Source: Rhodoflexus caldus
GTDB lineage: Bacteria > Bacteroidota > Bacteroidia > Cytophagales > Thermoflexibacteraceae
Reading direction: 5' to 3'
DNA: 64,000 nt
Assembly (NCBI RefSeq): GCF_021206925.1
Contig: NZ_JAJPRF010000004.1
Span: 248,001-312,000, forward strand
In this document: positions 1-64,000 of the stretch, one piece after another
Layout: each line of letters begins with the position of its first letter
Numbering within the stretch: position 1 is the first letter of the stretch
The notes under the pieces: generated by a model
Told to the model about the DNA's origin: nothing
What the model saw: the letters and a program-made list of their open reading frames with translations, nothing else
Database searches by the model: none
Made by a program: the position numbers and the translations under genes

Positions 1-96
1 GGTGTTCCCGGCTCTGTAGCGCCAACCGATGCGAACTACATCTGGCCTATTCCTGATGCAGAACTGGCAGCTAACAAGCTGATGACGCAGAACTAA
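1..96 (+). CDS. SusD/RagB family outer-membrane lipoprotein, C-terminal end only
   Basis: Only the last 31 codons and the stop lie in the window. The tail NYIWPIPDAELAANKLMTQN has the very conserved SusD/RagB ending (Asn-Tyr-x-Trp-Pro-Ile-Pro, then Glu, then a final Gln-Asn). Family members are surface lipoproteins that bind glycans or other nutrients and form a lid on a SusC-type TonB-dependent channel. The partner gene and the start would lie to the left of the window, so substrate and operon cannot be judged. A strong terminator follows about 30 bases after the stop, so this is the last gene of its transcript. Confidence 0.85.
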   Translation, partial: GVPGSVAPTDANYIWPIPDAELAANKLMTQN

Positions 97-124
97 TTCA
101 TCACGAATAGATTGTTGTTTTGAT

Positions 125-158
125 AAAGGCTGCCCTCTTATGGCGGCCTTTATCTTTT
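125..158 (+). terminator. Rho-independent terminator after the SusD-family gene
   Basis: The arms AAAGGCTGCC (125-134) and GGCGGCCTTT (142-151) pair over ten positions with one G-T wobble around a 7-base loop, followed by ATCTTTT. Confidence 0.85.
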
Positions 159-263
159 CAGCTAATTACAAATGGCATTGGGGAGTTTAGACACAGAATT
201 TCAGATGTAAAAATCAGCGTTTACTCGCATCATCCGCCACTCCGCACGCCTATGCCATGCGGT

Positions 264-283
264 TTAATCTGCTCAATTGATTA
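264..283. repeat. 20-base direct repeat, copy 1
   Basis: TTAATCTGCTCAATTGATTA is identical to 434-453. Each copy is itself a partial dyad: TTAATC at the left and GATTA at the right, 9 bases apart. Confidence 0.9.
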
Positions 284-379
284 AGCAAGTGAGCAATTTA
301 AAATGACCTTTCAAATTTACCGCAAAGCCCGCTGAGTATTACGCCAATAGCCGCTGAGTGTTTTTATGATGAATTTTTT

Positions 380-426
380 CTTTGTGTACACTGCGGTTAA
401 ACCTTTGCGCACTCCGCGGTAAAAAA
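380..426. repeat. CTTTG/GCGGT-type intergenic repeat
   Basis: The text alternates CTTTGTG, ACTGCGGTTAAA, CCTTTGCGC and ACTCCGCGGTAAAA, so two roughly 22-base units are repeated in tandem. A shorter, inverted, degenerate relative (ACCGCAAAG, GCTGAG) lies at 317-346. From memory, similar phrases of the type ACCGCGGAG-GCGCAAAG occur between genes in many bacteria; their role is unknown to me. Confidence 0.5.
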
Positions 427-433
427 GAACGCG

Positions 434-453
434 TTAATCTGCTCAATTGATTA
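434..453. repeat. 20-base direct repeat, copy 2, possible operator
   Basis: Identical to 264-283 and placed 29 bases before the ATG at 483. The partial dyad and the position fit a regulator-binding site, but nothing else supports this. Confidence 0.85.
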
Positions 454-482
454 TCTTTAATGAACCATTTAAACAACCTCAT

Positions 483-1226
483 ATGAAGCATGTAAAAAAC
501 TGGCTGATAGTGGCTGCCTTGATTATTGCCGGCAGTTTGCAGGCACAGCCTTTCCGTCTGAATGGCGCATGGAGAGTTACTACTACGCAAGGGTTGCCTC
601 AGGGCGCTCAAATGATTTACCTAATGAGCGATAACTACTTCGTTTCGGCAGTATTCAATGAAAAAGACAAGCAATTTTTCGGCATCCTTGGCGGAACGTA
701 TCGCATAGAGGGCAATCAACTAACCGGCACGCTTGAATTTAACTCGGTAGATTCTACGGCGGTCGGCAGCAGCCAAACCTTTACCCTCTCACAATCTGCA
801 GACGGTAAGACAATCTACATGGAAAGTTCTTATCAGGGGCAAACCAACAAAGAGGCATTGGAACGGATAGAATCTACCGCCACCACTCCCTTGACAGGCC
901 TCTGGCGATTTGCAGGCCGCGTAGATGCGGAAGGCAAAGAAACTCGCTCGCAGCGCGGGCCGCGTAAAACCATCAAACTGCTGACAGGCAATTATTTTGT
1001 ATGGGCTGCCATCAATACGGAAACCAAGCAGTTTTTTGGCTGCGGCGGCGGCACCTATACGGCACAAGACGGTAAGTACACCGAAAATATACAGTTTTTC
1101 AGCCGCGACAACAGCCGCGTAGGCGCAAGCCTGACTTTTGATTTTCAGTTAAAAGACAAAGACTGGCATCACAAGGGCAAAAACAGCCGCGGAGAGCCTT
1201 TATACGAAATCTGGGCGTTGGATTAG
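483..1226 (+). CDS. Secreted protein with two tandem DUF4488-like domains
   Basis: The 247-residue product begins with a clear signal peptide (MKHVKNWLIVAALIIAGSLQ, cleavage near AQA/Q), which is why the ATG at 483 is preferred over the in-frame ATG at 447 that would add 12 unlikely residues. The mature part is an internal duplication. Each half has a Trp-containing start (GAWRV, GLWRF), a block with NYFV-A--N--KQFFG, a GGTY motif, and a final strand with VG-S-TF. The pattern resembles the small lipocalin-like DUF4488 family of Bacteroidota, whose role is unknown. It stands alone: the previous gene is terminated and moaE converges from the other strand 4 bases beyond its stop. Confidence 0.75.
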   Translation: MKHVKNWLIVAALIIAGSLQAQPFRLNGAWRVTTTQGLPQGAQMIYLMSDNYFVSAVFNEKDKQFFGILGGTYRIEGNQLTGTLEFNSVDSTAVGSSQTFTLSQSADGKTIYMESSYQGQTNKEALERIESTATTPLTGLWRFAGRVDAEGKETRSQRGPRKTIKLLTGNYFVWAAINTETKQFFGCGGGTYTAQDGKYTENIQFFSRDNSRVGASLTFDFQLKDKDWHHKGKNSRGEPLYEIWALD

Positions 1227-1230
1227 CCCC

Positions 1231-1644
1231 CTACGGATGCGCCTCCACCCACCATTCGCCTCCTTCAAAGTACTCTTTCTTCCAGATGGGGACAGTGGTT
1301 TTGAGCGTATCTATCACATAACGACAGGCTTCAAATGCCTCTTTGCGGTGAGGCGTAGCCACAGCTACAACCACCGCAACTTCTCCGATAGCCAATCTGC
1401 CCGTGCGGTGAACAATCGCCAACTTTTTAACAGGCCATTGTTGTTCGGCCGTGCGGGCTATTTTCTCCATCTCGCGCAGTGCCATAGGTTCATAGGCTTC
1501 ATATTCCAGATGTGTAACCTGTCGGCCTTCGTTGCAGTTGCGCACCGTACCAATGAAAATATCAATCGCGCCCGCTTCGGCAGCAGCGCTGACTTCGGCA
1601 ATCACTTTTTCAACCGCAATCGGAGAGTCTGTCAAAGCAATCAT
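1231..1644 (-). CDS. moaE: Molybdopterin synthase catalytic subunit MoaE
   Basis: The 137-residue protein has the usual MoaE length and motifs: IGTVRNCNEGRQVTHLEYEA near residue 31, YEPMA, a central HRTGRL-IGE block, and the C-terminal VPIWKKEYFEGG with the catalytic lysines. MoaE forms a heterotetramer with MoaD and moves sulfur from the MoaD thiocarboxylate to precursor Z, giving molybdopterin in the cytoplasm. No moaD or other cofactor gene is in the window, so the rest of the pathway must be elsewhere. It converges with the gene ending at 1226 and lies 49 bases from the lptD-like gene, both on the minus strand, so it may be read from the same message. Confidence 0.93.
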   Translation of the reverse strand: MIALTDSPIAVEKVIAEVSAAAEAGAIDIFIGTVRNCNEGRQVTHLEYEAYEPMALREMEKIARTAEQQWPVKKLAIVHRTGRLAIGEVAVVVAVATPHRKEAFEACRYVIDTLKTTVPIWKKEYFEGGEWWVEAHP

Positions 1645-1693
1645 ATTACATTGAGACAGCGCAATTTACAAAAACTCTTTGCACCGCATGAGC

Positions 1694-4435
1694 CTAACGG
1701 AAATACCACAGGTTGCGACGGCTGAGTTTCAGGTCTGAAAGTACGGAAGCACGTACATTGATGTCCAATGTATAGCCTGCACGCGGCCCGAAAGGAATCC
1801 AACTGACATTCATTACCCAGCAGTGCAAATCGCGGTAGATAGTAAACTGGGTAAAACTCAAGCCCTTAGCTTCAAAATCGTAGCCGGAGTTAAAGCCTAT
1901 CTTCCACTTTTCGGTCATTTTCAAATCGCCGTTGAAATTGAGCGTTTGCGTTACTTGCGAGGTTTGAAAGCCCATTTTGTTGTAGGAAAGGTTGTAGCTC
2001 ACGCTCAGCGTCCACGGTACGGTAAAGTCTATATACAAATTTCTGTTGCGGCTGATGTAGTCCAGTTCCTCTTGGCTGACTTTGTCCGAACGCAATTTTC
2101 GGTTGGCTTGCGGCGGTGCAAAATTTGCCGTAATGGCCAAGCTGGCATTGGTAATATTGCCTATACCATTGCCGTTTTGCCATGCATAAGTCTTGTTGCG
2201 CCGCTGCGTAACGTTCCTGATGCCCCCGATTGTATCTACGCGCAGGAGTTCATAGCCGTAAGGGTCTAAGGTAGCACTGGCGGCAACGTTGAACTTCTTA
2301 AACAGGTTTGTACGTGCCGTAAGTGCAATAGGTGCTAATTTGAAAGAATCGGCAGCCATGTTATAGCTGGTGTTCAGTCCGAAATTGTCTATCAGCGTAA
2401 CCTTGTCTGCCGCTTTAGATGCCTTGGCCGCTGTTGCTTTGGCAGAAGAAGCCGATGCGGCGGCGGTGTCTTCCTTAGGCCGCAGTTTCATTTCCAGCGT
2501 ATTGGTAAGTCCCAAACTAACAGAGCCCTGACGGCCGGATATCGGCTGCCCGTAGATACCATTCAGGCGACTTTGCCGCACCAAGTTGGGGTTTTGCTGA
2601 TTTTCGGGCTGAATACTCAGGTTGTCAAAGAAATTGAATCGCGGGTCGCCAAAGTCAGGCTGGTAAGTAAAGCCCATATTAGGGTTAATGGTCAGGCGAA
2701 TGCGGTCAATTTTTTTTGATTTGGGATAGAAGAAACCATACAAGCGGGTTTGTACCGAAGCGCCTACATTGTAGGAATAGAAGCGCGAAAAACCGCGCAC
2801 CGTGTCAATCTTTACAATGTCGTTGCGTTCCAGCGTATATACATAGCGTTCGGGATACCACACCTCCGAATAGTTCCCGTTAAAACTTGTGGTAAAATAT
2901 TTAAACAAAGTTACCGCCGTAGTAACGGGTATATTGTGCTGCACGCCCATTTGCGCACGCCCCAAAATATTGCTCAAATTGTCAAAATTAAAAGGCAAGA
3001 AAGAGGCAGGAATTTGATTGACCGGCTCACCTTTGTCGTTCAGATTACCGGCCACTTTGAAAGGAAACGACTGCCCCTGCCTGTTGTTGGTGATTACTGC
3101 ACGCGCTTTGCCGGTATAGCTGAAGTTAAACTGACTCCAAATAGATTTACTGTCGCTTTTCTTACCCTTAAACGGATAAATGCGATTCATGCCCACGTTT
3201 GCCTCCGGAAAAACACTTACTATCCGAGTAACGATGTTTTGTTCGTGGCGCAAATTAGCCCCGAAAGTGAAAGGCGTTCCCGTAAAAGTTTTGTTGTAAG
3301 AAATGTTAGAGTTAAACGAGGATGACTGAAAATTATTCAATTGCGGGGCATTGTTCCGTCCGAACGTATTGGTACCCGCATTTACGCTGGCACTGAAACG
3401 GCTATCTCCTTTACTTTGCGGCGTATGATTCCAACTGATATTAAAATCATTGACTACATTGTTTTCAATCTGTCCGGGCACTTCGTTGATGCGTCGGTTA
3501 TACTGGAAGCGGAATTGCCCGTCAAAGGCATAGCGCTTTTTGTACCGAGTAGCAGCCGTAAGCCCCCAACCGCCTTTGGTATGTATTTCGCCGAGCAGTG
3601 AAAGGTCAAAATTATCGCTCAGCACAAAGTAGAACCCGCCCTGACTCAGGAAAAAACCGCGCTCGCGCGTCTCACCGTACTGCGGCATTACAAAACCCGA
3701 CGAACGTGTTTTAGGCTGCGGAAACATGCCAAAAGCAAACCCCAAAGGGGTAGGAATACGGTTGATTTCCAGATTAAACAATCCCGAAACAATCACTTTG
3801 CCGGGAATCACCTTCATTTTGCGGGCGCGAATCCCAAAATGGGGAACGGGTGCATCGCAGGTGGTGTACAGGCCGTTTTCACCGTAGGAGTTGTCGTTTT
3901 CGTCTTTCTTGACGTTTTCCAGCAAAATAAAACCTTCGCCATACTTGGTCGTTACGCCTGTAACTTTTGCCTTGCGGGTTTTGAAATTATATGCCAAACC
4001 TTTGGAGGTATAGGTCTCTCCCCGTTCCTTAAACTCGGGCAAACCCTGCTCCTTGCGCGTGGTGCTGTCTATCGTATAAGAGGCCTTAATCGTATTTTGA
4101 GGCCAGTCAATCTCAATTTTTGCCGCTTTGAGCGAAATATCGCCGTACTCAATTTTAGAATCATTATATAAATAAATCATCCGTTTGCGTACATCAAACC
4201 GGATAGAGTCTTTAGCCGTATAATTGATAGTCGTGGTAATGTCGCCTTTGGGCACAGCCCGTGCAATGGAGTCCTGCACAGTGCTTAAAGAATCGGTTGC
4301 TGCCCTTAGGTTAGCGGCAGGCGATGTGTTTTGAGCAATCACCTGTCGGCCGGGCAGCAACACTAACAACGTGCAACAAAGTACACAAGTAATTTTTAAC
4401 AACTTTTTCAAAAAATTTGAGTAGTTATGACGCAA
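1694..4435 (-). CDS. lptD: LptD-like lipopolysaccharide assembly outer-membrane protein
   Basis: The 913-residue product has a signal peptide (hydrophobic residues about 13-34, cleaved near VIAQ), then an OstA/LptA-like jelly-roll region (about 60-200, with phrases such as YLYNDSKIEYGDISLKAAKI and GEGFILLENV), then a long beta-rich barrel ending in an aromatic residue. This is the architecture of LptD, the outer-membrane pore that receives lipopolysaccharide from the periplasmic LptA/LptC bridge. It is close in length to Bacteroidota LptD-like proteins. An Ala/Lys/Ser-rich insertion (about residues 656-676) sits in the barrel. The start is a TTG at 4435; no ATG in frame precedes the signal peptide. 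It is divergent from the amidase at 4505, with only 69 bases for both promoters. LptC of the same machine is at 36663. Confidence 0.83.
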   Translation of the reverse strand: MRHNYSNFLKKLLKITCVLCCTLLVLLPGRQVIAQNTSPAANLRAATDSLSTVQDSIARAVPKGDITTTINYTAKDSIRFDVRKRMIYLYNDSKIEYGDISLKAAKIEIDWPQNTIKASYTIDSTTRKEQGLPEFKERGETYTSKGLAYNFKTRKAKVTGVTTKYGEGFILLENVKKDENDNSYGENGLYTTCDAPVPHFGIRARKMKVIPGKVIVSGLFNLEINRIPTPLGFAFGMFPQPKTRSSGFVMPQYGETRERGFFLSQGGFYFVLSDNFDLSLLGEIHTKGGWGLTAATRYKKRYAFDGQFRFQYNRRINEVPGQIENNVVNDFNISWNHTPQSKGDSRFSASVNAGTNTFGRNNAPQLNNFQSSSFNSNISYNKTFTGTPFTFGANLRHEQNIVTRIVSVFPEANVGMNRIYPFKGKKSDSKSIWSQFNFSYTGKARAVITNNRQGQSFPFKVAGNLNDKGEPVNQIPASFLPFNFDNLSNILGRAQMGVQHNIPVTTAVTLFKYFTTSFNGNYSEVWYPERYVYTLERNDIVKIDTVRGFSRFYSYNVGASVQTRLYGFFYPKSKKIDRIRLTINPNMGFTYQPDFGDPRFNFFDNLSIQPENQQNPNLVRQSRLNGIYGQPISGRQGSVSLGLTNTLEMKLRPKEDTAAASASSAKATAAKASKAADKVTLIDNFGLNTSYNMAADSFKLAPIALTARTNLFKKFNVAASATLDPYGYELLRVDTIGGIRNVTQRRNKTYAWQNGNGIGNITNASLAITANFAPPQANRKLRSDKVSQEELDYISRNRNLYIDFTVPWTLSVSYNLSYNKMGFQTSQVTQTLNFNGDLKMTEKWKIGFNSGYDFEAKGLSFTQFTIYRDLHCWVMNVSWIPFGPRAGYTLDINVRASVLSDLKLSRRNLWYFR

Positions 4436-4490
4436 TATTAGCCGCGACTTTATATTTTTACAACCGTTTGAAACCGCTCCAAAATTACTT

Positions 4491-4499
4491 TAACATTTG
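4491..4499 (+). promoter_or_regulatory. Possible -7 box of the amidase gene
   Basis: TAACATTTG is close to the Bacteroidota -7 consensus TAnnTTTG (one extra base) and ends 5 bases before the ATG at 4505, so the message would be nearly leaderless. Confidence 0.4.
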
Positions 4500-4504
4500 T
4501 TAGT

Positions 4505-5284
4505 ATGAAACCCCTTATTAGCATCTCACTGCTGACTGTCAGCTTTCTTATACTTTCTTTCTCTCCCGCCAACTTTATTGCCCCTGCTTTAAGAAAGGTT
4601 GTCCTCGACATTGGGCATGGTGGCAAAGACCCGGGCACGCTGGGCGTCAGTAATACCATGGAAAAAGACGTTGCTTTCAAGGTAGCTACACAGTTAGGCA
4701 GCATCTTAGAGACACAAATGCCCGACTTAATCCGCCGCTACACACGCTACACCGATGACCTTATTCCGCTGGCAGAGCGCGCTCGGATTGCCAACAAAGA
4801 AGGTGCCGATTTGTTTATATCCATTCATGCCAATGCCTCTGCCAACCCCGCCATCATAGGAACTGAAACCTACATAGCCGGGCTGTCTTCTACCAGAGAA
4901 AGTATTGAGACAGCCATGCGCGAAAATCGGGCGATTGCACATGAAAAAAACAAAAAAGTATATCAAGACTTTAACGCGAACAGCAACATAGATTTCATCA
5001 TGGCTGCTAACCGCCAAAACATTATTCGCGAAAAAAGTCTGCAAATGGCTCAATTCGTGGAGTACAATTTTGGGGCACGCACCATTAACCGCAACAGCCG
5101 CGGTGTGAAAAGCGCCGACTTTATTGTGCTTTATAAAACGGGTATGCCTTCTATTTTGGTAGAAATAGGCTATTTGAGTAACAGCGAAGAAGAAAAATAC
5201 CTCAACAGCGAAGAAGGAATTTACGAAACTGCCTCCGCTCTCTATCGCGCCATCCGCGACTACAAAGAGTACATAGAAAAATAA
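4505..5284 (+). CDS. N-acetylmuramoyl-L-alanine amidase (Amidase_3)
   Basis: The 259-residue protein has an N-terminal hydrophobic export signal (about 1-28) and one Amidase_3 catalytic domain. Visible zinc and catalytic residues are H38 in LDIGHGG, E53 in MEKDV, H108 in FISIHANA and E220 in ILVEIGYLSN. The enzyme cuts the amide bond between N-acetylmuramic acid and the stem peptide in the periplasm, as in septum splitting or wall turnover. No SPOR or LysM domain follows, so it has no obvious wall-targeting module. A hairpin terminator separates it from the MCE gene. In my recollection the grouping of LptD-like, amidase and MCE genes is common in Bacteroidota. Confidence 0.92.
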   Translation: MKPLISISLLTVSFLILSFSPANFIAPALRKVVLDIGHGGKDPGTLGVSNTMEKDVAFKVATQLGSILETQMPDLIRRYTRYTDDLIPLAERARIANKEGADLFISIHANASANPAIIGTETYIAGLSSTRESIETAMRENRAIAHEKNKKVYQDFNANSNIDFIMAANRQNIIREKSLQMAQFVEYNFGARTINRNSRGVKSADFIVLYKTGMPSILVEIGYLSNSEEEKYLNSEEGIYETASALYRAIRDYKEYIEK

Positions 5285-5305
5285 CACACTGACAATCAAC
5301 TGATT

Positions 5306-5341
5306 AAACCCGAATGATTTTGAAAATCCTGCGGGTTTTGT
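5306..5341 (+). terminator. Hairpin terminator between amidase and MCE genes
   Basis: Outer arms AAACCCG (5306-5312) and CGGGTTT (5332-5338) and inner arms GATTTT/AAAATC with a one-base loop form a long stem with one 3x3 internal loop. It belongs to the same sequence family as the hairpins at 22831, 44701, 55476 and 60046. Confidence 0.65.
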
Positions 5342-5349
5342 CATCTTTG
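5342..5349 (+). promoter_or_regulatory. Possible -7 box of the MCE gene
   Basis: CATCTTTG differs from TAnnTTTG at one position and lies 19 bases before the GTG at 5369, directly after the terminator hairpin. Confidence 0.4.
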
Positions 5350-5368
5350 CCCCAAATTGAACAAAAAC

Positions 5369-6307
5369 GTGAAATTATCAGGTGAAACCAAGGTGGGGCT
5401 GCTCGCCCTCGTTGCCGGAGTAATCCTTTATGTAGGATTTAATTACTTGAAAGGTATTGACTTCTTTGACCCTACCACTACCTACTATGTTGTTTACGAC
5501 CGTGTGGACGGGCTGACCGTTTCCAATCAGGTACAAATCAATGGTATGTCGGTTGGCAGAGTAGCAGCCGTAACCATTCTGCAAGACCGCGGCAACCAAT
5601 TGCTCGTAACACTTGATATTCAGGATGATATCAAGCTCGGCAAAGGCACGATAGCCCAACTTTCGGACAACGGCTTGCTTGGCGGCAAAAAAATAGACCT
5701 GCTTGTTGCCTTTACCGAGCCCAAACTCAACGAAGGCGATACGCTACTTGCCAAAAGAGAAAGCGGCATGACCGAAATGCTGATGGAAAAAGCTTCGCCC
5801 GTGATGCAAGGCTTAGACTCTACACTGGTGAATATCAATCGCTTAGTGAAAGAATATCAGGGTATGAGCGTTGAAGTTCGGAAGATTATGACCAACACAG
5901 CCGATGCTTCGGGACAAGCAAACAGCATTTTGGCCGAAAATCGGGGAAAAATAACGGAAATCACTGCCAACATCAACAAACTTACGGCGCAACTGATAGA
6001 GGCCGAAAAGTCCATTCGCCCACTGGTAGGCAAAATGAACACCTTCGCCGATTCGCTCAATGCCATGCAACTGGCAAGCACCGTAAAAAATGCGAACCGC
6101 TCGCTGGAAAGTTTGCAAAAAACCATGCAAGCCATTGAGCAGGGGCAAGGCTCACTGGGCAAATTAGTTGCCACAGACTCGCTCCATACCAACCTGAATC
6201 GCACATTGGTTAGCTTAGACAGCCTTTTTATAGACTTGAAAGCGCGCCCCAAACGCTACGTGCATTTTTCGCTATTCGGCAAGAAAGACCCCGCAGCCAA
6301 GAAGTAA
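5369..6307 (+). CDS. MCE/MlaD-family lipid-transport protein
   Basis: The product (312 residues from GTG 5369) has one N-terminal transmembrane helix (LLALVAGVILYVGFNYLKG) and a single MCE domain (about 35-115, with VDGLTVSNQVQINGMSVGRV and a GLLGGKKIDL strand), then a long helical region (about 140-290). That is the layout of MlaD, the periplasmic hexameric substrate-binding subunit that passes phospholipids or other lipids between membranes. A TTG at 5357 would add four residues; the GTG is preferred because the likely -7 box ends at 5349. The ATPase and permease partners (MlaE, MlaF) are not adjacent. The neighbouring LptD-like and amidase genes suggest an envelope-maintenance cluster. Confidence 0.85.
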   Translation: MKLSGETKVGLLALVAGVILYVGFNYLKGIDFFDPTTTYYVVYDRVDGLTVSNQVQINGMSVGRVAAVTILQDRGNQLLVTLDIQDDIKLGKGTIAQLSDNGLLGGKKIDLLVAFTEPKLNEGDTLLAKRESGMTEMLMEKASPVMQGLDSTLVNINRLVKEYQGMSVEVRKIMTNTADASGQANSILAENRGKITEITANINKLTAQLIEAEKSIRPLVGKMNTFADSLNAMQLASTVKNANRSLESLQKTMQAIEQGQGSLGKLVATDSLHTNLNRTLVSLDSLFIDLKARPKRYVHFSLFGKKDPAAKK

Positions 6308-6411
6308 TTTGGCCGTATTTTCGTAACTTGCGCCGCATTTAAGTTCAACTTTTCCAATCATGGAAAGATGTTTGCAGTTATGCAAATGTCTTTCTCTTTA
6401 AACGAGTGCCA

Positions 6412-8916
6412 ATGCAAGAAGGGAACATTATTCCAATTAACATTGAGGATGAAATGCGGGGAGCGTACATAGATTACTCTATGTCTGTTATTGTTTCCCG
6501 CGCCTTGCCCGATGTTCGCGACGGCCTGAAACCCGTTCATCGTCGTATTTTATACGCAATGGATGAATTAGGGTTAGCGCCCAACAAACCTTATAAAAAA
6601 TCTGCCCGTATTGTCGGTGAAGTTTTGGGTAAGTATCACCCACACGGCGACTCTGCCGTTTACGACGCGATGGTGCGCATGGCACAGCCTTGGAGCCTTC
6701 GCTATATGATGGTGGACGGTCAGGGCAACTTTGGCTCAATGGACGGCGACAATGCAGCAGCTATGCGCTACACCGAAGCCCGTCTGCGCCGCGTGGCAGA
6801 AGAAATGCTGGCCGACATCAACAAAAATACCATTGATTTTCAGCCCAACTTCGACGATTCGCTCGAAGAACCCTCCGTACTGCCCGCTAAACTTCCCAAC
6901 CTGCTTGTAAACGGTTCGTCGGGTATTGCCGTGGGTATGGCTACCAACATGGCACCCCATAACCTTGGCGAAGTAGCCGATGGCATTATTGCTTACATAG
7001 ACAATCCGCAAATCAGCATTGCGGAGCTCATGCAATACATCAAAGCGCCGGACTTCCCTACGGGCGGCATTATCTACGGCTATCAGGGCGTAAAAGATGC
7101 CTTTGAAACAGGCCGCGGACGCGTAGTTATCCGCAGCGTAGCCGCTATTGAAGACCTGCCCTCCGGCCGTCAGCAAATCGTTGTTACCGAGTTGCCTTAT
7201 CAGGTAAACAAGGCGCAAATGATTGAAAAAACCGCTGCCTTGGTCAATGAAAAGAAAATTGAAGGTATTGCGGCCATCCGCGACGAATCCGACCGCGAAG
7301 GCGTGCGCATTGTTTACGAACTAAAAAAAGATGCCAACGCACAGGTGGTGCTGAATACCCTTTATACGTTTACCTCTTTGCAGGTTGCTTTCAGCATCAA
7401 CAATGTGGCCTTGGTAAAAGGTCGCCCCATGACCTTGAACCTCAAAGACCTCATCCGTCATTACGTGGAGCACCGCCACGAAATTGTGGTGCGCCGCACC
7501 CGTTTTGAATTGGATGAAGCCGAAAAGCGCGCCCATATTTTAGAAGGTTTGCTCAAAGCGCTGGACATGATTGATGCCATCATCAGCCACATCCGCGCCT
7601 CGGCAGATGCTGCCATTGCCAAAACAGGACTGGTAGAGCAGTTCGGATTCAGTGAAGTTCAGGCACAAGCCATCTTGGATATGCGCCTGCAACGCCTCAC
7701 GGGATTGGAGCGCGAAAAACTGCAAAACGAGTACACAGAACTGATGGCAACCATCGAGCGCTTGCGCAACATCTTGGCAGACGAGCGCCTGCGTATGACC
7801 ATCATTCAGGACGAACTGCGCGAGTTGAAAGACAAGTACGGCGATGCACGCCGCACTGCCATTGTTCACAGTGCCGACGATATCAACATAGAAGACATGA
7901 TTGCCGATGATGAAATGGTGATTACCATTTCACATCAGGGCTATATCAAGCGCACACCGCTTTCCGAATACCGCACGCAAAGCCGTGGGGGAGTAGGCTC
8001 ACGCGGTGCCGGCAGCAAAGAAGACGACTTCACCGAGCAATTATTCATTGCCAACATGCACAGCTACGTGCTGTTCTTTACCAACAAAGGCCGCCTCTAC
8101 TGGCTGAAAGTGTATGAAATTCCCGAAGGCAGCAAAACCGCCAAAGGCCGCCCGATTCAAAACCTGATTCAGATAGAACAGGACGAAAAAGTGCGCACCG
8201 CACTGAAAGTCCGCAACCTGAACGACCCCGAGTACATCAACAACACCTACATTGTGATGTGCACCGAACAGGGCATCATTAAAAAAACCGCATTGGAAGC
8301 CTTTTCACGCCCTCGCGCCGCAGGTATCTATGCCATTACCATCAATGAAGGCGACAACTTGTTAGATGTTCGCCTGACAAGCGGTAATGACGATATCGTA
8401 ATTGCCGTGCGCTCAGGAAGAGCCGTGCGATTCAACGAAAGCCGCGTGCGCCCGATGGGCAGAACTGCCGCAGGCGTTACGGGCATTAGCTTTGACGAAG
8501 CCAACGATAAGGTAATCGGGATGATTGCCATCAGCCGCCCCGACAGCCAAATTTTGGTAGTATCGGAAAAAGGCTATGGCAAACGCTCACCCGTGGAAGA
8601 CTACCGCATCACCAACCGCGGCGGAAAAGGTGTAAAAACCATGAACATTACCGAAAAAACCGGCGCACTGGTAAGTATTCAGGAGGTAGTGGACTCCGAC
8701 CAACTGATGATTATCAACAAGTCGGGCATTACCATCCGTATTTCGGTAGATGAACTGCGCGTGATGGGCAGAGCTACACAGGGCGTAAAACTGATTCGCC
8801 TCAATGAAGACGATGAGATTTCATCCATTGCCAAAATAGAAGGCATTGGCGAAGATGCCGGCACCGCTAACGAAGATGCCGCTGCAACGGAAAGCAATGC
8901 AACCATTACCGACTAA
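6412..8916 (+). CDS. gyrA: DNA gyrase subunit A
   Basis: The product (834 residues) covers the winged-helix/tower breakage-reunion domain and the six-bladed C-terminal DNA-wrapping domain. The active-site tyrosine is in [11 protein letters not shown] and the quinolone region reads [12 protein letters not shown], so the Ser and Asp that change in resistant strains are present in wild-type form. The GyrA-box-like segment is [13 protein letters not shown] near 525; it departs from the proteobacterial QRRGGKG. The acidic tail ([14 protein letters not shown]) is typical. The ATG at 6412 is chosen; a GTG two codons earlier (6406) would give MPMQEG and would put Ser, Asp and Tyr at E. coli numbers 83, 87 and 122. 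ATP-driven supercoiling needs GyrB, which is not in the window. Confidence 0.97.
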
Positions 8917-8951
8917 GCATTTAACTGATTTTTAACTTAATACGATTGACA

Positions 8952-10454
8952 ATGAAAAAGTTGTTACTTGCCGTAAGTTTCGCGGCGATTGCCTACTGTG
9001 GGTATGCACAGAAAGAAGACAAAGAGGTAACTGCTCGTGCCAAAGAGGCCTACAAAGCAGCCGAAGGCGCATTTAAGAAAAAAGATTTCGCTACAGCCGC
9101 TGCCGAGGTAGATAAGTCTTTTGAGTCTGAAAAATACAAAACCGACCCTAAGGCATGGATGTTCCGCGGCGATGTGTATGCTGAACTGGCAGTTGCCGAC
9201 AGTGCCTCCACAGATAATGAAACTGCCAACAAACGCGTTGCGACTATTTATGAGTCTTACGCCAAAGCCATTGAGCTGAACAAAAACTACGAACTGCTCT
9301 ACATTCAGCCAAAGGTACAAAACCTTTATGCCAAGTATTTCAACTGGGGTGTAGCCGCTTATCAGAACGACAACGACTTTGACAAAGCAGCAGCCGACTT
9401 CGAGCGCGCGCACATGCTCCGCCCTACCGATACTACTTCCGTATTTTTTGCGCTGGTAGCTACTTCGCAGAAAAACAAAAAGGATTACAACAAAATCGAA
9501 GAATTGGCACAAAGATGTATTAAACTGGGCGTAAAAGACGTATCCGTTTACTACGCACTGCTCGACAAATACATTGCCGTAGAGCAAAATTACGACAAAG
9601 CACTTGCCTTACTGGCAGAAGCCCGTGCCAAAAACCCTTCGGACAAAAACCTGATGTTCCAGCAAATTCAGGTATATATCAAAACCGGTAAGGAAAAAGA
9701 AGCCATTGCCGACTTGGAAAAAGCATTGGAAACCACTACCGACCCCAAAGAGCGTTTCCCTATTGCTTTAAACTTGGGCATTCTGCATGAAAATGCCAAA
9801 AATATGGAAGCTGCCGAAAAAGCTTACAAAGAAGCCTACGCATTGCAACCCGACAATGATGACGCTATTTACAGCTTAGGTGCTTTCTACTACAACAAAG
9901 GCGCTGCCATCAAGAAAGAAGCCGACAACATGGATATGGAAACCTTCAAAAAAGACGGCAAAGCAGTTATGGAGCGTGCCAAAGTTTATTTTGAACAAGC
10001 CCTTCCATTCTTCCAAAAAACAATTGCCAACAATCCCGATGACCTGCAACGTCTCGGCGCGCTGAACTCTATTTACACCATTTTGGAAAAACCTGCCGAA
10101 ATGATGCCTTACTACAAAGCCGCTGTTGAGAAAAACCCTGATGATGCAACCTTGATGTTGAGCTACATCCAGTCAGCCGACAAGGCCGGTAAAATTCAGG
10201 ATGTTGTAGCCATAGTAGAAGCCGCCGTTAAAAAGCGTCCTACCGATGTGGAAACGCTGCAAAACCTGCTGTATGTGTATGAAAAAACCAAGCGCGTAAA
10301 AGATGCCGAACCTTGGTTCAAACAAGCAGTTTCTATCTATCCTGATAACATTGAGTTGCTGGAAGGCTATTCAAGAATCCTCTACACCATCGGCAAGAAG
10401 AAAGAAGCTGATGCCATTGAGGTAAAAATTGAACAATTGCAGAAGAAAAATTAA
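8952..10454 (+). CDS. Exported tetratricopeptide-repeat protein
   Basis: The 500-residue protein starts with a signal peptide (MKKLLLAVSFAAIAYCGYAQ) and is then built of TPR helices across its length, with recognisable units such as AYKAAEGAFKKKDFATAAAE, NYDKALALLAEARAKNPSD, and AEKAYKEAYALQPDNDDAIY. No enzyme motif is seen. Periplasmic TPR proteins are scaffolds for protein complexes; no specific partner can be named. A TTG at 8946 would add two residues. It is 35 bases downstream of gyrA on the same strand and ends at a strong terminator (10477-10517), so it may share the gyrA message. A second TPR protein of similar design is at 20117. Confidence 0.82.
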   Translation: MKKLLLAVSFAAIAYCGYAQKEDKEVTARAKEAYKAAEGAFKKKDFATAAAEVDKSFESEKYKTDPKAWMFRGDVYAELAVADSASTDNETANKRVATIYESYAKAIELNKNYELLYIQPKVQNLYAKYFNWGVAAYQNDNDFDKAAADFERAHMLRPTDTTSVFFALVATSQKNKKDYNKIEELAQRCIKLGVKDVSVYYALLDKYIAVEQNYDKALALLAEARAKNPSDKNLMFQQIQVYIKTGKEKEAIADLEKALETTTDPKERFPIALNLGILHENAKNMEAAEKAYKEAYALQPDNDDAIYSLGAFYYNKGAAIKKEADNMDMETFKKDGKAVMERAKVYFEQALPFFQKTIANNPDDLQRLGALNSIYTILEKPAEMMPYYKAAVEKNPDDATLMLSYIQSADKAGKIQDVVAIVEAAVKKRPTDVETLQNLLYVYEKTKRVKDAEPWFKQAVSIYPDNIELLEGYSRILYTIGKKKEADAIEVKIEQLQKKN

Positions 10455-10476
10455 TCGCGGATAGTTCCGCTGTTTC

Positions 10477-10517
10477 AAGGGAAAAGCCTAATTTAGTTCG
10501 GCTTTTCCCTTTTTCTT
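10477..10517 (+). terminator. Strong rho-independent terminator after the TPR gene
   Basis: Perfect 12-base arms AAGGGAAAAGCC (10477-10488) and GGCTTTTCCCTT (10500-10511) with an 11-base loop and a T-rich tail. It ends 12 bases before the next start codon. Confidence 0.92.
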
Positions 10518-10529
10518 TGTCAAAAATCC

Positions 10530-11438
10530 ATGCAAAACAAACTGCTGACGCTCCTTTTGTGCTGGTTCGTATGCTTACCCGCATTTGCCCAAAAAATGCA
10601 GGAATCCCAACATCAACAGCCTGCTACCATGCTTGATTTAGGGACTTCCATGATAGCCTATGGTGGCGAACTGAGCAAGTACGCATCGTTCAGTGCTATG
10701 TTTCACGGGCGGCTGGTGCAAACCCGCAATCGCTGGCTGAATCCTGCCATAGAGTTGGGTTGGGGCAAATTGGCAGCCAACAACGTGCGCTATGTTTCAG
10801 AAACCGGCACCCCCAACCGCTCATTCAATACTTCCTTTTTCCAACTTACTGCACAGGCACAACTGAACATTATCAAAAAGCCGCATCAACGCATCTACAT
10901 CGGTCAGGGAATAGGTGTGATGCGATTCAACCCCAAAGATGACCGCAACAATGCGCTCTTGAATCGCTCCGACACACGTGCTGCAGACGAAAGCTACAGC
11001 AATTTTGCGCTGCTGCTGCCTACTTCGCTCGGCGGAACCTATCATTTCCCCAATTACTTGGGCATCGGTATGGAAGTTGGGCTGATGAACACCCGCACCG
11101 ACTATTTAGATAACATCAGCCAATTCGGTGACCCAACCACGAAAGATAACGTGCTGCGCGTCCGATTTTCCGTCATTGCACCGCTCACCTACGACTCACC
11201 CGAACGCGACACCGAACGCAAAGAGCGTTTAACCAAAAGGCGCGAAGAAATCCGCCTGAAAAATCAGCGCGAAAAAGAAGCGTTTGAGCAGCTCAAAAAG
11301 CAACCGAAGGGCAAAACCAACACCGCAAAACCCGCCAAAAAAGCACCGGCCAAGAAAAAGCCTGTCAAAAAAGCTCCTGCCAAGAAAGCACCCGCAAAAA
11401 ATCAGCAAAAGAAGCCCAAACTTTTCGGTATTTTTTAA
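10530..11438 (+). CDS. Outer-membrane barrel-like protein with histone-H1-like Lys/Ala/Pro tail
   Basis: The 302-residue product has a signal peptide (MQNKLLTLLLCWFVCLPAFA), a beta-rich region (about 30-220) whose alternating aromatic and polar strands and Gly-rich turns look like a small outer-membrane barrel (for example RIYIGQGIGVMRF and YLGIGMEVGLM), a charged helical stretch (about 225-255, many Arg/Glu/Lys), and a final 45 residues of PAKKAPAKK-type repeats resembling eukaryotic histone H1 tails. I do not recognise the family. Barrel plus basic tail suggests an outer-membrane protein whose C-terminus contacts an acidic polymer, perhaps in the periplasm. It sits between a terminator and the YpdA-like gene, 12 bases away. 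Confidence 0.6.
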   Translation: MQNKLLTLLLCWFVCLPAFAQKMQESQHQQPATMLDLGTSMIAYGGELSKYASFSAMFHGRLVQTRNRWLNPAIELGWGKLAANNVRYVSETGTPNRSFNTSFFQLTAQAQLNIIKKPHQRIYIGQGIGVMRFNPKDDRNNALLNRSDTRAADESYSNFALLLPTSLGGTYHFPNYLGIGMEVGLMNTRTDYLDNISQFGDPTTKDNVLRVRFSVIAPLTYDSPERDTERKERLTKRREEIRLKNQREKEAFEQLKKQPKGKTNTAKPAKKAPAKKKPVKKAPAKKAPAKNQQKKPKLFGIF

Positions 11439-11450
11439 GGTTGAGTAAAC

Positions 11451-12431
11451 ATGTTGGATGTACTCATCATAGGTGCAGGCCCTATCGGGATGGCCTGCGG
11501 GATAGCTGCCCAAAAGCGCGGGTTGAACTATTTGATAGTAGAAAAAGGCTGTTTAGTGAACGCAATTTACCACTATCCCGCTAATATGACGTTTTTTTCT
11601 ACGGCAGACCGTCTGGAAATCGGGGATGTGCCTTTTGTTTCACATGCCGACAAGCCTAATCGCCGCGAAGCACTGGACTACTACCGCCGCGTGGCACTTG
11701 CCTTTCGGCTGCATGTGCGGCTGTACGAAGAAGTGCTTGCCATTGAACCGCAAGCAGACGGCACGTTCCGCATCCAAACTTCAAAAGCCGAATATGAGGC
11801 ACGCAACATTGTGTTTGCTACCGGCTTCTACGGCTTGCCCAACCTGATGGGCGTGCCGGGTGAAGACTTACCCAAAGTGCGGCACTACTACGACGAAGCA
11901 CACCCCTATGCTTTCCAGAAAATCGCTGTTGTGGGGGCAGCCAACTCTGCCGTAGATGTGGCATTGGAAACGTGGCGGCGCGGTGCGGAAGTAACGATGA
12001 TTATCCGCGGCGGCGAAATCCGCCCAAGCGTGAAATATTGGGTAAAACCCGACATAGAAAACCGCATCAAAGAAGGCAGCATCAAGGCATATTTTCACTC
12101 GCAAATTGCGGCTATCCGCCCCGACGAAATAGACGTGCAAACCCCCGACGGGCTGATAATCCTGCCCAACGATTTCGTGCTTGCCATGACGGGCTACCGT
12201 CCCGATTTCCGCCTGCTGCAAATGGCGGGCGTAGCTCTGCAAGGCGATAAGCACGCACCCGTGTACAATCCTGATACACACGAAAGCAACGCCCAAGGCG
12301 TGTATGTGGCAGGCGTGGTTTGCGGCGGCATGGAAACCAACAAATGGTTCATTGAAAACTCACGCGAACACGCTGAAAAAATCATGGCAGCCATTGCCCG
12401 TAACAATGTATTAACCGCCGACACACAATAA
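11451..12431 (+). CDS. ypdA: YpdA-like FAD/NAD(P)-dependent disulfide reductase
   Basis: The 326-residue flavoprotein has two Rossmann motifs, IIGAGPIGMACG at residue 6 for FAD and VVGAANSAVDVA near 163 for NAD(P)H, plus the late FAD-contacting block GVYVAGVVCGG. It lacks a CxxC redox pair of thioredoxin reductase, and the spacing and phrases (YHYPANMTFFSTADRLEIG, KPNRREALDYYRRV) match YpdA, the enzyme that reduces bacillithiol disulfide. Some Bacteroidota make bacillithiol, so this role is plausible, but no bsh gene or bacilliredoxin is in the window. It is probably cotranscribed with the barrel-like gene 12 bases upstream; the giant surface-protein gene follows after 50 bases. Confidence 0.83.
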   Translation: MLDVLIIGAGPIGMACGIAAQKRGLNYLIVEKGCLVNAIYHYPANMTFFSTADRLEIGDVPFVSHADKPNRREALDYYRRVALAFRLHVRLYEEVLAIEPQADGTFRIQTSKAEYEARNIVFATGFYGLPNLMGVPGEDLPKVRHYYDEAHPYAFQKIAVVGAANSAVDVALETWRRGAEVTMIIRGGEIRPSVKYWVKPDIENRIKEGSIKAYFHSQIAAIRPDEIDVQTPDGLIILPNDFVLAMTGYRPDFRLLQMAGVALQGDKHAPVYNPDTHESNAQGVYVAGVVCGGMETNKWFIENSREHAEKIMAAIARNNVLTADTQ

Positions 12432-12481
12432 TCATGCAACCGCTGCCGTTCTTAGGTGAAATCTGCACGTGGTTGTAACTT

Positions 12482-15400
12482 ATGAGAGCATTTTTATGGG
12501 TAGTGTGCCTGTTCCTGATGCTAAGTCCGGGAACGCAAGGCGCTGTTTTTAACATTCCAAACGGTGATGTTGCCGCGCTGATAGCGGCTATTAACACGGC
12601 AAACACAAACAGAGAAGCCGATGTTATCAACTTAGCACCCAACGGCTTGTACATCCTGACAAGCATTTACTATACATCGCCCAACCCCGGCACGACGGGC
12701 TGGGAAGGACAACGCGGCTTGCCGCGCTTCAACAACGATGTGGACGGGGTAGATGTGATTATCAACGGCAACGGGGCAACCGTCCGCCGCGCCACTACCG
12801 CCCCCAACTTCGGTATTTTTACCTGTTCGGGGCAAATTGTGTTCAACAATCTGATTGTGCGCAATGCGCGCGTCAATGCGCAGGGGGCAGCCATTTTTGT
12901 ACAATTCAAAGGCTATGTGGAGGTCAATAACTGCCAATTCTACGACAACGAATCGCTCATTGACGTGGAAGGCGGCGGCGGTGCTATCTACACCAAAAGT
13001 TTGAGCGAACTGCGCGTCAATAACTCATTGTTTGAAGGCAACAAAGCCGTTAATCAGGGCGGGGCTATCAGCAACCTGTTGAGCGATATGTATCTGATAG
13101 GCTGCACGTTCCGCAATAACTCACTCACCACCGAAAGCGGCGATGAAACGGGCGGCGCTGTTTACGACGACGGCGCACGCGGCGACAACGGCGTGCTGGT
13201 GGTGCGCAACTGCCTCTTTGAAGGCAACAGCGCAGGCAAGAAAGGACAAGGCGGCGGGCTGTTTCTGTTCCCTTACAACAACAACGCCGTAGAAGTTACG
13301 GGCTGCATCTTCAGAAATAACGAAGCCCATCAGGGCGGCGGCTATTGGCACAGCGGCGGCAGTTTGGTATTAGCCGATCCCTTCAATGAATACAACTTTA
13401 CCAACATTCCGCCTACGCACTCAATTATTTTGCACTCTTGTATTTTTGAAAACAACATTGCGCATCGGTTGGGCGGCGGGCTCTGGATTTTCAGGGGCAG
13501 ATTCCTTTCCGATATGCACTCTTGCGTGTTCAGCAACAATACCGCACTTGACCCGCCATCCGACGGACAGGGCGGCGCAGCCCTCATCGGCACTATCAAC
13601 CCGCTGACCATTCGCAACTGTACGTTTAACAACAACCGTTCGCGTATGGCGGGCGGTGTTGCCTTCAATCACCAAGGGCACATTCGGGTTATCAACTGTA
13701 CGTTTGACGGCAATGTGGCAGAGGCTTATGGCGGGGCTGTAACAGTGCCCGGTTCTTCCGGAACGGGAACAATGGAATTTCTTAACTGTACCTTTGCCAA
13801 CAACCGTTCCGACGCAACGGTTGCCGCGCAAGGCGGTGCTATCTTTTCGCTGGGCGGCTTGCCTTCCAACAGTGCAGTAACGCTGCGCAACTGCCTGTTT
13901 TTCAACCAACAAGTGAACAATACCGCCGGTCCGGGCGGCGTTCCTATCAGCCGAAACTGCAACTGTGAATTAGTGGACGGCGGCGGTAATATGTTTTTCC
14001 CCGAAGCCTCTACAGGGGCGCGCTGCGTGGCAAGCCCCAACATTGCTAACCCTTTGCTTAGTCCGCTGGCAAATAACGGCGGCGTTACGCCCACTATGGC
14101 GCTGCAAGCGGGCAGCCCTGCCATCAACGCGGGCGTAGCAACGGGCGCACCCCCTACCGACCAACGCGGCGCAGCACGGGTAGGCGCACCTGACATCGGT
14201 GCTTTTGAGTTCGGTGCAACGGCTTGCCACTTGGTAGTGAGCAGCACGGCAGACAGCGGTCCGAATACCTTGCGGGAAGCGATTGACTGTGCCGTCAGCG
14301 GGCAAACCATCACTTTTGCCCCTTCGCTTGCCAATCAGACCATCACGCTGGCTTCCACGCTGACCATACCCGTCGGTAAAAACCTGACCATAGACGGCGC
14401 GGCAGCCCCCAACCTGACCATCAGCGGCAACAATGCCGTGCGGGTGTTCCTGTTGCGCTCTACTTCGGTCAATCCAACATCGTTAGTGTTGCGCAACCTG
14501 CGGATTGTCAACGGCTATCATACCGAATACGGCGCGGGCATCCGTTCCGAACATCAGGGCATCATGACCATTGAAAATTGCGTTTTCAACAACAACAACG
14601 CCGAACAAGGCGGCAGTGCCATTTTCAGCCACTTTGAAGGACGCGCCACCATTCGCAATTGCCGTTTTGAAGATAACGTATCTATTGCCAAAAACGATGA
14701 GCGCGGCTCTACGGTTATGCTCTGGGGACCGCACGCCCATACGGTTCAAAACTGCGAATTTATCAACAACCGCGGTATCAACGGGGCAGGTATCAACGGA
14801 CTGAACGCGGGGCTGCTGATAGAAGACTGTCGGTTTATCGGCAACAACACCACGGCGGCAGTTTACGACACAGGTAAGCCCAACCCCTTCCTGCGCGGTT
14901 TCGGGGCGGCTATTTACACCGACCGCGCCAGCCCTGCCACACCCACTACCCTATTGGGCAGTATCATCATTCGCCGCTGCCTTTTTGAAGGCAATCGCGC
15001 ACGGGGCGAAGGCGGTGCTTGCTACCTCTACACCGACGATTCGGATAATGTGCTCATAGAAGACTGCTATTTTAACGACAACGAAGTGATAGCTCTGCCC
15101 GGCGGCGGTTCGGGCGGTTCGGGCGGTGCTATTCAGCACATGAACAACGCTAAGAATCGCGGGTTTGTGCTGCGCAACACGACCTTCGCCAACAACCGCG
15201 CTGCCGTTACGGCAGGTGCCGTTCGCGTAGATTGGGCAGATACGCAAATCAGCAACTGTACGTTTTTCAACAACAGGGCTCTGGAAACCTCTGCAAGCGG
15301 TTTTTCTGCCAATGGCGGGGCGTTGGCATTTTTCAATATGAGCGGTTCTACGGTTGATATTACCAACTGCACCTTTGCCAACAACTACGCCGGTTGGGTA

Positions 15401-18400
15401 GGCGGTGCAATTGCTACATCTCATGCAGCCAATACGCGGATTCGGAACAATATTTTCTTCCAAAACACGGCAGGCAACGGCGGCAATACATGGAACATCC
15501 AGCAGCACGCCAACGCCCATTTAACCGACTTGGGGGGCAACATTCAGTTTCCCGATAAGGCAAACAACCTGTCCAACAATTTCAATGTTTCCACAACCGT
15601 AACCATTGCCAACCCGCAACTCAATCCTTTGGCGAACAACGGCGGATTTGCACCTACGATGAGTTTGCAGGCAACCAGTCCCGCCATTGATTTTGGCGTA
15701 AGCGCGGGGGCTGTTTTAACCGACCAAACAGGCAAAATGCGCGTCGGATTCCCCGATGCGGGGGCGGTAGAATTCGGCACTGCCATTACCGAACCTGAAC
15801 TGCCTGCTGCCATTGTGCTCAGCAGTTTGCCCGTTTTTGACTGTACGATGAGCGAAGCGGCAATTGCCGCAACGGGTGCGCCGCGCCTGACCATCGGCGG
15901 CTCTAACTACTACATCGGCACAAGGCAGGCAAGCGCCACGAACCAAAACCCGATTATCATCAAGTTTACGGGCGGCGTACGCGACTGGTGTCGCGAAGAC
16001 TACGAAACTGATGCCGTAGAAGGACGCGGCTACGGGCTGTATTGGTCGGGAACGGATTTGTATGCCCTTGTTTCCGTCAACGGACATTCAAGCGGCTTGC
16101 AACGCTTCACGGGCAGAGGTTGGCTGCGGCACTTTACCGATTTTATGCCTTCGGGCAGCACTATCGTAAGCGGCGCAAGGGCTACGGTCATATTTAAAAT
16201 CAATCTGCGCAACGGGGAAGGAATGGTCGGACACGGTACGTTCCTCACATCGCGTACCACCGACAACAGAGCCAATACACTGCTCATTCGGGATATTTCG
16301 CGCGACGGCGTGGGCAACCTTGTCATGCGTGCCGATTCGTGGAATGCCCCCCGCCGCATCAACAGAGAGGTGATGAGCCCCATAGCGCCCGGTGCCGAAC
16401 CATACGACTACACGCTGATAATGACCCCTGACTTTATGTCGGCGGTTTGCGCCTCTGCCGTCGGTTGGGATAACGGCACAGGCATAGATTGCAGCGGCGC
16501 GCCTATTGTCATACCTACCGCCCCCCAAATACAAGTTTTGCAAGGCAGCACCAACATTGTCCGCGGCACGGGCAGTGTCAATTTCGGCACTACGCCCGTC
16601 GGCACACCCGTCGTGCGCACCTTCACCATCCGCAACACGGGCACGGCAACCCTCACCGTAGGCACGTTAGCCGCCTTGCCCGCAGGCTTTGACTTGGTCG
16701 GCACATTCCCCACGGGCACGATTGCACCCGGCAGCAGTGCCACGTTCCAACTGCAATTGACGGCAGCCACAGCGGGCAGTTTCAGCGGTACGGTTTCCTT
16801 TGACAACGACGACAGCTACGCCAACCCCTTCACTTTTAACATCAGCGGAACGGCGGCAGTCGGTGCACCCGAAGTAGAGCTTTTACAAGGCAGCACTAAC
16901 ATTGTCAGCGGCACGGGCAGTGTGAACTTCGGCACTACGCCCGTCGGCACGCCCGTTGTGCGCACCTTCACCATCCGCAACACGGGCACGGTAAACCTCA
17001 CCGTAGGCACGTTAGCCGCCTTGCCCGCAGGCTTTGACTTGGTCGGCACCTTCCCCACAGGCACAATTGCACCCGCAGGAAGCGCCACGTTCCAACTGCG
17101 ATTGACGGCAACCGCAGCGGGCAGTTTCAGCGGCACGGTTTCCTTTGACAACGACGATAGCGACGAAAATCCGTTCACTTTCACCGTCAGCGGAACGGTA
17201 GGTACTGCACCCACACCTACGCCTACACCAACCCCGTCGCCTGCGCCTGTACCACCGCCTGCACCCGTTGTTACCCCGCCAACTGTCAGGTTCAGCCTCA
17301 ATGCCCAAGGGCAACCCGTTTTGAGCTGGCAAACAGGGCAAGGTACACCGCAAGGCTTCCGAGTAGAGCGCAGAGTAGCGGGCAGCAACCAGCCCTTCCG
17401 CAGCATCGCCGATTTGCCCGTAAGCGCACGCAACTATACCGATACGCAAACAACCCCCGCCACACTGTACGAATACCGCATTGTTGCTCTGCCCGATGCC
17501 CCTTCGGTGATTGTACAGATTGCCACCGCCCCGCAAGCCCCGCAAGGCATCAGCGATGTAACCCGATGCGGTGCGGGTGATGTAGCCCTGCAATCGCCCG
17601 TCGGCGGCAACGGCATTACCTTCCATTGGTACAGCCGCGCCCAGGGCGGCGTTCCTTTCCGCACAAGCCGCGCGGGCGAAACCATCACTTTCCGCGCCGA
17701 TACGAGCGCAACGGTCTATGTGGCGGCAGTGTTCCAAAACTTGGAAAGCCCGCGCACGGCAGTCAGCATTACCGTGCTGCCTTTGCCCAAAGCAACCGTA
17801 GCAGGCGGAACGTTGCAGGTATTTTGCGGTGCGGGCATTCTTTCGGCAGAAACCGAACCCGAAACAAGCTATGAATGGCATCGCGGCACCGAATTGGTCG
17901 GCAGCGGTGCACAACTGACCGTTACCCAAAGCGGCATTTACCGCCTGACGGCACGGCGCAACGGATGCGCGGCAGTGTCCGCACCCGTAGCCGTTACGGT
18001 CAATCCCATTCCCGAAGCGGCATTTGCCGAGTCGCAACCTGTTGTGTTCTGCGGCAGCGGCGAGTTGCGAGCCCGTCCGTTGAGCATCGGCAGCTACGAG
18101 TGGCGCGATGAGCAAGGTCAGTTGATAGGCAGCGGGGAAGTGTTGCACGTCAGCCGTTCGGGCATCTATCGCCTGACGGCAGTGGCAGCAGGCTGCCGCA
18201 GCAATACCGCCGAACTTCGCGTAACGGTGCACCCCGTTCCTGAGCGCCCCGCCATTGTGCAAAGCGGCAACCTGTGCGAAGGCGGCACGGTGCAATTGAG
18301 CACCCCTACCCTTGCGGGTGCAAGCTACGAATGGCGCGGACCTAATGGCTTTACCGCCCGAGAGCCCGTTATCAGCATACCCTATAACCCCGATGCACAA

Positions 18401-19198
18401 GGCACGTACACCCTGACCGTGAGCCTGAACGGCTGCCGTTCGGAAGCGGCAACGGCAGCGGTGCGCTTCCGCGAGCCGATACGCTATCGGATAACCGCCG
18501 TTCAATCGCCGACCTGTCGCAACGGTTCGGACGGTTATTTTCAGGTGGAAAGCCTCATGCGTCAGCCCCTGTTTTTCAGCCTAAACGGCAGCGATTGGAC
18601 GCAGCAGTTCCACTTCGGCGACCTTCCCGCGGGTAAACACCGGTTACACCTGCGCAGTGCGGAAGGCTGCCAAGAGGTAACAACGGTAGAAATTCCCGAA
18701 GCGGCGGCGCTGCAAGTGCAGGTATCGGCAGACCGAACCGTTATCAATCAGTTTGAAGAGGCGCAGTTGCAGGCAACGGGTGGGGTAAGTTACTCTTGGT
18801 CGCCTGCGGCAGGTTTGAGCGCAACCGACGTTGCCAACCCCATTGCCCGACCTGCACAAACTACCACCTACACAGTGCGGATTCGCACAGCTGCGGGCTG
18901 CGAAGCAACCGCATCGGTTACTATCACCGTAGCGCCGATAGATATTACCGTCCGCCCGACGCAAAAAGTGGTTTCGCCCAACGGCGACGGCATCAACGAC
19001 ACGTGGGTGGTGGAACACTTGGAACGGCACGAGCGGCACTACTTGCGAATAGTAGACCGTTGGGGGCGGACAGTATACGAAACCCGCCAATACCGCAACG
19101 ATTGGTCAGCCGAGGGGCTGCCCGACGGGGTTTACTACTATGTGCTGGAAGTAAATAATGCTCCGGCTATCAGCGGTGCTATTACCGTAGCGCGATAG
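12482..19198 (+). CDS. Giant composite surface protein with CHU_C-type (type IX secretion) sorting domain
   Basis: The 2238-residue protein has a signal peptide (1-20), a first right-handed beta-helix of Asn-rich turns (about 30-520, many NNTFxNN/GGGAI phrases), a choice-of-anchor Q type block (about 523-578, NPLLSPLANNGG to DIGAFEFG), a second helix opening with a CSLREAI-like segment (GPNTLREAIDCA, about 586) and a second anchor-Q block (about 1044-1099), a region I cannot assign (about 1110-1335), two near-identical anchor-D domains (about 1351-1573), a Thr/Pro linker (about 1575-1602), a fibronectin-III-like domain, several Ig-like domains (YEWHRG, YEWRDE, YEWRGP), a SprB-like segment (about 2009-2075), and a gliding-motility-associated C-terminal domain (from VVSPNGDGINDTW, about 2160). 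It should be exported by Sec and then the type IX system and displayed or released as an adhesin or polymer-binding protein. Its DNA looks richer in G+C than its neighbours. Confidence 0.85.
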   Translation: MRAFLWVVCLFLMLSPGTQGAVFNIPNGDVAALIAAINTANTNREADVINLAPNGLYILTSIYYTSPNPGTTGWEGQRGLPRFNNDVDGVDVIINGNGATVRRATTAPNFGIFTCSGQIVFNNLIVRNARVNAQGAAIFVQFKGYVEVNNCQFYDNESLIDVEGGGGAIYTKSLSELRVNNSLFEGNKAVNQGGAISNLLSDMYLIGCTFRNNSLTTESGDETGGAVYDDGARGDNGVLVVRNCLFEGNSAGKKGQGGGLFLFPYNNNAVEVTGCIFRNNEAHQGGGYWHSGGSLVLADPFNEYNFTNIPPTHSIILHSCIFENNIAHRLGGGLWIFRGRFLSDMHSCVFSNNTALDPPSDGQGGAALIGTINPLTIRNCTFNNNRSRMAGGVAFNHQGHIRVINCTFDGNVAEAYGGAVTVPGSSGTGTMEFLNCTFANNRSDATVAAQGGAIFSLGGLPSNSAVTLRNCLFFNQQVNNTAGPGGVPISRNCNCELVDGGGNMFFPEASTGARCVASPNIANPLLSPLANNGGVTPTMALQAGSPAINAGVATGAPPTDQRGAARVGAPDIGAFEFGATACHLVVSSTADSGPNTLREAIDCAVSGQTITFAPSLANQTITLASTLTIPVGKNLTIDGAAAPNLTISGNNAVRVFLLRSTSVNPTSLVLRNLRIVNGYHTEYGAGIRSEHQGIMTIENCVFNNNNAEQGGSAIFSHFEGRATIRNCRFEDNVSIAKNDERGSTVMLWGPHAHTVQNCEFINNRGINGAGINGLNAGLLIEDCRFIGNNTTAAVYDTGKPNPFLRGFGAAIYTDRASPATPTTLLGSIIIRRCLFEGNRARGEGGACYLYTDDSDNVLIEDCYFNDNEVIALPGGGSGGSGGAIQHMNNAKNRGFVLRNTTFANNRAAVTAGAVRVDWADTQISNCTFFNNRALETSASGFSANGGALAFFNMSGSTVDITNCTFANNYAGWVGGAIATSHAANTRIRNNIFFQNTAGNGGNTWNIQQHANAHLTDLGGNIQFPDKANNLSNNFNVSTTVTIANPQLNPLANNGGFAPTMSLQATSPAIDFGVSAGAVLTDQTGKMRVGFPDAGAVEFGTAITEPELPAAIVLSSLPVFDCTMSEAAIAATGAPRLTIGGSNYYIGTRQASATNQNPIIIKFTGGVRDWCREDYETDAVEGRGYGLYWSGTDLYALVSVNGHSSGLQRFTGRGWLRHFTDFMPSGSTIVSGARATVIFKINLRNGEGMVGHGTFLTSRTTDNRANTLLIRDISRDGVGNLVMRADSWNAPRRINREVMSPIAPGAEPYDYTLIMTPDFMSAVCASAVGWDNGTGIDCSGAPIVIPTAPQIQVLQGSTNIVRGTGSVNFGTTPVGTPVVRTFTIRNTGTATLTVGTLAALPAGFDLVGTFPTGTIAPGSSATFQLQLTAATAGSFSGTVSFDNDDSYANPFTFNISGTAAVGAPEVELLQGSTNIVSGTGSVNFGTTPVGTPVVRTFTIRNTGTVNLTVGTLAALPAGFDLVGTFPTGTIAPAGSATFQLRLTATAAGSFSGTVSFDNDDSDENPFTFTVSGTVGTAPTPTPTPTPSPAPVPPPAPVVTPPTVRFSLNAQGQPVLSWQTGQGTPQGFRVERRVAGSNQPFRSIADLPVSARNYTDTQTTPATLYEYRIVALPDAPSVIVQIATAPQAPQGISDVTRCGAGDVALQSPVGGNGITFHWYSRAQGGVPFRTSRAGETITFRADTSATVYVAAVFQNLESPRTAVSITVLPLPKATVAGGTLQVFCGAGILSAETEPETSYEWHRGTELVGSGAQLTVTQSGIYRLTARRNGCAAVSAPVAVTVNPIPEAAFAESQPVVFCGSGELRARPLSIGSYEWRDEQGQLIGSGEVLHVSRSGIYRLTAVAAGCRSNTAELRVTVHPVPERPAIVQSGNLCEGGTVQLSTPTLAGASYEWRGPNGFTAREPVISIPYNPDAQGTYTLTVSLNGCRSEAATAAVRFREPIRYRITAVQSPTCRNGSDGYFQVESLMRQPLFFSLNGSDWTQQFHFGDLPAGKHRLHLRSAEGCQEVTTVEIPEAAALQVQVSADRTVINQFEEAQLQATGGVSYSWSPAAGLSATDVANPIARPAQTTTYTVRIRTAAGCEATASVTITVAPIDITVRPTQKVVSPNGDGINDTWVVEHLERHERHYLRIVDRWGRTVYETRQYRNDWSAEGLPDGVYYYVLEVNNAPAISGAITVAR
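16541..17200 (+). repeat. Tandem 345-base repeat coding for two anchor-D domains
   Basis: Two copies start at 16541 and 16886. Long blocks are almost identical in DNA (for example from CGGCACTACGCCCGTCGGCA), with mainly synonymous or single-residue differences such as GTATLT against GTVNLT. The period is 115 codons. Confidence 0.88.
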
Positions 19199-19213
19199 AC
19201 CGACTAAACCCTC

Positions 19214-19825
19214 TCACACAGGCTCTACCTGCATCAACTTATGGATGCGATAGTGTAGGCCTGTGTGAATTTCTTCGCAACGGCAGTACGTGCGTAACAT
19301 GGCCAGCTTGCGAAAGCGGCGACCATCGGAGAGGTGAAAATAGCCGCCCGTAGGAATATTCTCCAAATATTCGCCCTTGGGTTCGCCATAGCTGTTGAGT
19401 GCCTTGTAGAGGGCATGATTGCGGGTGCTGGATGCTTCGGGGTCTTTCAAATAGTTGGCAACAGCCTGACCCAGCGGCTGCGGAAAAACCGCTTTCGCAA
19501 GAAATCCCGCCATCAATTTGCGAAAAGCCGCTTTCCATTCTTCGCCATGCGGTGCAACGCTGCGCCCGTATTGCTCCCATGTAACCAAATGTGCCAGTTC
19601 ATGGGTAAAAGTCAGCAAAAAGGCATAAGGATTCAGGTCGCCGTTTACGCGAATGCGATGCTGAGGCATTTTACGGGTGGGTGCATGATAGCTGCCCAGC
19701 AAAGACTTTCTTTTGCGGGAAACGATTAACAGAATTTTATATTCCACAATCCATTTTACAACCTGTTCAACAGCATCTGCGGGCACGTGCTTTTGGATGC
19801 GTTGCGTCAGTTCGGTAAGCGTCAT
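19214..19825 (-). CDS. SprT-like zinc metallopeptidase-fold protein
   Basis: The 203-residue protein carries the SprT-like signature LLTFTHELAHLVTWEQYG near 75-90, with HELAH as the HExxH zinc site, followed by a conserved PHGEEWKAAFRKLM block holding the third ligand region. The C-terminal half has a basic stretch ending in YCRCEEIHTGLHYRIHK. Relatives include the DNA-protein crosslink protease Spartan; bacterial SprT-like proteins have no well-proven role. It is transcribed with the small lipoprotein gene just upstream (stop at 19835, start here at 19825), and converges with the giant surface-protein gene 15 bases away. Confidence 0.85.
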   Translation of the reverse strand: MTLTELTQRIQKHVPADAVEQVVKWIVEYKILLIVSRKRKSLLGSYHAPTRKMPQHRIRVNGDLNPYAFLLTFTHELAHLVTWEQYGRSVAPHGEEWKAAFRKLMAGFLAKAVFPQPLGQAVANYLKDPEASSTRNHALYKALNSYGEPKGEYLENIPTGGYFHLSDGRRFRKLAMLRTYCRCEEIHTGLHYRIHKLMQVEPV

Positions 19826-19834
19826 GCCAAATTG

Positions 19835-19969
19835 TTATTGATACTGAATGCGGTTATAGTAGTTCCATTTTTTCTTGTAACCCTTGCGGTTGGTTGAACA
19901 GGACGAACGGGAACAAGAAGCAGCCCCTAAACCTATCAGGATGAGGCCGATAATCAATAAGTTTCGCAT
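19835..19969 (-). CDS. 44-residue lipoprotein, hypothetical
   Basis: The reading frame ATG 19969 to TAA 19835 codes for a 44-residue peptide: a hydrophobic signal (MRNLLIIGLILIGLGAASC) with a lipobox-like GAASC, then a short Cys/Ser/Arg-rich and Lys/Tyr-rich tail ending NYYNRIQYQ. The lipidated mature peptide would be only about 26 residues. Spacing of 9 bases to the SprT-like start suggests one message. Evidence for a real gene is the well-formed type II signal, the tight linkage and the lack of another gene in this 290-base stretch. The function is unknown. Confidence 0.65.
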   Translation of the reverse strand: MRNLLIIGLILIGLGAASCSRSSCSTNRKGYKKKWNYYNRIQYQ

Positions 19970-20116
19970 TTTTAGTCAAGTGAATATGAAAAGTAAAAGT
20001 ACGAAACTTTTGGCGATTAACAACAGACATGATTTTGGGAAATTTGAAGAAGGAATAGCAAAAAACATATAATTGTACTAACTTTTCCCATATTTTCCAC
20101 GAAACAGCCCTTACAC

Positions 20117-21457
20117 ATGAAACAACTTTTATTGGCCGCTTTCCTTCTTTTTTGCATGTCATCGTTATGCGGAACGGCATTGGCACAAAAAGGCAGCGGA
20201 TTGCAGAACTATGTAAATGCGGAAAACCTTCGCAAAGCCAAGCGCTATGATGCCGCTTTACAGCAATACAGCTTGGCAGTCAAAGCAGAGCCTGAGGCAG
20301 CGGACTATTGGTACAGCATGGCTGAATGTTGGTGGGATATGAAAAACCCCTTCAAGGCACTTGAAACGCTCAGTAAGTGCACCGAAGTGAAGAAGGACTA
20401 CGTAAAAGCCTATGAATTGGCAGCAAAAATTCTGGATTTGAGCAAATCGTACAGCAAAGCAGGCGACCAGTACGCACTTGCTTTTGAATACCACAAAGAA
20501 GTACCCAAACAAATTGCGGCAGCCATCGGGGGCGCAGCGGCTTACAACAAGGCAAAAATGCAGGACAAGGCACTCGAGTTGCTGACCAAAGCCAAGGCGA
20601 TTCAACCGGACAACCTTGACCTGAACTACATGGAAATCAAGATTTTCAATCAGCAACAACAATATCAAAAAGCCATAGATGCCATCAATGCATTCTTACC
20701 CAAACTTCCGGCCAATACGCAGCAGAAAGACTATGCACGGTTTTACTATGAACTGGGGCTGGCCTACCACAAATTAGAAGATTATCCCAAATCTACGGAA
20801 GCGTTGAAAAAAGCGGACTTTGGCACCTTTAAACAGCGGGTCTATGAACTTTCACCGGAATATTTCCTGAAGGTAGCCGAGGCTTATGCCAAAGTATATG
20901 AATACCAAAAAGCCAATGATATGCTCAATACCGCTATTAAAATACGCCCCGCCTATAAAGAAGCCAATACGCTGCTGAAAGAAATCAACGAACCCGGTGC
21001 GGACATTATGAAACGCATTCGCGTCTTAATGGATTCTATCAATAAAGAGAAAAATCCTGATCAAAAGTCCCGGCTACACTGCCCGCTTTGCAGTAATCAA
21101 TTCAAAGTAGGAGAATATGCTGCTGCCGCTTCCTCTGCCGAGGAGTGTTTACGCACCAACCCAAAAGATATTCGTTATATTTTCTATAAATCCATCTCCC
21201 AATACAAAAGCGGCGACCATAGCATGGCTATTTTTGAAATGGATAAAATTTCCAAGGTTCCCAACTTGCCTGTAGATACCAAAGCCATGATGTATTTTGC
21301 GCTGGGGCTCATGTACAAAGAAGATAAACAACCGCAAGTAGCCGCCAATTATTTCAGACGGGTAAAAGGAACATCGTTTGCAGAAGTCGGCAGGCTGGAA
21401 CTCAAAGCACTCCGCAAAGCCGAGGATGATAACAACGACGAAGACGAGGATGACTAA
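20117..21457 (+). CDS. Exported tetratricopeptide-repeat protein with acidic tail
   Basis: The 446-residue protein has a signal peptide (1-23, cleaved near ALAQ) and many TPR units, among them AENLRKAKRYDAALQQYSLA, AECWWDMKNPFKALETLSKC, ALELLTKAKAIQPDNLDLNY and AYAKVYEYQKANDMLNTAIK. A single CPLC motif (about residue 320) lies inside a TPR helix and is probably not a metal site, as no second pair is seen. The last ten residues are almost all Asp/Glu/Asn. No catalytic domain is present, so a periplasmic scaffold role is the safest reading. The phosphorylase gene begins 20 bases after the stop but with its own -7-like box. Confidence 0.82.
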   Translation: MKQLLLAAFLLFCMSSLCGTALAQKGSGLQNYVNAENLRKAKRYDAALQQYSLAVKAEPEAADYWYSMAECWWDMKNPFKALETLSKCTEVKKDYVKAYELAAKILDLSKSYSKAGDQYALAFEYHKEVPKQIAAAIGGAAAYNKAKMQDKALELLTKAKAIQPDNLDLNYMEIKIFNQQQQYQKAIDAINAFLPKLPANTQQKDYARFYYELGLAYHKLEDYPKSTEALKKADFGTFKQRVYELSPEYFLKVAEAYAKVYEYQKANDMLNTAIKIRPAYKEANTLLKEINEPGADIMKRIRVLMDSINKEKNPDQKSRLHCPLCSNQFKVGEYAAAASSAEECLRTNPKDIRYIFYKSISQYKSGDHSMAIFEMDKISKVPNLPVDTKAMMYFALGLMYKEDKQPQVAANYFRRVKGTSFAEVGRLELKALRKAEDDNNDEDEDD

Positions 21458-21465
21458 ACTTTGCT

Positions 21466-21472
21466 TACTTTG
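21466..21472 (+). promoter_or_regulatory. Possible -7 box of the phosphorylase gene
   Basis: TACTTTG is a one-base-short version of TAnnTTTG and ends only 5 bases before ATG 21478. Confidence 0.4.
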
Positions 21473-21477
21473 CGCCT

Positions 21478-22344
21478 ATGTTTGCATCTTCTGAACTCAT
21501 CGTAAACCCCGACGGGAGCATCTACCATCTGCATTTGCGTCCCGAAGATATCGCCTCAACCATTATTGTGGTGGGCGACCCTGACCGCGTAGCAAAGGTA
21601 AGTCACTATTTTGACCGTATTGATTTTCAGACACATAAGCGTGAGTTTGTAACACATACAGGCTATTTGGGCGGTAAGCGCCTCACGGTCATTTCTTCCG
21701 GTATAGGAACGGATAACGTGGAAATTCTGATGACAGAATTAGACGCATTGGCCAATATTGACCTGCAAAGCCGTGAAATCAAACCTGCGCACACGGTGCT
21801 GAATATCATCCGCATCGGTACTTCGGGTACGATGCAGGCCGATATTCCGACCGGCAGCCGATTGGTTTCAACCGCTGCCGTCGGTTTAGACAACCTGATG
21901 AATTTCTACGATTTGCCGCAATCTGCCGAAGAGCAAGCCTTTTGCAGTGCCTTGCAACAGGCGGCAAGGCTACCTTTTATGCCTTACCGCGTCAGTGCCG
22001 ATGCGGATTTGGTCAATCTGTTTGCGGAAGGCAGCGAACAAGGCATTACACTCACTGCGCCCGGATTCTACGCACCGCAAGGCAGGCAGTTGCGTGCAGC
22101 GCAAACACTCACCGGTTTTCTTGACCACTGCGTCAGTTTCCGCATGGGTCAGGAACGACTCACCAACTTTGAGATGGAAACAGCCGCCTACTATGCCTTT
22201 GCAAGGCTACTGGGGCATCGGGCAGTATCGCTGAACGGCATTTTGGCCAACCGTGCCCTGCAACGCTTTGATGAAAATCCTGAAGCTACCGTGGATAACC
22301 TGATTCGCTTTGCATTAGAAAAAATTGTTGCGTCCGACTTATAA
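21478..22344 (+). CDS. Nucleoside phosphorylase (PNP/UDP family)
   Basis: The 288-residue protein has the hexameric nucleoside-phosphorylase layout: IIVVGDPDRVAKVSHYF near 28 with the phosphate-binding Gly-Asp-Pro-x-Arg, ISSGIGTDNVEI near 72, IIRIGTSGTMQADIPTG near 108 and NFEMETAAYYAFARLLG near 230, where the Glu-Met-Glu type motif holds the ribose. It splits a purine or pyrimidine nucleoside with phosphate into base and ribose-1-phosphate. The sequence alone does not fix the substrate; it looks closest to uridine phosphorylase-type enzymes. The next gene begins 10 bases after its stop. Confidence 0.87.
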   Translation: MFASSELIVNPDGSIYHLHLRPEDIASTIIVVGDPDRVAKVSHYFDRIDFQTHKREFVTHTGYLGGKRLTVISSGIGTDNVEILMTELDALANIDLQSREIKPAHTVLNIIRIGTSGTMQADIPTGSRLVSTAAVGLDNLMNFYDLPQSAEEQAFCSALQQAARLPFMPYRVSADADLVNLFAEGSEQGITLTAPGFYAPQGRQLRAAQTLTGFLDHCVSFRMGQERLTNFEMETAAYYAFARLLGHRAVSLNGILANRALQRFDENPEATVDNLIRFALEKIVASDL

Positions 22345-22350
22345 ACTTTG
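22342..22350 (+). promoter_or_regulatory. Possible -7 box of the DUF4440-like gene
   Basis: TAAACTTTG overlaps the phosphorylase stop codon and ends 4 bases before ATG 22355. Confidence 0.35.
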
Positions 22351-22354
22351 CACA

Positions 22355-22807
22355 ATGACTTTCCACCTCATTATCGCGCTGCTCCTGCCAATGTTTTTAC
22401 CCATAGGGACAGCAATCGCACAATCAGACAAAGACGATGCCGCCATTCGTGCGGCATTGCAAGCGCAGGCCGTCGCATGGAACAATGCAGACTTAGACGG
22501 GTTCATGTCTTACTATCTGCGCTCCGATAAGCTGAAATTTGTTGGTAAGAACGGTGTTCAGTACGGTTGGCAACCACTCTACGAACGCTATCAAAAAAAC
22601 TACCCGGGCAAGGAAGGCATGGGCAAGTTGCAATTTGATATTATTGAAAATGAGCGACTTGCATCCGATGTTTTCCAGACCATCGGCAAGTGGCAATTAG
22701 TGCGCACCGCCAAAGACGGCAGCGAAGAAATACTTGGCGGCTACTTTACCCTCACTTGGCGCAAAGTCAAGGGCAAGTGGCTGATTATAGCCGACCATAC
22801 CAGCTGA
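22355..22807 (+). CDS. Secreted SnoaL/DUF4440-like protein
   Basis: The 150-residue product has a signal peptide (MTFHLIIALLLPMFLPIGTA, cleaved near AIAQ) and one NTF2-like domain of the DUF4440/SnoaL-like type: a first helix AIRAALQAQAVAWNNADLDG, the strand pattern FMSYYLRSDKLKFVG, and a last strand LTWRKVKGKWLIIADHTS. Such folds bind small ligands or act as steroid-isomerase-like enzymes; no activity can be assigned. The ATG at 22355 fits the signal peptide, so the longer in-frame TTG start at 22325 is rejected. It lies immediately behind the phosphorylase gene and is closed by a two-way terminator. Confidence 0.78.
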   Translation: MTFHLIIALLLPMFLPIGTAIAQSDKDDAAIRAALQAQAVAWNNADLDGFMSYYLRSDKLKFVGKNGVQYGWQPLYERYQKNYPGKEGMGKLQFDIIENERLASDVFQTIGKWQLVRTAKDGSEEILGGYFTLTWRKVKGKWLIIADHTS

Positions 22808-22830
22808 ATTTTGGCAGCAATTGATTAACA

Positions 22831-22867
22831 AAAACCCGACAGGTGTTCAAGACCTATCGGGTTTTTT
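22831..22867. terminator. Two-way terminator between convergent genes
   Basis: Arms AAAACCCGACAGGT (22831-22844) and ACCTATCGGGTTTT (22852-22865) pair with one mismatch. A-run before and T-run after let it work for both the gene ending at 22807 and the one ending at 22884. Confidence 0.88.
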
Positions 22868-22883
22868 GCATCATCTGCGGTTA

Positions 22884-24062
22884 TTATTGAATCACCGTCG
22901 GTTTGCGGAAAGGCTGATTTGGATTGAACAGGTAGCGGTAAGTAGTATGCACTTTGGAAACTTCGCTGCCCAGCAACTGCGCCACCTTAATCATTTTCGG
23001 GTTGAAATCGCCAACCCAGTTCATTTCCAAATGCTTGTATTGGAAACCTTTCGCACCCGTAATTTGACGGGCATAGCCAATCATCGCCGACTCAATACCC
23101 CTACCCTGAAACTCAGGGATTACGCCAAACACCAAACCAATCATTTTGTCAAAGTTTTTGGTCAGTTTGAACCAAAGAAAACGAATGATACCCAACAGGT
23201 TGAACTTGCCCGTGTTCATCACTTTCAATGCCTGATTCAGGTCGGGAATGTTGACGTAGAAGGCAATCGGCTCGTCTTTGTAATAGGCAAAATAGATGAT
23301 TTTCGGGTCTAAAATCGGCGACATTTGCTTAATGAGGTTTTGCGCCTGTTCGCTTGTCATTTCGGCTACACCTTCGTGCTTCACCCAGCCTTTGTTGTAA
23401 ATAATCCGAAAGTCTTCGGCATACTTCATCAGCTTGTCTTTTTCAATAGACACAAAGCGATAGTCGGGATTGCGGTAAATGCGCTCGGCGCGGGCTTTGA
23501 GTACCGGAACCAACTCTTGGTCAACCAAGCGATAGAAGGTAAACTGCCGAAAATATTCGCGAAAACCGTAAGCCTCAAAGAACTCTTTGTAGTAGCTGTG
23601 GTGGTAAAACATCCCATAGCTGGGGATTTTGTCAAAGCCTTCGGTGAGCAAGCCCCACCACGAATCGCGCTCGCCGAAGTTAATCGGGCCGTCCATGGCT
23701 TCCATGCCTTGCTGTTGCAACCAGTTTTTGCAGGCATCAAAGAGTTGGAAAGCAGCGGCGCGGTCGTTGATGCACTCAAAAAAGCCCATGCCGCCTGTTG
23801 GCTGGTCGTTGTCCTGCATCACGGTTTTGTCATTCACAAAAGCGGCTACCCTCCCCACCACTTCGCCTTTTTCGTTTGCCAACAGCCAGCGGATGCACTT
23901 GCCGTGTGTGAAAAATTTATTTTTGGACGGGTCAAATACTTTTTCAATGTCTTCGTCTAAGGGGCGCACCCAGTAGGGATTGTCCTTGTAGAGCTTCACA
24001 GGCAGCATCAGAAAAGCCTTTCGGTCGGCTGCGGTGCTTACTTCTTTGAGTTGGTAGGGCAT
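22884..24062 (-). CDS. GNAT-fold acetyltransferase-like protein
   Basis: The 392-residue protein has an N-terminal segment typical of a large Bacteroidota family (FLMLPVKLYKDNPYWVRPL, FFTHGKCIRWLLANEKGEVV, then GRVAAFVN), a middle block (DGPINFGERDSWWGLLTEGF), and a C-terminal GNAT-like half with GVIPEFQGRGIESAMIGYAR, where the R/Q-x-x-G-x-G/A acetyl-CoA loop is QGRGIES. The acyl acceptor is unknown. It is probably cotranscribed with the GT39 glycosyltransferase (26 bases between its start and that gene's stop), which may mean a role in surface glycan or lipid modification. Confidence 0.75.
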   Translation of the reverse strand: MPYQLKEVSTAADRKAFLMLPVKLYKDNPYWVRPLDEDIEKVFDPSKNKFFTHGKCIRWLLANEKGEVVGRVAAFVNDKTVMQDNDQPTGGMGFFECINDRAAAFQLFDACKNWLQQQGMEAMDGPINFGERDSWWGLLTEGFDKIPSYGMFYHHSYYKEFFEAYGFREYFRQFTFYRLVDQELVPVLKARAERIYRNPDYRFVSIEKDKLMKYAEDFRIIYNKGWVKHEGVAEMTSEQAQNLIKQMSPILDPKIIYFAYYKDEPIAFYVNIPDLNQALKVMNTGKFNLLGIIRFLWFKLTKNFDKMIGLVFGVIPEFQGRGIESAMIGYARQITGAKGFQYKHLEMNWVGDFNPKMIKVAQLLGSEVSKVHTTYRYLFNPNQPFRKPTVIQ

Positions 24063-24088
24063 AGGTTAATGAAATATCGCTTGTAATT

Positions 24089-25771
24089 CTACTCACTTTT
24101 CTGCCGTTTGTAAAACACAAACCCGTTTTGTTCATACAGGAATCGCAGGGTTGGGATGTTGTCCAACTCGGCACGGCTGAAAATTTTGCAGGAAATATAC
24201 ACATCCTTATCCACAGCCCCTTTGAACAGGTAGTCCTGCCATGCCTGCCCGTCTTCTGTTTTGGGGCGCGTATCGGGTTTGGTTTTGGCATAGAACCAAT
24301 GCGCATAGCTACGGTAGCCGTAGGTATAAACGTAGCAATCCTTGCCTTCCAATTGGCGGAAAAATGCAACGGGTGCGCCCTGCGTGTATTGCACAATTTT
24401 GGGCAGGTAGAGGTACATCACCATCGTAACCATGAGCGCCGTAGCCCCAAACAGCGCAACCACGCCCGATTGTGCTTGGGCAGGGTTGCTCAACTGTCGG
24501 ATGCCCCAAACCGTTCCGGCAAGGAAAATGATGCCCGTGATGCCTTCCCAGCCGTACCAACGCACAACCGCATCCAGATTGGCTTGTGCGAACGGGTCGG
24601 CAGCAAGCAGCGGTTTGAGTGCAGCAGCATTTTGTGCCAGCGAAGGCACCACAATCAGCGCCAGTGCCCAAAGAGAGCCAATTACCAGCAGTCCGCCGCG
24701 CATCCATTTGTTGAAAGCGATATTGCCTTGCAGGATTTGCTCCACTGCCACAGCCGCCAGATAGGTCAGCGGGAAGTAGCACATGGAAGAATAATGCACA
24801 ATTTTAGACTTAACGATAGTAAACAAAATCAGCACAACCCAAAATAAAATCGTCATCCAGCGTTTAAAATCCGTTTGAGCGGTCTTTTCGCCTGTCGGGC
24901 GCGGCATAGTCATGGCGCGAATGGCAAAAACAGAAGCAGGGAAGCAGCCCAGCAGTAACACCACGAAGTGATAGCCCGGGAATCCCGCATGGCCTGCATC
25001 GGGCGTACTGAACAATCGGTATTGATATTTGGTAAATTCTATCGCCAGCCAAGGGCCGTTTTTGAGCGTGTCAATGCCGTACCAAATCAGCATCGCCGAA
25101 GCACTGATGAGCGCATAAGCCGCAAAATGCCCAATGTGCGCATACCAACGGAAGCGTTCCAGCACCCAATAAACCCCCAGACACAAACCAACAATCAGCA
25201 GCGCGGCAGGCCCTTTGGTCAAGATGGCCACAGAGAGCCATAACCCGCCAACAATGAGGTAATACCACGCACCGCGTTGCAAAGTGATGCCTTTGATGCC
25301 GTCTTTCCGCCAATAGAACAGCACGAAAAAGTAAAAACCCAAGAAAATGAACAAGTTAAACCAAGGGTCAATAATGCCGGAGCGGAAATACAGGTGCGGC
25401 AAGATAGAACCGAAGTAAGCACCTGCCCAAAGCAAGCCGAAGCGCGTACCGTTCAGCCGTGCCCCGACTTGGAAGAGCAGCACCAGCGTTATGGCACCGC
25501 AAACCGCGTTCGGAAAGCGGGCTGCATATTCGCCGATGCCAAACAAGTGCATCGCAATGGCCTGCAACCAGATGAAAAACGGCGGTTTCTCCCAAAACGG
25601 CAGGTAGTCTATGTGTACGCGCAGGTAGTCGCCCAATTCAATCATTTCGCGGGCGCACTCGGCAAAGTTTACCTCGTCCCAATCAAACAAACTGATACCA
25701 CCCAGAAAGGGCATAAACGTAACAGCGGCAACAAAGGCTATCAGCCACGAAATTTTTTGGTTGGCAGGCAT
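24089..25771 (-). CDS. GT39/ArnT-like integral-membrane glycosyltransferase
   Basis: The product (560 residues from ATG 25771) has about a dozen hydrophobic helices and the first-loop signature FDWDEVNFAECAREMIELGDY, whose Asp-Glu pair is the catalytic site region in the GT39/GT83 group (ArnT: DE-RYAEIAREM). A following KPPFFIWLQAIAMHLFG segment is also typical. Such enzymes move a sugar from a polyprenyl phosphate to lipid A, protein or another periplasmic acceptor. The sugar and acceptor cannot be read from the sequence. A start 39 codons further up is unlikely because it would run through the -7 box at 25789-25796 and overlap the divergent arsR-type gene. Confidence 0.83.
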   Translation of the reverse strand: MPANQKISWLIAFVAAVTFMPFLGGISLFDWDEVNFAECAREMIELGDYLRVHIDYLPFWEKPPFFIWLQAIAMHLFGIGEYAARFPNAVCGAITLVLLFQVGARLNGTRFGLLWAGAYFGSILPHLYFRSGIIDPWFNLFIFLGFYFFVLFYWRKDGIKGITLQRGAWYYLIVGGLWLSVAILTKGPAALLIVGLCLGVYWVLERFRWYAHIGHFAAYALISASAMLIWYGIDTLKNGPWLAIEFTKYQYRLFSTPDAGHAGFPGYHFVVLLLGCFPASVFAIRAMTMPRPTGEKTAQTDFKRWMTILFWVVLILFTIVKSKIVHYSSMCYFPLTYLAAVAVEQILQGNIAFNKWMRGGLLVIGSLWALALIVVPSLAQNAAALKPLLAADPFAQANLDAVVRWYGWEGITGIIFLAGTVWGIRQLSNPAQAQSGVVALFGATALMVTMVMYLYLPKIVQYTQGAPVAFFRQLEGKDCYVYTYGYRSYAHWFYAKTKPDTRPKTEDGQAWQDYLFKGAVDKDVYISCKIFSRAELDNIPTLRFLYEQNGFVFYKRQKSE

Positions 25772-25788
25772 GACAGAAATTTTTGTTG

Positions 25789-25796
25789 CAAAACTA
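25789..25796 (-). promoter_or_regulatory. -7 box of the GT39 gene
   Basis: On the minus strand TAGTTTTG fits the Bacteroidota consensus TAnnTTTG exactly; the ATG begins 17 bases further on at 25771. Confidence 0.55.
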
Positions 25797-25873
25797 AGGT
25801 GAATTTGCGATTGCAGGTTCGGGAAATCCTGAAATGCCAAATTTTGCAGATATTTGCTTAAACGAATAATCAA

Positions 25874-26263
25874 ATGAAAGTAAAGCACTTTAATTTAAGC
25901 GTAGGCGAACAGTTTTTCAAGGCATTGGGAGATGAGTCGCGCCTGCGAATCTTGTTCTTACTGTACAAAAACAAAGAAATGTGCATTTCCGACTTGGAAA
26001 TGGTGCTGGATTTTACGCAAACCAAGATTTCGCGCCATTTGGCCTATCTCAAAAATGCCGGATTGGTCAATTACCGAAAAATTGACCAATGGGTTTTTTA
26101 CAGTATCAAAGACGAATTGAGCGAATTTATTGAGCAGATTTTCCGCTACCTGAACAAAGATGCCGACCTGCAAAAAGACCTGAAAATTTACAATACACTA
26201 CTCTCTAACCGCGAATTGGCAGCTAACCGCATCCTGTTAGGACAAATTAACCGATGGCGCTAA
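25874..26263 (+). CDS. ArsR/SmtB-family transcriptional regulator
   Basis: The 129-residue protein is a winged-helix repressor-type dimer subunit: FFKALGDESRLRILFLLYKN near 14, then the recognition helix region FTQTKISRHLAYLKNAGLVN and wing YRKIDQWVFYSI. The metal-binding cysteine box of many relatives (ELCVCDL) is reduced to MCISDLEM with one Cys, and no His/Asp ligand set is seen in the last helix, so a metal signal is unlikely. It is divergent from the GT39 gene, sharing 102 bases, and precedes the histidine-kinase operon by 94 bases. It may control either side. Confidence 0.88.
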   Translation: MKVKHFNLSVGEQFFKALGDESRLRILFLLYKNKEMCISDLEMVLDFTQTKISRHLAYLKNAGLVNYRKIDQWVFYSIKDELSEFIEQIFRYLNKDADLQKDLKIYNTLLSNRELAANRILLGQINRWR

Positions 26264-26269
26264 GCACGT

Positions 26270-26285
26270 AAATATTGCAATATTT
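26270..26285. promoter_or_regulatory. Perfect 16-base palindrome between arsR-type gene and kinase operon
   Basis: AAATATTGCAATATTT is a perfect inverted repeat 7 bases after the regulator's stop codon and about 70 bases before the kinase start. It could be an operator or part of a weak terminator. Confidence 0.35.
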
Positions 26286-26357
26286 TGCGATTTTATTTCA
26301 CTTTTACAGCAAATTTAGGTATCTTAGCACACTTTATCACCTTTCATCATACGGTTG

Positions 26358-28544
26358 ATGTTGTTGTTGCGCCTTCTGCCTTTTATTTTTTGCTTTCTCG
26401 GCCTTTGGCCGCTTGCGGCAGCTCAGCAAGAGATACTGTTGCACGGCAAGGTTGTGTTTGATGACGGACGACCTGCTGTAAATATTGAATTTCAGGTAGA
26501 TAACTTACGTCCTTTCACTACCGACAGAAAAGGCCAATTTGGCAGCATGATTCCTGCCTCGTTCAACAGCCCGAAACAGGTACGCGTAAACAATGACAAA
26601 CTTTCCGTAGTCAATTGGTTTTACGATACGGAACAGCAACTGCTGCAAATCACCCTTCGGGCATCGCAGCAAAACCTCGTCGGCAGGGTTATTACACGCA
26701 CCGGCGACCCTATTAACAATGCCAATGTTGCCGTTATCGTACAAGGCACGGAAGTAGGCAGCGGCATCAGCGATGAAAACGGCTATTTCGCGTTTTTCAT
26801 ACCCGCCGACATCAAACTTTCGCCACAGGCTACCGTCAAAGTCAATCAGTCAGTGCTTAGCACCGATGATGTGAAAATATCTTTAAACGACCGCAACAAC
26901 TACTTTCTGCATTTGTATTACAAGCAGCCCGCCAATGCGGAGTTGTATGCAGTTGTTGTTTATGACCATCAGAAACGACTGCAAAACGAGGCGCGCGTGA
27001 TTTACAATCGGCAGGAATTTGCAGCCGACAGCAAAGGTGTTATTTACGTGCCTTTATCGGGGTTGCAGGATATGCCGAAACTCAAAGTAGCAGGCGGTGT
27101 TGTTACTGCACGCAATTTCAGCACCCCGCTCAAACGCATCAGCCTCTACACGGCACCTGCTGCCCCTGCCAAAGCGGCAACAGACACCGGGCAGGCATAC
27201 ATGCGCTATTTTGACGAAATTACGCGGTCGCTGGAAGGCAATCGTGCAGAAATTGAAAAATACAACACCCTCATCACCCATGAGATGGAAAAACTGACCA
27301 AGCGTTTTTCCGCCGATAACAACATCCACCCCGAAGAAGCCCGCCGCTATTTGGCACGCATGGAAATTTTGGAGCAATTGCTGCTAAAAAACCACAGCCT
27401 GATGACAGCAGGCAACGAACAGACCCGCAGCGCTTTAATGCGTCTGAAAGATGCCATTGCCGCAAGGGACTCGCTTTCCCAAATCACGCATCAACAGATA
27501 GCCGAACTTGCCGATAAAAATGCCGAACTTGACCGCGCCAACAAGCGCATAGAAAGCGATACGCAGTTTAAACTCATGATTGCCGCCGGATTAATCACCG
27601 CTTTTGTGGGGATGAGTTTGGCCATTGGCTACCTCTACAAACGCACCGTTCGCCAAAAGGAGCAATTGGAAGTTACCAATACCGAACTGCGCACCACACT
27701 GGCAGCACTTAAAAAAACACAGGCACAATTAGTACAGCAAGACCGCATGACCTCACTGGGACAAATGGCGGCAGGCATTGCGCATGAAATCAACAACCCT
27801 ATCAATTTTATTTATGCAGGAGCCGATTCGCTGCGAAGAAATTTTATTGATTTAAAACAACTGCTGACCATTTACCGCAATCCGGCACTGCACAACGGCA
27901 GCAAGCAAAGTGCTATTGAACAATGGGAGAAAGTCCACAACGCCGACATGTTGCTCAACGAAAGCGAAGAACTTGTTGCAAGCCTCAAACGAGGGGCTAC
28001 CCGTACCTTTGAAATTGTACAGGGATTGCGCAGCTTCGCCCGTATAGATGAAGAAAATCTCATCAAACTAACCAACATTGAAGAAAGTTTAGACAATGTG
28101 CTTATGCTGTTGAGCGGGCAATTTGCCAGCCGTATCCAAATAGAAAAATACTACGGAAACATTCCGAAGATAGAGTGCTACCCTGCCCGATTGAATCAGG
28201 TGTTTCTCAATTTATTGATTAACGCCATAGAATCCATTGACAATCAGGGCATTATATTTATTACCACTACTTACCCCGCCAAAGGACGGCACGTACCGTC
28301 CGACATGAAGGATGCCGTAGCAATCACCATTGCCGATACAGGCCGCGGTATTTCCCAGAAACATCTGCCCCATATTTTTGACCCCTTTTTTACTACCAAA
28401 GAAGTTGGCGATGGCGTAGGCCTCGGGCTTTCCATCGCATTAGGCATCGTAAAAGAACACGGCGGCAATATCGTCGCCAACAGCCGCGAAGGAAAAGGCA
28501 GCCAATTTCTCATTATTTTACCGCGTCAATTAGCCCATACCTGA
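26358..28544 (+). CDS. Membrane histidine kinase with carboxypeptidase-regulatory-like sensor region
   Basis: The 728-residue protein has a signal peptide (MLLLRLLPFIFCFLGLWPLA, ending AAAQ), two beta-sandwich modules similar to carboxypeptidase regulatory domains (about 25-190, with GKVVFDDGRPAVNIEF and GRVITRTGDPINNANVAV), a further periplasmic region and coiled coil (about 290-400), one transmembrane helix (about 405-427), and a cytoplasmic kinase core. The phospho-acceptor is H476 in MAAGIAHEINNPINF; the ATPase part shows LNLLINAIESID, IADTGRGIS and GVGLGLSIALGIVKEHGG. It should autophosphorylate and pass phosphate to the response regulator starting one base after its stop. The carbohydrate-like sensor fold suggests an extracytoplasmic ligand, not identified. 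A TTG one codon earlier is possible. Confidence 0.9.
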   Translation: MLLLRLLPFIFCFLGLWPLAAAQQEILLHGKVVFDDGRPAVNIEFQVDNLRPFTTDRKGQFGSMIPASFNSPKQVRVNNDKLSVVNWFYDTEQQLLQITLRASQQNLVGRVITRTGDPINNANVAVIVQGTEVGSGISDENGYFAFFIPADIKLSPQATVKVNQSVLSTDDVKISLNDRNNYFLHLYYKQPANAELYAVVVYDHQKRLQNEARVIYNRQEFAADSKGVIYVPLSGLQDMPKLKVAGGVVTARNFSTPLKRISLYTAPAAPAKAATDTGQAYMRYFDEITRSLEGNRAEIEKYNTLITHEMEKLTKRFSADNNIHPEEARRYLARMEILEQLLLKNHSLMTAGNEQTRSALMRLKDAIAARDSLSQITHQQIAELADKNAELDRANKRIESDTQFKLMIAAGLITAFVGMSLAIGYLYKRTVRQKEQLEVTNTELRTTLAALKKTQAQLVQQDRMTSLGQMAAGIAHEINNPINFIYAGADSLRRNFIDLKQLLTIYRNPALHNGSKQSAIEQWEKVHNADMLLNESEELVASLKRGATRTFEIVQGLRSFARIDEENLIKLTNIEESLDNVLMLLSGQFASRIQIEKYYGNIPKIECYPARLNQVFLNLLINAIESIDNQGIIFITTTYPAKGRHVPSDMKDAVAITIADTGRGISQKHLPHIFDPFFTTKEVGDGVGLGLSIALGIVKEHGGNIVANSREGKGSQFLIILPRQLAHT

Positions 28545-28545
28545 T

Positions 28546-29751
28546 ATGATGCTTCCGCAAAGGCAGGCAAAAATCCTGTACGTAGATGATGAGATTGATA
28601 ATCTGACCATCTTTAAAGCAGCTTTTCGCAGATTATACGATATTCAAACCGCCCTTTCGGGCAAAGAAGCGCTGCAAATGATGCGCAATCAGCCGCCTGA
28701 GCACCCCTTTGACGTGCTGATTACCGACCAACGCATGCCCGAAATGACAGGCGTGGAACTCTTGGAGATAGCTGCCGCAGAGTTTCCGCAAACCGTGCGC
28801 ATGATGCTCACAGGCTACTCCGACATGGAAGCCATCATCCGCGCCATCAACAAGGGCAATATTTTTCGCTATTTGACCAAACCTTGGGAACTTGACGAGC
28901 TTCGCCAAGCCATAGATGAAGCCTTCATTATGGCAAGGCAACGCAATCACTTAGCGACCGAAACTGCCGATACCAATGCTCCGCAAACGGCAGAATGGGG
29001 CATTTTAATGCAACTGCAACAAATCATACAACCGACCGAAGAAGCCGTCAAAGCCGTATGCAAAGATGCTTTTATCTTTCGCCCGCAGGCCGGACAACCC
29101 GAGAAATCAATGATGGCTTTTTACCATTTGGCAGAAAAAAAACAAAGCCTTGTCATCACTGCCGTCTGCCTGACCGAAGACCTGCCCAAAGGCGCTATTT
29201 TTAGCCTGATAATCAAACACTTGACAGACAGCGCCGTGCTCAATGGCATCACCCTGCCCGCCTGCTTGCTGGCCGAATTGCAACTCAACTTTTGCACAGC
29301 CTCCCGCATTATGCCGCATGTAACCGACCTTTCCATAGGCATCACGCTCATTAACCATCAGGCCAACCGATTGATATTTGCCGGAACTTGCCAAAACCTG
29401 ATAGTTATTACGGCAGGCGAAACACAAGTTTTGCAAGGTATGCCCCAACCATTGGGTAAAAGCAATAATGCCTTCAATGCGGATGATTTCCAACAACACG
29501 AGCAGCCGTTCAGCCCTAATCGGACAGTCTTTTATATGGCTACCACGGGCATGGCAGAGCATCTGTGCGGCTTCAAAAACAGGGCTTTTGCCGGGCAATA
29601 TCTCGTAGAAATTCTGGAAGAATTGCATAATTTGCCCGCTGTACGCCAAAAACAACTCATCCGTTCGCTGTGGGACGAGTGGCAGGCGCAACCAACCGCT
29701 GCCGCCAACACCCCCGCGACAGACCCTCTGATAATCGGCATAAGCATTTAA
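28546..29751 (+). CDS. Response regulator with degenerate (inactive) SpoIIE/PP2C-like output domain
   Basis: The 401-residue protein has a complete receiver domain (residues 8-130: acidic pair D14/D15, phospho-acceptor D61 in ITDQRMPEM, T89, K112 in YLTKPW) and a C-terminal domain (about 170-380) that follows the SpoIIE phosphatase strand by strand but lacks the metal-binding residues. Against the active enzyme at 38807-42226, SGDFYWF has become MMAFYHL (Asp to A191), VVDCTGHGVPG has become AVCLTEDLPKG (Asp to C208), and FTDGYAD has become ATTGMAE (Asp to T334). It is therefore predicted to bind a partner without dephosphorylating it. It lies 1 base after the kinase gene and 2 bases before the LRR gene. 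Confidence 0.85.
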   Translation: MMLPQRQAKILYVDDEIDNLTIFKAAFRRLYDIQTALSGKEALQMMRNQPPEHPFDVLITDQRMPEMTGVELLEIAAAEFPQTVRMMLTGYSDMEAIIRAINKGNIFRYLTKPWELDELRQAIDEAFIMARQRNHLATETADTNAPQTAEWGILMQLQQIIQPTEEAVKAVCKDAFIFRPQAGQPEKSMMAFYHLAEKKQSLVITAVCLTEDLPKGAIFSLIIKHLTDSAVLNGITLPACLLAELQLNFCTASRIMPHVTDLSIGITLINHQANRLIFAGTCQNLIVITAGETQVLQGMPQPLGKSNNAFNADDFQQHEQPFSPNRTVFYMATTGMAEHLCGFKNRAFAGQYLVEILEELHNLPAVRQKQLIRSLWDEWQAQPTAAANTPATDPLIIGISI

Positions 29752-29753
29752 CA

Positions 29754-31097
29754 ATGAAGCCCTTACTACCACTAACGCTCTTGTTTCTACTCTCAGCGGG
29801 CAGCCTTTCGGCACAAATCCCAACCTTTTTGCTTCGCCGTCATACAGCATCCGCAGAGGCTGCCCACTCTACCCGCAAAGACACTATCTTGTATCTTGAT
29901 TTATCGGGACGCAACCTGACTGCTATTCCCGAATGGGTATATGCCTGCACCAATCTGCGCACGCTGGATTTGAGCCGCAATCCGATTGCCGAACTGCCGC
30001 GCCGCCTCAATCGCCTGAAAAAACTCCATAAAATCACCTGCGACGGCACGCCGATACAACAGCAACGCTTTGCACCCGACAGTTTAATGACCGAAAGGCT
30101 CAAAAGCATGTCGGCTGCCCGACAGCGTCAGGTACTGGACAGCTTCGCCACGCTGAACAGCGCACAGACTGAAGCTGTTGAGCAGCAACTATTAAAAATC
30201 GGCAAGTTGCGCCACGTTCGCACGCTGGTTATTAACAACCGCTACTTAACTGAAATGCCGCGTGTGTGGAAAATCCGCAAGTTAGATACGCTCAATATCA
30301 GCCGCAACCGCCTCACTTCGCTGCCGCACCAAATGAAGAAACTAAAGCATCTGAGTGCATTTTATGCCGACTACAACCGCCTCACACATGATATTACATG
30401 GTATCCGCTGCCGCAATTAAAAAAACTAAGCCTGATTTCCAATCGGTTGGAAATATTGCCGCCCGCAATCGGGCAATACCGCTCGCTGATATCCATCAAT
30501 GTGGCCGGTAATAAAATTGCACAGGTAGCCCCCGAAACAGCCCGCTTGCAGCAGTTGCGGCAAATCATTCTGTACGGTAATCAACTTACTGCCATCCCCG
30601 ACTGCATTTTTGATTTGCAGGCATTGGAAGAATTGGATGTGTACATGAATCAGATAACGGAAGTCCCCGAAAAAATCAGCCACCTGAAAAATCTGACACA
30701 TTTGTACCTGTCTTTCAACCGAATTGAAAAACTGCCCGAAAGTATTGCCCAACTGCAACACTTAAAAGGTCTTTATGCGCACCGCAACCGCCTGAGTCAA
30801 TTGAGTGACAGCTACGCGGCGCTGCAAAATCTGGAAGTGCTGCGCGTACAGGAAAACCGTTTGAGCATTTTCCCCAACTTCATCCTGCAACTACCCAACA
30901 TTCGCGAAGTGAACGTGGCACAAAACCAACTGTCCGACCTGCCGATAGAAAAATTGATGGATTTGCCGAAACTTTCGTTTTTTCATGCCAACAGCAACCC
31001 GTTTATGCCCGAATTTTTAGAAAGTCGGCTTGTAAAAGAATTCCTGCAAAAAGGCGAAAACCGAAAACTCAACTACGTAATCACGGGCAGGGATTAA
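29754..31097 (+). CDS. Exported leucine-rich-repeat protein
   Basis: The product (447 residues from ATG 29754) has a signal peptide (MKPLLPLTLLFLLSAGSLSA, cleaved before Q) and about a dozen leucine-rich repeats of the 23-residue bacterial type, such as LRTLDLSRNPIAELPRRLN, LDTLNISRNRLTSLPHQM and LTHLYLSFNRIEKLPESI. A shorter, less regular segment (about 100-150) splits the first repeats from the rest. LRR solenoids bind proteins or glycans; this one should be periplasmic or surface-exposed. Its position as third gene, 2 bases after the response regulator, suggests it works with the kinase's sensor region. The last 4 bases overlap the convergent RIC gene. An upstream ATG at 29670 is rejected because it would hide the signal peptide. 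Confidence 0.87.
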   Translation: MKPLLPLTLLFLLSAGSLSAQIPTFLLRRHTASAEAAHSTRKDTILYLDLSGRNLTAIPEWVYACTNLRTLDLSRNPIAELPRRLNRLKKLHKITCDGTPIQQQRFAPDSLMTERLKSMSAARQRQVLDSFATLNSAQTEAVEQQLLKIGKLRHVRTLVINNRYLTEMPRVWKIRKLDTLNISRNRLTSLPHQMKKLKHLSAFYADYNRLTHDITWYPLPQLKKLSLISNRLEILPPAIGQYRSLISINVAGNKIAQVAPETARLQQLRQIILYGNQLTAIPDCIFDLQALEELDVYMNQITEVPEKISHLKNLTHLYLSFNRIEKLPESIAQLQHLKGLYAHRNRLSQLSDSYAALQNLEVLRVQENRLSIFPNFILQLPNIREVNVAQNQLSDLPIEKLMDLPKLSFFHANSNPFMPEFLESRLVKEFLQKGENRKLNYVITGRD

Positions 31098-31852
31098 TTC
31101 AATCCCGCTTTTTCCTGCATCAGGCGCTTCACTTTACTTTCCAGCGCAAAGGCTTTGGGCAAAAGGATGCGATTTTCTATGGCTGCATGTGCTTGCAACT
31201 CATTTTCAAAGCGTTGCAGCTCGGAGTAAAGCACGCGAATAACCAACGGAGTGGTGGCATCGGTTGCATAGTCGCGGGTTAGTTCGCGGATGCCGCGCAT
31301 ATCGTCGTCATCGTCGTGGTGGTGTGCCGCAATGCTCTGCATAGTATGTTTCTGCATAGCAAAAAAGGCTTTACCCAATCCGCCGCGATGATACAGGGCA
31401 TCGTCCAGCACCAAAATATAGCGGAAAGTTTCGTTTTCTTCTTCCAAAATGTGGCGTACAAAATCTTCTGCAAACAGCGGGAAAGCAATTTTCAAATCGT
31501 CCAGCGTTTCCTGCATGGCAGATGACAGGTTTTGCGGCTGTGCACGGCTCACCAAGTGTTGCATATAGGGCAGGCGGCGGCGCATAAACACGCGATGCGA
31601 ATTTTTCAGGTAGTCAATAATGGCATCTACCGTGTAGCCTTTGAGCAACTCGGGCATGGAAAATCGCTCTTGTTGTCGCATAGACTCCCACTCTTTCAAG
31701 ATGGGGGCTGTGCTCATGCGCTTCTCGCGACAAACCGCTTCTAATGTTTTATTGCCATGCTGACAAAAATCAATGCCAAACAAATGCAATACCGCACCGA
31801 TGGAATGATGCTCTGCAACCAACTCGGAAAGGCTTTTTTCACGCGACAGCAT
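31094..31852 (-). CDS. ric: Iron-sulfur cluster repair protein RIC/ScdA-like
   Basis: The 252-residue protein has the N-terminal DUF542/ScdA_N domain (about 5-60, with HHSIGAVLHLFGIDFCQHGN and TLEAVC) and a hemerythrin-like di-iron domain (about 80-250) with HRVFMRRRLPYMQHL, FVRHILEEENETFRYI, and FENELQAHAAIENRILLPKA giving the His and Glu ligands. The family repairs iron-sulfur clusters damaged by nitric oxide or oxidants. Typical members have a double Cys after the Phe (FCC); here it reads FCQ. A low-complexity HHHDDDDD run (about residue 178) is unusual. No regulator is adjacent. Confidence 0.85.
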   Translation of the reverse strand: MLSREKSLSELVAEHHSIGAVLHLFGIDFCQHGNKTLEAVCREKRMSTAPILKEWESMRQQERFSMPELLKGYTVDAIIDYLKNSHRVFMRRRLPYMQHLVSRAQPQNLSSAMQETLDDLKIAFPLFAEDFVRHILEEENETFRYILVLDDALYHRGGLGKAFFAMQKHTMQSIAAHHHDDDDDMRGIRELTRDYATDATTPLVIRVLYSELQRFENELQAHAAIENRILLPKAFALESKVKRLMQEKAGLN

Positions 31853-31891
31853 GGTACTCGTATTTGATGATGCTAAAATAGCAATTTTTCA

Positions 31892-32764
31892 TTACTCCTC
31901 CCCACAAGCCAACAGCGTATTTTTCAACAGCGAAGCAATGGTCATTGGCCCTACGCCGCCGGGAACGGGCGTGATGTAGCTGCATTTCGGCGCAACTTCG
32001 TCAAATGCCACGTCGCCTTTGATGCTGTAACCCGATTTTTTGGAAGCATCGGGCACGCGGGTAATGCCTACGTCTATCACCACGGCACCTTCCTTCACCA
32101 TATCGGCCTTGATAAATTCAGGTCGTCCAAGGGCAGCTATCAGGATATCGGCGCGGCGGGTTTCCTCTGCCAAGTTGGGGGTGCGGCTGTGCGTAATCGT
32201 AACCGTACAGTTGCCCGGGTAGGCATTGCGCGACATGAGCAGCCCCATCGGCATACCTACAATATTGCTGCGGCCTACCACTACGCAATGCTTGCCTTCG
32301 GTGGCAATGCCGTAGTGCGCCAGTAGTTGCACAATGCCGAAAGGCGTGGCAGGGATAAAAGTAGGCAGCCCCAGTGCTAATTTGCCCACATTGGCCGGAT
32401 GAAAACCATCCACATCTTTTTCGGGGCTGATGGCATACGTAATTTTTTCGGCGTTGATATGTTTCGGCAAAGGCAGTTGCACAATGTAGCCGTCAATGTC
32501 GGGGTTTTCATTCAGGCTGTGCACCTGTGCCAGCAGTTCGGCTTCGCTGATGGTCTCGGGCAAGCGAATGAGCGTAGAGTGAAAACCGATGCGCTCGCAA
32601 GTACGGACTTTGCTGCCTACGTAGGTTTCGCTTGCGCCGTCGTTGCCTACCAGCACTGCCGCCAAATGCGGAATGCGTCGGCCTTCTGCCTTGCGCCTTG
32701 CCACTTCTTCCCTGATTTGTTCCTGTATCTTTTCCGATACCGCTTTGCCGTCTATGAGAATCAT
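31892..32764 (-). CDS. folD: Bifunctional methylenetetrahydrofolate dehydrogenase/cyclohydrolase FolD
   Basis: The 290-residue protein has both diagnostic blocks: near residue 50 [20 protein letters not shown], which includes the catalytic Lys, and the C-terminal [18 protein letters not shown]. The NADP site lies in [17 protein letters not shown]. It interconverts 5,10-methylene-, methenyl- and 10-formyl-tetrahydrofolate in the cytoplasm, supplying one-carbon units for purines. The start is separated by 108 bases from the divergent YciO-type gene; both directions have a TAACTTCG motif. Confidence 0.95.
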
Positions 32765-32780
32765 ATGCCCAATTTTTTTG

Positions 32781-32788
32781 CGAAGTTA
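32781..32788 (-). promoter_or_regulatory. Possible -7 box of folD
   Basis: TAACTTCG on the minus strand is one base from TAnnTTTG and ends 16 bases before the folD ATG. Confidence 0.35.
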
Positions 32789-32860
32789 CGGCTTTCAAAA
32801 AATTTCCCTGTTCAAAAAAAATGCTGCCCAAAGAATTCTTTCCAAAGCGTAACAAAATAT

Positions 32861-32868
32861 TAACTTCG
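32861..32868 (+). promoter_or_regulatory. Possible -7 box of the YciO-type gene
   Basis: TAACTTCG, the same variant as for folD, ends 4 bases before ATG 32873. Confidence 0.35.
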
Positions 32869-32872
32869 CATT

Positions 32873-33502
32873 ATGGCAGAGTTAATCAGCATTCATCCGC
32901 AAAATCCCGAACCGCAGAAAATTCGCCGAGTGGTAGAATGTCTGCGAGAGGGGGGCGTTATCATCTACCCGACCGATACGGTTTACGGCATCGGTTGCGA
33001 CCTGTACAGCGCCAAAGCGATTGAGCGCATCTGCCGCATCAAAGGCGTAAAGCCTAACAAAATGCACCTGTCGTTTATTTGTTACGACCTGTCCGACATC
33101 AGCAACTACGCACGCCAGATTCCCAACGCCGTGTTTCGGGTGATGAAAAAAGCACTGCCCGGCCCTTTTACCTTCATTCTGGAATCGAGCAGCGAAGTGC
33201 CTAAAATTGTAGGACAGAAAAAAAATCAGGTAGGCATCCGTGTGCCCGACCACAACGTACCCCGTGCAATTGTCAAAGAATTGGGCAACCCGATTTTGAC
33301 AACGTCCATCAAAGACGAGGACGAAATCGTTCAGTACATGACCGACCCCTCGCTTATCAACGACAAATACGGGCACGTGGTGGATATGGTGATTGATTCG
33401 GGCTACGGCGGCAACGTTCCTTCAACGGTAGTACTTTGCGAACAAGATGGCACTATGGAAGTAGTACGGGAAGGATTAGGAGATTTTGAGTTATATTTAT
33501 AA
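32873..33502 (+). CDS. Sua5/YciO/YrdC-fold protein, YciO subgroup
   Basis: The 209-residue protein has the YrdC fold signature GGVIIYPTDTVYGIGCDL and ICRIKGVKPNKMHLSFICYD, then VGIRVPDHNV and ILTTSIK. The opening IHPQNPE, the ICRI-K block, the length and the ending VVREGLGDFELYL match YciO rather than TsaC/Sua5. TsaC/Sua5 makes threonylcarbamoyl-AMP for the t6A modification of tRNA; YciO is a paralogue with a less certain role. The subgroup call is by eye, and either function is possible. Confidence 0.85.
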   Translation: MAELISIHPQNPEPQKIRRVVECLREGGVIIYPTDTVYGIGCDLYSAKAIERICRIKGVKPNKMHLSFICYDLSDISNYARQIPNAVFRVMKKALPGPFTFILESSSEVPKIVGQKKNQVGIRVPDHNVPRAIVKELGNPILTTSIKDEDEIVQYMTDPSLINDKYGHVVDMVIDSGYGGNVPSTVVLCEQDGTMEVVREGLGDFELYL

Positions 33503-33514
33503 CACACAATATTT

Positions 33515-33543
33515 GCACCCCTGATGCGTTAATCATCGGGTGC
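33515..33543. other. Stem-loop after the YciO-type gene
   Basis: GCACCC (33515-33520) with GATG pairs with CATC and GGGTGC (33538-33543) around a 7-base loop and a 2-base bulge. No T-run follows, so termination is doubtful. Confidence 0.4.
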
Positions 33544-33606
33544 GGATAACCCGCATGGTATCACTAAACTACACAGGCAAACAAACAACCTTATGATTTT
33601 AGTGAT

Positions 33607-34056
33607 ATGAAGACTACCGACTTAATGAACCAGACACTTTTCAATGATGACTTTTTGCATCTTGAGTATTTGCCTACCGAAAACGTATTGATTGAAACTT
33701 GGTATGGATTTGTGGATTACGCGCGTTTTGTAACGGCTACTCCCATTGTTTTGCAGGCCATTCAGCAAACCGGAGCGCACTTGCTGCTTTCCGATTTGAG
33801 TAAGTTGAAAGTACTCCGCGAAGATGCCTACTCCTACTTGGTACATGAAAAAACACGCCAATTAGCCCGTCAAGGTATTCAGGCATATGCGCTGAGCATC
33901 AATCCTGAAAAAGCAGGCGGCACAGCAACGGCCAATCTGATTAATGTACATGTAAGCCTTGGCGGCAACCACTTAGACCTCGCCTGTTTCCACAACACGC
34001 GCGAAGCTGGCATTTGGTTGAAAGAAAAAAGTTTGCAACCACAGCTAAACATGTAA
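33607..34056 (+). CDS. STAS/SpoIIAA-like protein
   Basis: This 149-residue cytoplasmic protein has no signal peptide and no enzyme motif. The beta-alpha order (LHLEYLPTENVLIETWYGF, a helix in which TPIVLQAIQQTGAH lies, then LLLSDLSKL, then a long helix and the strand AYALSINPEK) fits the SpoIIAA-like or STAS-like domains common as single-domain proteins in Cytophagales. A second protein with this look is at 56282-56668. Such domains can act in partner-switching with SpoIIE-type phosphatases and anti-sigma kinases. No kinase or sigma factor is adjacent; gldB follows 50 bases later on the same strand. Confidence 0.5.
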   Translation: MKTTDLMNQTLFNDDFLHLEYLPTENVLIETWYGFVDYARFVTATPIVLQAIQQTGAHLLLSDLSKLKVLREDAYSYLVHEKTRQLARQGIQAYALSINPEKAGGTATANLINVHVSLGGNHLDLACFHNTREAGIWLKEKSLQPQLNM

Positions 34057-34106
34057 TCTTTGCGGATGAAATAAAACTACCCTTGTTTTTATTCATCATG
34101 CAAACT

Positions 34107-35099
34107 ATGAAGCGGTACTTGTTGCCGATTGTTATTCTATTGTCTGTTGTTTGGGCTTGCTCCAAAGAAAAAGAAGCGCCCGATGTTTCACACATAGCCG
34201 TAAACCTGTCGCTTATCAGGTTGGAAGGCGAAATTGCTGCCATCAGCAATGAGGAAGAGGCGCGACAATTTTTGGACAAATACCCTGCATTTGCCAATAC
34301 GTTTCTGTTCCGCAACCGCCTGAACAACGACGCCGTGCCCATTAGCGACATGTTGCGGCTGGGGCGCAGCGAGTACATAGATACGCTAACAATGGAGGCG
34401 CAGGCCTACTTTGGCAATATGGCAGCTATCAAAGCAGAATTGGAGCAAGCCTTCCGCATGGTTAAATACTACTACCCTGATTTTCAGGTGCCGGTTGTTT
34501 ACACCATGATAACAGGCTATGGCAACGACTTGGCCGTTTCCGACTCGGCCATTTTTATCGGGCTGGATTATTTTATGGGGCAGGCTTCGCGCTACCGTTC
34601 CCCCGACCCTAACTATATTTTCACGCACTACCGAAAAGAGTTGATTGCCCCGGCAGTCATACTGATGCTTTCGGCACGCTATAATCAAATTGACGAAAGC
34701 AACCAAACGCTGCTCAACCAGATGATTGCCTACGGTAAAGCCTATGAGTTCACCTCGGAAATGTTGCCCCACGTACCCGACTCGCTCATTATCCGCTATA
34801 CGGCACGGGAAGTTACCGACTCTTACGACAATCAGGATGTCATATGGGCACATTTTGTTAAGAACAATTTGTTTTTTGAAACCGGGCAAATAGCAAGCAA
34901 ACGGTATATTGAGCATCGTCCGCATACGTTTGAGATAGGCGACGAATGCCCGGGACGAATCGGCACATGGTTAGGCTGGCAAATTGTGCGTTCCTACATG
35001 AAAACTCACCCTGAAATAACACTGCCCCAACTGATGGCGGAACGCAACGTGCAAAAAATATTTGAAGAGTCGGGCTACAAGCCGCAAAGAGCGCAATAG
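34107..35099 (+). CDS. gldB: Gliding motility lipoprotein GldB
   Basis: The product (330 residues) starts with a lipoprotein signal, MKRYLLPIVILLSVVWAC, with Cys18 as the lipid site. The body matches GldB by its sequence of features: an RLEGEIAAI opening, a central block RMVKYYYPDFQVPVVYTMITG and the FIGLDYFMGQ phrase, a late segment around CPGRIGTWLGWQIVRSYM and a final QKIFEESGYKP. GldB is a membrane lipoprotein needed for gliding in Flavobacterium; its exact role is unsettled. A start at 34098 (MQTMKRY) is also possible. It is convergent with the gldE-like gene, 15 bases apart, which puts two gliding genes face to face. Confidence 0.83.
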   Translation: MKRYLLPIVILLSVVWACSKEKEAPDVSHIAVNLSLIRLEGEIAAISNEEEARQFLDKYPAFANTFLFRNRLNNDAVPISDMLRLGRSEYIDTLTMEAQAYFGNMAAIKAELEQAFRMVKYYYPDFQVPVVYTMITGYGNDLAVSDSAIFIGLDYFMGQASRYRSPDPNYIFTHYRKELIAPAVILMLSARYNQIDESNQTLLNQMIAYGKAYEFTSEMLPHVPDSLIIRYTAREVTDSYDNQDVIWAHFVKNNLFFETGQIASKRYIEHRPHTFEIGDECPGRIGTWLGWQIVRSYMKTHPEITLPQLMAERNVQKIFEESGYKPQRAQ

Positions 35100-35114
35100 C
35101 TGCCTTCACATGCG

Positions 35115-36422
35115 TCAAAATACCGGACGTATGGAAGGCAGTTCTTCCATATTTTTGATTTCCACCTTTACCTTATTGATGCGCGTTTCCTGCGTGGAAA
35201 GAATGGTAAAGACAAAATCCGCAGTTTCTATAACATCGCCTTGCTTGGGAATATTTTCAACAATGGAAATCAGATAGCCGCCCAGCGTGTCATAATCGCC
35301 GGTGGGCAGCCCCCACTGCAAGTGTTCGTTGATGTAGTCAATTTCCAAGCGTGCGCTGAGGATATAGGTGGCAGCATCTACCTTTTTGATGTCTTCCTGC
35401 ACAATGTCAAACTCATCATGTATCTCTCCAAAAATTTCTTCCATGATGTCTTCTATGCTGACAACCCCCGCTGTGCCGCCAAATTCGTCTAACACAACGG
35501 CAATGCTTTTATGCTCGGCAATAAAATCAACCATCAATTCATTGGCAGGCATGGTTTCGGGCACCATAATAACCGTAGAAAGTATTTCGTCTATGCTTTG
35601 CGGCTTTTTAAACAATGCCATCGCATGGCAATAGCCAATGATGTTGTCTATTGTTTCGTCGTAAACAAAGATTTTGGAGTGCCCGCTTTCTATAAATGCC
35701 TTTTTGAGGGCTTCCAAACCATCTTCTTTATCAACGGCTACCATCTCGGTGCGCGGGCGCATACACTCCCGCACCTTAATGGACTTGAAAGAAAGCGCAT
35801 TGGAAAATATTTTGGTATCAACGTTGGTTTCCCTGTCTTCGCTGCGGTTTAGGTTGCCAATGTAATGGTTCAGGTCGGTAAGGCCGAAAGCAGGGTTGGC
35901 TTCGGAGTATTCCAGCCGCAAAACCCTCGTAATCACGAGCTTGGTCAATGATACAACAACATAAACAAAGGGATACAGTATCAGATAGAACAGGTGGATG
36001 GGCAGCGCAAAAATTGCCAGCAATTTATCGGGATTGATTAATGAGATGCTCTTGGGCATAAATTCGGCAACTGCCAGCACCAACAGCGTAGAAAGCATTG
36101 ATTGCAGAACAATAAATGCAATTTCAGCAGTTGTACCCTTCATTTGCAGCACCTGCCCGACAAAGTACATCACTTGGGGGTCTAATATTTGCGACATGTA
36201 GATGCCATATACCACCAGCGTGATGGTATTGCCGATGAGCATGGCCGTAATAAACAAAGAAGGGCGGTTGTAGTAGCGGGCTATAATATCTGCCCAAAAT
36301 ACGCCCTTGTTTTTTTGCAGCGTGATGTGCAACTTATTGGCTGAGATAAACGCTAACTCTATGCCCGAAAAAAAGGCAGACAATACAAGCGAGAGTATAA
36401 CAATAACAATTGCCGTATTCAT
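35115..36422 (-). CDS. gldE: CNNM/CBS/CorC-HlyC membrane protein, GldE-like
   Basis: The 435-residue protein has an N-terminal CNNM domain with four hydrophobic helices (about 1-190, with SAFFSGIELAFISANKL and LIGNTITLVVYG), a CBS pair (about 210-330, with MRPRTEMVAVDKEDGL and GHSKIFVYDETIDNIIGYCH), and a CorC/HlyC domain (about 345-425, with YILSARLEIDYINEHLQWGL and GGYLISIVENIPKQGDVIE). The same architecture occurs in magnesium or cobalt efflux-type proteins and in GldE of gliding Bacteroidota. The GldE name rests on the phrasing of the CBS block and on gldB next door. It is the last gene of the recO-lptC-77-residue protein operon; its ATG overlaps the preceding stop. Confidence 0.8.
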   Translation of the reverse strand: MNTAIVIVILSLVLSAFFSGIELAFISANKLHITLQKNKGVFWADIIARYYNRPSLFITAMLIGNTITLVVYGIYMSQILDPQVMYFVGQVLQMKGTTAEIAFIVLQSMLSTLLVLAVAEFMPKSISLINPDKLLAIFALPIHLFYLILYPFVYVVVSLTKLVITRVLRLEYSEANPAFGLTDLNHYIGNLNRSEDRETNVDTKIFSNALSFKSIKVRECMRPRTEMVAVDKEDGLEALKKAFIESGHSKIFVYDETIDNIIGYCHAMALFKKPQSIDEILSTVIMVPETMPANELMVDFIAEHKSIAVVLDEFGGTAGVVSIEDIMEEIFGEIHDEFDIVQEDIKKVDAATYILSARLEIDYINEHLQWGLPTGDYDTLGGYLISIVENIPKQGDVIETADFVFTILSTQETRINKVKVEIKNMEELPSIRPVF

Positions 36423-36652
36423 CGGGAACGCTGCCTTGGTTTAACTGATTTGGGGCTTTTCTTTTCGGTCGGCGTGTCTTTAACTGCCGCCTGCCGATAG
36501 CGATTGCTACGGAGTTTGTAGTAAAACAACAACGCAGCTATCAGCATAAAAATCCAATAGCTTGCCATTACACCATACAGAAAGGACTGGTGCACGCCAA
36601 TGACAAATAAGGCAACGGCAACTGACAAAATAATCACCTGTTCTAACTTCAT
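36419..36652 (-). CDS. 77-residue membrane protein, hypothetical
   Basis: Two hydrophobic helices (VIILSVAVALFVIGVHQSF and YWIFMLIAALLFYYKL) are followed by a strongly basic Lys/Arg/Pro-rich tail (about 48-77) that should lie in the cytoplasm. The frame starts 10 bases after the lptC stop and its stop codon overlaps the gldE-like start, so it is translationally coupled to it. The coupling and clean gene fit make it a real gene. I do not recognise the family; a small partner of LptC or GldE is possible. Confidence 0.75.
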   Translation of the reverse strand: MKLEQVIILSVAVALFVIGVHQSFLYGVMASYWIFMLIAALLFYYKLRSNRYRQAAVKDTPTEKKSPKSVKPRQRSR

Positions 36653-36662
36653 AGGGAAATTA

Positions 36663-37244
36663 TTAAGGGTTCAGAGAAAATGTCCCCGATGGCCGCAATA
36701 TACGGTAACGGCTAAAACTTTCGTCAGAAACCAACCCGACTCCTTCGAGCATTTCGTTGGGCGTAACGATTTTAATGGGCTTATCGGTGCGAATTTCGCG
36801 TTTGGGCTGATCCCAGTCTAATTGGGTGGTGTAGAGTCGTTGGTTCAGTTCCAGATTTTCCACCACAATATTTCCGAAGGCCTGATACAACTGTCGCGTT
36901 TTATCATAACTGCCCGAATCGCCGCGCAGGGTGCTGATTTTTTTGCCGTAGGCATCGTAGCGGCTGATTTTGACGCCTTTGGGATATTTCACATCGCCGT
37001 TTTGAAAAATGAACTGTTCGGGCGCTTCAATTTTCAATTGGATAATGGCATTATCGCTGTAAAGTGTTTCTACGCCCCGAAATTCCACCAACGGGCCGTT
37101 GTATTGTACCTTAACTTTCTTCTTGCGCAATTCCTGATTATTGCAGGCACTCAACAGAAAAACTGTTGCCATGCACAGCATAGCTTTATGCCAACTTTTG
37201 TATTTCACCGTGCGGTTATTGGTTGCAATGACAAAATTACGCAT
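36663..37244 (-). CDS. lptC: LptC-like lipopolysaccharide export lipoprotein
   Basis: The 193-residue product has a lipobox (MLCMATVFLLSACNNQ, Cys about 34) and then the LptC jelly-roll: EFRGVETLYSDNAIIQLKIE, YPKGVKISRYDAYGKKISTL, GDSGSYDKTRQLYQAFGNIV and ERLYTTQLDWDQ-type phrases. In this family LptC takes lipopolysaccharide from the LptBFG transporter and hands it to LptA and LptD; Bacteroidota forms are often lipoproteins. The start could be M1 or M22; the lipobox lies better with M22, which would give about 172 residues. It follows recO by 27 bases; the outer-membrane partner is at 1694-4435. Confidence 0.87.
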   Translation of the reverse strand: MRNFVIATNNRTVKYKSWHKAMLCMATVFLLSACNNQELRKKKVKVQYNGPLVEFRGVETLYSDNAIIQLKIEAPEQFIFQNGDVKYPKGVKISRYDAYGKKISTLRGDSGSYDKTRQLYQAFGNIVVENLELNQRLYTTQLDWDQPKREIRTDKPIKIVTPNEMLEGVGLVSDESFSRYRILRPSGTFSLNP

Positions 37245-37271
37245 AAAATTGCGAGCAATCGCTGTAAGCCG

Positions 37272-37952
37272 CTACAAATTGCGCAGCACGGCCAGCGAGT
37301 TTAGCGTGCCGAAGTTTTCGTAGTGCAGGGCAAAGAAGGCAGTGAGCGCATCCAGCAAAAGTGACCTGTGCGCCGCAACGGCAGCGTTTGTTGTGCCGTA
37401 AGGCATTTCCAATAGCTGACGATAGGCGGCACCGTGTTCGGCCAAACTGAACGGTATGCGGGCGGTTTGCAGTTGCTCGGCCAGCGACTCGGCAGAGTCA
37501 GCACCAAAGCCCAGCAAAGTTGCCAGCCGCACCAGAAAGACCAGATGAAAAAGGTCTTCGCCGGTAGTCAGGTTGTCAAAAGTTACCAGACTTTCAAACA
37601 AGAACTTAAAAAGTGCCTCGTCTTCCTTTTCTTCCTTCAAGGTTTTGCCAAGTATTTCGGCCAAAAACAACGCAACCGAGGTTTTGGTAACGGAAAAAGG
37701 AATATGGCGGTAAGGATACGCCAATCGGGCATCCGATATGCGTTGCAACCCCGCATCGGGTTTCTCGTAAACGGTCAGCTCGAGCAGGGTGAGCGGCTGA
37801 TAAAGGGCTATTTTACTGCTCCCTTTGCTGCTGCGCACGCTATTGACAATATAGGAACGCAAGCCCAGTGTTTCGGTGTAAACCTTAACAATCAGCGAGG
37901 TTTCGCGGTAGCGCAAAAAGTTGATGACGATTCCCCTTGTTTTAACCAGCAT
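37272..37952 (-). CDS. recO: DNA repair protein RecO
   Basis: The 226-residue protein starts with the RecO OB-fold (MLVKTRGIVINFLRYRETSL, then VYTETLGLRSYIVNSVRSS and LYQPLTLLELTVY) and continues as the helical RecO C-terminal domain. RecO loads RecA onto SSB-covered single-stranded DNA together with RecR. The four-cysteine zinc site of many RecO proteins is missing, as is usual in Bacteroidota members I recall. It heads a leftward four-gene operon with lptC, a small membrane protein and gldE; its start faces the crotonase gene, with 76 bases between. Confidence 0.9.
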   Translation of the reverse strand: MLVKTRGIVINFLRYRETSLIVKVYTETLGLRSYIVNSVRSSKGSSKIALYQPLTLLELTVYEKPDAGLQRISDARLAYPYRHIPFSVTKTSVALFLAEILGKTLKEEKEDEALFKFLFESLVTFDNLTTGEDLFHLVFLVRLATLLGFGADSAESLAEQLQTARIPFSLAEHGAAYRQLLEMPYGTTNAAVAAHRSLLLDALTAFFALHYENFGTLNSLAVLRNL

Positions 37953-37994
37953 AAGTTTCTGTCAGATATCCGATGGGCGGCAGATGGTATGTCT

Positions 37995-38002
37995 TACCTT
38001 TG
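37995..38002 (+). promoter_or_regulatory. -7 box of the crotonase gene
   Basis: TACCTTTG matches TAnnTTTG exactly and ends 26 bases before ATG 38029. Its place supports that start over in-frame codons further up. Confidence 0.55.
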
Positions 38003-38028
38003 CACTCAATCTCAACACTTCATCGCAC

Positions 38029-38802
38029 ATGCAATCTATTATCTACCATGCCGAGGGGCGCATCGCTTATATTACCCTGAACCGCCCCGAAAAACGCAAT
38101 GCGTTCAGCCGTCAGTTGGTCAGCGAACTGAAAGAGGCTTTTGCCGCCGCCGCTGCCGATGATGCCATAAAAGTAGTGATATTGCGTGCCGAAGGCAAAG
38201 TTTTTTGCGCCGGTGCCGACTTGGACTATCTGCAAAATCTGCAAGGGCTTTCCTACGAAGAAAACTTGGAAGATTCTACCTACCTGAAAGAACTCTACCT
38301 GCAAATTTATCGCCTGCCCAAAGTGGTTATTGCACAGGTACAGGGGCACGCAATAGCAGGCGGCTGCGGACTTGCCACCGTCTGCGACTGGGTTATTGCC
38401 GTTCCCGAAGCCAAATTTGGCTATACGGAGGTAAAAATCGGTTTTATTCCTGCCATAGTGATGGTTTTTCTGCTGCGCAAAATCGGAGAAGGGCGCGCCA
38501 AGGAATTGCTGCTCTCAGGCGACCTCATCAGTGCCGAAAAGGCCATGCAGTTTGGTTTTGTCAATGAAATTATTCCGGCAGAAAACCTGCAACAGCGCGT
38601 GCGCGAACTTGCCGAGCACCTTTGCACAAGCAACTCGGCACAGGCCATGGCAGCCACCAAGCAAATGATTGCCGATGTGCCATCCATGACCTTGGAAGAA
38701 GCGCTTGCCCATGCGGCCGCTCAAAACGCTGCTGCGCGTGCCACACCGGACTGCAAACGCGGTATTGCGGCATTTTTGAGCAAAGAGTCGCTGGCATGGT
38801 AG
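38029..38802 (+). CDS. Enoyl-CoA hydratase/isomerase family protein (crotonase fold)
   Basis: The product (257 residues) shows crotonase motifs in order: YITLNRPEKRNAFS near 13, GKVFCAGADLDYLQNL (oxyanion-hole segment), and AQVQGHAIAGGCGLATVCD, then KFGYTEVKIGFIPAIV. The two residues that act as acid/base in enoyl-CoA hydratase 1 are Glu; here the first position follows GGCGL and the second is near EVKIGF with Glu present, so hydratase activity is likely. Substrates could be fatty acid or branched-chain intermediates; the ketoacid E1 (48583) and icmF (62891) genes in the window fit branched-chain catabolism. The SpoIIE gene converges 4 bases beyond the stop. Confidence 0.85.
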   Translation: MQSIIYHAEGRIAYITLNRPEKRNAFSRQLVSELKEAFAAAAADDAIKVVILRAEGKVFCAGADLDYLQNLQGLSYEENLEDSTYLKELYLQIYRLPKVVIAQVQGHAIAGGCGLATVCDWVIAVPEAKFGYTEVKIGFIPAIVMVFLLRKIGEGRAKELLLSGDLISAEKAMQFGFVNEIIPAENLQQRVRELAEHLCTSNSAQAMAATKQMIADVPSMTLEEALAHAAAQNAAARATPDCKRGIAAFLSKESLAW

Positions 38803-38806
38803 GGAG

Positions 38807-41800
38807 TTACACCATCAAGCCCACCAGCAAAATATCATCTACCTGCGCCTCGCTGCCCATCCAGTCGGTGAGGTGCTTGTCAAAGGCCGCCTGCTGTTGA
38901 TGAATCGGTAAAGCCCCTACCCGCTCGCAAAGGTCGCGGAAATGCTTTATCATCAGTTTGTGGTTGTTCGCTCCGCCAATCTGGTCGGCGTAACCGTCGG
39001 TGAACATATACAGCACATCACCTGCGTGTACGTCTATTGTCTGTGCGGAAAACAGTCGTTCCGTTTCTTTTTGGAATCCGCCGATTGACAAGCGGTCTGC
39101 CTTGTACTCGGTCAGTATGCTGTTGCGAACCAGATACAGCGAGTTGCGCGCACCGGAAAACTGGACGGTACTTGCCAGCGGGTCATAAACAATCACCGAC
39201 ATATCCATACCGTCGCGGTTGATGCCTTTTTCCTGTTGCAGGGCTTCCCGCACGTGTTGGTGCATGGCATTGAGAATCATTGCCGTGTCGGGTTGAGACT
39301 GCTCGGCTGCAATGCTGTTGAGGAATGAAGTACCCAACATACTCATCATCGCACCGGGAACGCCGTGCCCTGTACAATCCACTACGGCAACTATTATTTT
39401 GCCCTGTTTTTCGGCAAACCAGTAAAAATCGCCGCTGACAATATCGCGCGGGCGATTCAGGATAAAATAGCCTGAAAAAAAGCGGGATAGTTCGTTTGCA
39501 TCGGGCAGCATGGCATCCTGAATGCGGCGGGCATAGCGAATGCTGCTTTCCGTGTTTTCCTGTTGCAGGCGAATCTGGTCGCGCTGCATTTCTATTTCGC
39601 GGTTTTGCTGCTGTACCCGCGCCAAAGTGCGGCTCAGTTCGTTGTTCAAATCAAACAACTGCTCGTTGGCATGGCTCAGTTCGGCAGATTTTTGCTGAAT
39701 AACCTCGTTCTGAGTCTTAATCTGTGCCAGCGTAGCCTCCAACTCTGCATTGGCACTGCTCAACTCTTGTGTGCGCAGGGCAACCTGTTGCGCCAGTGTG
39801 GCTTTTTCGTTGGCAACGGCACGCAACCGCCACTCGCCAATCAGCCAAATCACCAGAATGGCAACCACAATGTACAGCGCATAGGCAACCACCGTCCGAT
39901 ACCACGGTGCCTTAATGGCAAAGTGGTACTCTGCCTCGCTGCTGATATTGCCGAAAACATCGCGGGCACGCACCCGAAACACATAATGACCTTCGGCAAG
40001 GTTGGTGTACTCCTTGTAGCGGCTGTCGCTCCACTCGCTCCATTCTTTTTCCAAACCGTCCAATTTGCATTGGAATCGGTTGGCATGGGGACTGTTAAAG
40101 GCGGTAGCCGTAAAATCAAACCGAATCCGATTCCACTCGTAGGGCAGGTCTGGACTGAAAACAGCAGACTGTTCAGTTACCGCAAGCCCTTCTTTATTGG
40201 CAAAGTTGCCGTAGAACAAAGTTGAATCTTGCCCGATACTTACGCGCCGTATCAATGCGCGGAAAGTAAAATCCGTGGAAATATTTTCCTTGCGCTCGTA
40301 GCGGTAAATCCCATTGATATCGCTGAACCAAACGGCGGAGCTGTCGCCCGTGTAAATTGCCTGAACGGCATGTAGCTCGTCCAAACGGTTCAACGAACCG
40401 GGGCGATACACATAGCCGTTATCCGTTTTTTGCAGGAAACCCGCCTCTATCTTGCCCCGATGCGCAGAAAACAGCCAAATATTGCCCTTGGGGTCGGTAG
40501 CAGGAAGCATTACTTTACGGCCTTCGCTGTTGAAAGGTTGGTCAAATGCACTGTCGGGGACAAACTTGCCGCCTTCGTATTTGTAAATGCCGCGCTCGGT
40601 GGCTACCCGAATTTGACCTTTGATAAGAAACAGGTGGTTATCGGCAAGCGATGGCAGCCCCTCTGCCGTTCCCAAACGGCGAATCTGAGGAGTCATGCTG
40701 AACTTGTAGCTGCTGCCCTTGGCAAAGTCAATCAGGTAGATGCCGTTGTTCAGCGTGGCAGCCCATACGTTGCCGTCCTTATCTTCTTTGATGTGGCGGA
40801 TATCGTCGCGCAGGCCTTCAAACTTCCCCTCGTCTATCCAGTTGCCGTTTTTGCGGTAGATGCAGCGCATACTGTACGCCGAACCTACAAACACGCGGTC
40901 GGGGTCTATGTGCGAACGTTCAAAGCAAAAAATATTGGGGGGCGTAGATTCTTCGCCAATGTCGCCGACAGCATCGCCGCGCAGCAACTTAACCCCCATA
41001 AAAGTACCGACAAGCAAATCCTTGTCCACAGGCAACAATGCCCAACAGTCCAACTTGAACCCCTGCACCGGCTCAAACTGTGCGTCGTAAAAACGGCGGG
41101 TGGCTGCCGCATGTGTCAACTCGCGGGGTGCCAAACGAAAAAGACCGCTCAAAGTAGCTACATACAGTTTGCCCTGATGCTTGGCAATGGCATTAACGGC
41201 TCCTTTCAGTTGCTGGTACTGCTCGTTATACAACTGAAATTCAGAGGGATACTCCATACGGGCAATACCGTTATACATCCCCATCCAAAGCCCGTTTTGT
41301 CCATCTTCGGCAAAAGACAGCACAAAGTCATCCGCCAAGCCGTTGCGTTTGTTATAGATGCCCTGCAATTTGCCGTTTTCATCAATCATCAGCACCCCTA
41401 CGCCGAGCATACCGACAGCCAGCGTTTTGTTGTTTTTACCGTAGTTAATCCACTGTGCGTTGTAGCTTCTGAAATCGCGCAGCAATTCGTCCGCCTCTGT
41501 GTTCCACTTAACTATTTTACCCTGTTGCGTAGTGTAAAGCCCCATGTTTTGCACGCAAATCAGCAACTCGTTGGTACCCCACGGCAATACCTGACTGATG
41601 AGGGAAGCGGAAAACATGTCTGTGTCTTTAACGGGAACTAATTTGCTGCCTACCCACTTCATTAGGCCGCGGTCGCTTTGCTGCACATAAAACTGGTCGC
41701 GCACGGCAAAACCGAAACTAAAAAACGTTTCTGCCGGAACAATCTGCAAATACGGCTGCCCTTTGTTTTCTTTCAAAATAAAAACGGATTCGTCGGCCTG

Positions 41801-42226
41801 AAAAAATACGCCCTCTGTGAGGCAATTAACCGTCCATACTTCACCGAATGAGCGTTTGTCGGCAGGAAGCAGGCTTTGCAGCGACTGGTAACGCATACGC
41901 CCAAGCGAATCTACCTGCAAATAACCGAAATGCCCTACGCCTCCGGCATAAATCCGCCCTTTGGCATCTCTTGCCAACGTGCGGACAGCACCGCCCGTTT
42001 TGATAAGTTTCCACTGATTGCCATCGTACTCCAATATGCCGTTATCGTTGCCAAAATAGAGGATTCCTCGCCCGTCTTGCACGATAGCCCAGTTAGCCAT
42101 GCCGGCTTTGTATTCTTTGGGGAGGTAATTATGTATAAAAGGCATACCGCGCTCGTTTGTTTGCCCGCATACCATACAGGTGCAGGCCAGCAGCGCTGCC
42201 AGCAGTAATACCAATCGCTTTGTCAT
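38807..42226 (-). CDS. Beta-propeller sensor with SpoIIE-family phosphatase output
   Basis: The 1139-residue protein has a signal peptide (1-21), a two-component-regulator propeller sensor (about 30-690, with repeats such as YFGNDNGILEYDGNQWKLI and GRIYAGGVGHFGYLQVD), a Y_Y_Y-type Ig domain (about 690-770, FQCKLDGLEKEWSEW), a transmembrane helix (about 775-797), a coiled coil (about 805-900) and a PP2C/SpoIIE domain (about 900-1139) with all metal residues visible: SGDFYWF, VVDCTGHGVPGAMMS, MFTDGYADQ. The outside propeller should control a cytoplasmic Ser/Thr phosphatase. Its target may be a STAS-type protein such as those at 33607 or 56282, but no direct link is shown. Confidence 0.9.
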   Translation of the reverse strand: MTKRLVLLLAALLACTCMVCGQTNERGMPFIHNYLPKEYKAGMANWAIVQDGRGILYFGNDNGILEYDGNQWKLIKTGGAVRTLARDAKGRIYAGGVGHFGYLQVDSLGRMRYQSLQSLLPADKRSFGEVWTVNCLTEGVFFQADESVFILKENKGQPYLQIVPAETFFSFGFAVRDQFYVQQSDRGLMKWVGSKLVPVKDTDMFSASLISQVLPWGTNELLICVQNMGLYTTQQGKIVKWNTEADELLRDFRSYNAQWINYGKNNKTLAVGMLGVGVLMIDENGKLQGIYNKRNGLADDFVLSFAEDGQNGLWMGMYNGIARMEYPSEFQLYNEQYQQLKGAVNAIAKHQGKLYVATLSGLFRLAPRELTHAAATRRFYDAQFEPVQGFKLDCWALLPVDKDLLVGTFMGVKLLRGDAVGDIGEESTPPNIFCFERSHIDPDRVFVGSAYSMRCIYRKNGNWIDEGKFEGLRDDIRHIKEDKDGNVWAATLNNGIYLIDFAKGSSYKFSMTPQIRRLGTAEGLPSLADNHLFLIKGQIRVATERGIYKYEGGKFVPDSAFDQPFNSEGRKVMLPATDPKGNIWLFSAHRGKIEAGFLQKTDNGYVYRPGSLNRLDELHAVQAIYTGDSSAVWFSDINGIYRYERKENISTDFTFRALIRRVSIGQDSTLFYGNFANKEGLAVTEQSAVFSPDLPYEWNRIRFDFTATAFNSPHANRFQCKLDGLEKEWSEWSDSRYKEYTNLAEGHYVFRVRARDVFGNISSEAEYHFAIKAPWYRTVVAYALYIVVAILVIWLIGEWRLRAVANEKATLAQQVALRTQELSSANAELEATLAQIKTQNEVIQQKSAELSHANEQLFDLNNELSRTLARVQQQNREIEMQRDQIRLQQENTESSIRYARRIQDAMLPDANELSRFFSGYFILNRPRDIVSGDFYWFAEKQGKIIVAVVDCTGHGVPGAMMSMLGTSFLNSIAAEQSQPDTAMILNAMHQHVREALQQEKGINRDGMDMSVIVYDPLASTVQFSGARNSLYLVRNSILTEYKADRLSIGGFQKETERLFSAQTIDVHAGDVLYMFTDGYADQIGGANNHKLMIKHFRDLCERVGALPIHQQQAAFDKHLTDWMGSEAQVDDILLVGLMV

Positions 42227-42345
42227 ACTTAAAATTAGTCGTGAATCAATTGCCTGTCAAATTTACATCAAGATTTGTTGAATGAGAGAGTGAAAAAAAT
42301 TTGCTACATTCAGCCCATTATTCACAAACCAACAAACGAATTTTT

Positions 42346-43017
42346 ATGAACAAATCTTTCAAAATGAGCATAGCTGCCCTTGCGTTAGTAGCCGTGCTTG
42401 CCGCTTGCGGAGGTTCTAAGCCCGAAAATCAGGAAATGGAAGAGGGCGAAGAAGTAGGCGTTACCAACATGCTCGACAAAGCCGAAGACATGATAAAAGC
42501 TGCCGAACAGTCGCAAAAAGACGCTAACAAAAAGTTAGAAGAGCGCATCAAACGCGGGGATACGCTTGCTATCCCTTACAGCGAATTGGGCAAATTTTTA
42601 CCTGACGAAATTGACGGCTACAAAGCCGAAGGAGAAGCAAAAGGCGAAACGACCAGTATGCCCGGCATGAGTGTTTCGGTTGTACGCAAAAGACTTACCA
42701 AAGGGCAGGACTACGTGAACATTGAGTTGAGCGACTACAACGGCGGCGCAAATGCTGTTTCGCAGGGTGCACTGACTATGTTCAGCATGGCTGCCGAAAT
42801 ATCCATGGAAAACAACGATATGAAGCAGACGGGCTTTAAACAGGGTGAGGATATCAAAGGCTCGCTGATTTATCAGAAAAACAGGCAGGTAGCCGAATTA
42901 AGTGCCGTCATCGGCGGCCGATTCCTTGTTAAAATGGAAGCCAACAACCAGAAAGACACAGAAAAGTTGAAAGAATACTTCCAAAAAATCTCCTTAAACG
43001 AATTGGCAGCCCGCTAA
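42346..43017 (+). CDS. Hypothetical lipoprotein
   Basis: The product (223 residues from ATG 42346) has a lipobox (MSIAALALVAVLAACGG), an acidic linker, a helical stretch (MLDKAEDMIKAAEQSQKDAN) and a compact domain (LGKFLPDEIDGYKAEG, YVNIELSDYNGG, then QKNRQVAELSAVIGGRFLVK). The family is unfamiliar; the last block resembles proteins that handle a small hydrophobic or lipid ligand, but no function is claimed. The last 4 bases overlap the convergent recN. An in-frame TTG at 42301 is rejected because the lipoprotein signal begins later. Confidence 0.7.
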   Translation: MNKSFKMSIAALALVAVLAACGGSKPENQEMEEGEEVGVTNMLDKAEDMIKAAEQSQKDANKKLEERIKRGDTLAIPYSELGKFLPDEIDGYKAEGEAKGETTSMPGMSVSVVRKRLTKGQDYVNIELSDYNGGANAVSQGALTMFSMAAEISMENNDMKQTGFKQGEDIKGSLIYQKNRQVAELSAVIGGRFLVKMEANNQKDTEKLKEYFQKISLNELAAR

Positions 43018-44672
43018 TGGTACATTGCCAATAATTCGCGTGCACTCTGATAGGCGGTTTCCGAAGGTTTAGCGCCGCCTATCATCTGAGCAATCTCCCC
43101 TACCCTTTCCTCGTAGCTCAGTTCGCGGATGCAGCTAATCACCCTGTCTGCCGTATCGTCTTTGTAAACATAGTAGTGCTGCTCTCCGTTGGCTGCTGTT
43201 TGCGGCAAGTGGCTGATAACAAACAACTGATGCTTTTTGGACATCTCGCGCAGCATTTTGCCTACCTTGATGGCAATTTCGCCCGAAATACCTGTGTCAA
43301 TTTCATCAAAAATGATGGTGGGAAGGGCTGTTTTGCCTGCCAAAATGTATTTCAGACAAAGCATCAGGCGCGAAAATTCGCCACCCGAAGCCACATTTTT
43401 CAGCGGTTCGGGGCGGATGCCTTTGTTGGCACTGAACAGGAATGTTACTAAATCGGCACCGTGGGGTGCAGGGGCTGTATCGCTTACTTGTATTTCAAGG
43501 CGCGCGTTCGGCATACCCAAATCTTGCAGCAGTGCGTTGGTTTGCAGGGCAACAGGGGCTGCGGCAGCTCGTCGGCTTTCGCTTAGTTGTGCCGCTGCTG
43601 CACGCATGGCAGCCTCTGCCTGTTCCAGCGCGGTGCGGGCATCGGCAATGGCCTCATCCAGATTGTGGGTAAGGCTGAGTTTATCTGCCAATGAGTTGCG
43701 AAGCGCAATAAGCTCCGCAACAGTTGCCGCGCCGTGTTTCTTTTGCAGCGTGTAAAGTTTGTCTAATTGCAATTTGAGCGTGTAAGCCTGCTCTTCATCA
43801 AAAAACAGGCTACCCTCCTCGCTTTCCAATTCAGAACCAATGTCGCGCAGTTCAATGAACAAACTCTCCATCCTTTCGGCAAGTGCCTGATAGCGTGGAG
43901 AATAATTAACGATTTTGCGTATCTCGCTCAGGGCGCTTCGCAGAATGTTTTCGGCAGCGTTTTCATCGTTGGCGAGCATCTGCCCCAGCAATGCCAACTG
44001 TGTTTTGATGGTTTCTATGTTGTCAAGTCGTTCCAGTTCCTGCTCCATTGCCTCCTGTTGCATCTCATCGAGCGGCAGTTGGCGCAGTTCTTCCAATAAA
44101 TATTGATTATAGTCTGCGTCTTTGCGGAGTGCATCGGCCTGTGCAAGCAGTTTTTGCAGCGCCTGTTCTGCCTTGCGCCAAGTGCGGTAGGCTTGCGCAT
44201 AGGCATCAACCAAGGGCTGATGCTGAGCAAAAGCATCGAGCAAATCGCGTTGGAAGTCATCGGCGGCCAGCAGCAGCGTATCGTGCTGACTGTGGATGTC
44301 CATCAAACGGCTGCCAATGCGGCGCAGCACTTCCAGCGTAACGGGTGTGTCATTAATGAATGCCCGCGATTTACCCGCCGGACTGATTTCGCGCCGTATG
44401 GTACAATGGCCGTCAAAATCGAGGTCTGATTCTTCAAAAAGCGGTTGTAAATCGTATTCGCAGATATCAAACTGTCCCTCTACTACGCATTTTTCGCCTT
44501 CATTCAGCAATACTTTGGTGTCGGCTCGGTCGCCCAGCAGCAGGCCTATCGCACCCAGCATAATGGATTTACCCGCACCGGTTTCACCTGTGATAATGTT
44601 CAGGTGCGCCGAAGGGCTGATTTCCAGTTGCCGAATGAGCGCGTAGTTTCTGATGACCAGATGTTTGAGCAT
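43014..44672 (-). CDS. recN: DNA repair protein RecN
   Basis: This SMC-like ATPase of 552 residues has Walker A ITGETGAGKS (residues 29-36 for GETGAGKS), a coiled-coil middle (about 150-370), and the C-terminal ABC signature and Walker B (ASGGEFSRLMLCLKYIL, then PTIIFDEIDTGISGE). It acts in double-strand break repair by holding DNA ends or sister duplexes. RecO is in the same window (37272). Upstream lies a 120-base gap that contains a perfect hairpin. Confidence 0.96.
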   Translation of the reverse strand: MLKHLVIRNYALIRQLEISPSAHLNIITGETGAGKSIMLGAIGLLLGDRADTKVLLNEGEKCVVEGQFDICEYDLQPLFEESDLDFDGHCTIRREISPAGKSRAFINDTPVTLEVLRRIGSRLMDIHSQHDTLLLAADDFQRDLLDAFAQHQPLVDAYAQAYRTWRKAEQALQKLLAQADALRKDADYNQYLLEELRQLPLDEMQQEAMEQELERLDNIETIKTQLALLGQMLANDENAAENILRSALSEIRKIVNYSPRYQALAERMESLFIELRDIGSELESEEGSLFFDEEQAYTLKLQLDKLYTLQKKHGAATVAELIALRNSLADKLSLTHNLDEAIADARTALEQAEAAMRAAAAQLSESRRAAAAPVALQTNALLQDLGMPNARLEIQVSDTAPAPHGADLVTFLFSANKGIRPEPLKNVASGGEFSRLMLCLKYILAGKTALPTIIFDEIDTGISGEIAIKVGKMLREMSKKHQLFVISHLPQTAANGEQHYYVYKDDTADRVISCIRELSYEERVGEIAQMIGGAKPSETAYQSARELLAMYH

Positions 44673-44700
44673 GGCGGATTTTGACAGTTATCTTACGCAG

Positions 44701-44733
44701 ACGCGACGGGTTTTGAAAACCCGTCGCGTTTTT
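44701..44733. terminator. Perfect hairpin between recN and the cytochrome c gene
   Basis: Arms ACGCGACGGGTTTT (44701-44714) and its exact complement (44716-44729) leave a one-base loop. A T-run follows only on the plus strand, but the only transcript expected here comes from the cytochrome c gene on the minus strand, so it may act as a terminator or as a dispersed repeat. Confidence 0.6.
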
Positions 44734-44792
44734 ACGAATGTAAGCGTAACAAAATTAAAGAAGCAAAATCAATAAAAAAATATTTTTACGGA

Positions 44793-45431
44793 TTACTTCT
44801 TCAATGTGCCGATGTAAGCGGCTACCGCCTTGATGTCTTGTTCGGAAAGTGCCTTTTTGTATTTGGGCATGGCATTTTTTCCGTTGGTGATAATCTGCAC
44901 GGCTTCCTCCGCGCTCAGTTGGCTAACCGCCAGATTTTTGGCACCTGCTGCGCCGAGTGCACCATCTTCGCCATGGCAAACCACACAGTTGGCATCGTAA
45001 ACTGCCTTTCCGTGCAACTGAATATCGTAACCGCTTTGCGTGGCATCGGTTACTACCCCTGCTGCCAATTCCTGTACGGGTGCGTTGCGGCTCATTTCGG
45101 CAAGGCCGTAGGAAACCAGCAGCAGCACAAAAGACAGTGTAGCCAGCGCTTTATTGCTGCGTTTAAAACCAACAACAGCCAGCGGAATAGAGGCAAAAAC
45201 AGCAGCAATTTTAATCCACATGTATATATGAATTTGTGGCAATTGGAACAGCATCACAGCCCCCGTCAGCAGAAAAAGTGTGCTGACAATCATTTCGGGA
45301 ATGCGTATTATCTTCTTGAAACGCTCCAATGTGTCGGTTTTGTTGGCCAGCAAAAGGGCTGTTTTTACCAGATAGATGAGCAAGAAAAGCACTACAACCA
45401 ATTTGTGCGTGTGCAATAGTCCGGTGAACAT
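44793..45431 (-). CDS. SirB-like membrane domain fused to cytochrome c
   Basis: The 212-residue protein starts with four hydrophobic helices that resemble the SirB2 family (about 1-115, HTHKLVVVLFLLIYLVKTAL to LLLVSYGLAEM) and ends in a class I cytochrome c domain (about 135-212) with heme site CVVCH (149-153) and a Met-containing AMPKYKKAL segment for the axial ligand. SirB-like domains occur in gamma-proteobacteria as separate membrane proteins; cytochrome c on the periplasmic side suggests electron transfer. No oxidase genes are nearby, so the partner is unknown. Its start is 106 bases from the divergent SPFH gene. Confidence 0.82.
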   Translation of the reverse strand: MFTGLLHTHKLVVVLFLLIYLVKTALLLANKTDTLERFKKIIRIPEMIVSTLFLLTGAVMLFQLPQIHIYMWIKIAAVFASIPLAVVGFKRSNKALATLSFVLLLVSYGLAEMSRNAPVQELAAGVVTDATQSGYDIQLHGKAVYDANCVVCHGEDGALGAAGAKNLAVSQLSAEEAVQIITNGKNAMPKYKKALSEQDIKAVAAYIGTLKK

Positions 45432-45537
45432 GAGAAAAGAGATTTTTTAGGTGATTTCCTCAAAAATACGGCATCAGTGCTTAACTTGAATCAAGATTTG
45501 ACCGTAAAACAGATTAACAACCTTTAACAAACGACAT

Positions 45538-46398
45538 ATGAAACGCAGTATCACCATATTGATAGTGGTAGTTTTGGTGGCTACCGTCATGTTCTCCACG
45601 GTTTCATGCACGCGGATTGATGCGGGCTATGTAGGCATCAAGGTTAATCTGTACGGACAAGACAAAGGCGTGCAGGACATTACCGAAGTTACGGGCATGG
45701 TTTGGTACAACCCCGTTACAACTGCCATCTATGAGTTCCCGACCTTTGTACAGCACAAGGTATGGACTGCCGAGCTTACCGAAGACAGCCCGGTGAATGA
45801 AGAATTTACCGTTACTACCCGCGACGGTTTGAGCCTTTCCTTTGACGTAGGCTTAGACTATCAGGTAATTCCCGAGCGGGTGCCCGATATTTTCCGCACC
45901 TACCGCAAAGATTTGCGCCAGATTACCAATGAGTTTATCCGCACCATGGTACGCAATGCGCACAACAGTGTAGCCTCTACTTACACTGCCGAAGACATGG
46001 TATCTAAGCGCGGTGATTTTGAAGCGGAAGTAGAAAAAATACTGCGCCGCGACTTGCAAAAAGCCGGCTTTGAAATTCAGCAAATCGGTATTATTGGCAA
46101 AATCCGTATGCCTGCCACATTGGAAGAAGCCGTTAATGCCAAAATCAAGGCTGTGCAAGACGCCATCAGGGCAGAAAACGAAAAGCAGCGCATCATTGCC
46201 GAAGCACAGAAAAATATAGAACAAGCCAAAGGCGAAGCCGAAGCCATCCGCATTCGCGCTGAGGCAGAAGCCAATGCCAACAAGCTGATTACCAGCACAC
46301 TATCTCCTTTGCTTTTGCAAAAAATGTACATTGAAAAATGGGACGGCAAATTGCCTGTTTACGGACAAACGCCGCAGTTATTTAAAAATATCAACTAA
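45538..46398 (+). CDS. SPFH/Band 7 (prohibitin-like) membrane protein
   Basis: The 286-residue protein has one N-terminal hydrophobic segment (about 5-23) followed by SC, so it is either membrane-anchored or a lipoprotein, then the SPFH domain (about 25-190, with AGYVGIKVNLYG, TVTTRDGLSLSFDVGLDYQV, RTMVRNAHNSVASTYTAEDM) and a long Ala/Glu-rich helix (about 200-260). SPFH proteins build ring-shaped membrane scaffolds and protect proteases such as FtsH; the exact client here is unknown. It is divergent from the cytochrome c gene. Confidence 0.88.
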   Translation: MKRSITILIVVVLVATVMFSTVSCTRIDAGYVGIKVNLYGQDKGVQDITEVTGMVWYNPVTTAIYEFPTFVQHKVWTAELTEDSPVNEEFTVTTRDGLSLSFDVGLDYQVIPERVPDIFRTYRKDLRQITNEFIRTMVRNAHNSVASTYTAEDMVSKRGDFEAEVEKILRRDLQKAGFEIQQIGIIGKIRMPATLEEAVNAKIKAVQDAIRAENEKQRIIAEAQKNIEQAKGEAEAIRIRAEAEANANKLITSTLSPLLLQKMYIEKWDGKLPVYGQTPQLFKNIN

Positions 46399-46478
46399 TA
46401 TCGCTGCACTCCGATAAATCGGGCAACCTTTTTGCAATGCAACCTGTCTGTTACCTCTAAATCAATCATACTTCAACC

Positions 46479-47093
46479 ATGAAAAAAGTTCTTATAATTT
46501 TTTGCATCCTTGCTCTGCCGGCAGCCGCATTTGCACAGTTGGGCATCCATGGCGGCCTTAAATTAGGCGGCGGCGTTTCGCAAATCAATTTTGAAAAAAC
46601 CAACACGCAAGGGGGCGGTGCATTTGTACCCGGCGATGCTCGCGTAAGTTTTCATGGCGGCGGCTTTTTGCAGGCCAAAGTATTAGGCATTTTACTGCGG
46701 CCTGAAATCTACTTCACCTCCATTGGCAGCCAAGCTATTTTTGAAAGCCAAAATGTACAACAGGTACAAACACAAGTTAAAAACTACAACATCAACCGCG
46801 TAGATGTACCTATTTTGGTAGGTTTCAGTATGTTAAAAGTACTGCGCGTCAATGGTGGCCCCGTCATTAGTGCAACAGCAGGCAATAACACAACCGTCAA
46901 TCAAAAGTTGAACAGCGCAACGGTAGGTTTGCAATTGGGCGTAGGCTTAGATTTTGGAAAGTTAGGAATTGATGCCCGCTACGAAGGCAGTTTCAGCAAC
47001 ATCAGCAACGACCTTACGCTTGGCGGCTTTACCTTCCCAGCCGACCAGCGCATCCGTCAGTACATGGTCAGCCTGAGTTATCGCCTTTTCTAA
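46479..47093 (+). CDS. Small outer-membrane beta-barrel protein (PorT/OMP_b-brl_2-like)
   Basis: The 204-residue product has a signal peptide (MKKVLIIFCILALPAAAFA, before QLGIHGG) and alternating amphipathic strands in a barrel pattern: GIHGGLKLGGGVSQINFE, LLRPEIYFTSIGS, VDVPILVGFSMLKVLRVNGG, and an aromatic end, MVSLSYRLF. This is typical of the porin-family barrels found throughout Bacteroidota. No substrate is predicted. It follows the SPFH gene by 80 bases and is closed by a clear terminator at 47186. Confidence 0.83.
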   Translation: MKKVLIIFCILALPAAAFAQLGIHGGLKLGGGVSQINFEKTNTQGGGAFVPGDARVSFHGGGFLQAKVLGILLRPEIYFTSIGSQAIFESQNVQQVQTQVKNYNINRVDVPILVGFSMLKVLRVNGGPVISATAGNNTTVNQKLNSATVGLQLGVGLDFGKLGIDARYEGSFSNISNDLTLGGFTFPADQRIRQYMVSLSYRLF

Positions 47094-47185
47094 AACCAAG
47101 TTGAATTACCCGCTGCCTATGTGATAATCTGCATGTTTTGAATTGCATTTTGCAAATGGCAAACAGGCAGGCGAATAATGCAGCA

Positions 47186-47221
47186 ATAGGGACAGAGAAT
47201 GCGCTGTCCCTATATTTTTTT
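47186..47221 (+). terminator. Rho-independent terminator after the barrel gene
   Basis: Perfect arms ATAGGGACAG (47186-47195) and CTGTCCCTAT (47204-47213), loop of 8, then a run of T to 47221. Confidence 0.92.
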
Positions 47222-47269
47222 CATAGCATCATTGGTGCTCCCAAAGTTAGTACAGAGGTTAAAACAGCC

Positions 47270-48568
47270 CTACAAAAGGTCTGTGATGGTTTCCAACCCC
47301 ATACCGCGCGAACCTTTGAGCAAAATGTAGCTGTTTTGGATGGGATTGCCCTGCAACCACTCGGCAAGTGCGGCTTTGTGCTCAAAAAACAGGGCGGAAT
47401 CGTCGGCTTGGCGAATGTCATAAAATGCCTTCCCGCAAAGCAATACGCATGCAAATCTGCTTTGCATGGCTTTTTCGGCTATTTCGCGGTGTTTGGCGGC
47501 ACTGTAACTGCCTAATTCAAACATATCCCCCAAAATCACCACCTTGTTGGTTGCAGGCATCTGCGCAAAACTGTCTAAGGCTGCTTGCATGCTCGAGGGG
47601 TTGGCATTGTAAGCATCCATAATCAGCGTATTACTGCCCGTTTTTCGCACCTGCGAGCGATTGTTGGTAGGTACATAAGCGGCAATAGCCTGATGAATAT
47701 CTGCTGCCGGAACATTGAAATAAGTTCCCACGGCAATCGCCGTCAGGATATTGTCAAAATTATACGCGCCGATGAGCTGTGTCTCGTGTGTATGGCCTTC
47801 GGTGTCTTTGTAGCAAATAAACGGTGTTGTTTCTAACAGCTCCGCACAGGCAAACGTATTGTGCAGGCCGTAGTAAATCGGTCGGGGGAATTTTTTACCC
47901 AACTCAGCCAGCAGCGGATTGCGGACATTGACAAAGGCTTGTCCTTTGCTTTGCGCCAAATAGTCAAACAATTCGCTTTTGGCACGGATGACTCCTTCAA
48001 AGCTGCCGAAACCTTCTAAATGCGCTTGTCCGATGTTGGTAATCAATCCGAAATCTGGCTCGGCAATGCTGCAAAGCTCGGCTATATCGCCGATATGGTT
48101 GGCGCCCATTTCAATGACCGCCATTTCTGTTTCGGGGCGAATTTGCAACAGGGTCAGCGGCACACCAATGTGATTATTCAGGTTGCCCTGTGTGGCATGG
48201 GTGCGGTACTTCCGACGCAGCACCGCCGCCACTAATTCTTTGGTAGTTGTTTTACCATTGGTGCCCGTAATGGCAATAAACGGTATTTGCAACTGTCGGC
48301 GATGATGGCGCGCCAACGATTGCAGGCTTTCTAACACATTTTCCACCAACAAAAATCGGTCGGATGCAATCACCGAAGGGTTATCTACGACCGCATAGGC
48401 TGCACCTTGTTTCAGTGCTTGCGCTGCAAATTGGTTGCCGTCAAAATTAGCACCTTTCAAAGCGAAAAACAGACAGCCGTCGGGCAGTTGGCGGCTGTCT
48501 GTACTGACTACCGGATGTTGGCAATAATGCGTATATAGTTGTTCGGTAGTGATATGGGCTGTTTGCAT
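47270..48568 (-). CDS. murF: UDP-N-acetylmuramoyl-tripeptide-D-alanyl-D-alanine ligase MurF
   Basis: The 432-residue enzyme has the Mur ligase layout: N-terminal domain, central ATPase with AITGTNGKTTTKELVAAVL near 98, NNHIGVPLTLLQI and VIEMGANHIGDIAELC, and C-terminal domain with ILGDMFELG. MurF adds D-Ala-D-Ala to the UDP-muramoyl tripeptide in the cytoplasm, the last step of the soluble wall precursor. The gene is 14 bases downstream of the E1 fusion on the same strand, and gldJ is about 3.5 kb away. As I recall, gldJ and murF are adjacent in some Flavobacteria, so this may be a broken-up version of that order. Confidence 0.95.
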   Translation of the reverse strand: MQTAHITTEQLYTHYCQHPVVSTDSRQLPDGCLFFALKGANFDGNQFAAQALKQGAAYAVVDNPSVIASDRFLLVENVLESLQSLARHHRRQLQIPFIAITGTNGKTTTKELVAAVLRRKYRTHATQGNLNNHIGVPLTLLQIRPETEMAVIEMGANHIGDIAELCSIAEPDFGLITNIGQAHLEGFGSFEGVIRAKSELFDYLAQSKGQAFVNVRNPLLAELGKKFPRPIYYGLHNTFACAELLETTPFICYKDTEGHTHETQLIGAYNFDNILTAIAVGTYFNVPAADIHQAIAAYVPTNNRSQVRKTGSNTLIMDAYNANPSSMQAALDSFAQMPATNKVVILGDMFELGSYSAAKHREIAEKAMQSRFACVLLCGKAFYDIRQADDSALFFEHKAALAEWLQGNPIQNSYILLKGSRGMGLETITDLL

Positions 48569-48582
48569 CTATGGCAAATGGC

Positions 48583-51000
48583 TTAGTAAATTTCAGGATA
48601 CCTTGTCGGACTTACCTCGTGCATTATGCTGTAAACCGCATCAAAAATATCTTCGGGATTGGGTTTGCTGAAATAGTCGCCATCGGAGCCGTAAGGCGGG
48701 CGGTGTGCTTTGGCAGCAATGCAAACAGGCTGTGCATCCAAGTACGGGAAAATATCCTGATTGTCCATTACCTGTTGGAGCATGTATGCCGAAGCGCCTC
48801 CCGGCACGTCTTCATCGGCAAAAATGACGCGGTTGGTCTTGCGCACCGATTGCCCGATGATGCCGTAGCGGTCAAAAGGAAGCAGCGTTTGCACGTCCAC
48901 AACCTCTACGTCTATACCGAATTTTGCTAAATCCTCGGCGGCTTCCATCACGATGCGGCACATAGAGCCGTAGGTTACAATGGTGATGTCCGTTCCCTGA
49001 CGAATCACTTCGGGCACGCCCAGCGGCACGGTAAATTCTCCTACGTTGTCGGGCAGGCGTTCTTTGAGGCGATAACCGTTGAGGCACTCAATTACCAATG
49101 CCGGTTCATCGGAGAGCAGCAGGGTGTTGTACATGCCCGCAGCTTGTGTCATATTGCGCGGCACAAGCACGTGCATACCACGCAAACTATTGATAATCAT
49201 ACCAATAGGAGAACCTGAGTGCCAAATACCCTCTAAACGATGGCCGCGTGTGCGTACAATCAGCGGTGCTTTTTGGCCGCCTGCCGTGCGGTAGTGCAAA
49301 CAAGCCAAATCGTCGGAGAGTGTTTGGATAGCATAGAGCAGGTAGTCTAAGTACTGAATTTCGGTAATCGGGCGCAGGCCGCGCATGGCAGCACCAATGC
49401 CCTGACCAACAATGGTGGCTTCGCGAATACCGGTATCGCCTACGCGCAGTTCGCCGTATTTGGCCTGCAAGCCGGCAAATGCCTGATTTACATCACCGAT
49501 TTTGCCCACATCTTCGCCAATGGCGAAAACGCGCGGGTCGCGGGCAAGCATGGCATCAAAGCAGGCCTGTAATACTTCGCGGCCATCTACCACGGGAGAG
49601 TTTTCGGAGTACACAGGCTTAACTTCGCGAACTAACAGGGCTGACTCGTCCGACTCACTCAATAAATGGGAATTGAAGCGGCGTTCGTTCTCTTTTTCAG
49701 CTTTTTTCACCCAATTTATCAATGCCTGACGGGCGGCGCTGTTCTGACCACGCAGCAGGCGCAACCCATGGCGGGCGGCTTTCATGGCATCCATGTGCTG
49801 TGGATTAATTGTGCGCTGATACTCGGAGCGCACCATGAGCAATTGCTCTTTCAGTGTGGCATCCGCACAAGTATCGGCGGCTTCTGCCAACAGACGCAGC
49901 ACTTCCTGCTGGTCGCCTTTCATAGAATCTACAAAGGCAGCCCATGCATTGTTTTTTGCTTCCAATGCACGTTGTTTGGCACGGCGGTCTATCTCTTCCA
50001 GTTCCTCGGCAGTTGCATAGCCGTTGGCCATCATCCAAATTCCCATTTGCTTGATGCAGTCATATTCTGCTTCCCAAGCCAATCGCTCTTTGGATTTGTA
50101 GCGCTCGTGTGAACCCGAAGTAGAATGACCTTGCGGTTGGGTTAATTCCGTAACGTGAATCAGGCAGGGCACATGCTCGCGACGGGCAATGGCGGCTGCT
50201 GTCAGATAGGTCTGACACAACTCATCGTATTGCCAGCCTTTTACTTGAAACAGTTCAAAACCCGGTTCATTTTCGGTGCGCTGCAAGCCAATCAGAATTT
50301 TATAAATATCACCCTTGGTAGTATGGTATTCCTGCGGAACGGAGATGCCGTAACCATCGTCCCACACAGACATTACCATAGGCACTTGCAGTACACCTGC
50401 GGCATTTAAGGCTTCAAAAAACAAGCCTTCGGAGGTGGAAGCATTACCGATTGTACCGAAGGCAACCTCATTGCCTTGCACGGAAAAATCGGTCAGGTAC
50501 GACAACTGCGGATTTTGGCGGTAGAGTTTGGAGGCAAATGCCAAACCGACCAAGCGCGGCATTTGTCCGGCCGTACAAGAAATATCGGCAGAGGAGTTGT
50601 ATTGCTCCATCAAATTTTTCCACTTGCCGTTTTTGTCTAAACTGCGGGTTGCAAAATGGCCATTCATACAGCGCCCGCCGGTAGCCGGTTCTGCCTCTAT
50701 GTCAGTATGCGCATAGAGCTGCGCGAAATATTGCTCCAATGTAAGCGCACCTAAGGCAAACATGAAGGTTTGGTCGCGATAGTAGCCGGAGCGGAAGTCG
50801 CCTTTGCGAAAGGCCTTGGCCATTGCAATTTGTGCAATTTCTTTTCCGTCGCCGAAAATGCCGAATTTGGCTTTTCCCATGAACACTTCTTTTCGCCCCA
50901 TCAAACTTGCATGACGACTTTCGCAGGCAATGCGGTAGTCGTTCAGCACCTCTTCACGTGTCAGGGAAAAGTTAGCGGTTGAAACTTCGGTTTGTGCCAT
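48583..51000 (-). CDS. 2-oxoacid dehydrogenase E1, alpha and beta subunits fused
   Basis: The 805-residue protein is a fusion. The first half (about 1-400) is E1-alpha with thiamine-diphosphate site (TIGNASTSEGLFFEALNAAG to VWDDGYGISVP) and the second (about 470-805) E1-beta (AIGEDVGKIGDVNQAFAGL, the GAAMRGLRPITEI block, PEDIFDAVYSIM-like end). It decarboxylates a branched-chain 2-oxoacid or pyruvate and charges the lipoyl group of E2. The fused arrangement is common in Bacteroidota. The usual Gly-Asp-Gly of the diphosphate site reads Gly-Asn-Ala. E2 and E3 are not adjacent. A branched-chain role would agree with icmF at 62891. Confidence 0.88.
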   Translation of the reverse strand: MAQTEVSTANFSLTREEVLNDYRIACESRHASLMGRKEVFMGKAKFGIFGDGKEIAQIAMAKAFRKGDFRSGYYRDQTFMFALGALTLEQYFAQLYAHTDIEAEPATGGRCMNGHFATRSLDKNGKWKNLMEQYNSSADISCTAGQMPRLVGLAFASKLYRQNPQLSYLTDFSVQGNEVAFGTIGNASTSEGLFFEALNAAGVLQVPMVMSVWDDGYGISVPQEYHTTKGDIYKILIGLQRTENEPGFELFQVKGWQYDELCQTYLTAAAIARREHVPCLIHVTELTQPQGHSTSGSHERYKSKERLAWEAEYDCIKQMGIWMMANGYATAEELEEIDRRAKQRALEAKNNAWAAFVDSMKGDQQEVLRLLAEAADTCADATLKEQLLMVRSEYQRTINPQHMDAMKAARHGLRLLRGQNSAARQALINWVKKAEKENERRFNSHLLSESDESALLVREVKPVYSENSPVVDGREVLQACFDAMLARDPRVFAIGEDVGKIGDVNQAFAGLQAKYGELRVGDTGIREATIVGQGIGAAMRGLRPITEIQYLDYLLYAIQTLSDDLACLHYRTAGGQKAPLIVRTRGHRLEGIWHSGSPIGMIINSLRGMHVLVPRNMTQAAGMYNTLLLSDEPALVIECLNGYRLKERLPDNVGEFTVPLGVPEVIRQGTDITIVTYGSMCRIVMEAAEDLAKFGIDVEVVDVQTLLPFDRYGIIGQSVRKTNRVIFADEDVPGGASAYMLQQVMDNQDIFPYLDAQPVCIAAKAHRPPYGSDGDYFSKPNPEDIFDAVYSIMHEVSPTRYPEIY

Positions 51001-51044
51001 TATGTGTGTGTTTTCGGTTTGATTTTCAAGGCAAAAATAAGCAT

Positions 51045-51980
51045 TTAAGCCGTAAGCTGCACTAATTTATCTACCAATACGCGGTTAATGCGCTCGTAGG
51101 ATTCGTACGTCCAGCCTGCCACGTGAGGCGAAAAAATCACATTGGGCTGTTGCGTAAGCCATTCAAAATCAACTGCTTGCGCAGGAGTAAGTTTATCTAA
51201 TTTTTCCTGCTCCAAAACATCCAGACATGCCCCCCGAAGTTTGCCGCTTTGCAGTGCTTCCCGCAACGATGCCAAAGGCACGATTTCACCGCGGGCAGTA
51301 TTGACAAACCATATCGGATGAGCAAACCGATTAAAAAAATCCGTGTTTATCCAGCCGCGCGTTGCAGCAGTCAGCGGAACGTGCAAACTCAACACCTCTG
51401 CCTCTGCCCATAGTTGCTCGAGCGATGCTTCGGTTGCATAGGTATCAGAAAATCCGCTTTTGTATTTGTCATAGGCCAGTACACGACAGCCAAAACCGCT
51501 GAGCCGTTTGGCAAACGATTGCCCCATGTGTCCATAACCGATGATGCCAACGGTTTTGCCCATCAATTCGTAGCCGCGATTGGCCTCGCGCTGCCATATT
51601 TTTTGGCGCACCTGTGCATCGGCTTGCAGCAACTTATTCATCAGCGCCAGCAACATCCCCATTGCATGTTCGCCTACGGCATCCCGATTGCCTTCCGGTG
51701 CGTTAATCAGGGCTATGTTACAGGCTTGAAGTGCGGCCATATCTACTTGGTCGGTGCCTGCACCGGCACGCGCAAGCACTTCCAACTGTGTGGCCTTGCC
51801 AAGCAGTTCGGCATCTATGGGCGTTTTGGAGCGAACAATCATTACTTGGTAGTGGCCGACTATATCTAATATTTCCGCACGCGTAATTTGCGGCAAATAA
51901 TCGGGGGCGAATCCTGCCTTTTCCAGCATCGGAAGCAGCGATTCGTGCATGGTGTCTATTATCAAAACTCGTTTTTGCAT
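51045..51980 (-). CDS. D-2-hydroxyacid dehydrogenase (phosphoglycerate dehydrogenase type)
   Basis: The product (311 residues from ATG 51980) has an NAD Rossmann site (VGIIGYGHMGQSFAKRL near 145) and the catalytic triad region of the family: Arg in FVNTARGEIV, Glu in the stretch around LDVLEQEK, His in FSPHVAGWTYES. It likely oxidises 3-phosphoglycerate or a related 2-hydroxyacid; there is no ACT domain, so no serine feedback site. A longer frame to 52067 is rejected: it would run back through the gldJ terminator at 51991. The E1 gene starts 44 bases downstream of its stop. Confidence 0.87.
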   Translation of the reverse strand: MQKRVLIIDTMHESLLPMLEKAGFAPDYLPQITRAEILDIVGHYQVMIVRSKTPIDAELLGKATQLEVLARAGAGTDQVDMAALQACNIALINAPEGNRDAVGEHAMGMLLALMNKLLQADAQVRQKIWQREANRGYELMGKTVGIIGYGHMGQSFAKRLSGFGCRVLAYDKYKSGFSDTYATEASLEQLWAEAEVLSLHVPLTAATRGWINTDFFNRFAHPIWFVNTARGEIVPLASLREALQSGKLRGACLDVLEQEKLDKLTPAQAVDFEWLTQQPNVIFSPHVAGWTYESYERINRVLVDKLVQLTA

Positions 51981-51990
51981 AGGGGCATTG

Positions 51991-52031
51991 TTAAAAAGCA
52001 GAAGAGCCATCCCTGTGAGGAATGACTCTTC
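51991..52031 (-). terminator. Terminator after gldJ
   Basis: The arms GAAGAGTCATTCC and its partner (52031-52019 and 52013-52001 on the minus strand) pair with two G-U wobbles around a short loop, and the minus strand then reads GCTTTTTAACAA. Confidence 0.75.
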
Positions 52032-52053
52032 CGACGATGAATGTCTTTGAATA

Positions 52054-53319
52054 TTAGTGGTTGCCACCGGCGCGAATCATAGCACAACGGAAGCCAATGG
52101 TAGCTGTTGAAGAGTCTTCGGCAAAGTAGCGACGTGTACCTACGGCCAGCCAGTAAGCAACATCTTTCCATGAACCACCTTTGTACACACGCACTTTGTT
52201 GTCAATCAAACTGGTATTATTTCTGTCATACAAACGGGCAGGGTCTAAATATTCCGCGTCTTTTTGGCGATTGCCTCCGCCTGCCAGTTTCAGACCTTTG
52301 CCATCGGTACGAACAGGGTTAAGGTCGTTCATGTCTTCGTATGAAAGCGGGCGATACACGTCTTCCACCCATTCGTTTACGTTGCCTGCCATGTTGTACA
52401 AACCGTAATCATTAGGTGGATAAGCATAAATCCACTCGGTAATCATCGCACCGTCGTTAAGTTTGCCCGCAATACCGGCATAGTCGCCGCGTCCGCGTTT
52501 GAAGTTGGCAAGAAACTCACCCATTTGTCTGCCGTAAGGGTTGCGCAATGAGTGGCCGTCCCACGGATACAAACGTCCATAGTCCTGCATCTCGTCCAGA
52601 TATTGCGTACCTACCAGACCTTTGGCGGCAAATTCCCATTCGGCTTCGGTAGGCAGGCGATAGCCCGGCAGTACAATACCACTTTCCAACGGGATGCGCT
52701 CTCCGGCTTTGGCTTGTGCTTTTTCTTCTTTGTTACCGTTTTTCAGGGCAAGGCCATTATTTACGGCTTGTGTACGCCATACGCAGTAGTTTACGGCCTG
52801 CCGCCATGAAACACCTACGACAGGGAAAAAGCGGAAACCGGGGTAACGCAGATAATGGTCAATGTAAGGGTCGTTAAAGGCAAGTTCAGCAGCCCACACG
52901 GTTGTATCGGGCAAGGCATCCTGATAGTATTGCTCACCGGAGTCGCGCACGTAGTGCAGGTATTCCAGCCAGTGAACATTGGCTACTTCGGTTTCGTCCA
53001 TGTAGAAAGAGTTCACCGTAACAGTGCGCTCAATGTTATCCCGTGCACCCAGTACATCTTCTTCCTGTGAGCCCAGGATATGGCGACCGCCTTCAATATA
53101 CACTAAGTTCGGCCCGTCGGGCTGACCTTTGAATTTGCGCAAGGCAAACTCATTGTTTTTGTTCTTACCGCTTCCGGAGCCATATTTCAAGCCCGTTGCA
53201 GTAGATTCTTTTCCGGGGTCTATACTGGTCGGTTTCTTGTTTTTGTTACAAGCGACAATAGTAAGCGCCAACAGAGCGACCAGACCGAAATTTGCTATCG
53301 TTTGAAAGCCTTTGTTCAT
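52054..53319 (-). CDS. gldJ: Gliding motility lipoprotein GldJ
   Basis: The product (421 residues from ATG 53319) has a lipobox (ALLALTIVAC, Cys about 24) and a formylglycine-generating-enzyme-like (SUMF1) fold with LVYIEGGRHILGSQEEDVLG, YMDETEVANVHWLEYLHYV, YRLPTEAEWEFAAKGLVG, GLYNMAGNVNEWVEDVY and a last FRCAMIR. GldJ is an outer-membrane lipoprotein required for gliding; its loss also makes GldK unstable. The start further up at 53424 would remove the signal peptide from the N-terminus. Its own terminator and a 125-base gap to the GT2 gene make it a single-gene unit. Homologues in Cytophagales have this length. Confidence 0.9.
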   Translation of the reverse strand: MNKGFQTIANFGLVALLALTIVACNKNKKPTSIDPGKESTATGLKYGSGSGKNKNNEFALRKFKGQPDGPNLVYIEGGRHILGSQEEDVLGARDNIERTVTVNSFYMDETEVANVHWLEYLHYVRDSGEQYYQDALPDTTVWAAELAFNDPYIDHYLRYPGFRFFPVVGVSWRQAVNYCVWRTQAVNNGLALKNGNKEEKAQAKAGERIPLESGIVLPGYRLPTEAEWEFAAKGLVGTQYLDEMQDYGRLYPWDGHSLRNPYGRQMGEFLANFKRGRGDYAGIAGKLNDGAMITEWIYAYPPNDYGLYNMAGNVNEWVEDVYRPLSYEDMNDLNPVRTDGKGLKLAGGGNRQKDAEYLDPARLYDRNNTSLIDNKVRVYKGGSWKDVAYWLAVGTRRYFAEDSSTATIGFRCAMIRAGGNH

Positions 53320-53444
53320 AACGGTTTGCTTTATAAATTCAGCGAATGAAGTTCTCACCTTCAAAGGTATTTCTTTCACAAGTTTTTTGCCATTCTCCTG
53401 CAAAGAACGAAAAAAAAGAATCAATCGTATGCTATTTCCGCTTT

Positions 53445-54386
53445 TTACTTGGAGTCAAGGTTCGTTTCTCTGATGAAGTACAGTGGTCGGCGTTTGGTGT
53501 CCGTATTGATGCGACTGATGTATTCGCCTAAAATACCGATACCGATGAGCTGCACGCCACCCAGAAAAAGAATGGCAACAATAATGGATGTCCAACCCCT
53601 CTCCACGGGCAGATTGGTAAAATAGCGTATGTAAAACGAGATACATACGAAAAGGAAAGCCACCAAAGAAACCACGAAACCCATTACGGTAACAGCTTTA
53701 ATCGGGAAGTTGGAAAATGCCGTGATGCCGTCTAAGGCAAAGCGCAGCATTTTGCGGTAGGTGTAGCCTGTTTTGCCGGCGTGACGTTCAGCACGGTCGT
53801 ATTCCACATAGGTTTGTCTGTAGCCAATCCATGAGATTTGACCGCGCAGAAACTTGTTGGTTTCGGGCATTTGGCGCAGTGCTTCCACTACCTTTTTGTC
53901 CATGATGCGAAAATCGCCCGTATCTACCGGAATGCTGATGGTTGTAATAGCTGCCAAGATGCGGTAAAAAACCCGTGCGGTGAGCAGTTTCATAAAACTT
54001 TCGCCTTTGCGCCGCCGCCGTTTGGCATAAACTACCTCATAGCCTTCTTTCATTTTTGCGTACATCTCACCGATGAGTTCGGGCGGGTCTTGCAGGTCGG
54101 CATCAATAATGACCACTGCCTCGCCGCGGGCAGCATCTATACCCGCACTAACGGCTATCTGATGGCCGAAATTGCGGCTCAGGTCAATGTATTTTACTTC
54201 GGGGTGCGCCGCTGCCAATTGCCGCACCAAATCCAGCGTATTATCGCGGCTGCCGTCGTTAATGAAAATGAACTCATGCGTGAGTTGCAAGCCTCGCACT
54301 ACGGCAGACAAACGCTCATAGAGCGGCTGAACATTCAGCGACTCGTTGTAAACGGGAATGATGACGGATAGGGCAGGTTTACTCAT
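53445..54386 (-). CDS. Family 2 glycosyltransferase, DPM1/GtrB-like
   Basis: The 313-residue protein has the GT-A fold (LSVIIPVYNESLNVQPLYERL, FINDGSRDNTLDLVRQLA, IIDADLQDPPELIGEMYAKM with DxD-like DADLQD) and two C-terminal transmembrane helices (about 230-255 and 270-292), ending SRINTDTKRRPLYFI. This layout is that of polyprenyl-phosphate sugar synthases, which make a lipid-linked sugar on the inner membrane. It could supply the donor for the GT39 enzyme at 24089, but the link is only by function. It starts 3 bases after the aguA stop, so the two are probably cotranscribed. Confidence 0.88.
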   Translation of the reverse strand: MSKPALSVIIPVYNESLNVQPLYERLSAVVRGLQLTHEFIFINDGSRDNTLDLVRQLAAAHPEVKYIDLSRNFGHQIAVSAGIDAARGEAVVIIDADLQDPPELIGEMYAKMKEGYEVVYAKRRRRKGESFMKLLTARVFYRILAAITTISIPVDTGDFRIMDKKVVEALRQMPETNKFLRGQISWIGYRQTYVEYDRAERHAGKTGYTYRKMLRFALDGITAFSNFPIKAVTVMGFVVSLVAFLFVCISFYIRYFTNLPVERGWTSIIVAILFLGGVQLIGIGILGEYISRINTDTKRRPLYFIRETNLDSK

Positions 54387-54389
54387 AGC

Positions 54390-55445
54390 TTACTCCGGTT
54401 CTTGTTGGCTGAGACAGTGGAAGGTGCCAAGCCCCCAGACAATATCGGTGCAATCCAAGCCGATGACGCGGCGGTCGGGGAAGCACTTTTGCAGGATTTC
54501 CAACGCCTGTTCGTCTTTGTCGCAGCGGAAAGTCGGCACAGCCACCACCGAATTGGCGATATAGAAGTTGGCATAAGATGCGGGTAATCGCATATCTTCA
54601 TAAATCACCGCATCGGGCATGGGCAGCTCTATGATGTCCAATGGTTTGCCGTTGAGCAGACGCATGGTTTGCAGCGCTTTGAGGTTTTCCTGCAAAGGCT
54701 CGTAGTTTTCATCGTTTTTATTGTGTTCCACCACCGTAACTACGGTATGCGGATTGACAAAGCGCGTGATGTCATCCACGTGCCCGTCGGTATCGTCGCC
54801 TACGATGCCGTCGCCTAACCAAAGGACTTGCTCTATGCCGTAATAATCGGCCAGATACTGTTCAATCTGCGCCTGCGAAAGGTGCGGATTGCGGTTGGGG
54901 TTCAGCAGGCAGGAAGTAGTGGTCAGCACCGTTCCTTCGCCGTTGAAGTCCACCGCGCCGCCTTCCATCACAATGCCCGGGCGGAACATCGGCACTTGCA
55001 GGTAGCGGGCAATATGTACGGGAATTTCATTATCCAAATCGTGCGGCGGGTATTTTTCGCCCCATGCGTTGTAGTTCCATTTCACTACTGCCTTGCGCTC
55101 GGCTGCATTTGGGTTGATGACGAATGCAGGGCCATGGTCTCTGCACCACGCATCGTTGGTCGGGAACAGGTGGAAATGGATTGCCGAGAGGTCTGCACCT
55201 ACTGCCTGCAAATGTTGCAGGGCAAATTGCTGCATCGCCTCATCGGCTACGTTGATATGTACCTGTTCGCCCGTGGCAACTGCCTTGATAAATTCGGCAT
55301 AAACAGGGAAAATGGTATGAATTTTTCCGGGCCAAGATGCCTCTTTGTGCGGCCAACTCAACCAAGTGGCGCGGTGCTTTGCCCACTCTGCGGGAAAACT
55401 GTATCCCAACGACTTGGGCGTCGCGCCCGTTATTTCTTGAAACAT
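54390..55445 (-). CDS. aguA: Agmatine deiminase / peptidyl-arginine deiminase family
   Basis: The 351-residue protein has the guanidino-group deiminase motifs: TWLSWPHKEASWPGK near 29, WCRDHGPAFVINP near 98, GAVDFNGEGTVLTT, DGIVGDDTDGHVDDITRF near 210, and the terminal block GTFHCLSQQEPE carrying the catalytic Cys. It should convert agmatine to N-carbamoyl-putrescine and ammonia. The full aguB/speA pathway is not present, so agmatine use is inferred from the family. It has no signal peptide, unlike secreted peptidyl-arginine deiminase of Porphyromonas. The GT2 gene follows within 3 bases. Confidence 0.9.
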   Translation of the reverse strand: MFQEITGATPKSLGYSFPAEWAKHRATWLSWPHKEASWPGKIHTIFPVYAEFIKAVATGEQVHINVADEAMQQFALQHLQAVGADLSAIHFHLFPTNDAWCRDHGPAFVINPNAAERKAVVKWNYNAWGEKYPPHDLDNEIPVHIARYLQVPMFRPGIVMEGGAVDFNGEGTVLTTTSCLLNPNRNPHLSQAQIEQYLADYYGIEQVLWLGDGIVGDDTDGHVDDITRFVNPHTVVTVVEHNKNDENYEPLQENLKALQTMRLLNGKPLDIIELPMPDAVIYEDMRLPASYANFYIANSVVAVPTFRCDKDEQALEILQKCFPDRRVIGLDCTDIVWGLGTFHCLSQQEPE

Positions 55446-55475
55446 GGATGATTAGTGATTGTGATTCACGTAAAT

Positions 55476-55508
55476 AAACCTGACGGGTTTTGGAAACCCG
55501 TCAGGTTT
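55476..55508 (-). terminator. Perfect hairpin after the FKBP gene
   Basis: Arms AAACCTGACGGGTTT (55476-55490) and its exact complement (55494-55508) flank a 3-base loop; on the minus strand the tail is weakly T-rich (ATTTA). It belongs to the recurrent GGGTTTT hairpin family. Confidence 0.75.
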
Positions 55509-55525
55509 GAGTCTTGTATTTCAAT

Positions 55526-56209
55526 TTACTCAACCCCCAACAATTCAACCTCAAAAAACAGCGTAGCATTGGGCGGAATAACGCCGCCTGCACCGCGGCT
55601 GCCATAGCCCAAGTTAGCAGGAATCAGCAGTACCGCTTTTGTGCCAACTTTCAGCTTGGCAATGCCTTCGTCCCAGCCTTTAATGACTTGTCCTTGCCCT
55701 AAGGTGAAAGAGAACGGCTGTCCTCTGTCCACCGAACTGTCAAACTTGGTGCCGTCTTCCAAGTAGCCTGTGTAGTGTACAATTACGTTTTTACCGTTGG
55801 GCGGCAGTTCGCCGTTGCCTTCCTGTATAATTTTAATGCCTAAACCGCTCGGCTGCATCGTAAAGCCCAAGCGACGCTCTACCAGCGACCAGTTTTGCAA
55901 CGCTTCCTGAATAAACAGGATTTCCACCGCGCTGATTTTCAGGTTTTTATCGTTGGCTATACCGAGTAAATAAGCGGTGTCATTGGCCTTTCCGACGTTC
56001 ACTTTGCGGGCAGTTTTGCCGTTGAGCAGGTAGAAAAAGTTTTGCTTTTCCTTAAACTGTGCACAAAGTCCGCTGAATGTAGCGGATGTATGGCAATAGT
56101 CGGCAGGGGTGGTTTGTTTAGGCAGGCAGTTGTTGCAATTGTTGTTCTGTGCCTTTGCGGCAAATAAAGGAAGCGCGCAGGCAGCAAGAAACAGCACGAT
56201 TTTTTTCAT
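55526..56209 (-). CDS. FKBP-type peptidyl-prolyl cis-trans isomerase
   Basis: The product (227 residues from ATG 56209) is exported (signal [20 protein letters not shown], before Q). An N-terminal region of about 110 residues has a Cys-rich start ([10 protein letters not shown]) and no known domain, and the C-terminal FKBP domain (about 125-227) shows [35 protein letters not shown] and [19 protein letters not shown]. It should speed proline isomerisation in outer-membrane or secreted proteins in the periplasm. Cysteine pairs in the front part could form a disulfide. It stands apart, with a terminator downstream and the STAS-like gene 72 bases upstream. Confidence 0.9.
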
Positions 56210-56281
56210 GTCCGTATTTTTCGGCAAAGTTATGCAAAACTTTTGCCGTACTATGGGTAGGGTGAAAATTTCGGAAGTACA

Positions 56282-56668
56282 CTAAGCCGCAGAGTGCGCG
56301 GCCTGATGCTGCTGCAAGAGCCATTTCAGGCTTTCCTCGGGTGTATTAAACAGCTTGATATCGCGCCTGCCCGCAAAGAGGAAAATAGAGTTCAACATGA
56401 GTTTGGTCAGGTCGTTAAAACCGCATACGGACGATGCCAGAATATGCGGCTTGTTATCGCGTGACATTTCCTTGGCATAGGCTATCAAATCGCTGTTGTA
56501 GCGGGCATTGGTAACATTAATCAGGCTTAAAACCGACTTAGGCGGACGGTGTTTGCAATTTTCACGGCATTGCCGCAGGGCTTCCAATCCTTTTTCCGGC
56601 GTAGCATCACTCAAATCGGTATAGAGAATTTCTACTCCTTCATGGACAATAAATCGGCTGTAAATCAT
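56282..56668 (-). CDS. STAS/SpoIIAA-like protein
   Basis: The product (128 residues from ATG 56668) lacks signal and enzyme motifs. The order of predicted strands and helices (MIYSRFIVHEGVEILYTDLS, LRQCRENCKHRP, SVLSLINVTNARYNSDLIAY, KPHILASSVCGFNDLTKLML, then IKLFNTPEESLKWLLQQ) matches the SpoIIAA-like/STAS fold and resembles the product of 33607-34056. A start at 56737 is rejected as the extra 23 residues look non-coding and would crowd the divergent ATPase promoter. A signalling role is possible. It faces away from the ATPase gene with 111 bases between. Confidence 0.6.
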   Translation of the reverse strand: MIYSRFIVHEGVEILYTDLSDATPEKGLEALRQCRENCKHRPPKSVLSLINVTNARYNSDLIAYAKEMSRDNKPHILASSVCGFNDLTKLMLNSIFLFAGRRDIKLFNTPEESLKWLLQQHQAAHSAA

Positions 56669-56779
56669 AGCGTAGGCGTTTGTTTCAATATGCGTTATTG
56701 GCTGTGGAAGATAGTTTTTTCTACGTGATTTTGCCAAAGATTGTTTATTTTGTTTCCGCTAAAACAACCAAACTTCACT

Positions 56780-59470
56780 ATGCAACCCCATCAACTCTCG
56801 CCTGAGGATGTTTTACAACACCTGCAAACGTTTCGCAGCGGCCTTTCCGACAAAGAAGTACAAGCACGCCGCAGGCAATATGGCTACAACGAAATCCCCG
56901 AAGCAGGCAGGCAACACTGGGCACTGATTTTTCTCAAACAGTTTAAAAGTCTTTTGGTATTTATTCTGCTCGGTGCGGCTGCCATTTCTTGGGCAACGGG
57001 GCACGAGGCGGATATGTACGTGATTCTGGCAGTGATTGTTATCAACGCAAGTATCGGTTTTGCGCAGGAAATCCGCGCGGAGAATGCGGTAGCCTCGCTT
57101 AAAAGTATGCTTGTGCCGCTGGCAAAGGCATTGCGCAACAACGAAAAAGTAACACTGCCTGCCCGCGAACTTGTGCCGGGCGACATCATCATTTTGGAAG
57201 AAGGCGACAGTATCCCTGCCGATGCGCGTCTGATAGAGGCCAAAAACCTGCGCGCCATAGAAGCACCGCTCACGGGCGAATCGGTTCCCGTACAGAAAAC
57301 AACGGAAAGCCTGCCTGCCGAAACTCCGATGGCAGACCGCCGCAACATGCTCTACAAAGGCACTTTCATTGCGGGCGGCTATGCGCTGGCAGTGGTTACG
57401 GGCACAGGCATTGATACGGCCATTGGCGAAATTGCGCTGTCGCTCAGCAAAATCAAGCCCGACAAAACGAATTTCCAGAAAAAAACCGATGCGCTGGCAA
57501 GGCAGATGGCCATTATTGCTGTGGCAAGTGCAGCCCTGCTTTTTAGCATTGCTTACTTTTATCAACAAGGTACATTAGACGAAGTATTGCTGGTGGCCAT
57601 TGCTGCCATGGTTTCTTCCATTCCTGCCGGGCTGCCTGCCGTGCTTGCCATCGTGCTTGCCATTGGTGCCAACCGCATGGCAAAACGCAATGCCATTGTG
57701 CGCGAATTTACCGCCACCGAAACGCTGGGCGCAGTTACCACCATCATTACCGACAAAACGGGTACTCTGACCCAAAACACGCTCACCGTGCGCAAGGTGC
57801 TTGTGCCCGATATGCCCGAATGGGACATCACGGGCGAAGGCTGGTCGCCCATAGGCAATTTTATGCACGACGAAACCGTGATTGACCCCAAGGACGTGCC
57901 TGCTCTTGCCCAACTACTGACCATCTGTGGTTGGAGCAACAATTCGGACATTCAACACGATAAAGAAAAGGACAGCTACAAACTTATTGGCGACCCGACC
58001 GAAGGAGCACTTTTGGCATTGGCACGCAAGGGCGGCTTCTTTCCCAAACAAGACACAAGCATTCAAAAAATAGATGACCTGCCGTTTAACTCTAACCTGA
58101 AAATGCGCGCCACACTGGTTCAGAACAAAGGCAAGAAACAGTTGCTCGTAGTAGGCGCGCCCGAAAAGGTGCTAACCAAATCGGTGCAGGTATCCACTGC
58201 CGAGGGTATTGTGCCCATGAGCGATGAATGGATGCATCGGCTAAGGCACCAAATGGACGAGTGGTCGCTGCAAGCCATGCGGGTAATTGCACTTGCTTGG
58301 CATGAAGAAACGGAGGACATTACGCACGTAGAAGAAAATCATTTGCAAAATCTGACCTTTGCGGGAATTGTGGGCATGATAGACCCGCCGCGTCCCGATG
58401 TGCGAGATGCGGTGGCAGCCTGCAAACGCGCCGGTATCCGCGTTATTATGGCCACGGGCGACCATATCAATACGGCTATTGCCATTTCACGCGCAACGGG
58501 CATCATAGACGGCACGGAACAACACCAAATCCTCGCCCTCACCGAGCAGCAACTGCTCATGTTGGACGAGAAAGAGTTTGAACAAGTGGTGCACACCACC
58601 AACGTATTTGCCCGATTGACACCCCATATGAAACTGCGCATTGCCGAAAAATTGCAGGCAGGCGGCGAGCTGATTGCCATGACCGGCGACGGGGTAAACG
58701 ATGCCCCCGCACTCAAACGCGCCGACGTGGGGGTTGCCATGGGCATTATGGGTACGGACGTAGCCCGCGACTCTGCCAAGGTTGTGCTGGCAGACGACAA
58801 CTTTTCTACCATCGTAAACGCCGTTGAAGAAGGAAGAATCGTGTTTACCAATGCACGACAGACAAGTTTCTACCTGCTGACTACCAATTTTGCCGAAATT
58901 ATTACGCTGATTATGTCTATTTTGTCAGGCTTGCCGATTCCGCTGACCGCTACGCAGATTTTATGGCTCAACTTAGTAACCGACGGCGTAGGTGATATTT
59001 CGCTGGCCACCGAAAGCGGGCACGGCGATATGCTCAACCAAAAACCTGTCAATCCGAAGGAAAACATCCTCAATGCCGAAGTGTTCCCTTTTCTGCTCAT
59101 CAATGCAGGGTTGATGACACTACTCACACTGGCTGCCTTCAAATGGTTTTTGCCCGACGGTATAAACAAAGCCCGCTCGGCGGCTTTTATCGTAATGGCT
59201 TTTTGTCAGTTGTACAATGTGTACAACATGCGCTCGCTGCAACTTTCCATCTTTGAAGTTGGCTTTTTCACCAATCGGTACATCAACGTGGCGATGATAT
59301 TTTCGCTTATCGTTCAAGTAGCCATTATAGAAGTTCCGTTATTGGCGCAAATGTTCCATTTTGCACCGGTCTCTTTCGGCGAATTTGCCACTTTGGCACT
59401 TGCTGCATCGGGCGTATTGTGGTTAGGTGAGTTGTATAAACTGATTCGCTATCGCCGCTCTACCAAGTAG
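56780..59470 (+). CDS. P-type cation-transporting ATPase, type II-like
   Basis: The product (896 residues from ATG 56780) has the N-terminal cation-ATPase segment (LSDKEVQARRRQYGYNEIPE), an actuator domain with APLTGESVPVQKT, the phosphorylation site D325 in TDKTGTLTQNTLTV, the nucleotide domain with VGAPEKVL and IMATGDHINTAIAISR, hinge MTGDGVNDAPALKRADVGVA and ten hydrophobic helices. The M4 motif PEGLP of calcium pumps reads P282-A-G-L-P286, so the ion-binding Glu is Ala. N and D are kept in M6 (LNLVTDGVGD). The transported ion is therefore uncertain; calcium, sodium or another cation are candidates. No regulator is adjacent; the next gene begins 62 bases on. Confidence 0.88.
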   Translation: MQPHQLSPEDVLQHLQTFRSGLSDKEVQARRRQYGYNEIPEAGRQHWALIFLKQFKSLLVFILLGAAAISWATGHEADMYVILAVIVINASIGFAQEIRAENAVASLKSMLVPLAKALRNNEKVTLPARELVPGDIIILEEGDSIPADARLIEAKNLRAIEAPLTGESVPVQKTTESLPAETPMADRRNMLYKGTFIAGGYALAVVTGTGIDTAIGEIALSLSKIKPDKTNFQKKTDALARQMAIIAVASAALLFSIAYFYQQGTLDEVLLVAIAAMVSSIPAGLPAVLAIVLAIGANRMAKRNAIVREFTATETLGAVTTIITDKTGTLTQNTLTVRKVLVPDMPEWDITGEGWSPIGNFMHDETVIDPKDVPALAQLLTICGWSNNSDIQHDKEKDSYKLIGDPTEGALLALARKGGFFPKQDTSIQKIDDLPFNSNLKMRATLVQNKGKKQLLVVGAPEKVLTKSVQVSTAEGIVPMSDEWMHRLRHQMDEWSLQAMRVIALAWHEETEDITHVEENHLQNLTFAGIVGMIDPPRPDVRDAVAACKRAGIRVIMATGDHINTAIAISRATGIIDGTEQHQILALTEQQLLMLDEKEFEQVVHTTNVFARLTPHMKLRIAEKLQAGGELIAMTGDGVNDAPALKRADVGVAMGIMGTDVARDSAKVVLADDNFSTIVNAVEEGRIVFTNARQTSFYLLTTNFAEIITLIMSILSGLPIPLTATQILWLNLVTDGVGDISLATESGHGDMLNQKPVNPKENILNAEVFPFLLINAGLMTLLTLAAFKWFLPDGINKARSAAFIVMAFCQLYNVYNMRSLQLSIFEVGFFTNRYINVAMIFSLIVQVAIIEVPLLAQMFHFAPVSFGEFATLALAASGVLWLGELYKLIRYRRSTK

Positions 59471-59532
59471 GCAGGTAATTATGGCAGGGTTATTGATAAT
59501 TTCTCCCAAGTTATCAAACTTTTCATACAAAT

Positions 59533-59922
59533 ATGGCGAAAAATGTATCTAAGTTGGTGTTATTGGGGTTCTTGATGTTTGCGGCCTCCTGCTCACATCG
59601 CTTGGCAGGCACATGGAACATTCAAAAGTATGAAGTCAGTGCGGCCGGGCAAGCCGGCGCCACTTTGACTAACATTGGCACCATCACTTTCCGCAACAAC
59701 GGCAAAGGCGTAAAAAACCTGAATTACAACATCTTAGGAGTAGCCAAGGAAGACAAAATCCCCTTCCGATGGACAGCTACCGACACCTATGTTACCATAG
59801 ACAGCAAAGGCTCGGATTTGGGCAAAACGTGGTTGTTCATAGAAAACAAAAAAAAGTCGCAGGTTTGGAAAGCCACCGACGGAGCCAATCAGGTGCAAAT
59901 ACTGGAATTGCGCAAGCAATAA
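59533..59922 (+). CDS. Small lipocalin-like lipoprotein
   Basis: The 129-residue product has a lipobox (VLLGFLMFAASC, Cys about 20), followed by LAGTWNIQKYEV and strands that fit lipocalin-like proteins of Bacteroidota (GTITFRNNGKG, PFRWTATDTYVTIDSKG, WLFIENKKKSQVWKATD, ending ILELRKQ). A Trp-containing GTWNI start is typical. These proteins are thought to hold small hydrophobic ligands in the cell envelope, but no ligand is known. It is on its own; a paired hairpin terminator lies about 120 bases downstream. Confidence 0.8.
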   Translation: MAKNVSKLVLLGFLMFAASCSHRLAGTWNIQKYEVSAAGQAGATLTNIGTITFRNNGKGVKNLNYNILGVAKEDKIPFRWTATDTYVTIDSKGSDLGKTWLFIENKKKSQVWKATDGANQVQILELRKQ

Positions 59923-60045
59923 GTTATACAAAAAGCGCAAGTGTTGTGCAGAGATTTTTTTATGTAAATTACTGGTAAACAGCGACTTAAAACCCGAAAG
60001 AAATTAGAGACCCGTCGGTTTTTTGTATAAAGGCCACAAAAAAAG

Positions 60046-60076
60046 CCGACAGTTTTTTGAAAACTGTCGGTTTTTT
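60046..60076 (+). terminator. Rho-independent terminator
   Basis: Arms CCGACAGTTTT (60046-60056) and AAAACTGTCGG (60060-60070) with a 3-base loop and a T-run. A second, imperfect copy at 60013-60049 (GTCGGTTTTTTGT with ACAAAAAAAGCCGAC) overlaps its left arm, so two alternative folds are possible. Confidence 0.8.
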
Positions 60077-60108
60077 GCATCTTAGAGCATCTGATTTTTT
60101 TTGACGCT

Positions 60109-61710
60109 ATGGATTGGAGTGAGATTCAAGTGTGGCCTGTGTTGGCAGGGTTAGGTTTATTCCTGTTTGGTATGCTGATGATGGAAGAAGCGCTCAAAGC
60201 CCTTACCGGGCGCTCTTTTAAGAAATTTTTGCGAAAGCATACCAATAATTCCATCAAAGCAGTGCTTTCCGGTGCGCTGATTACAGCCATTTTACAAAGC
60301 AGTTCTATGGTATCGCTGCTGGTCATGTCTTTTGCCGGAGCAGGCATTATCGGGCTGAAAAACGGCATCGGCATCATTATGGGGGCTAACTTAGGCACAA
60401 CCATGACGGGTTGGTTGGTGTCGCTCATCGGTTTCAAACTCAATATTGGGGCAGCCATTTTGCCCTTTTTGGCCATTGGCGGCTTAGGGACAATCTTCCT
60501 TAAATCGGAAAAACCGGTGCAGTTCAGCAAGTTGCTGATGGGTTTCAGTTTCCTGTTTTTGGGGCTGGACTATATGAAAAACGGCTTCATGGTATTTGCC
60601 ACCCACTTTGATTTTAGTTTTCTGCAAGGCAAACCGGGGGGGTTGTTTGTGCTCATCGGCATGGCCTTGTCCGCATCCATTCAGTCAAGTTCGGCAGCCA
60701 TGATGATTTTTCTTTCTTCGCTTGCCGCAGGTATGGTTTCACTGCAACAGGCCTTTTACTTGGTCGTAGGCAGCGACATTGGCACAACCATCACGGCAGT
60801 AATTGCAACAGTTCATGGCAACACCATTCGCCGTCAGGTAGGCTGGTCGCAAGTGGGTTTCAACGTAGTCAATGCATTGTTTGCCTTGCTGATAATGAAC
60901 GGGTTTTATTACCTCATAACCGATTGGATGGCCATTAAAGACCCTCTCATCGGGCTGGTAACTTTCCACAGTTTGTTGAACCTGAGCGGCATTATTTTGC
61001 TGCTGCCTTTTCTCAATCCCTTAACGCGCCTGCTGGAAAAGCGAATTGTCAATGGCAGTGAGCGGATTGCGCACTATCTGGGCGTCGTCAATCCGCAGGA
61101 AGGCCACGCAGCAGCCGAGGCATTGCAAAAAGAATCCATCCATTTTATCGGTCATGCCATTGCGGTCAATGAATATTACTTCCAACTTGCCGCACCGGAG
61201 GAGGGCAGCCCCAACGACGCTTATTTTACGCTCAAAAGTTATGAAGCCGAGGTAGTGGAGTTCTACATGCAAACCCTGCAAAGCGAACTTGCCAAAGAGG
61301 AAGCCGTCAAAATCAACAATTTGACGGCCAGCATTCGCAATGCCACCCTTTCCGTGAAAGATTTGAAAGATACCAAACACAACTTAGACGAACTCAACAA
61401 TAGCGCAACGGACATCCTCTATCAGTTCTATCAGAAGTTGCAGAGCAATCAGCAGCATTTTTACAACGAAATAAAGACCCTGCTGCATCATTTTCCACTG
61501 ATTACAGCCGACGACATTGCCCCCATCAGTCAGGCGCAAGGCAGATTTTATCAGGATGAGGTTAATGCGCTTTACCGTATTTTTATGGAAACGCAAGAAA
61601 TGAACATTGCCTCATTGCTCAATACTGTTCGCGATATCAATAACTCCAATGAGTCGCTGATTCGTTCCGTTACCTACCTGATAGCATCGCCGCCACATGC
61701 AGACGATTAA
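60109..61710 (+). CDS. Na/Pi cotransporter family protein with PhoU-like domain
   Basis: The 533-residue protein has two inverted-repeat transport halves with the QSSS signature (LITAILQSSSMVSLLVMS near 64 and GMALSASIQSSSAAMMIFL near 190) and GANLGTTMTG / GSDIGTTITA glycine motifs, then a C-terminal cytoplasmic helical region (about 340-533) like PhoU. It should import phosphate with sodium. The Arg and Lys-rich C-terminal helix bundle may sense phosphate level. There is no pst or pho gene nearby. Its end overlaps the last bases of the convergent ferrochelatase gene (61707-61710). Confidence 0.88.
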   Translation: MDWSEIQVWPVLAGLGLFLFGMLMMEEALKALTGRSFKKFLRKHTNNSIKAVLSGALITAILQSSSMVSLLVMSFAGAGIIGLKNGIGIIMGANLGTTMTGWLVSLIGFKLNIGAAILPFLAIGGLGTIFLKSEKPVQFSKLLMGFSFLFLGLDYMKNGFMVFATHFDFSFLQGKPGGLFVLIGMALSASIQSSSAAMMIFLSSLAAGMVSLQQAFYLVVGSDIGTTITAVIATVHGNTIRRQVGWSQVGFNVVNALFALLIMNGFYYLITDWMAIKDPLIGLVTFHSLLNLSGIILLLPFLNPLTRLLEKRIVNGSERIAHYLGVVNPQEGHAAAEALQKESIHFIGHAIAVNEYYFQLAAPEEGSPNDAYFTLKSYEAEVVEFYMQTLQSELAKEEAVKINNLTASIRNATLSVKDLKDTKHNLDELNNSATDILYQFYQKLQSNQQHFYNEIKTLLHHFPLITADDIAPISQAQGRFYQDEVNALYRIFMETQEMNIASLLNTVRDINNSNESLIRSVTYLIASPPHADD

Positions 61711-62732
61711 TTGGCAAGTACCATGTCTTTCAATGCCTGTACCCATCGGGGGTGATTGTTCAGGCTTTCAACCATTTGCCAGTGTTCCCCACCTTTTTCT
61801 TCAAAAAGTTCTTTGTATTCTTCGCCGATTTCAATGGTTGTTTCCAAACAATCCGCCACAAATGAGGGGGAAAATGCCAGAATGCGCTTTTTGCCTTCGG
61901 CTACCAATTTTTCAATGGTTGCATCGGTGTAGGGCTGAATCCATGGGTCAGTGCCTAAGCGCGACTGAAAACTCGTGGTGTATTGGTCGGGTGTAAGCCC
62001 AAGTTCTTTCGCCAACAGCCGCGAGGTTTCAAAACACTGCGCGCGATAGCAAAGGCGATTGCCTTCATGATAGACGGCACAGCAATTGGCATCGGTAATG
62101 CATCGCTTGTTGGGGTCGGCTTTGCGCAACTGCCGCTCCGGCAACCCGTGATAGGAGAATATGACATGGTCAAACGAGTGTTGCTCCATGTATTTACGCC
62201 CTAGTTCGGCATACACGGAAATCATGGTGGGGTTATCGGCGTAGGTATCCAGCAAAGTAACGTGCGGTATTTGCTCCCATTGGCGCAGGCAGCGCATCAC
62301 TTCGTCGTGTACCGAGCCGGTAGTGGCAGAGGCATACTGCGGGAACAGCGGCAGCACAATGATTTTACGGATTTGCTCTATACGCAACTTGTCCAGTTCG
62401 CTTTCAATGCTTGGGCTTTGGTAGCGCATGGCCAGCCGCACGGTATAGCCTTCGCCCAACTCTTGTTGCAGCATTTGTTGCACATCCTGACCGTAGAACA
62501 GCAGCGGTGAACCGCGCTCTGTCCACAACTCTTTATATACCTTCGCCGATTTAGGCGCACGGAAAGGTGCGATAATCAGATTGACTAACAGGAATCGTCC
62601 CAGCGCACCGATATCTACCACGCGGCGGTCGGAAAGAAATTCGCGCAGGTATTTTCGCACATCGGCCGGTGCGGGTGAGTCGGGAGTACCCAAATTGACC
62701 AGTAAAACTGCAGTGTGGGGCTTAGTAGGCAT
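61707..62732 (-). CDS. hemH: Ferrochelatase
   Basis: The product (341 residues from ATG 62732) has VLLVNLGTPDSP near 10, FRAPKSAKVY and the catalytic His in FSYHGLPERQLRKADP near 180, then CLETTIEIGEEYKELFEEKGGE with the conserved Glu. A Cys cluster (CITDANCCAVYHEGNRLC) lies where other ferrochelatases may hold an iron-sulfur cluster or zinc. It inserts ferrous iron into protoporphyrin IX, finishing heme, which the cytochrome c at 44793 would use. The longer start at 62792 is rejected because a clean -7 box lies inside the extra 20 codons. Confidence 0.93.
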   Translation of the reverse strand: MPTKPHTAVLLVNLGTPDSPAPADVRKYLREFLSDRRVVDIGALGRFLLVNLIIAPFRAPKSAKVYKELWTERGSPLLFYGQDVQQMLQQELGEGYTVRLAMRYQSPSIESELDKLRIEQIRKIIVLPLFPQYASATTGSVHDEVMRCLRQWEQIPHVTLLDTYADNPTMISVYAELGRKYMEQHSFDHVIFSYHGLPERQLRKADPNKRCITDANCCAVYHEGNRLCYRAQCFETSRLLAKELGLTPDQYTTSFQSRLGTDPWIQPYTDATIEKLVAEGKKRILAFSPSFVADCLETTIEIGEEYKELFEEKGGEHWQMVESLNNHPRWVQALKDMVLAN

Positions 62733-62758
62733 GGTTTTCACAGCGGTTAAATCAGCGG

Positions 62759-62766
62759 CAAAATTA
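62759..62766 (-). promoter_or_regulatory. -7 box of hemH
   Basis: TAATTTTG on the minus strand matches TAnnTTTG exactly, 26 bases before ATG 62732. Confidence 0.5.
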
Positions 62767-62811
62767 GCGGATTTGGATAAAGGCATTTTCAATTGCTCAA
62801 CTGTTTATTTT

Positions 62812-62847
62812 ATCGGTCAGCCCTTCTGTGGCGCAGGGCTGACCGAT
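62812..62847. terminator. Hairpin between icmF and hemH
   Basis: Arms ATCGGTCAGCCCT (62812-62824) and AGGGCTGACCGAT (62835-62847) are exact complements around a 10-base loop. The minus-strand tail is A-rich rather than T-rich, so termination strength is uncertain. Confidence 0.65.
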
Positions 62848-62890
62848 GTTTTGCAACAGATGATGCTTGATAAAGCCAACTTTCGGCGTT

Positions 62891-64000
62891 CTACATATTG
62901 CGGCGATATTTGCCGCCAACCTCATATAAAGCCGATGAAATCTGTCCCAAACTGCATGTTTTAACGGTTTCCATCAACTCTTCAAAGATGTTGCCGCCGG
63001 AAAGTGCCGTTGCCTGCAATTGACGCAATGCGTTTTTGCCCTCATCGGCATAAGCACTTTCAAAGGCACGCAGCGAGCGGATGGCGTACTCTTTCTCTTC
63101 GGTAGTTGAGCGGCGCACTTCGGCGGGGATAATCGTAGGCGAGCCGTTCGGGTCTAAGAATGTGTTCACCCCGATAATGGGCAGTTCGCCGTTGTGTTTC
63201 AGGGTTTCGTAGTACATGCTCTCCTCCTGAATCTTGCTGCGCTGATACATGCGCTCCATCGCTCCCAATACGCCGCCGCGCTCCGAAATGGCGCGAAACT
63301 CTTTCAGCACGGCTTCTTCCACCAAATCGGTAAGTTCTTCAATAATGAACGAGCCTTGCAACGGGTTCTCGTTCTTGTTCAAGCCCAACTCTTTGTTGAT
63401 AATCAACTGGATAGCCAAGGCACGGCGTACGCTTTCCTCCGTAGGCGTAGTAATGGCCTCGTCGTAGGCGTTGGTGTGCAGGCTGTTGCAGTTGTCGTAC
63501 AGCGCATAGAGTGCCTGCAAGGTGGTACGAATGTCGTTAAAGGCGATTTCCTGTGCGTGCAGGCTGCGTCCCGAAGTTTGGATGTGGTATTTCAACTTCT
63601 GACTGCGTTCGTTGCCTTTGTACTTGTACTTGATGGCTTTTGCCCAAATGCGACGCGCTACGCGACCCAATACCGAATATTCCGGATCCATGCCGTTTGA
63701 GAAGAAGAACGACAGGTTCGGTGCGAAATCGTCTATGTGCATACCGCGGCTAAGGTAGTATTCCACAAACGTAAAGCCGTTGGACAGCGTAAATGCCAGC
63801 TGGCTGATGGGGTTTGCACCCGCCTCGGCGATGTGGTAGCCGCTGATGGACACCGAGTAGAAATTCTGGACGTTTTTATCTACAAAATACTGCTGAATGT
63901 CGCCCATCATGCGCAGGGCAAACTCGGTGCTGAAAATGCAGGTGTTTTGTGCTTGGTCTTCTTTGAGAATGTCGGCCTGAACGGTTCCGCGTACCTGACG
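62891..64000 (-). CDS. icmF: Fused isobutyryl-CoA mutase IcmF, C-terminal part
   Basis: The frame runs off the right edge; 369 codons are visible. The text opens [19 protein letters not shown], then [77 protein letters not shown] and [20 protein letters not shown]. These match the mutase domain of the B12-dependent acyl-CoA mutase family. No B12-binding domain (DxHxxG) follows the mutase part before the stop, which fits IcmF, where the B12 and GTPase domains come first, rather than methylmalonyl-CoA mutase alpha, where B12 comes last. IcmF interconverts isobutyryl- and butyryl-CoA. The first half needs to be seen to be certain. Confidence 0.85.

Follow-up and report, generated by a model that had tools for sequence, protein, structure and literature searches.

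The sensor kinase, response regulator and exported leucine-rich-repeat (LRR) protein encoded at positions 26358-31097 of the window (the whole stretch of 64,000 nucleotides of Rhodoflexus caldus DNA that was analysed) raise the question of what a regulator does once its output domain has lost phosphatase catalysis, and whether an exported LRR protein belongs to its signalling pathway. The three genes are co-directional on the + strand with intergenic gaps of 1 and 2 bases, and their frames are open over 1576 codons in total; a tight three-gene operon had been proposed in a sequence-only reading, and the ORF coordinates confirm it. The locus contains the following features:

25874..26263, + strand: ArsR/SmtB-type repressor, directly upstream, 94 bases from the kinase gene
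26358..28544, + strand: sensor histidine kinase, 728 aa
26430..27158, + strand: predicted periplasmic beta-sandwich region of the kinase, residues 25-267 (AlphaFold2); the second domain is the CarboxypepD_reg match
27756..28529, + strand: HisKA-HATPase_c core of the kinase, residues 467-724, with its catalytic residues
28546..29751, + strand: response regulator, receiver and dead PP2C (SpoIIE/PPM), 401 aa
28573..28914, + strand: receiver domain, residues 10-123, retaining phospho-acceptor D61
28984..29748, + strand: pseudo-PP2C domain, residues 147-401; GD, DCTGHG and SDG are gone, and the final DD is down to one Asp
29754..31097, + strand: exported LRR protein, 447 aa; a signal peptide is visible by eye and only LRR families match
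31094..31852, - strand: RIC/ScdA-like iron-sulfur repair protein (match below the curated cut-off), convergent, forming the downstream border

The kinase is matched in Pfam by HATPase_c (E 1e-21), HisKA (E 1.5e-7) and a single CarboxypepD_reg domain (E 5e-7, slightly under the curated cut-off). It is built of a signal peptide, approximately three Ig/CarboxypepD_reg-like beta-sandwich domains, a long helical region, a single membrane helix (~residues 404-425, by eye), HisKA and HATPase_c. AlphaFold2 predicts three beta-sandwich domains in the N-terminal part (residues 25-267), with a mean pLDDT of 57.6 for the whole kinase and values of ~60-86 for most of residues 25-260; with one Pfam match and three predicted sandwiches, the earlier description of carboxypeptidase-regulatory-like modules is fair. 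This region has distant homology with the N-terminal parts of kinases and PP2C proteins. By inspection, H476 and the N, G and F boxes are retained, while the receiver of the regulator retains D14, D15, D61, T89 and K112; with the His and ATP-binding motifs in one protein and the acidic pocket, acceptor Asp, Thr and Lys in the other, the pair qualifies as a two-component system and belongs to the kinase and receiver-PP2C kind that these bacteria have.

Pfam finds only Response_reg in the regulator and does not see the PP2C domain, the fold of which is backed by homologues and by an AlphaFold2 model (mean pLDDT 76); the fold is present, whereas the metal-binding Asp motifs (GD, DxxGHG, DG) are missing. 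At the GD motif the Asp is absent and the Gly position is A191, the DCTGHG position reads C208-L-T-E-D-L, the SDG position reads T333-T-G, and D393 alone is left of the final DD, which bears out the initial view of this PP2C domain as dead. The motif comparison of receiver-PP2C proteins leaves out L203, L204, L206-L208 and L211-L215, which have a non-PP2C output, and the duplicates L010 and L178. Identity to six relatives is 45-64% in the receiver and just 21-24% in the PP2C part, where the same relatives share 34-86% among themselves. Among solved structures, the nearest are RssB of E. coli and P. aeruginosa and the SiaA PP2C domain; RssB is the top Foldseek match of the regulator model, and among single-domain structural matches the SiaA PP2C comes first (Z 25.5 over 236 residues).

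RssB is a known regulator with a receiver and a dead PP2C domain, and to our knowledge it is the only well-studied response regulator to act through a dead phosphatase; the sequence-only reading, which knew no such system by name, had missed it. E. coli RssB is described as having a PP2C fold without active-site residues and as acting by protein binding, an output influenced by receiver phosphorylation (PMC7226468; PMC12143880). The regulator shares with RssB the succession of a receiver and a PP2C fold without active site; however, its PP2C domain is full-length where that of E. coli RssB is C-terminally truncated (PMC12143880), the identity is only ~20%, and a cognate membrane kinase is encoded in the operon here. 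Among NCBIfam models an RssB equivalog match is absent (NF007969, 31.8 bits against a cut-off of 329; NF045505, 29.2 against 700). The demonstrated likeness is one of architecture and fold; the sigma-S and ClpXP roles, those of a protease adaptor for a sigma factor, are described for RssB. SiaA is catalytically active and dephosphorylates SiaC-P (PMC7647112); the SiaA-SiaB-SiaC system of P. aeruginosa is similar in the PP2C fold of SiaA and in the SiaB and SiaC homologues present in this genome, but differs in that the domain here is dead and receiver-controlled, with no SiaB or SiaC gene adjacent.

Each protein was used to look for the three-gene order in 59 relatives, and the LRR protein, the N-terminal part of the kinase and the regulator were also run against 390 genomes of this taxonomic order. 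A three-gene system conserved across genera is rejected on this sample, as the order was found only here (the one intact copy among the sampled genomes) and as one broken relic; nor was a kinase, dead PP2C and LRR system found in the open-access literature searched. The relic holds all three genes at the same genomic place in a sister species (G003); its kinase is interrupted by a stop, ~2.1 kb is deleted, the regulator also carries a stop, and the LRR gene has two deletions. Two further species of the genus are without the three genes; since it is lost in one sister species and absent from two, the system is dispensable. A scan of genome contigs gave six loci, three of them on contigs of G003, G012 and G011, the other three matching mainly in the receiver. 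The kinase-regulator pair, in contrast to the full order, recurs in the family (G008, G011, G012) with the same gene order and sensor type, at 34-35% identity for the kinase and 33-35% for the regulator; these pairs differ in having intact PP2C motifs and no LRR gene next to them, and the pair is older than the three-gene operon. An order present in this genome only, with homologues in unrelated places, had been named as the outcome that would speak against a three-gene system, and the result comes close to it, excepting the relic and the recurring pair.

A second, independent dead receiver-PP2C is found in two genera of another family (G249 and G267). It is likewise paired with a kinase and has lost GD, DCTGHG and SDG; the substitutions are others (EE, EFDGKG, SNG), and it is nearer to active relatives than to the present regulator. 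The PP2C part is 75% identical between the two genera, and the gene has an active PP2C gene on one side and SiaB-SiaC genes on the other, with no LRR gene adjacent.

A dead domain in a dispensable operon could reflect general decay, in which the phosphatase died once selection relaxed and the other parts are going the same way, as happened in the sister species. The broken copy there and the two species lacking the operon agree with this, as does the fast evolution of the PP2C part; on the other hand, all three frames remain open, the receiver and kinase motifs are intact, and the G249/G267 protein shows that a dead receiver-PP2C can be conserved elsewhere. The relic regulator has lost the same PP2C motifs, and the dead state predates the sister-species split. 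Every stretch compared with the relic, the dead domain included, shows a deficit of replacement changes; for the pseudo-PP2C stretch pN/pS is 0.36 (bootstrap 0.19-0.68, Fisher P 0.002), a value which mixes one constrained and one decaying branch. Decay of the operon is judged rather unlikely. Continued catalysis, using other metal ligands or acting on a different bond, is highly improbable: the fold is kept and one Asp of the final pair is left, but of the four conserved acidic motif positions three have been lost (one through deletion), and other residues stand in place of the GHG loop.

The LRR gene poses its own alternative, and it could equally well be true or false that a stand-alone exported LRR gene landed behind the kinase-regulator pair as a passenger unrelated to signalling. 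The exported character of the protein holds up, with a signal peptide seen by eye and essentially LRR families in Pfam; no lipobox or secretion tail was seen. Five full-length homologues from five other genera (32-37% identity) all lie away from kinase and receiver genes, the G008, G011 and G012 pairs manage without an adjoining LRR gene, and only 3/43 sensor genes of this type have an LRR match within 5 kb, among the matches listed (13 family genomes; by eye), all of which favours a passenger. Those three are this kinase, the G003 relic and another G008 sensor with the same kind of N-terminal part; the last, which lies 54 bases ahead of an exported LRR gene, speaks for a connection, as ~0.06 such pairs were expected over the sensors searched (a rough estimate). 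Co-expression with the kinase and regulator is implied by the 2-base gap, the three genes occur together and broke together in the relic, and the C-terminus of the LRR protein is strongly constrained (pN/pS 0.09 against the relic). By relative rate, seven LRR sites side with this genome and two with the relic, too few to use. Joint action of LRR protein and sensor is a weak suggestion, with the LRR homologues standing apart and the G008 neighbours in its favour; a role as ligand carrier is unproven. Identity as a type III effector or internalin is rejected, the XopAC, XopL and internalin NCBIfam models matching far under their cut-offs (e.g. 186 bits against 450), which reflects the shared repeat only.

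The preferred reading, given about an even chance, is that the regulator lost phosphatase catalysis and turned into a protein whose binding is switched by phosphorylation, the path taken by RssB in enteric bacteria; the earlier claim of a two-component system that lacks a DNA-binding output, and in which the regulator most likely works through protein binding, is supported. This reading draws on the RssB and SiaA structures being closest, on the intact phosphatases of the pair's relatives beside the drop in PP2C identity here, on the shared motif losses and depleted replacements seen with the relic, and on the other PP2C proteins of this genome, which retain DCTGHG and [ST]DG in 17/17 of those read. 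It also draws on the second dead receiver-PP2C, conserved beside SiaB-SiaC, and on four SiaC genes in this genome, each beside a SiaB-type gene (on C11, C2, C2 and C7, the window being on C4; other contigs or far away). Against it stand the dispensability of the operon and its single known intact copy, and the second dead PP2C is not closely related and has no LRR gene beside it. In this mechanism the kinase would sense a periplasmic signal through its beta-sandwich domains and phosphorylate D61 of the regulator, which would alter binding of the pseudo-PP2C to a partner, most likely a SiaC/STAS-type phosphoprotein that was substrate of the ancestral enzyme; the regulator would then hold or shield this partner and compete with the cell's active PP2C enzymes. 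The exported LRR protein may, speculatively, attach to material of the envelope or from outside the cell in the vicinity of the sensor. The identity of the partner is guessed, since no SiaB kinase, SiaC phosphoprotein or anti-sigma gene adjoins the operon.

Two unrelated dead receiver-PP2C cases in another phylum, one beside SiaB-SiaC, suggest a recurrent route, in which a signalling phosphatase that loses catalysis becomes a binding protein that can be switched; the finding also points to partners that can be tested. A further version, in which Bacteroidota made kinase-commanded receiver-pseudophosphatases sequestering SiaC/STAS proteins at least twice independently of RssB, and the Ig-like periplasmic part of the kinase is here read via a dedicated exported LRR co-receptor, is distinctly unlikely as a whole. 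The LRR protein would gain importance only with evidence that it is directly connected to the sensor.

Around the operon, the protein at 33607, labelled STAS-like in the first reading, has no Pfam match and no significant match to a 134-aa protein near the G007 regulator. None of the three operon proteins matched PADLOC anti-phage models, and foreign origin is rejected for want of a compositional sign (GC 0.48-0.50 in the three genes against 0.495 in the window). Promoter and terminator scans at the locus gave counts no higher than chance expectation; a TAnnTTTG-like box with one mismatch lies at 26320 and is given no evidential weight. The ArsR/SmtB-type gene is present in 4/4 genomes of the genus and is not operon-specific, and the RIC-like gene overlaps the LRR stop by 4 bases.

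The operon consists of three forward-strand open reading frames separated by gaps of 1 and 2 bases:

26358-28544, forward strand: sensor kinase
28546-29751, forward strand: regulator, receiver with a dead PP2C domain (lacking the catalytic motifs GD, DCTGHG, SDG and final DD)
29754-31097, forward strand: exported leucine-rich-repeat (LRR) protein

The reading frames, gaps and domains confirm the tight three-gene operon described in the sequence-only reading. Pfam analysis of the kinase identifies HisKA and HATPase_c, and a single CarboxypepD_reg domain scoring slightly below the cut-off; its N-terminal part (residues 25-267) is predicted by AlphaFold2 to form three beta-sandwich domains followed by long helices, with low confidence past residue 270. 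A signal peptide and a membrane helix at approximately 404-425 were recognized by eye in the kinase; the third gene product matches LRR families in Pfam and, by eye, carries a signal peptide.

The receiver of the regulator, identified through Pfam, retains D14, D15, D61, T89 and K112; the C-terminal part is matched by no Pfam model. Alignment with six receiver-PP2C relatives identifies this part as a PP2C domain that has lost its motifs: the Asp of GD is deleted and the Gly replaced by A191, DCTGHG is replaced by CLTEDL (208-213), SDG by TTG (333-335), and the final DD by TD (392-393). Identity to these relatives is 45-64% in the receiver and 21-24% in the PP2C part, which is 34-86% identical among the relatives themselves; the inter-domain linker is also shorter in the focal protein. 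The predicted structure (mean pLDDT 76) aligns with the PP2C domain of SiaA (Z 25.5, 236 residues, 3.0 Å) and also with RssB; the top Foldseek match is E. coli RssB (8.9e-19), and a profile built from the alignment matches SiaA (6.9e-55) and P. aeruginosa RssB (2.1e-14). Elsewhere in the genome all 17 other PP2C proteins read retain DCTGHG and [ST]DG, and the GDF motif is visible in 16 of the 17. Approximately 8 kb downstream of the operon, 38807-42226 encodes an exported protein of 1139 aa whose PP2C domain is active; it belongs to the set of at least 17 PP2C proteins read with intact motifs in this genome.

An ArsR gene adjoins this chromosomal site in 4/4 genomes of the genus; 3' of it lies the operon in R. 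caldus, a relic in the sister species G003, and other genes in the genus-mates G001 and G002. The relic (L082:2635-4630) is a decayed copy of all three genes in the same chromosomal place. Its kinase has an early stop, a deletion of approximately 2.1 kb fuses kinase residue ~134 to regulator residue ~116, and the regulator has an additional ~0.2 kb deletion and a stop; the LRR gene has lost 10 bases at one point and, between two similar repeats, a further in-frame stretch of approximately 480 bases that held several repeats. Where they survive, the relic shows the same lost motifs (EKSMTAFY, ACLTE, ATTG), and phosphatase catalysis was therefore lost before the two species split. Regulator residues 282-401 differ between operon and relic by 19.5 replacement and 15.5 silent differences, giving a pN/pS of 0.36 (bootstrap 0.19-0.68, Fisher P 0.002) for a single sequence pair, with sites treated as independent. 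The corresponding values are 0.24 for kinase 24-135, 0.33 for LRR 1-127 and 0.09 for LRR 344-447, and 0.08 for each of the flanking RIC-like and FolD genes; because the other branch leads to a pseudogene, constraint on the intact one is probably stronger than these values suggest.

E. coli RssB pairs a receiver with a PP2C fold lacking active-site residues, and its output is protein binding stimulated by phosphorylation (PMC7226468, PMC12143880); an ancestral phosphatase is suggested to have lost activity and become an adaptor, and P. aeruginosa RssB is described as both active phosphatase and adaptor (PMC12143880). The focal regulator has the same combination of receiver and PP2C fold without active-site motifs; however, it scores approximately 30 bits against RssB model cut-offs of 329 and 700, and assignment to the RssB family was rejected. 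The earlier proposal that the regulator acts by protein binding is well supported by analogy with RssB together with the signs of selection.

Among 23 receiver-PP2C proteins read in the order, the motifs are lost in three, the focal regulator and those of G249 and G267, and intact in the other 20 (one as DCKGHG). The G249 and G267 regulators are 79% identical, with SEEF, EFDGKG and SNG in place of the motifs; each lies 3' of its kinase and is flanked by an active PP2C gene on one side and a SiaB (DUF6272)-SiaC pair on the other. The Pfam test covered the G249 genes, and their G267 counterparts share 88% and 73% identity with them. The dead PP2C parts of the two regulators share 75% identity, with silent sites saturated, compared to 59% for the adjoining active PP2C protein; a dead receiver-PP2C can therefore be a constrained, working part. 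The step from phosphatase to binding protein proposed for RssB seems to have occurred in the focal lineage and separately in G249/G267.

SiaA dephosphorylates and SiaB phosphorylates SiaC (PMC7647112); DUF1987/SiaC proteins are described as STAS-like and proposed to regulate partner proteins (PMC8457831). The setting of the G249/G267 regulator points to a SiaC partner switch. That locus is conserved across two genera from a different family (L187:9720-14866, L216:8750-13752) and encodes, in order, an active PP2C, a kinase with the dead receiver-PP2C, SiaB-SiaC and a 180-aa protein. SiaB-SiaC genes also lie approximately 3.4 kb from an active receiver-PP2C gene in G007, and in R. caldus itself a SiaB-type gene neighbours each of the four SiaC genes (L174, L175, L176, L181), one of these pairs adjoining an active PP2C gene. 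The focal operon has no SiaB-SiaC neighbour, and the 149-aa protein at 33607-34056, previously read as STAS-like, has no Pfam match.

Kinase and regulator occur together, overlapping or 4 bases apart, in the same-family genomes G008, G011 and G012 (full-length identity 34-35% and 33-35%, respectively), with no LRR gene adjoining; a kinase also lies near a regulator homologue in G050, G077, G102, G127, G249 and G267. Of 59 relatives, own genome counted, 8 match the regulator (E 1e-40) and 20 the LRR protein (E 1e-25); at the stricter E 1e-45, the LRR protein has matches in 7 of 390 genomes searched in the order. None of the five full-length LRR homologues outside the genus (G008:C67, G004:C46, G009:C74, G143:C362, G025:C11) has a kinase or receiver gene beside it; the closest signalling gene is a PP2C gene two genes off on the opposite strand (G008:C67) or approximately 4 kb off (G004:C46), and in G025:C11 a gene weakly matching the kinase ATPase part lies approximately 2.3 kb off. 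The LRR protein may feed the sensor, as the sequence-only reading suggested, but this link is nearly refuted on that reading's own terms, the order being rare and LRR homologues lying elsewhere.

In 13 family genomes the kinase N-terminal part has 47 matches at E 1e-3, counted as 43 genes, and the LRR protein 155 at 1e-6; comparing by eye the LRR matches listed, down to near 3e-7, 3/43 sensor genes have one within 5 kb: the focal gene, the relic and G008:C80. In G011 and G012, genus-mates of G008, sensors and listed LRR matches are always on separate contigs. At G008:C80 (L135:3477-6995) a CarboxypepD_reg sensor has an active PP2C output with intact motifs, and an exported LRR gene begins 54 bases downstream of it; the sensor N-terminal part is of the focal type (30% identity over ~168 residues), and the LRR protein is 26% identical to the focal one, other homologues being closer. 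One next-door LRR pair among 41 sensors has a very rough, post hoc expectation of ~0.06 (~80 LRR/~50,000 genes), and the pair gives a weak hint of a link between LRR protein and sensor.

Follow-up and report, generated by a model that had tools for sequence, protein, structure and literature searches.

Three tightly packed genes lie on the forward strand of the window, the whole stretch of 64,000 nucleotides of Rhodoflexus caldus that was analysed. The first (26355..28544, 729 codons, probable start ATG 26358) encodes a sensor histidine kinase composed of a signal peptide, a CarboxypepD_reg-like extracytoplasmic region, a transmembrane segment, and HisKA and HATPase domains (PF13620, PF00512, PF02518), whose H, N, G1, F and G2 boxes are all intact. 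The second (28546..29751, 401 amino acids) encodes a response regulator with a predicted pseudo-phosphatase output, and its ATG start codon is separated from the end of the kinase gene by 1 bp. The third (29754..31097) codes for a leucine-rich-repeat (LRR) protein with a signal peptide (PF13855, E 1e-40); its start codon lies within 3 bp of the stop codon of the regulator gene. The three genes, about 1,600 codons read without interruption, probably form a single operon. Judging by the sequence, the kinase is likely the partner of the regulator.

Receiver and linker of the response regulator

The receiver domain (amino acids 9-126, 28570..28923) matches Pfam PF00072 over residues 10-123 (E 2e-19) and has all the residues that define a two-component response regulator: the acidic pair D14 and D15, the phospho-acceptor D61, the switch T89 and K112. 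An earlier note on this DNA had listed D61, T89 and K112; all are present, and the acidic pair can be added. Nearly all of the residues that are invariant across eight relatives are kept in the receiver (35 of 36). The linker that follows, together with the alpha-0 helix (amino acids 127-171, 28924..29058), was delimited by alignment with the same relatives; it retains 5 of 20 invariant residues, the other 15 being lost, and the coiled-coil linker of the relatives is about 20-50 residues longer. With these residues and most of the coiled coil gone, the signal may no longer be passed on by the usual route.

A SpoIIE/PP2C domain without its metal centre

The rest of the protein (amino acids 172-401, 29059..29751) is a degenerate SpoIIE/PP2C domain. 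When it is aligned by MAFFT with the 23 intact SpoIIE domains found elsewhere in this genome (G000), all four acidic metal positions prove to be replaced. The first Asp, of the GDF motif, is A191 (codon GCT, 29116..29118); the second, of the DCTGHG motif, is C208 (TGC, 29167..29169); the third, of the SDG motif, is T334 (ACG, 29545..29547); and the fourth, the first D of the VDD motif, is T392 (ACA, 29719..29721), the motif reading ATD. The earlier note had named the first three replacements and an altered VDCTGHGVPG loop. Both observations hold: T392 completes the set, and the DCTGHGVPG loop reads CLTEDLPKG, with a Gly of DCTGHG replaced by E211. An active SpoIIE/PP2C phosphatase has four metal-coordinating Asp residues, and the window regulator has none of them; by motif, it falls outside the active SpoIIE phosphatases. 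Since at least two base changes separate an Asp codon from each of the codons for C208, T334 and T392, the loss is not a sequencing slip. The open frame, these multi-step changes and the substitutions shared with a sister species rule out a sequencing artefact or frameshift in the window.

The homology of the domain is best seen in sequence searches. Pfam SpoIIE (PF07228) gives no match above its gathering cut-off to the whole protein (28546-29748) or to the C-terminal half, presumably because the metal motifs weighed by the model are gone, and PHROGs gave no match for the query. A profile search of the C-terminal half, one of the checks proposed in the earlier note, matched the NCBIfam SiaA profile (E 5.5e-8), and a single-sequence phmmer search of the PDB retrieved the SiaA-PP2C crystal chain 6k4e (E 4e-6). 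The SpoIIE alignment previously placed at residues ~170-380 is borne out as homology but not in its end point, as it extends to the last strand at residue 401. Over this part, 18 of the 47 residues invariant in the eight relatives are kept; the ones retained mostly define the fold (F192, Y193, G216, A217, G280, Y330, W379 and G398), and those of the active site are lost.

Structure prediction, also proposed earlier, gave a PP2C-like fold. Given an alignment of relatives, AlphaFold produced a model with a pLDDT of 83; Foldseek placed E. coli and P. aeruginosa RssB at the top of its PDB matches, followed by SiaA-PP2C, and VIA-align put SiaA-PP2C (Z 27.8; 241 residues at 2.5 A) ahead of the RssB chains. 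This confident model leans on an alignment of active homologues, and AF2 of the C-terminal part alone, run with no alignment, gave an uninformative pLDDT of 35; it is therefore mainly the sequence matches that carry the case for a PP2C domain. On homology over the domain and an alignment-assisted fold model, the output is assigned to the SpoIIE/PPM (PP2C) fold family.

Probable loss of catalysis and retention of the protein

The metal centre is intact in all 23 other SpoIIE domains of the genome. These domains score above the Pfam cut-off in a genome of 3.96 Mb, are mostly of the DCTGHG type and are carried by varied long or membrane proteins. The metal centre is also complete in receiver-SpoIIE regulators of Cytophagales (L026-L031, L033 and L036), and 27 of the best 28 loci from a search of 390 genomes of the order are intact at all four sites, L132 being ambiguous at the first. 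A set of receiver-SpoIIE proteins of 388-427 amino acids (L067-L076) was considered as possible degenerate relatives and rejected, their motifs being intact. Genus g27 has tandemly duplicated receiver-SpoIIE regulators whose linkers are short and whose motifs are intact (L067 1058-3453, L068 1156-3661). True orthologues are found in three genomes of g6, a genus of the same family (G008, G011 and G012), where a histidine kinase gene is followed by a receiver-SpoIIE gene of 435-438 codons with a complete metal centre; the orthologous kinases are 36-43% identical to that of the window, and two of the three have a CarboxypepD-like sensor region. The metal centre was therefore lost in the lineage of the window's genus. 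A plasmid search found nothing covering 80% of the query, and a contig search yielded only a fragment of a sister-species MAG.

In that sister species (G003, same genus, MAG contig CALHUI010000003), a remnant of the operon occupies the syntenic place (L054 2635-4550). Deletions have taken the greater part of the kinase and all of the receiver's phospho-acceptor portion, and have shortened the output by about 80 codons; a block is missing from the LRR gene, and the remnant contains two TAG codons and frameshifts. The joint decay of the three genes points to the LRR protein as part of one functional unit with the kinase and the regulator. In what survives, the A, C, T and T replacements are identical to those of the window. 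Metal loss thus predates the split of the two species, whose synonymous divergence (dS) is about 0.2, and, as the loss is older than the split, the protein was kept afterwards. As to whether other Cytophagales show the same losses, the answer is divided: relatives across the order are intact, whereas the sister species has all four substitutions.

What was retained has to be weighed against the possibility that the output is vestigial, only the receiver mattering, whether as a sink for phosphate or as a single-domain regulator for the kinase, and the phosphatase half being an unconstrained remnant. The uneven retention of invariant residues between receiver and SpoIIE part (Fisher p 6e-9) would be expected of such a remnant. 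So would the terminal branch on a fixed tree, where the SpoIIE part has accumulated 2.9 substitutions per site against 0.57 for the receiver; the resulting ratio, 5.0, is roughly double the ~2.6 of the relatives (sum over their terminal branches), although the receiver of the window regulator is itself somewhat fast-evolving. Unconstrained evolution is difficult to reconcile with a frame that is open to the last strand: in simulations of neutral divergence from 50% to 25% identity, about six stop codons arose and 0 of 300 runs stayed free of them, and at half that divergence 1.3% of runs did. It also fails to account for the survival of fold-defining residues next to the loss of active-site ones.

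Because pairwise dN/dS alone cannot separate constraint in the window from decay in the sister, amino-acid differences were polarised. Over the whole fragment, the sister branch received 15 of them and the window branch 4 (p 0.02), while a flanking control gene gave 10:8 to 11:7 with the nearest same-genus outgroup and 4:7 to 11:5 otherwise. The SpoIIE part alone gave 11:4 (p=0.12), which is not significant and leaves room for a vestigial output, and the small kinase fragment gave 2:2. The polarised result is suggestive of selection, not decisive. Overall, the protein has been retained after the apparent loss of catalysis, the dead domain itself has likely been under constraint since the species split, and we regard a vestigial output as credible, if doubtful. 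The earlier note would have taken intact homologues as a sign that this copy is only drifting; intact orthologues do exist, which goes part of the way towards that view, but simple drift is contradicted by the one-sided conservation, the open frame and the loss before the split.

Relaxed selection could alternatively bear on the whole operon, the gene being on its way out: the sister has lost it already, and here the break would be recent or still to come. The ruined sister operon would agree with this, as would its absence from the syntenic place in a second genome of the same genus, where the glycosyltransferase and ArsR neighbours are present, the lack of a strong match to the operon in a fourth same-genus genome, and a pairwise dN/dS between window and sister of 0.40 for the regulator against 0.04-0.11 for flanking genes. 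This explanation appears quite unlikely given the uninterrupted kinase, regulator and LRR codons of the window, the intact receiver and kinase motifs, and the retention of the protein after a metal loss that is older than the split. As the sister copy is a pseudogene, the function, if any, is dispensable, and the only intact copy known is that of the window.

The dead domain (29059-29751 of the window) scores higher against three membrane-anchored SpoIIE proteins, paralogues from its own genome, than it does against the orthologues defined by gene position, through either a domain swap or a long-branch effect. That the C-terminal half was acquired from such a paralogue (G000 C21, C5, C17) and then degenerated is very improbable: the paralogues are indeed its best matches (26-29%, 59-68 bits, against 24% and 34-44 bits for the orthologous regulators), but the branch is very long and the score gaps on it are slight, genus-level composition may contribute, and plain orthology agrees with both the gene order and the length.

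Proposed mechanism and known systems

The reading that we favour, and place just on the probable side, is that the SpoIIE/PP2C output of the regulator has turned into a non-catalytic, foldable and kinase-gated binding domain, by analogy with RssB, with a SiaC-type protein as the likeliest partner. The sensor kinase, whose motifs are intact, would phosphorylate D61, and phosphorylation would reposition the receiver, the short linker and the switch helices on the pseudo-phosphatase. This repositioning would gate the binding of a protein partner, in a mode resembling that of RssB, whose binding of sigma-S depends on phosphorylation. The partner would most likely be a phosphoprotein formerly served by the ancestral phosphatase; bound without being dephosphorylated, it would be protected or sequestered. 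The earlier suggestion of a pseudo-phosphatase under phosphorylation control is well supported by the intact receiver, the adjacent intact kinase and the dead metal centre, and is weakened by the intact orthologues and the non-significant selection signal of the SpoIIE part alone.

Within the window, no partner gene is linked to the regulator. SiaC-type proteins are our best guess, ahead of the classical STAS proteins thought of earlier, given the resemblance of the domain to SiaA and the four SiaB (DUF6272)/SiaC pairs encoded in the genome. The siaB and siaC genes do not adjoin the regulator gene as they do the phosphatase gene of a SiaABC module; the four pairs lie outside the window, at C7:122376-124018 (L008, L137, L138), C2:84463-85357, C2:430338-431143 and C11:64304-65113, one of them immediately adjoining a gene for a SpoIIE phosphatase. 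Together the pairs make up a multi-copy Sia-type system of threonine phosphorylation, on which the many SpoIIE proteins of this genome may act. Three stand-alone STAS proteins are also encoded, one beside an RsbW-like kinase gene; adjoining STAS and HATPase_c_2 genes form an RsbV/RsbW-like pair at C2:169601-170321 (L081, L086).

A bolder version of the favoured reading is that Bacteroidota independently turned an active receiver-SpoIIE phosphatase into a pseudo-phosphatase that is full-length, under the control of a kinase and able to protect or sequester a phosphoprotein of the SiaC type. RssB-like signalling would then have arisen a second time and be seen here at an early stage; taken as a whole, we consider this version rather unlikely. 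The combination of receiver and pseudo-PP2C domain did apparently arise here independently of RssB. Pseudo-enzymes have been proposed as stepping stones to new functions (PMC5468089). An independent case in another phylum, if real, would make the order of losses (metal centre, linker, operon) traceable, and active orthologues in a sister genus together with a dead-site sister species would allow a binding-only output to be compared with its active ancestor. A single intact copy and a decayed sister limit the interest of the finding.

Among known systems, the closest solved PP2C domain by sequence and fold is that of the membrane-anchored SiaA of P. aeruginosa (6k4e). SiaA is an active phosphatase with bound metals that forms a module with SiaB and SiaC; SiaC, its substrate, is structurally closest to anti-sigma-factor antagonists (PMC7647112). 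P. aeruginosa RssB (3f7a, 3eq2) shares with the window regulator the receiver-linker-PP2C arrangement and a full-length domain, but it is catalytically active and lies in an operon with the STAS gene rssC (PMC12143880), whereas the metal centre is dead here. The receiver-SpoIIE regulators of Cytophagales have the same architecture and, in g6, the same kinase-regulator gene pair; unlike the window regulator, they retain the whole metal centre, and their coiled-coil linker is longer.

E. coli RssB, a response regulator and ClpXP adaptor for sigma-S, is the textbook phosphatase domain turned adaptor. Like the window regulator, it combines a receiver with a PP2C-fold output devoid of active-site residues, following a lineage-specific loss from an active receiver-PP2C ancestor. 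RssB is not known to have an adjacent kinase gene, whereas the window regulator has one. In RssB, a PP2C-fold domain that lacks active-site residues is made by the receiver to bind in response to phosphorylation, and it is this pseudo-PP2C domain that binds sigma-S (PMC7226468, PMC12143880, PMC5468089). E. coli RssB is C-terminally truncated (PMC12143880), in contrast to the window regulator, which keeps the last strand and helices. The sequence identity is 17-19%, and nothing in the window regulator points to work as an adaptor for sigma-S or ClpXP. The NCBIfam RssB models score far below their cut-offs (NF007969, 31.8 bits vs 329; NF045505, 29.2 vs 700), mostly through the receiver. On present evidence, the window regulator, with its receiver and its PP2C-fold domain without catalytic residues, may work like RssB while not being, by score, a member of the RssB family.
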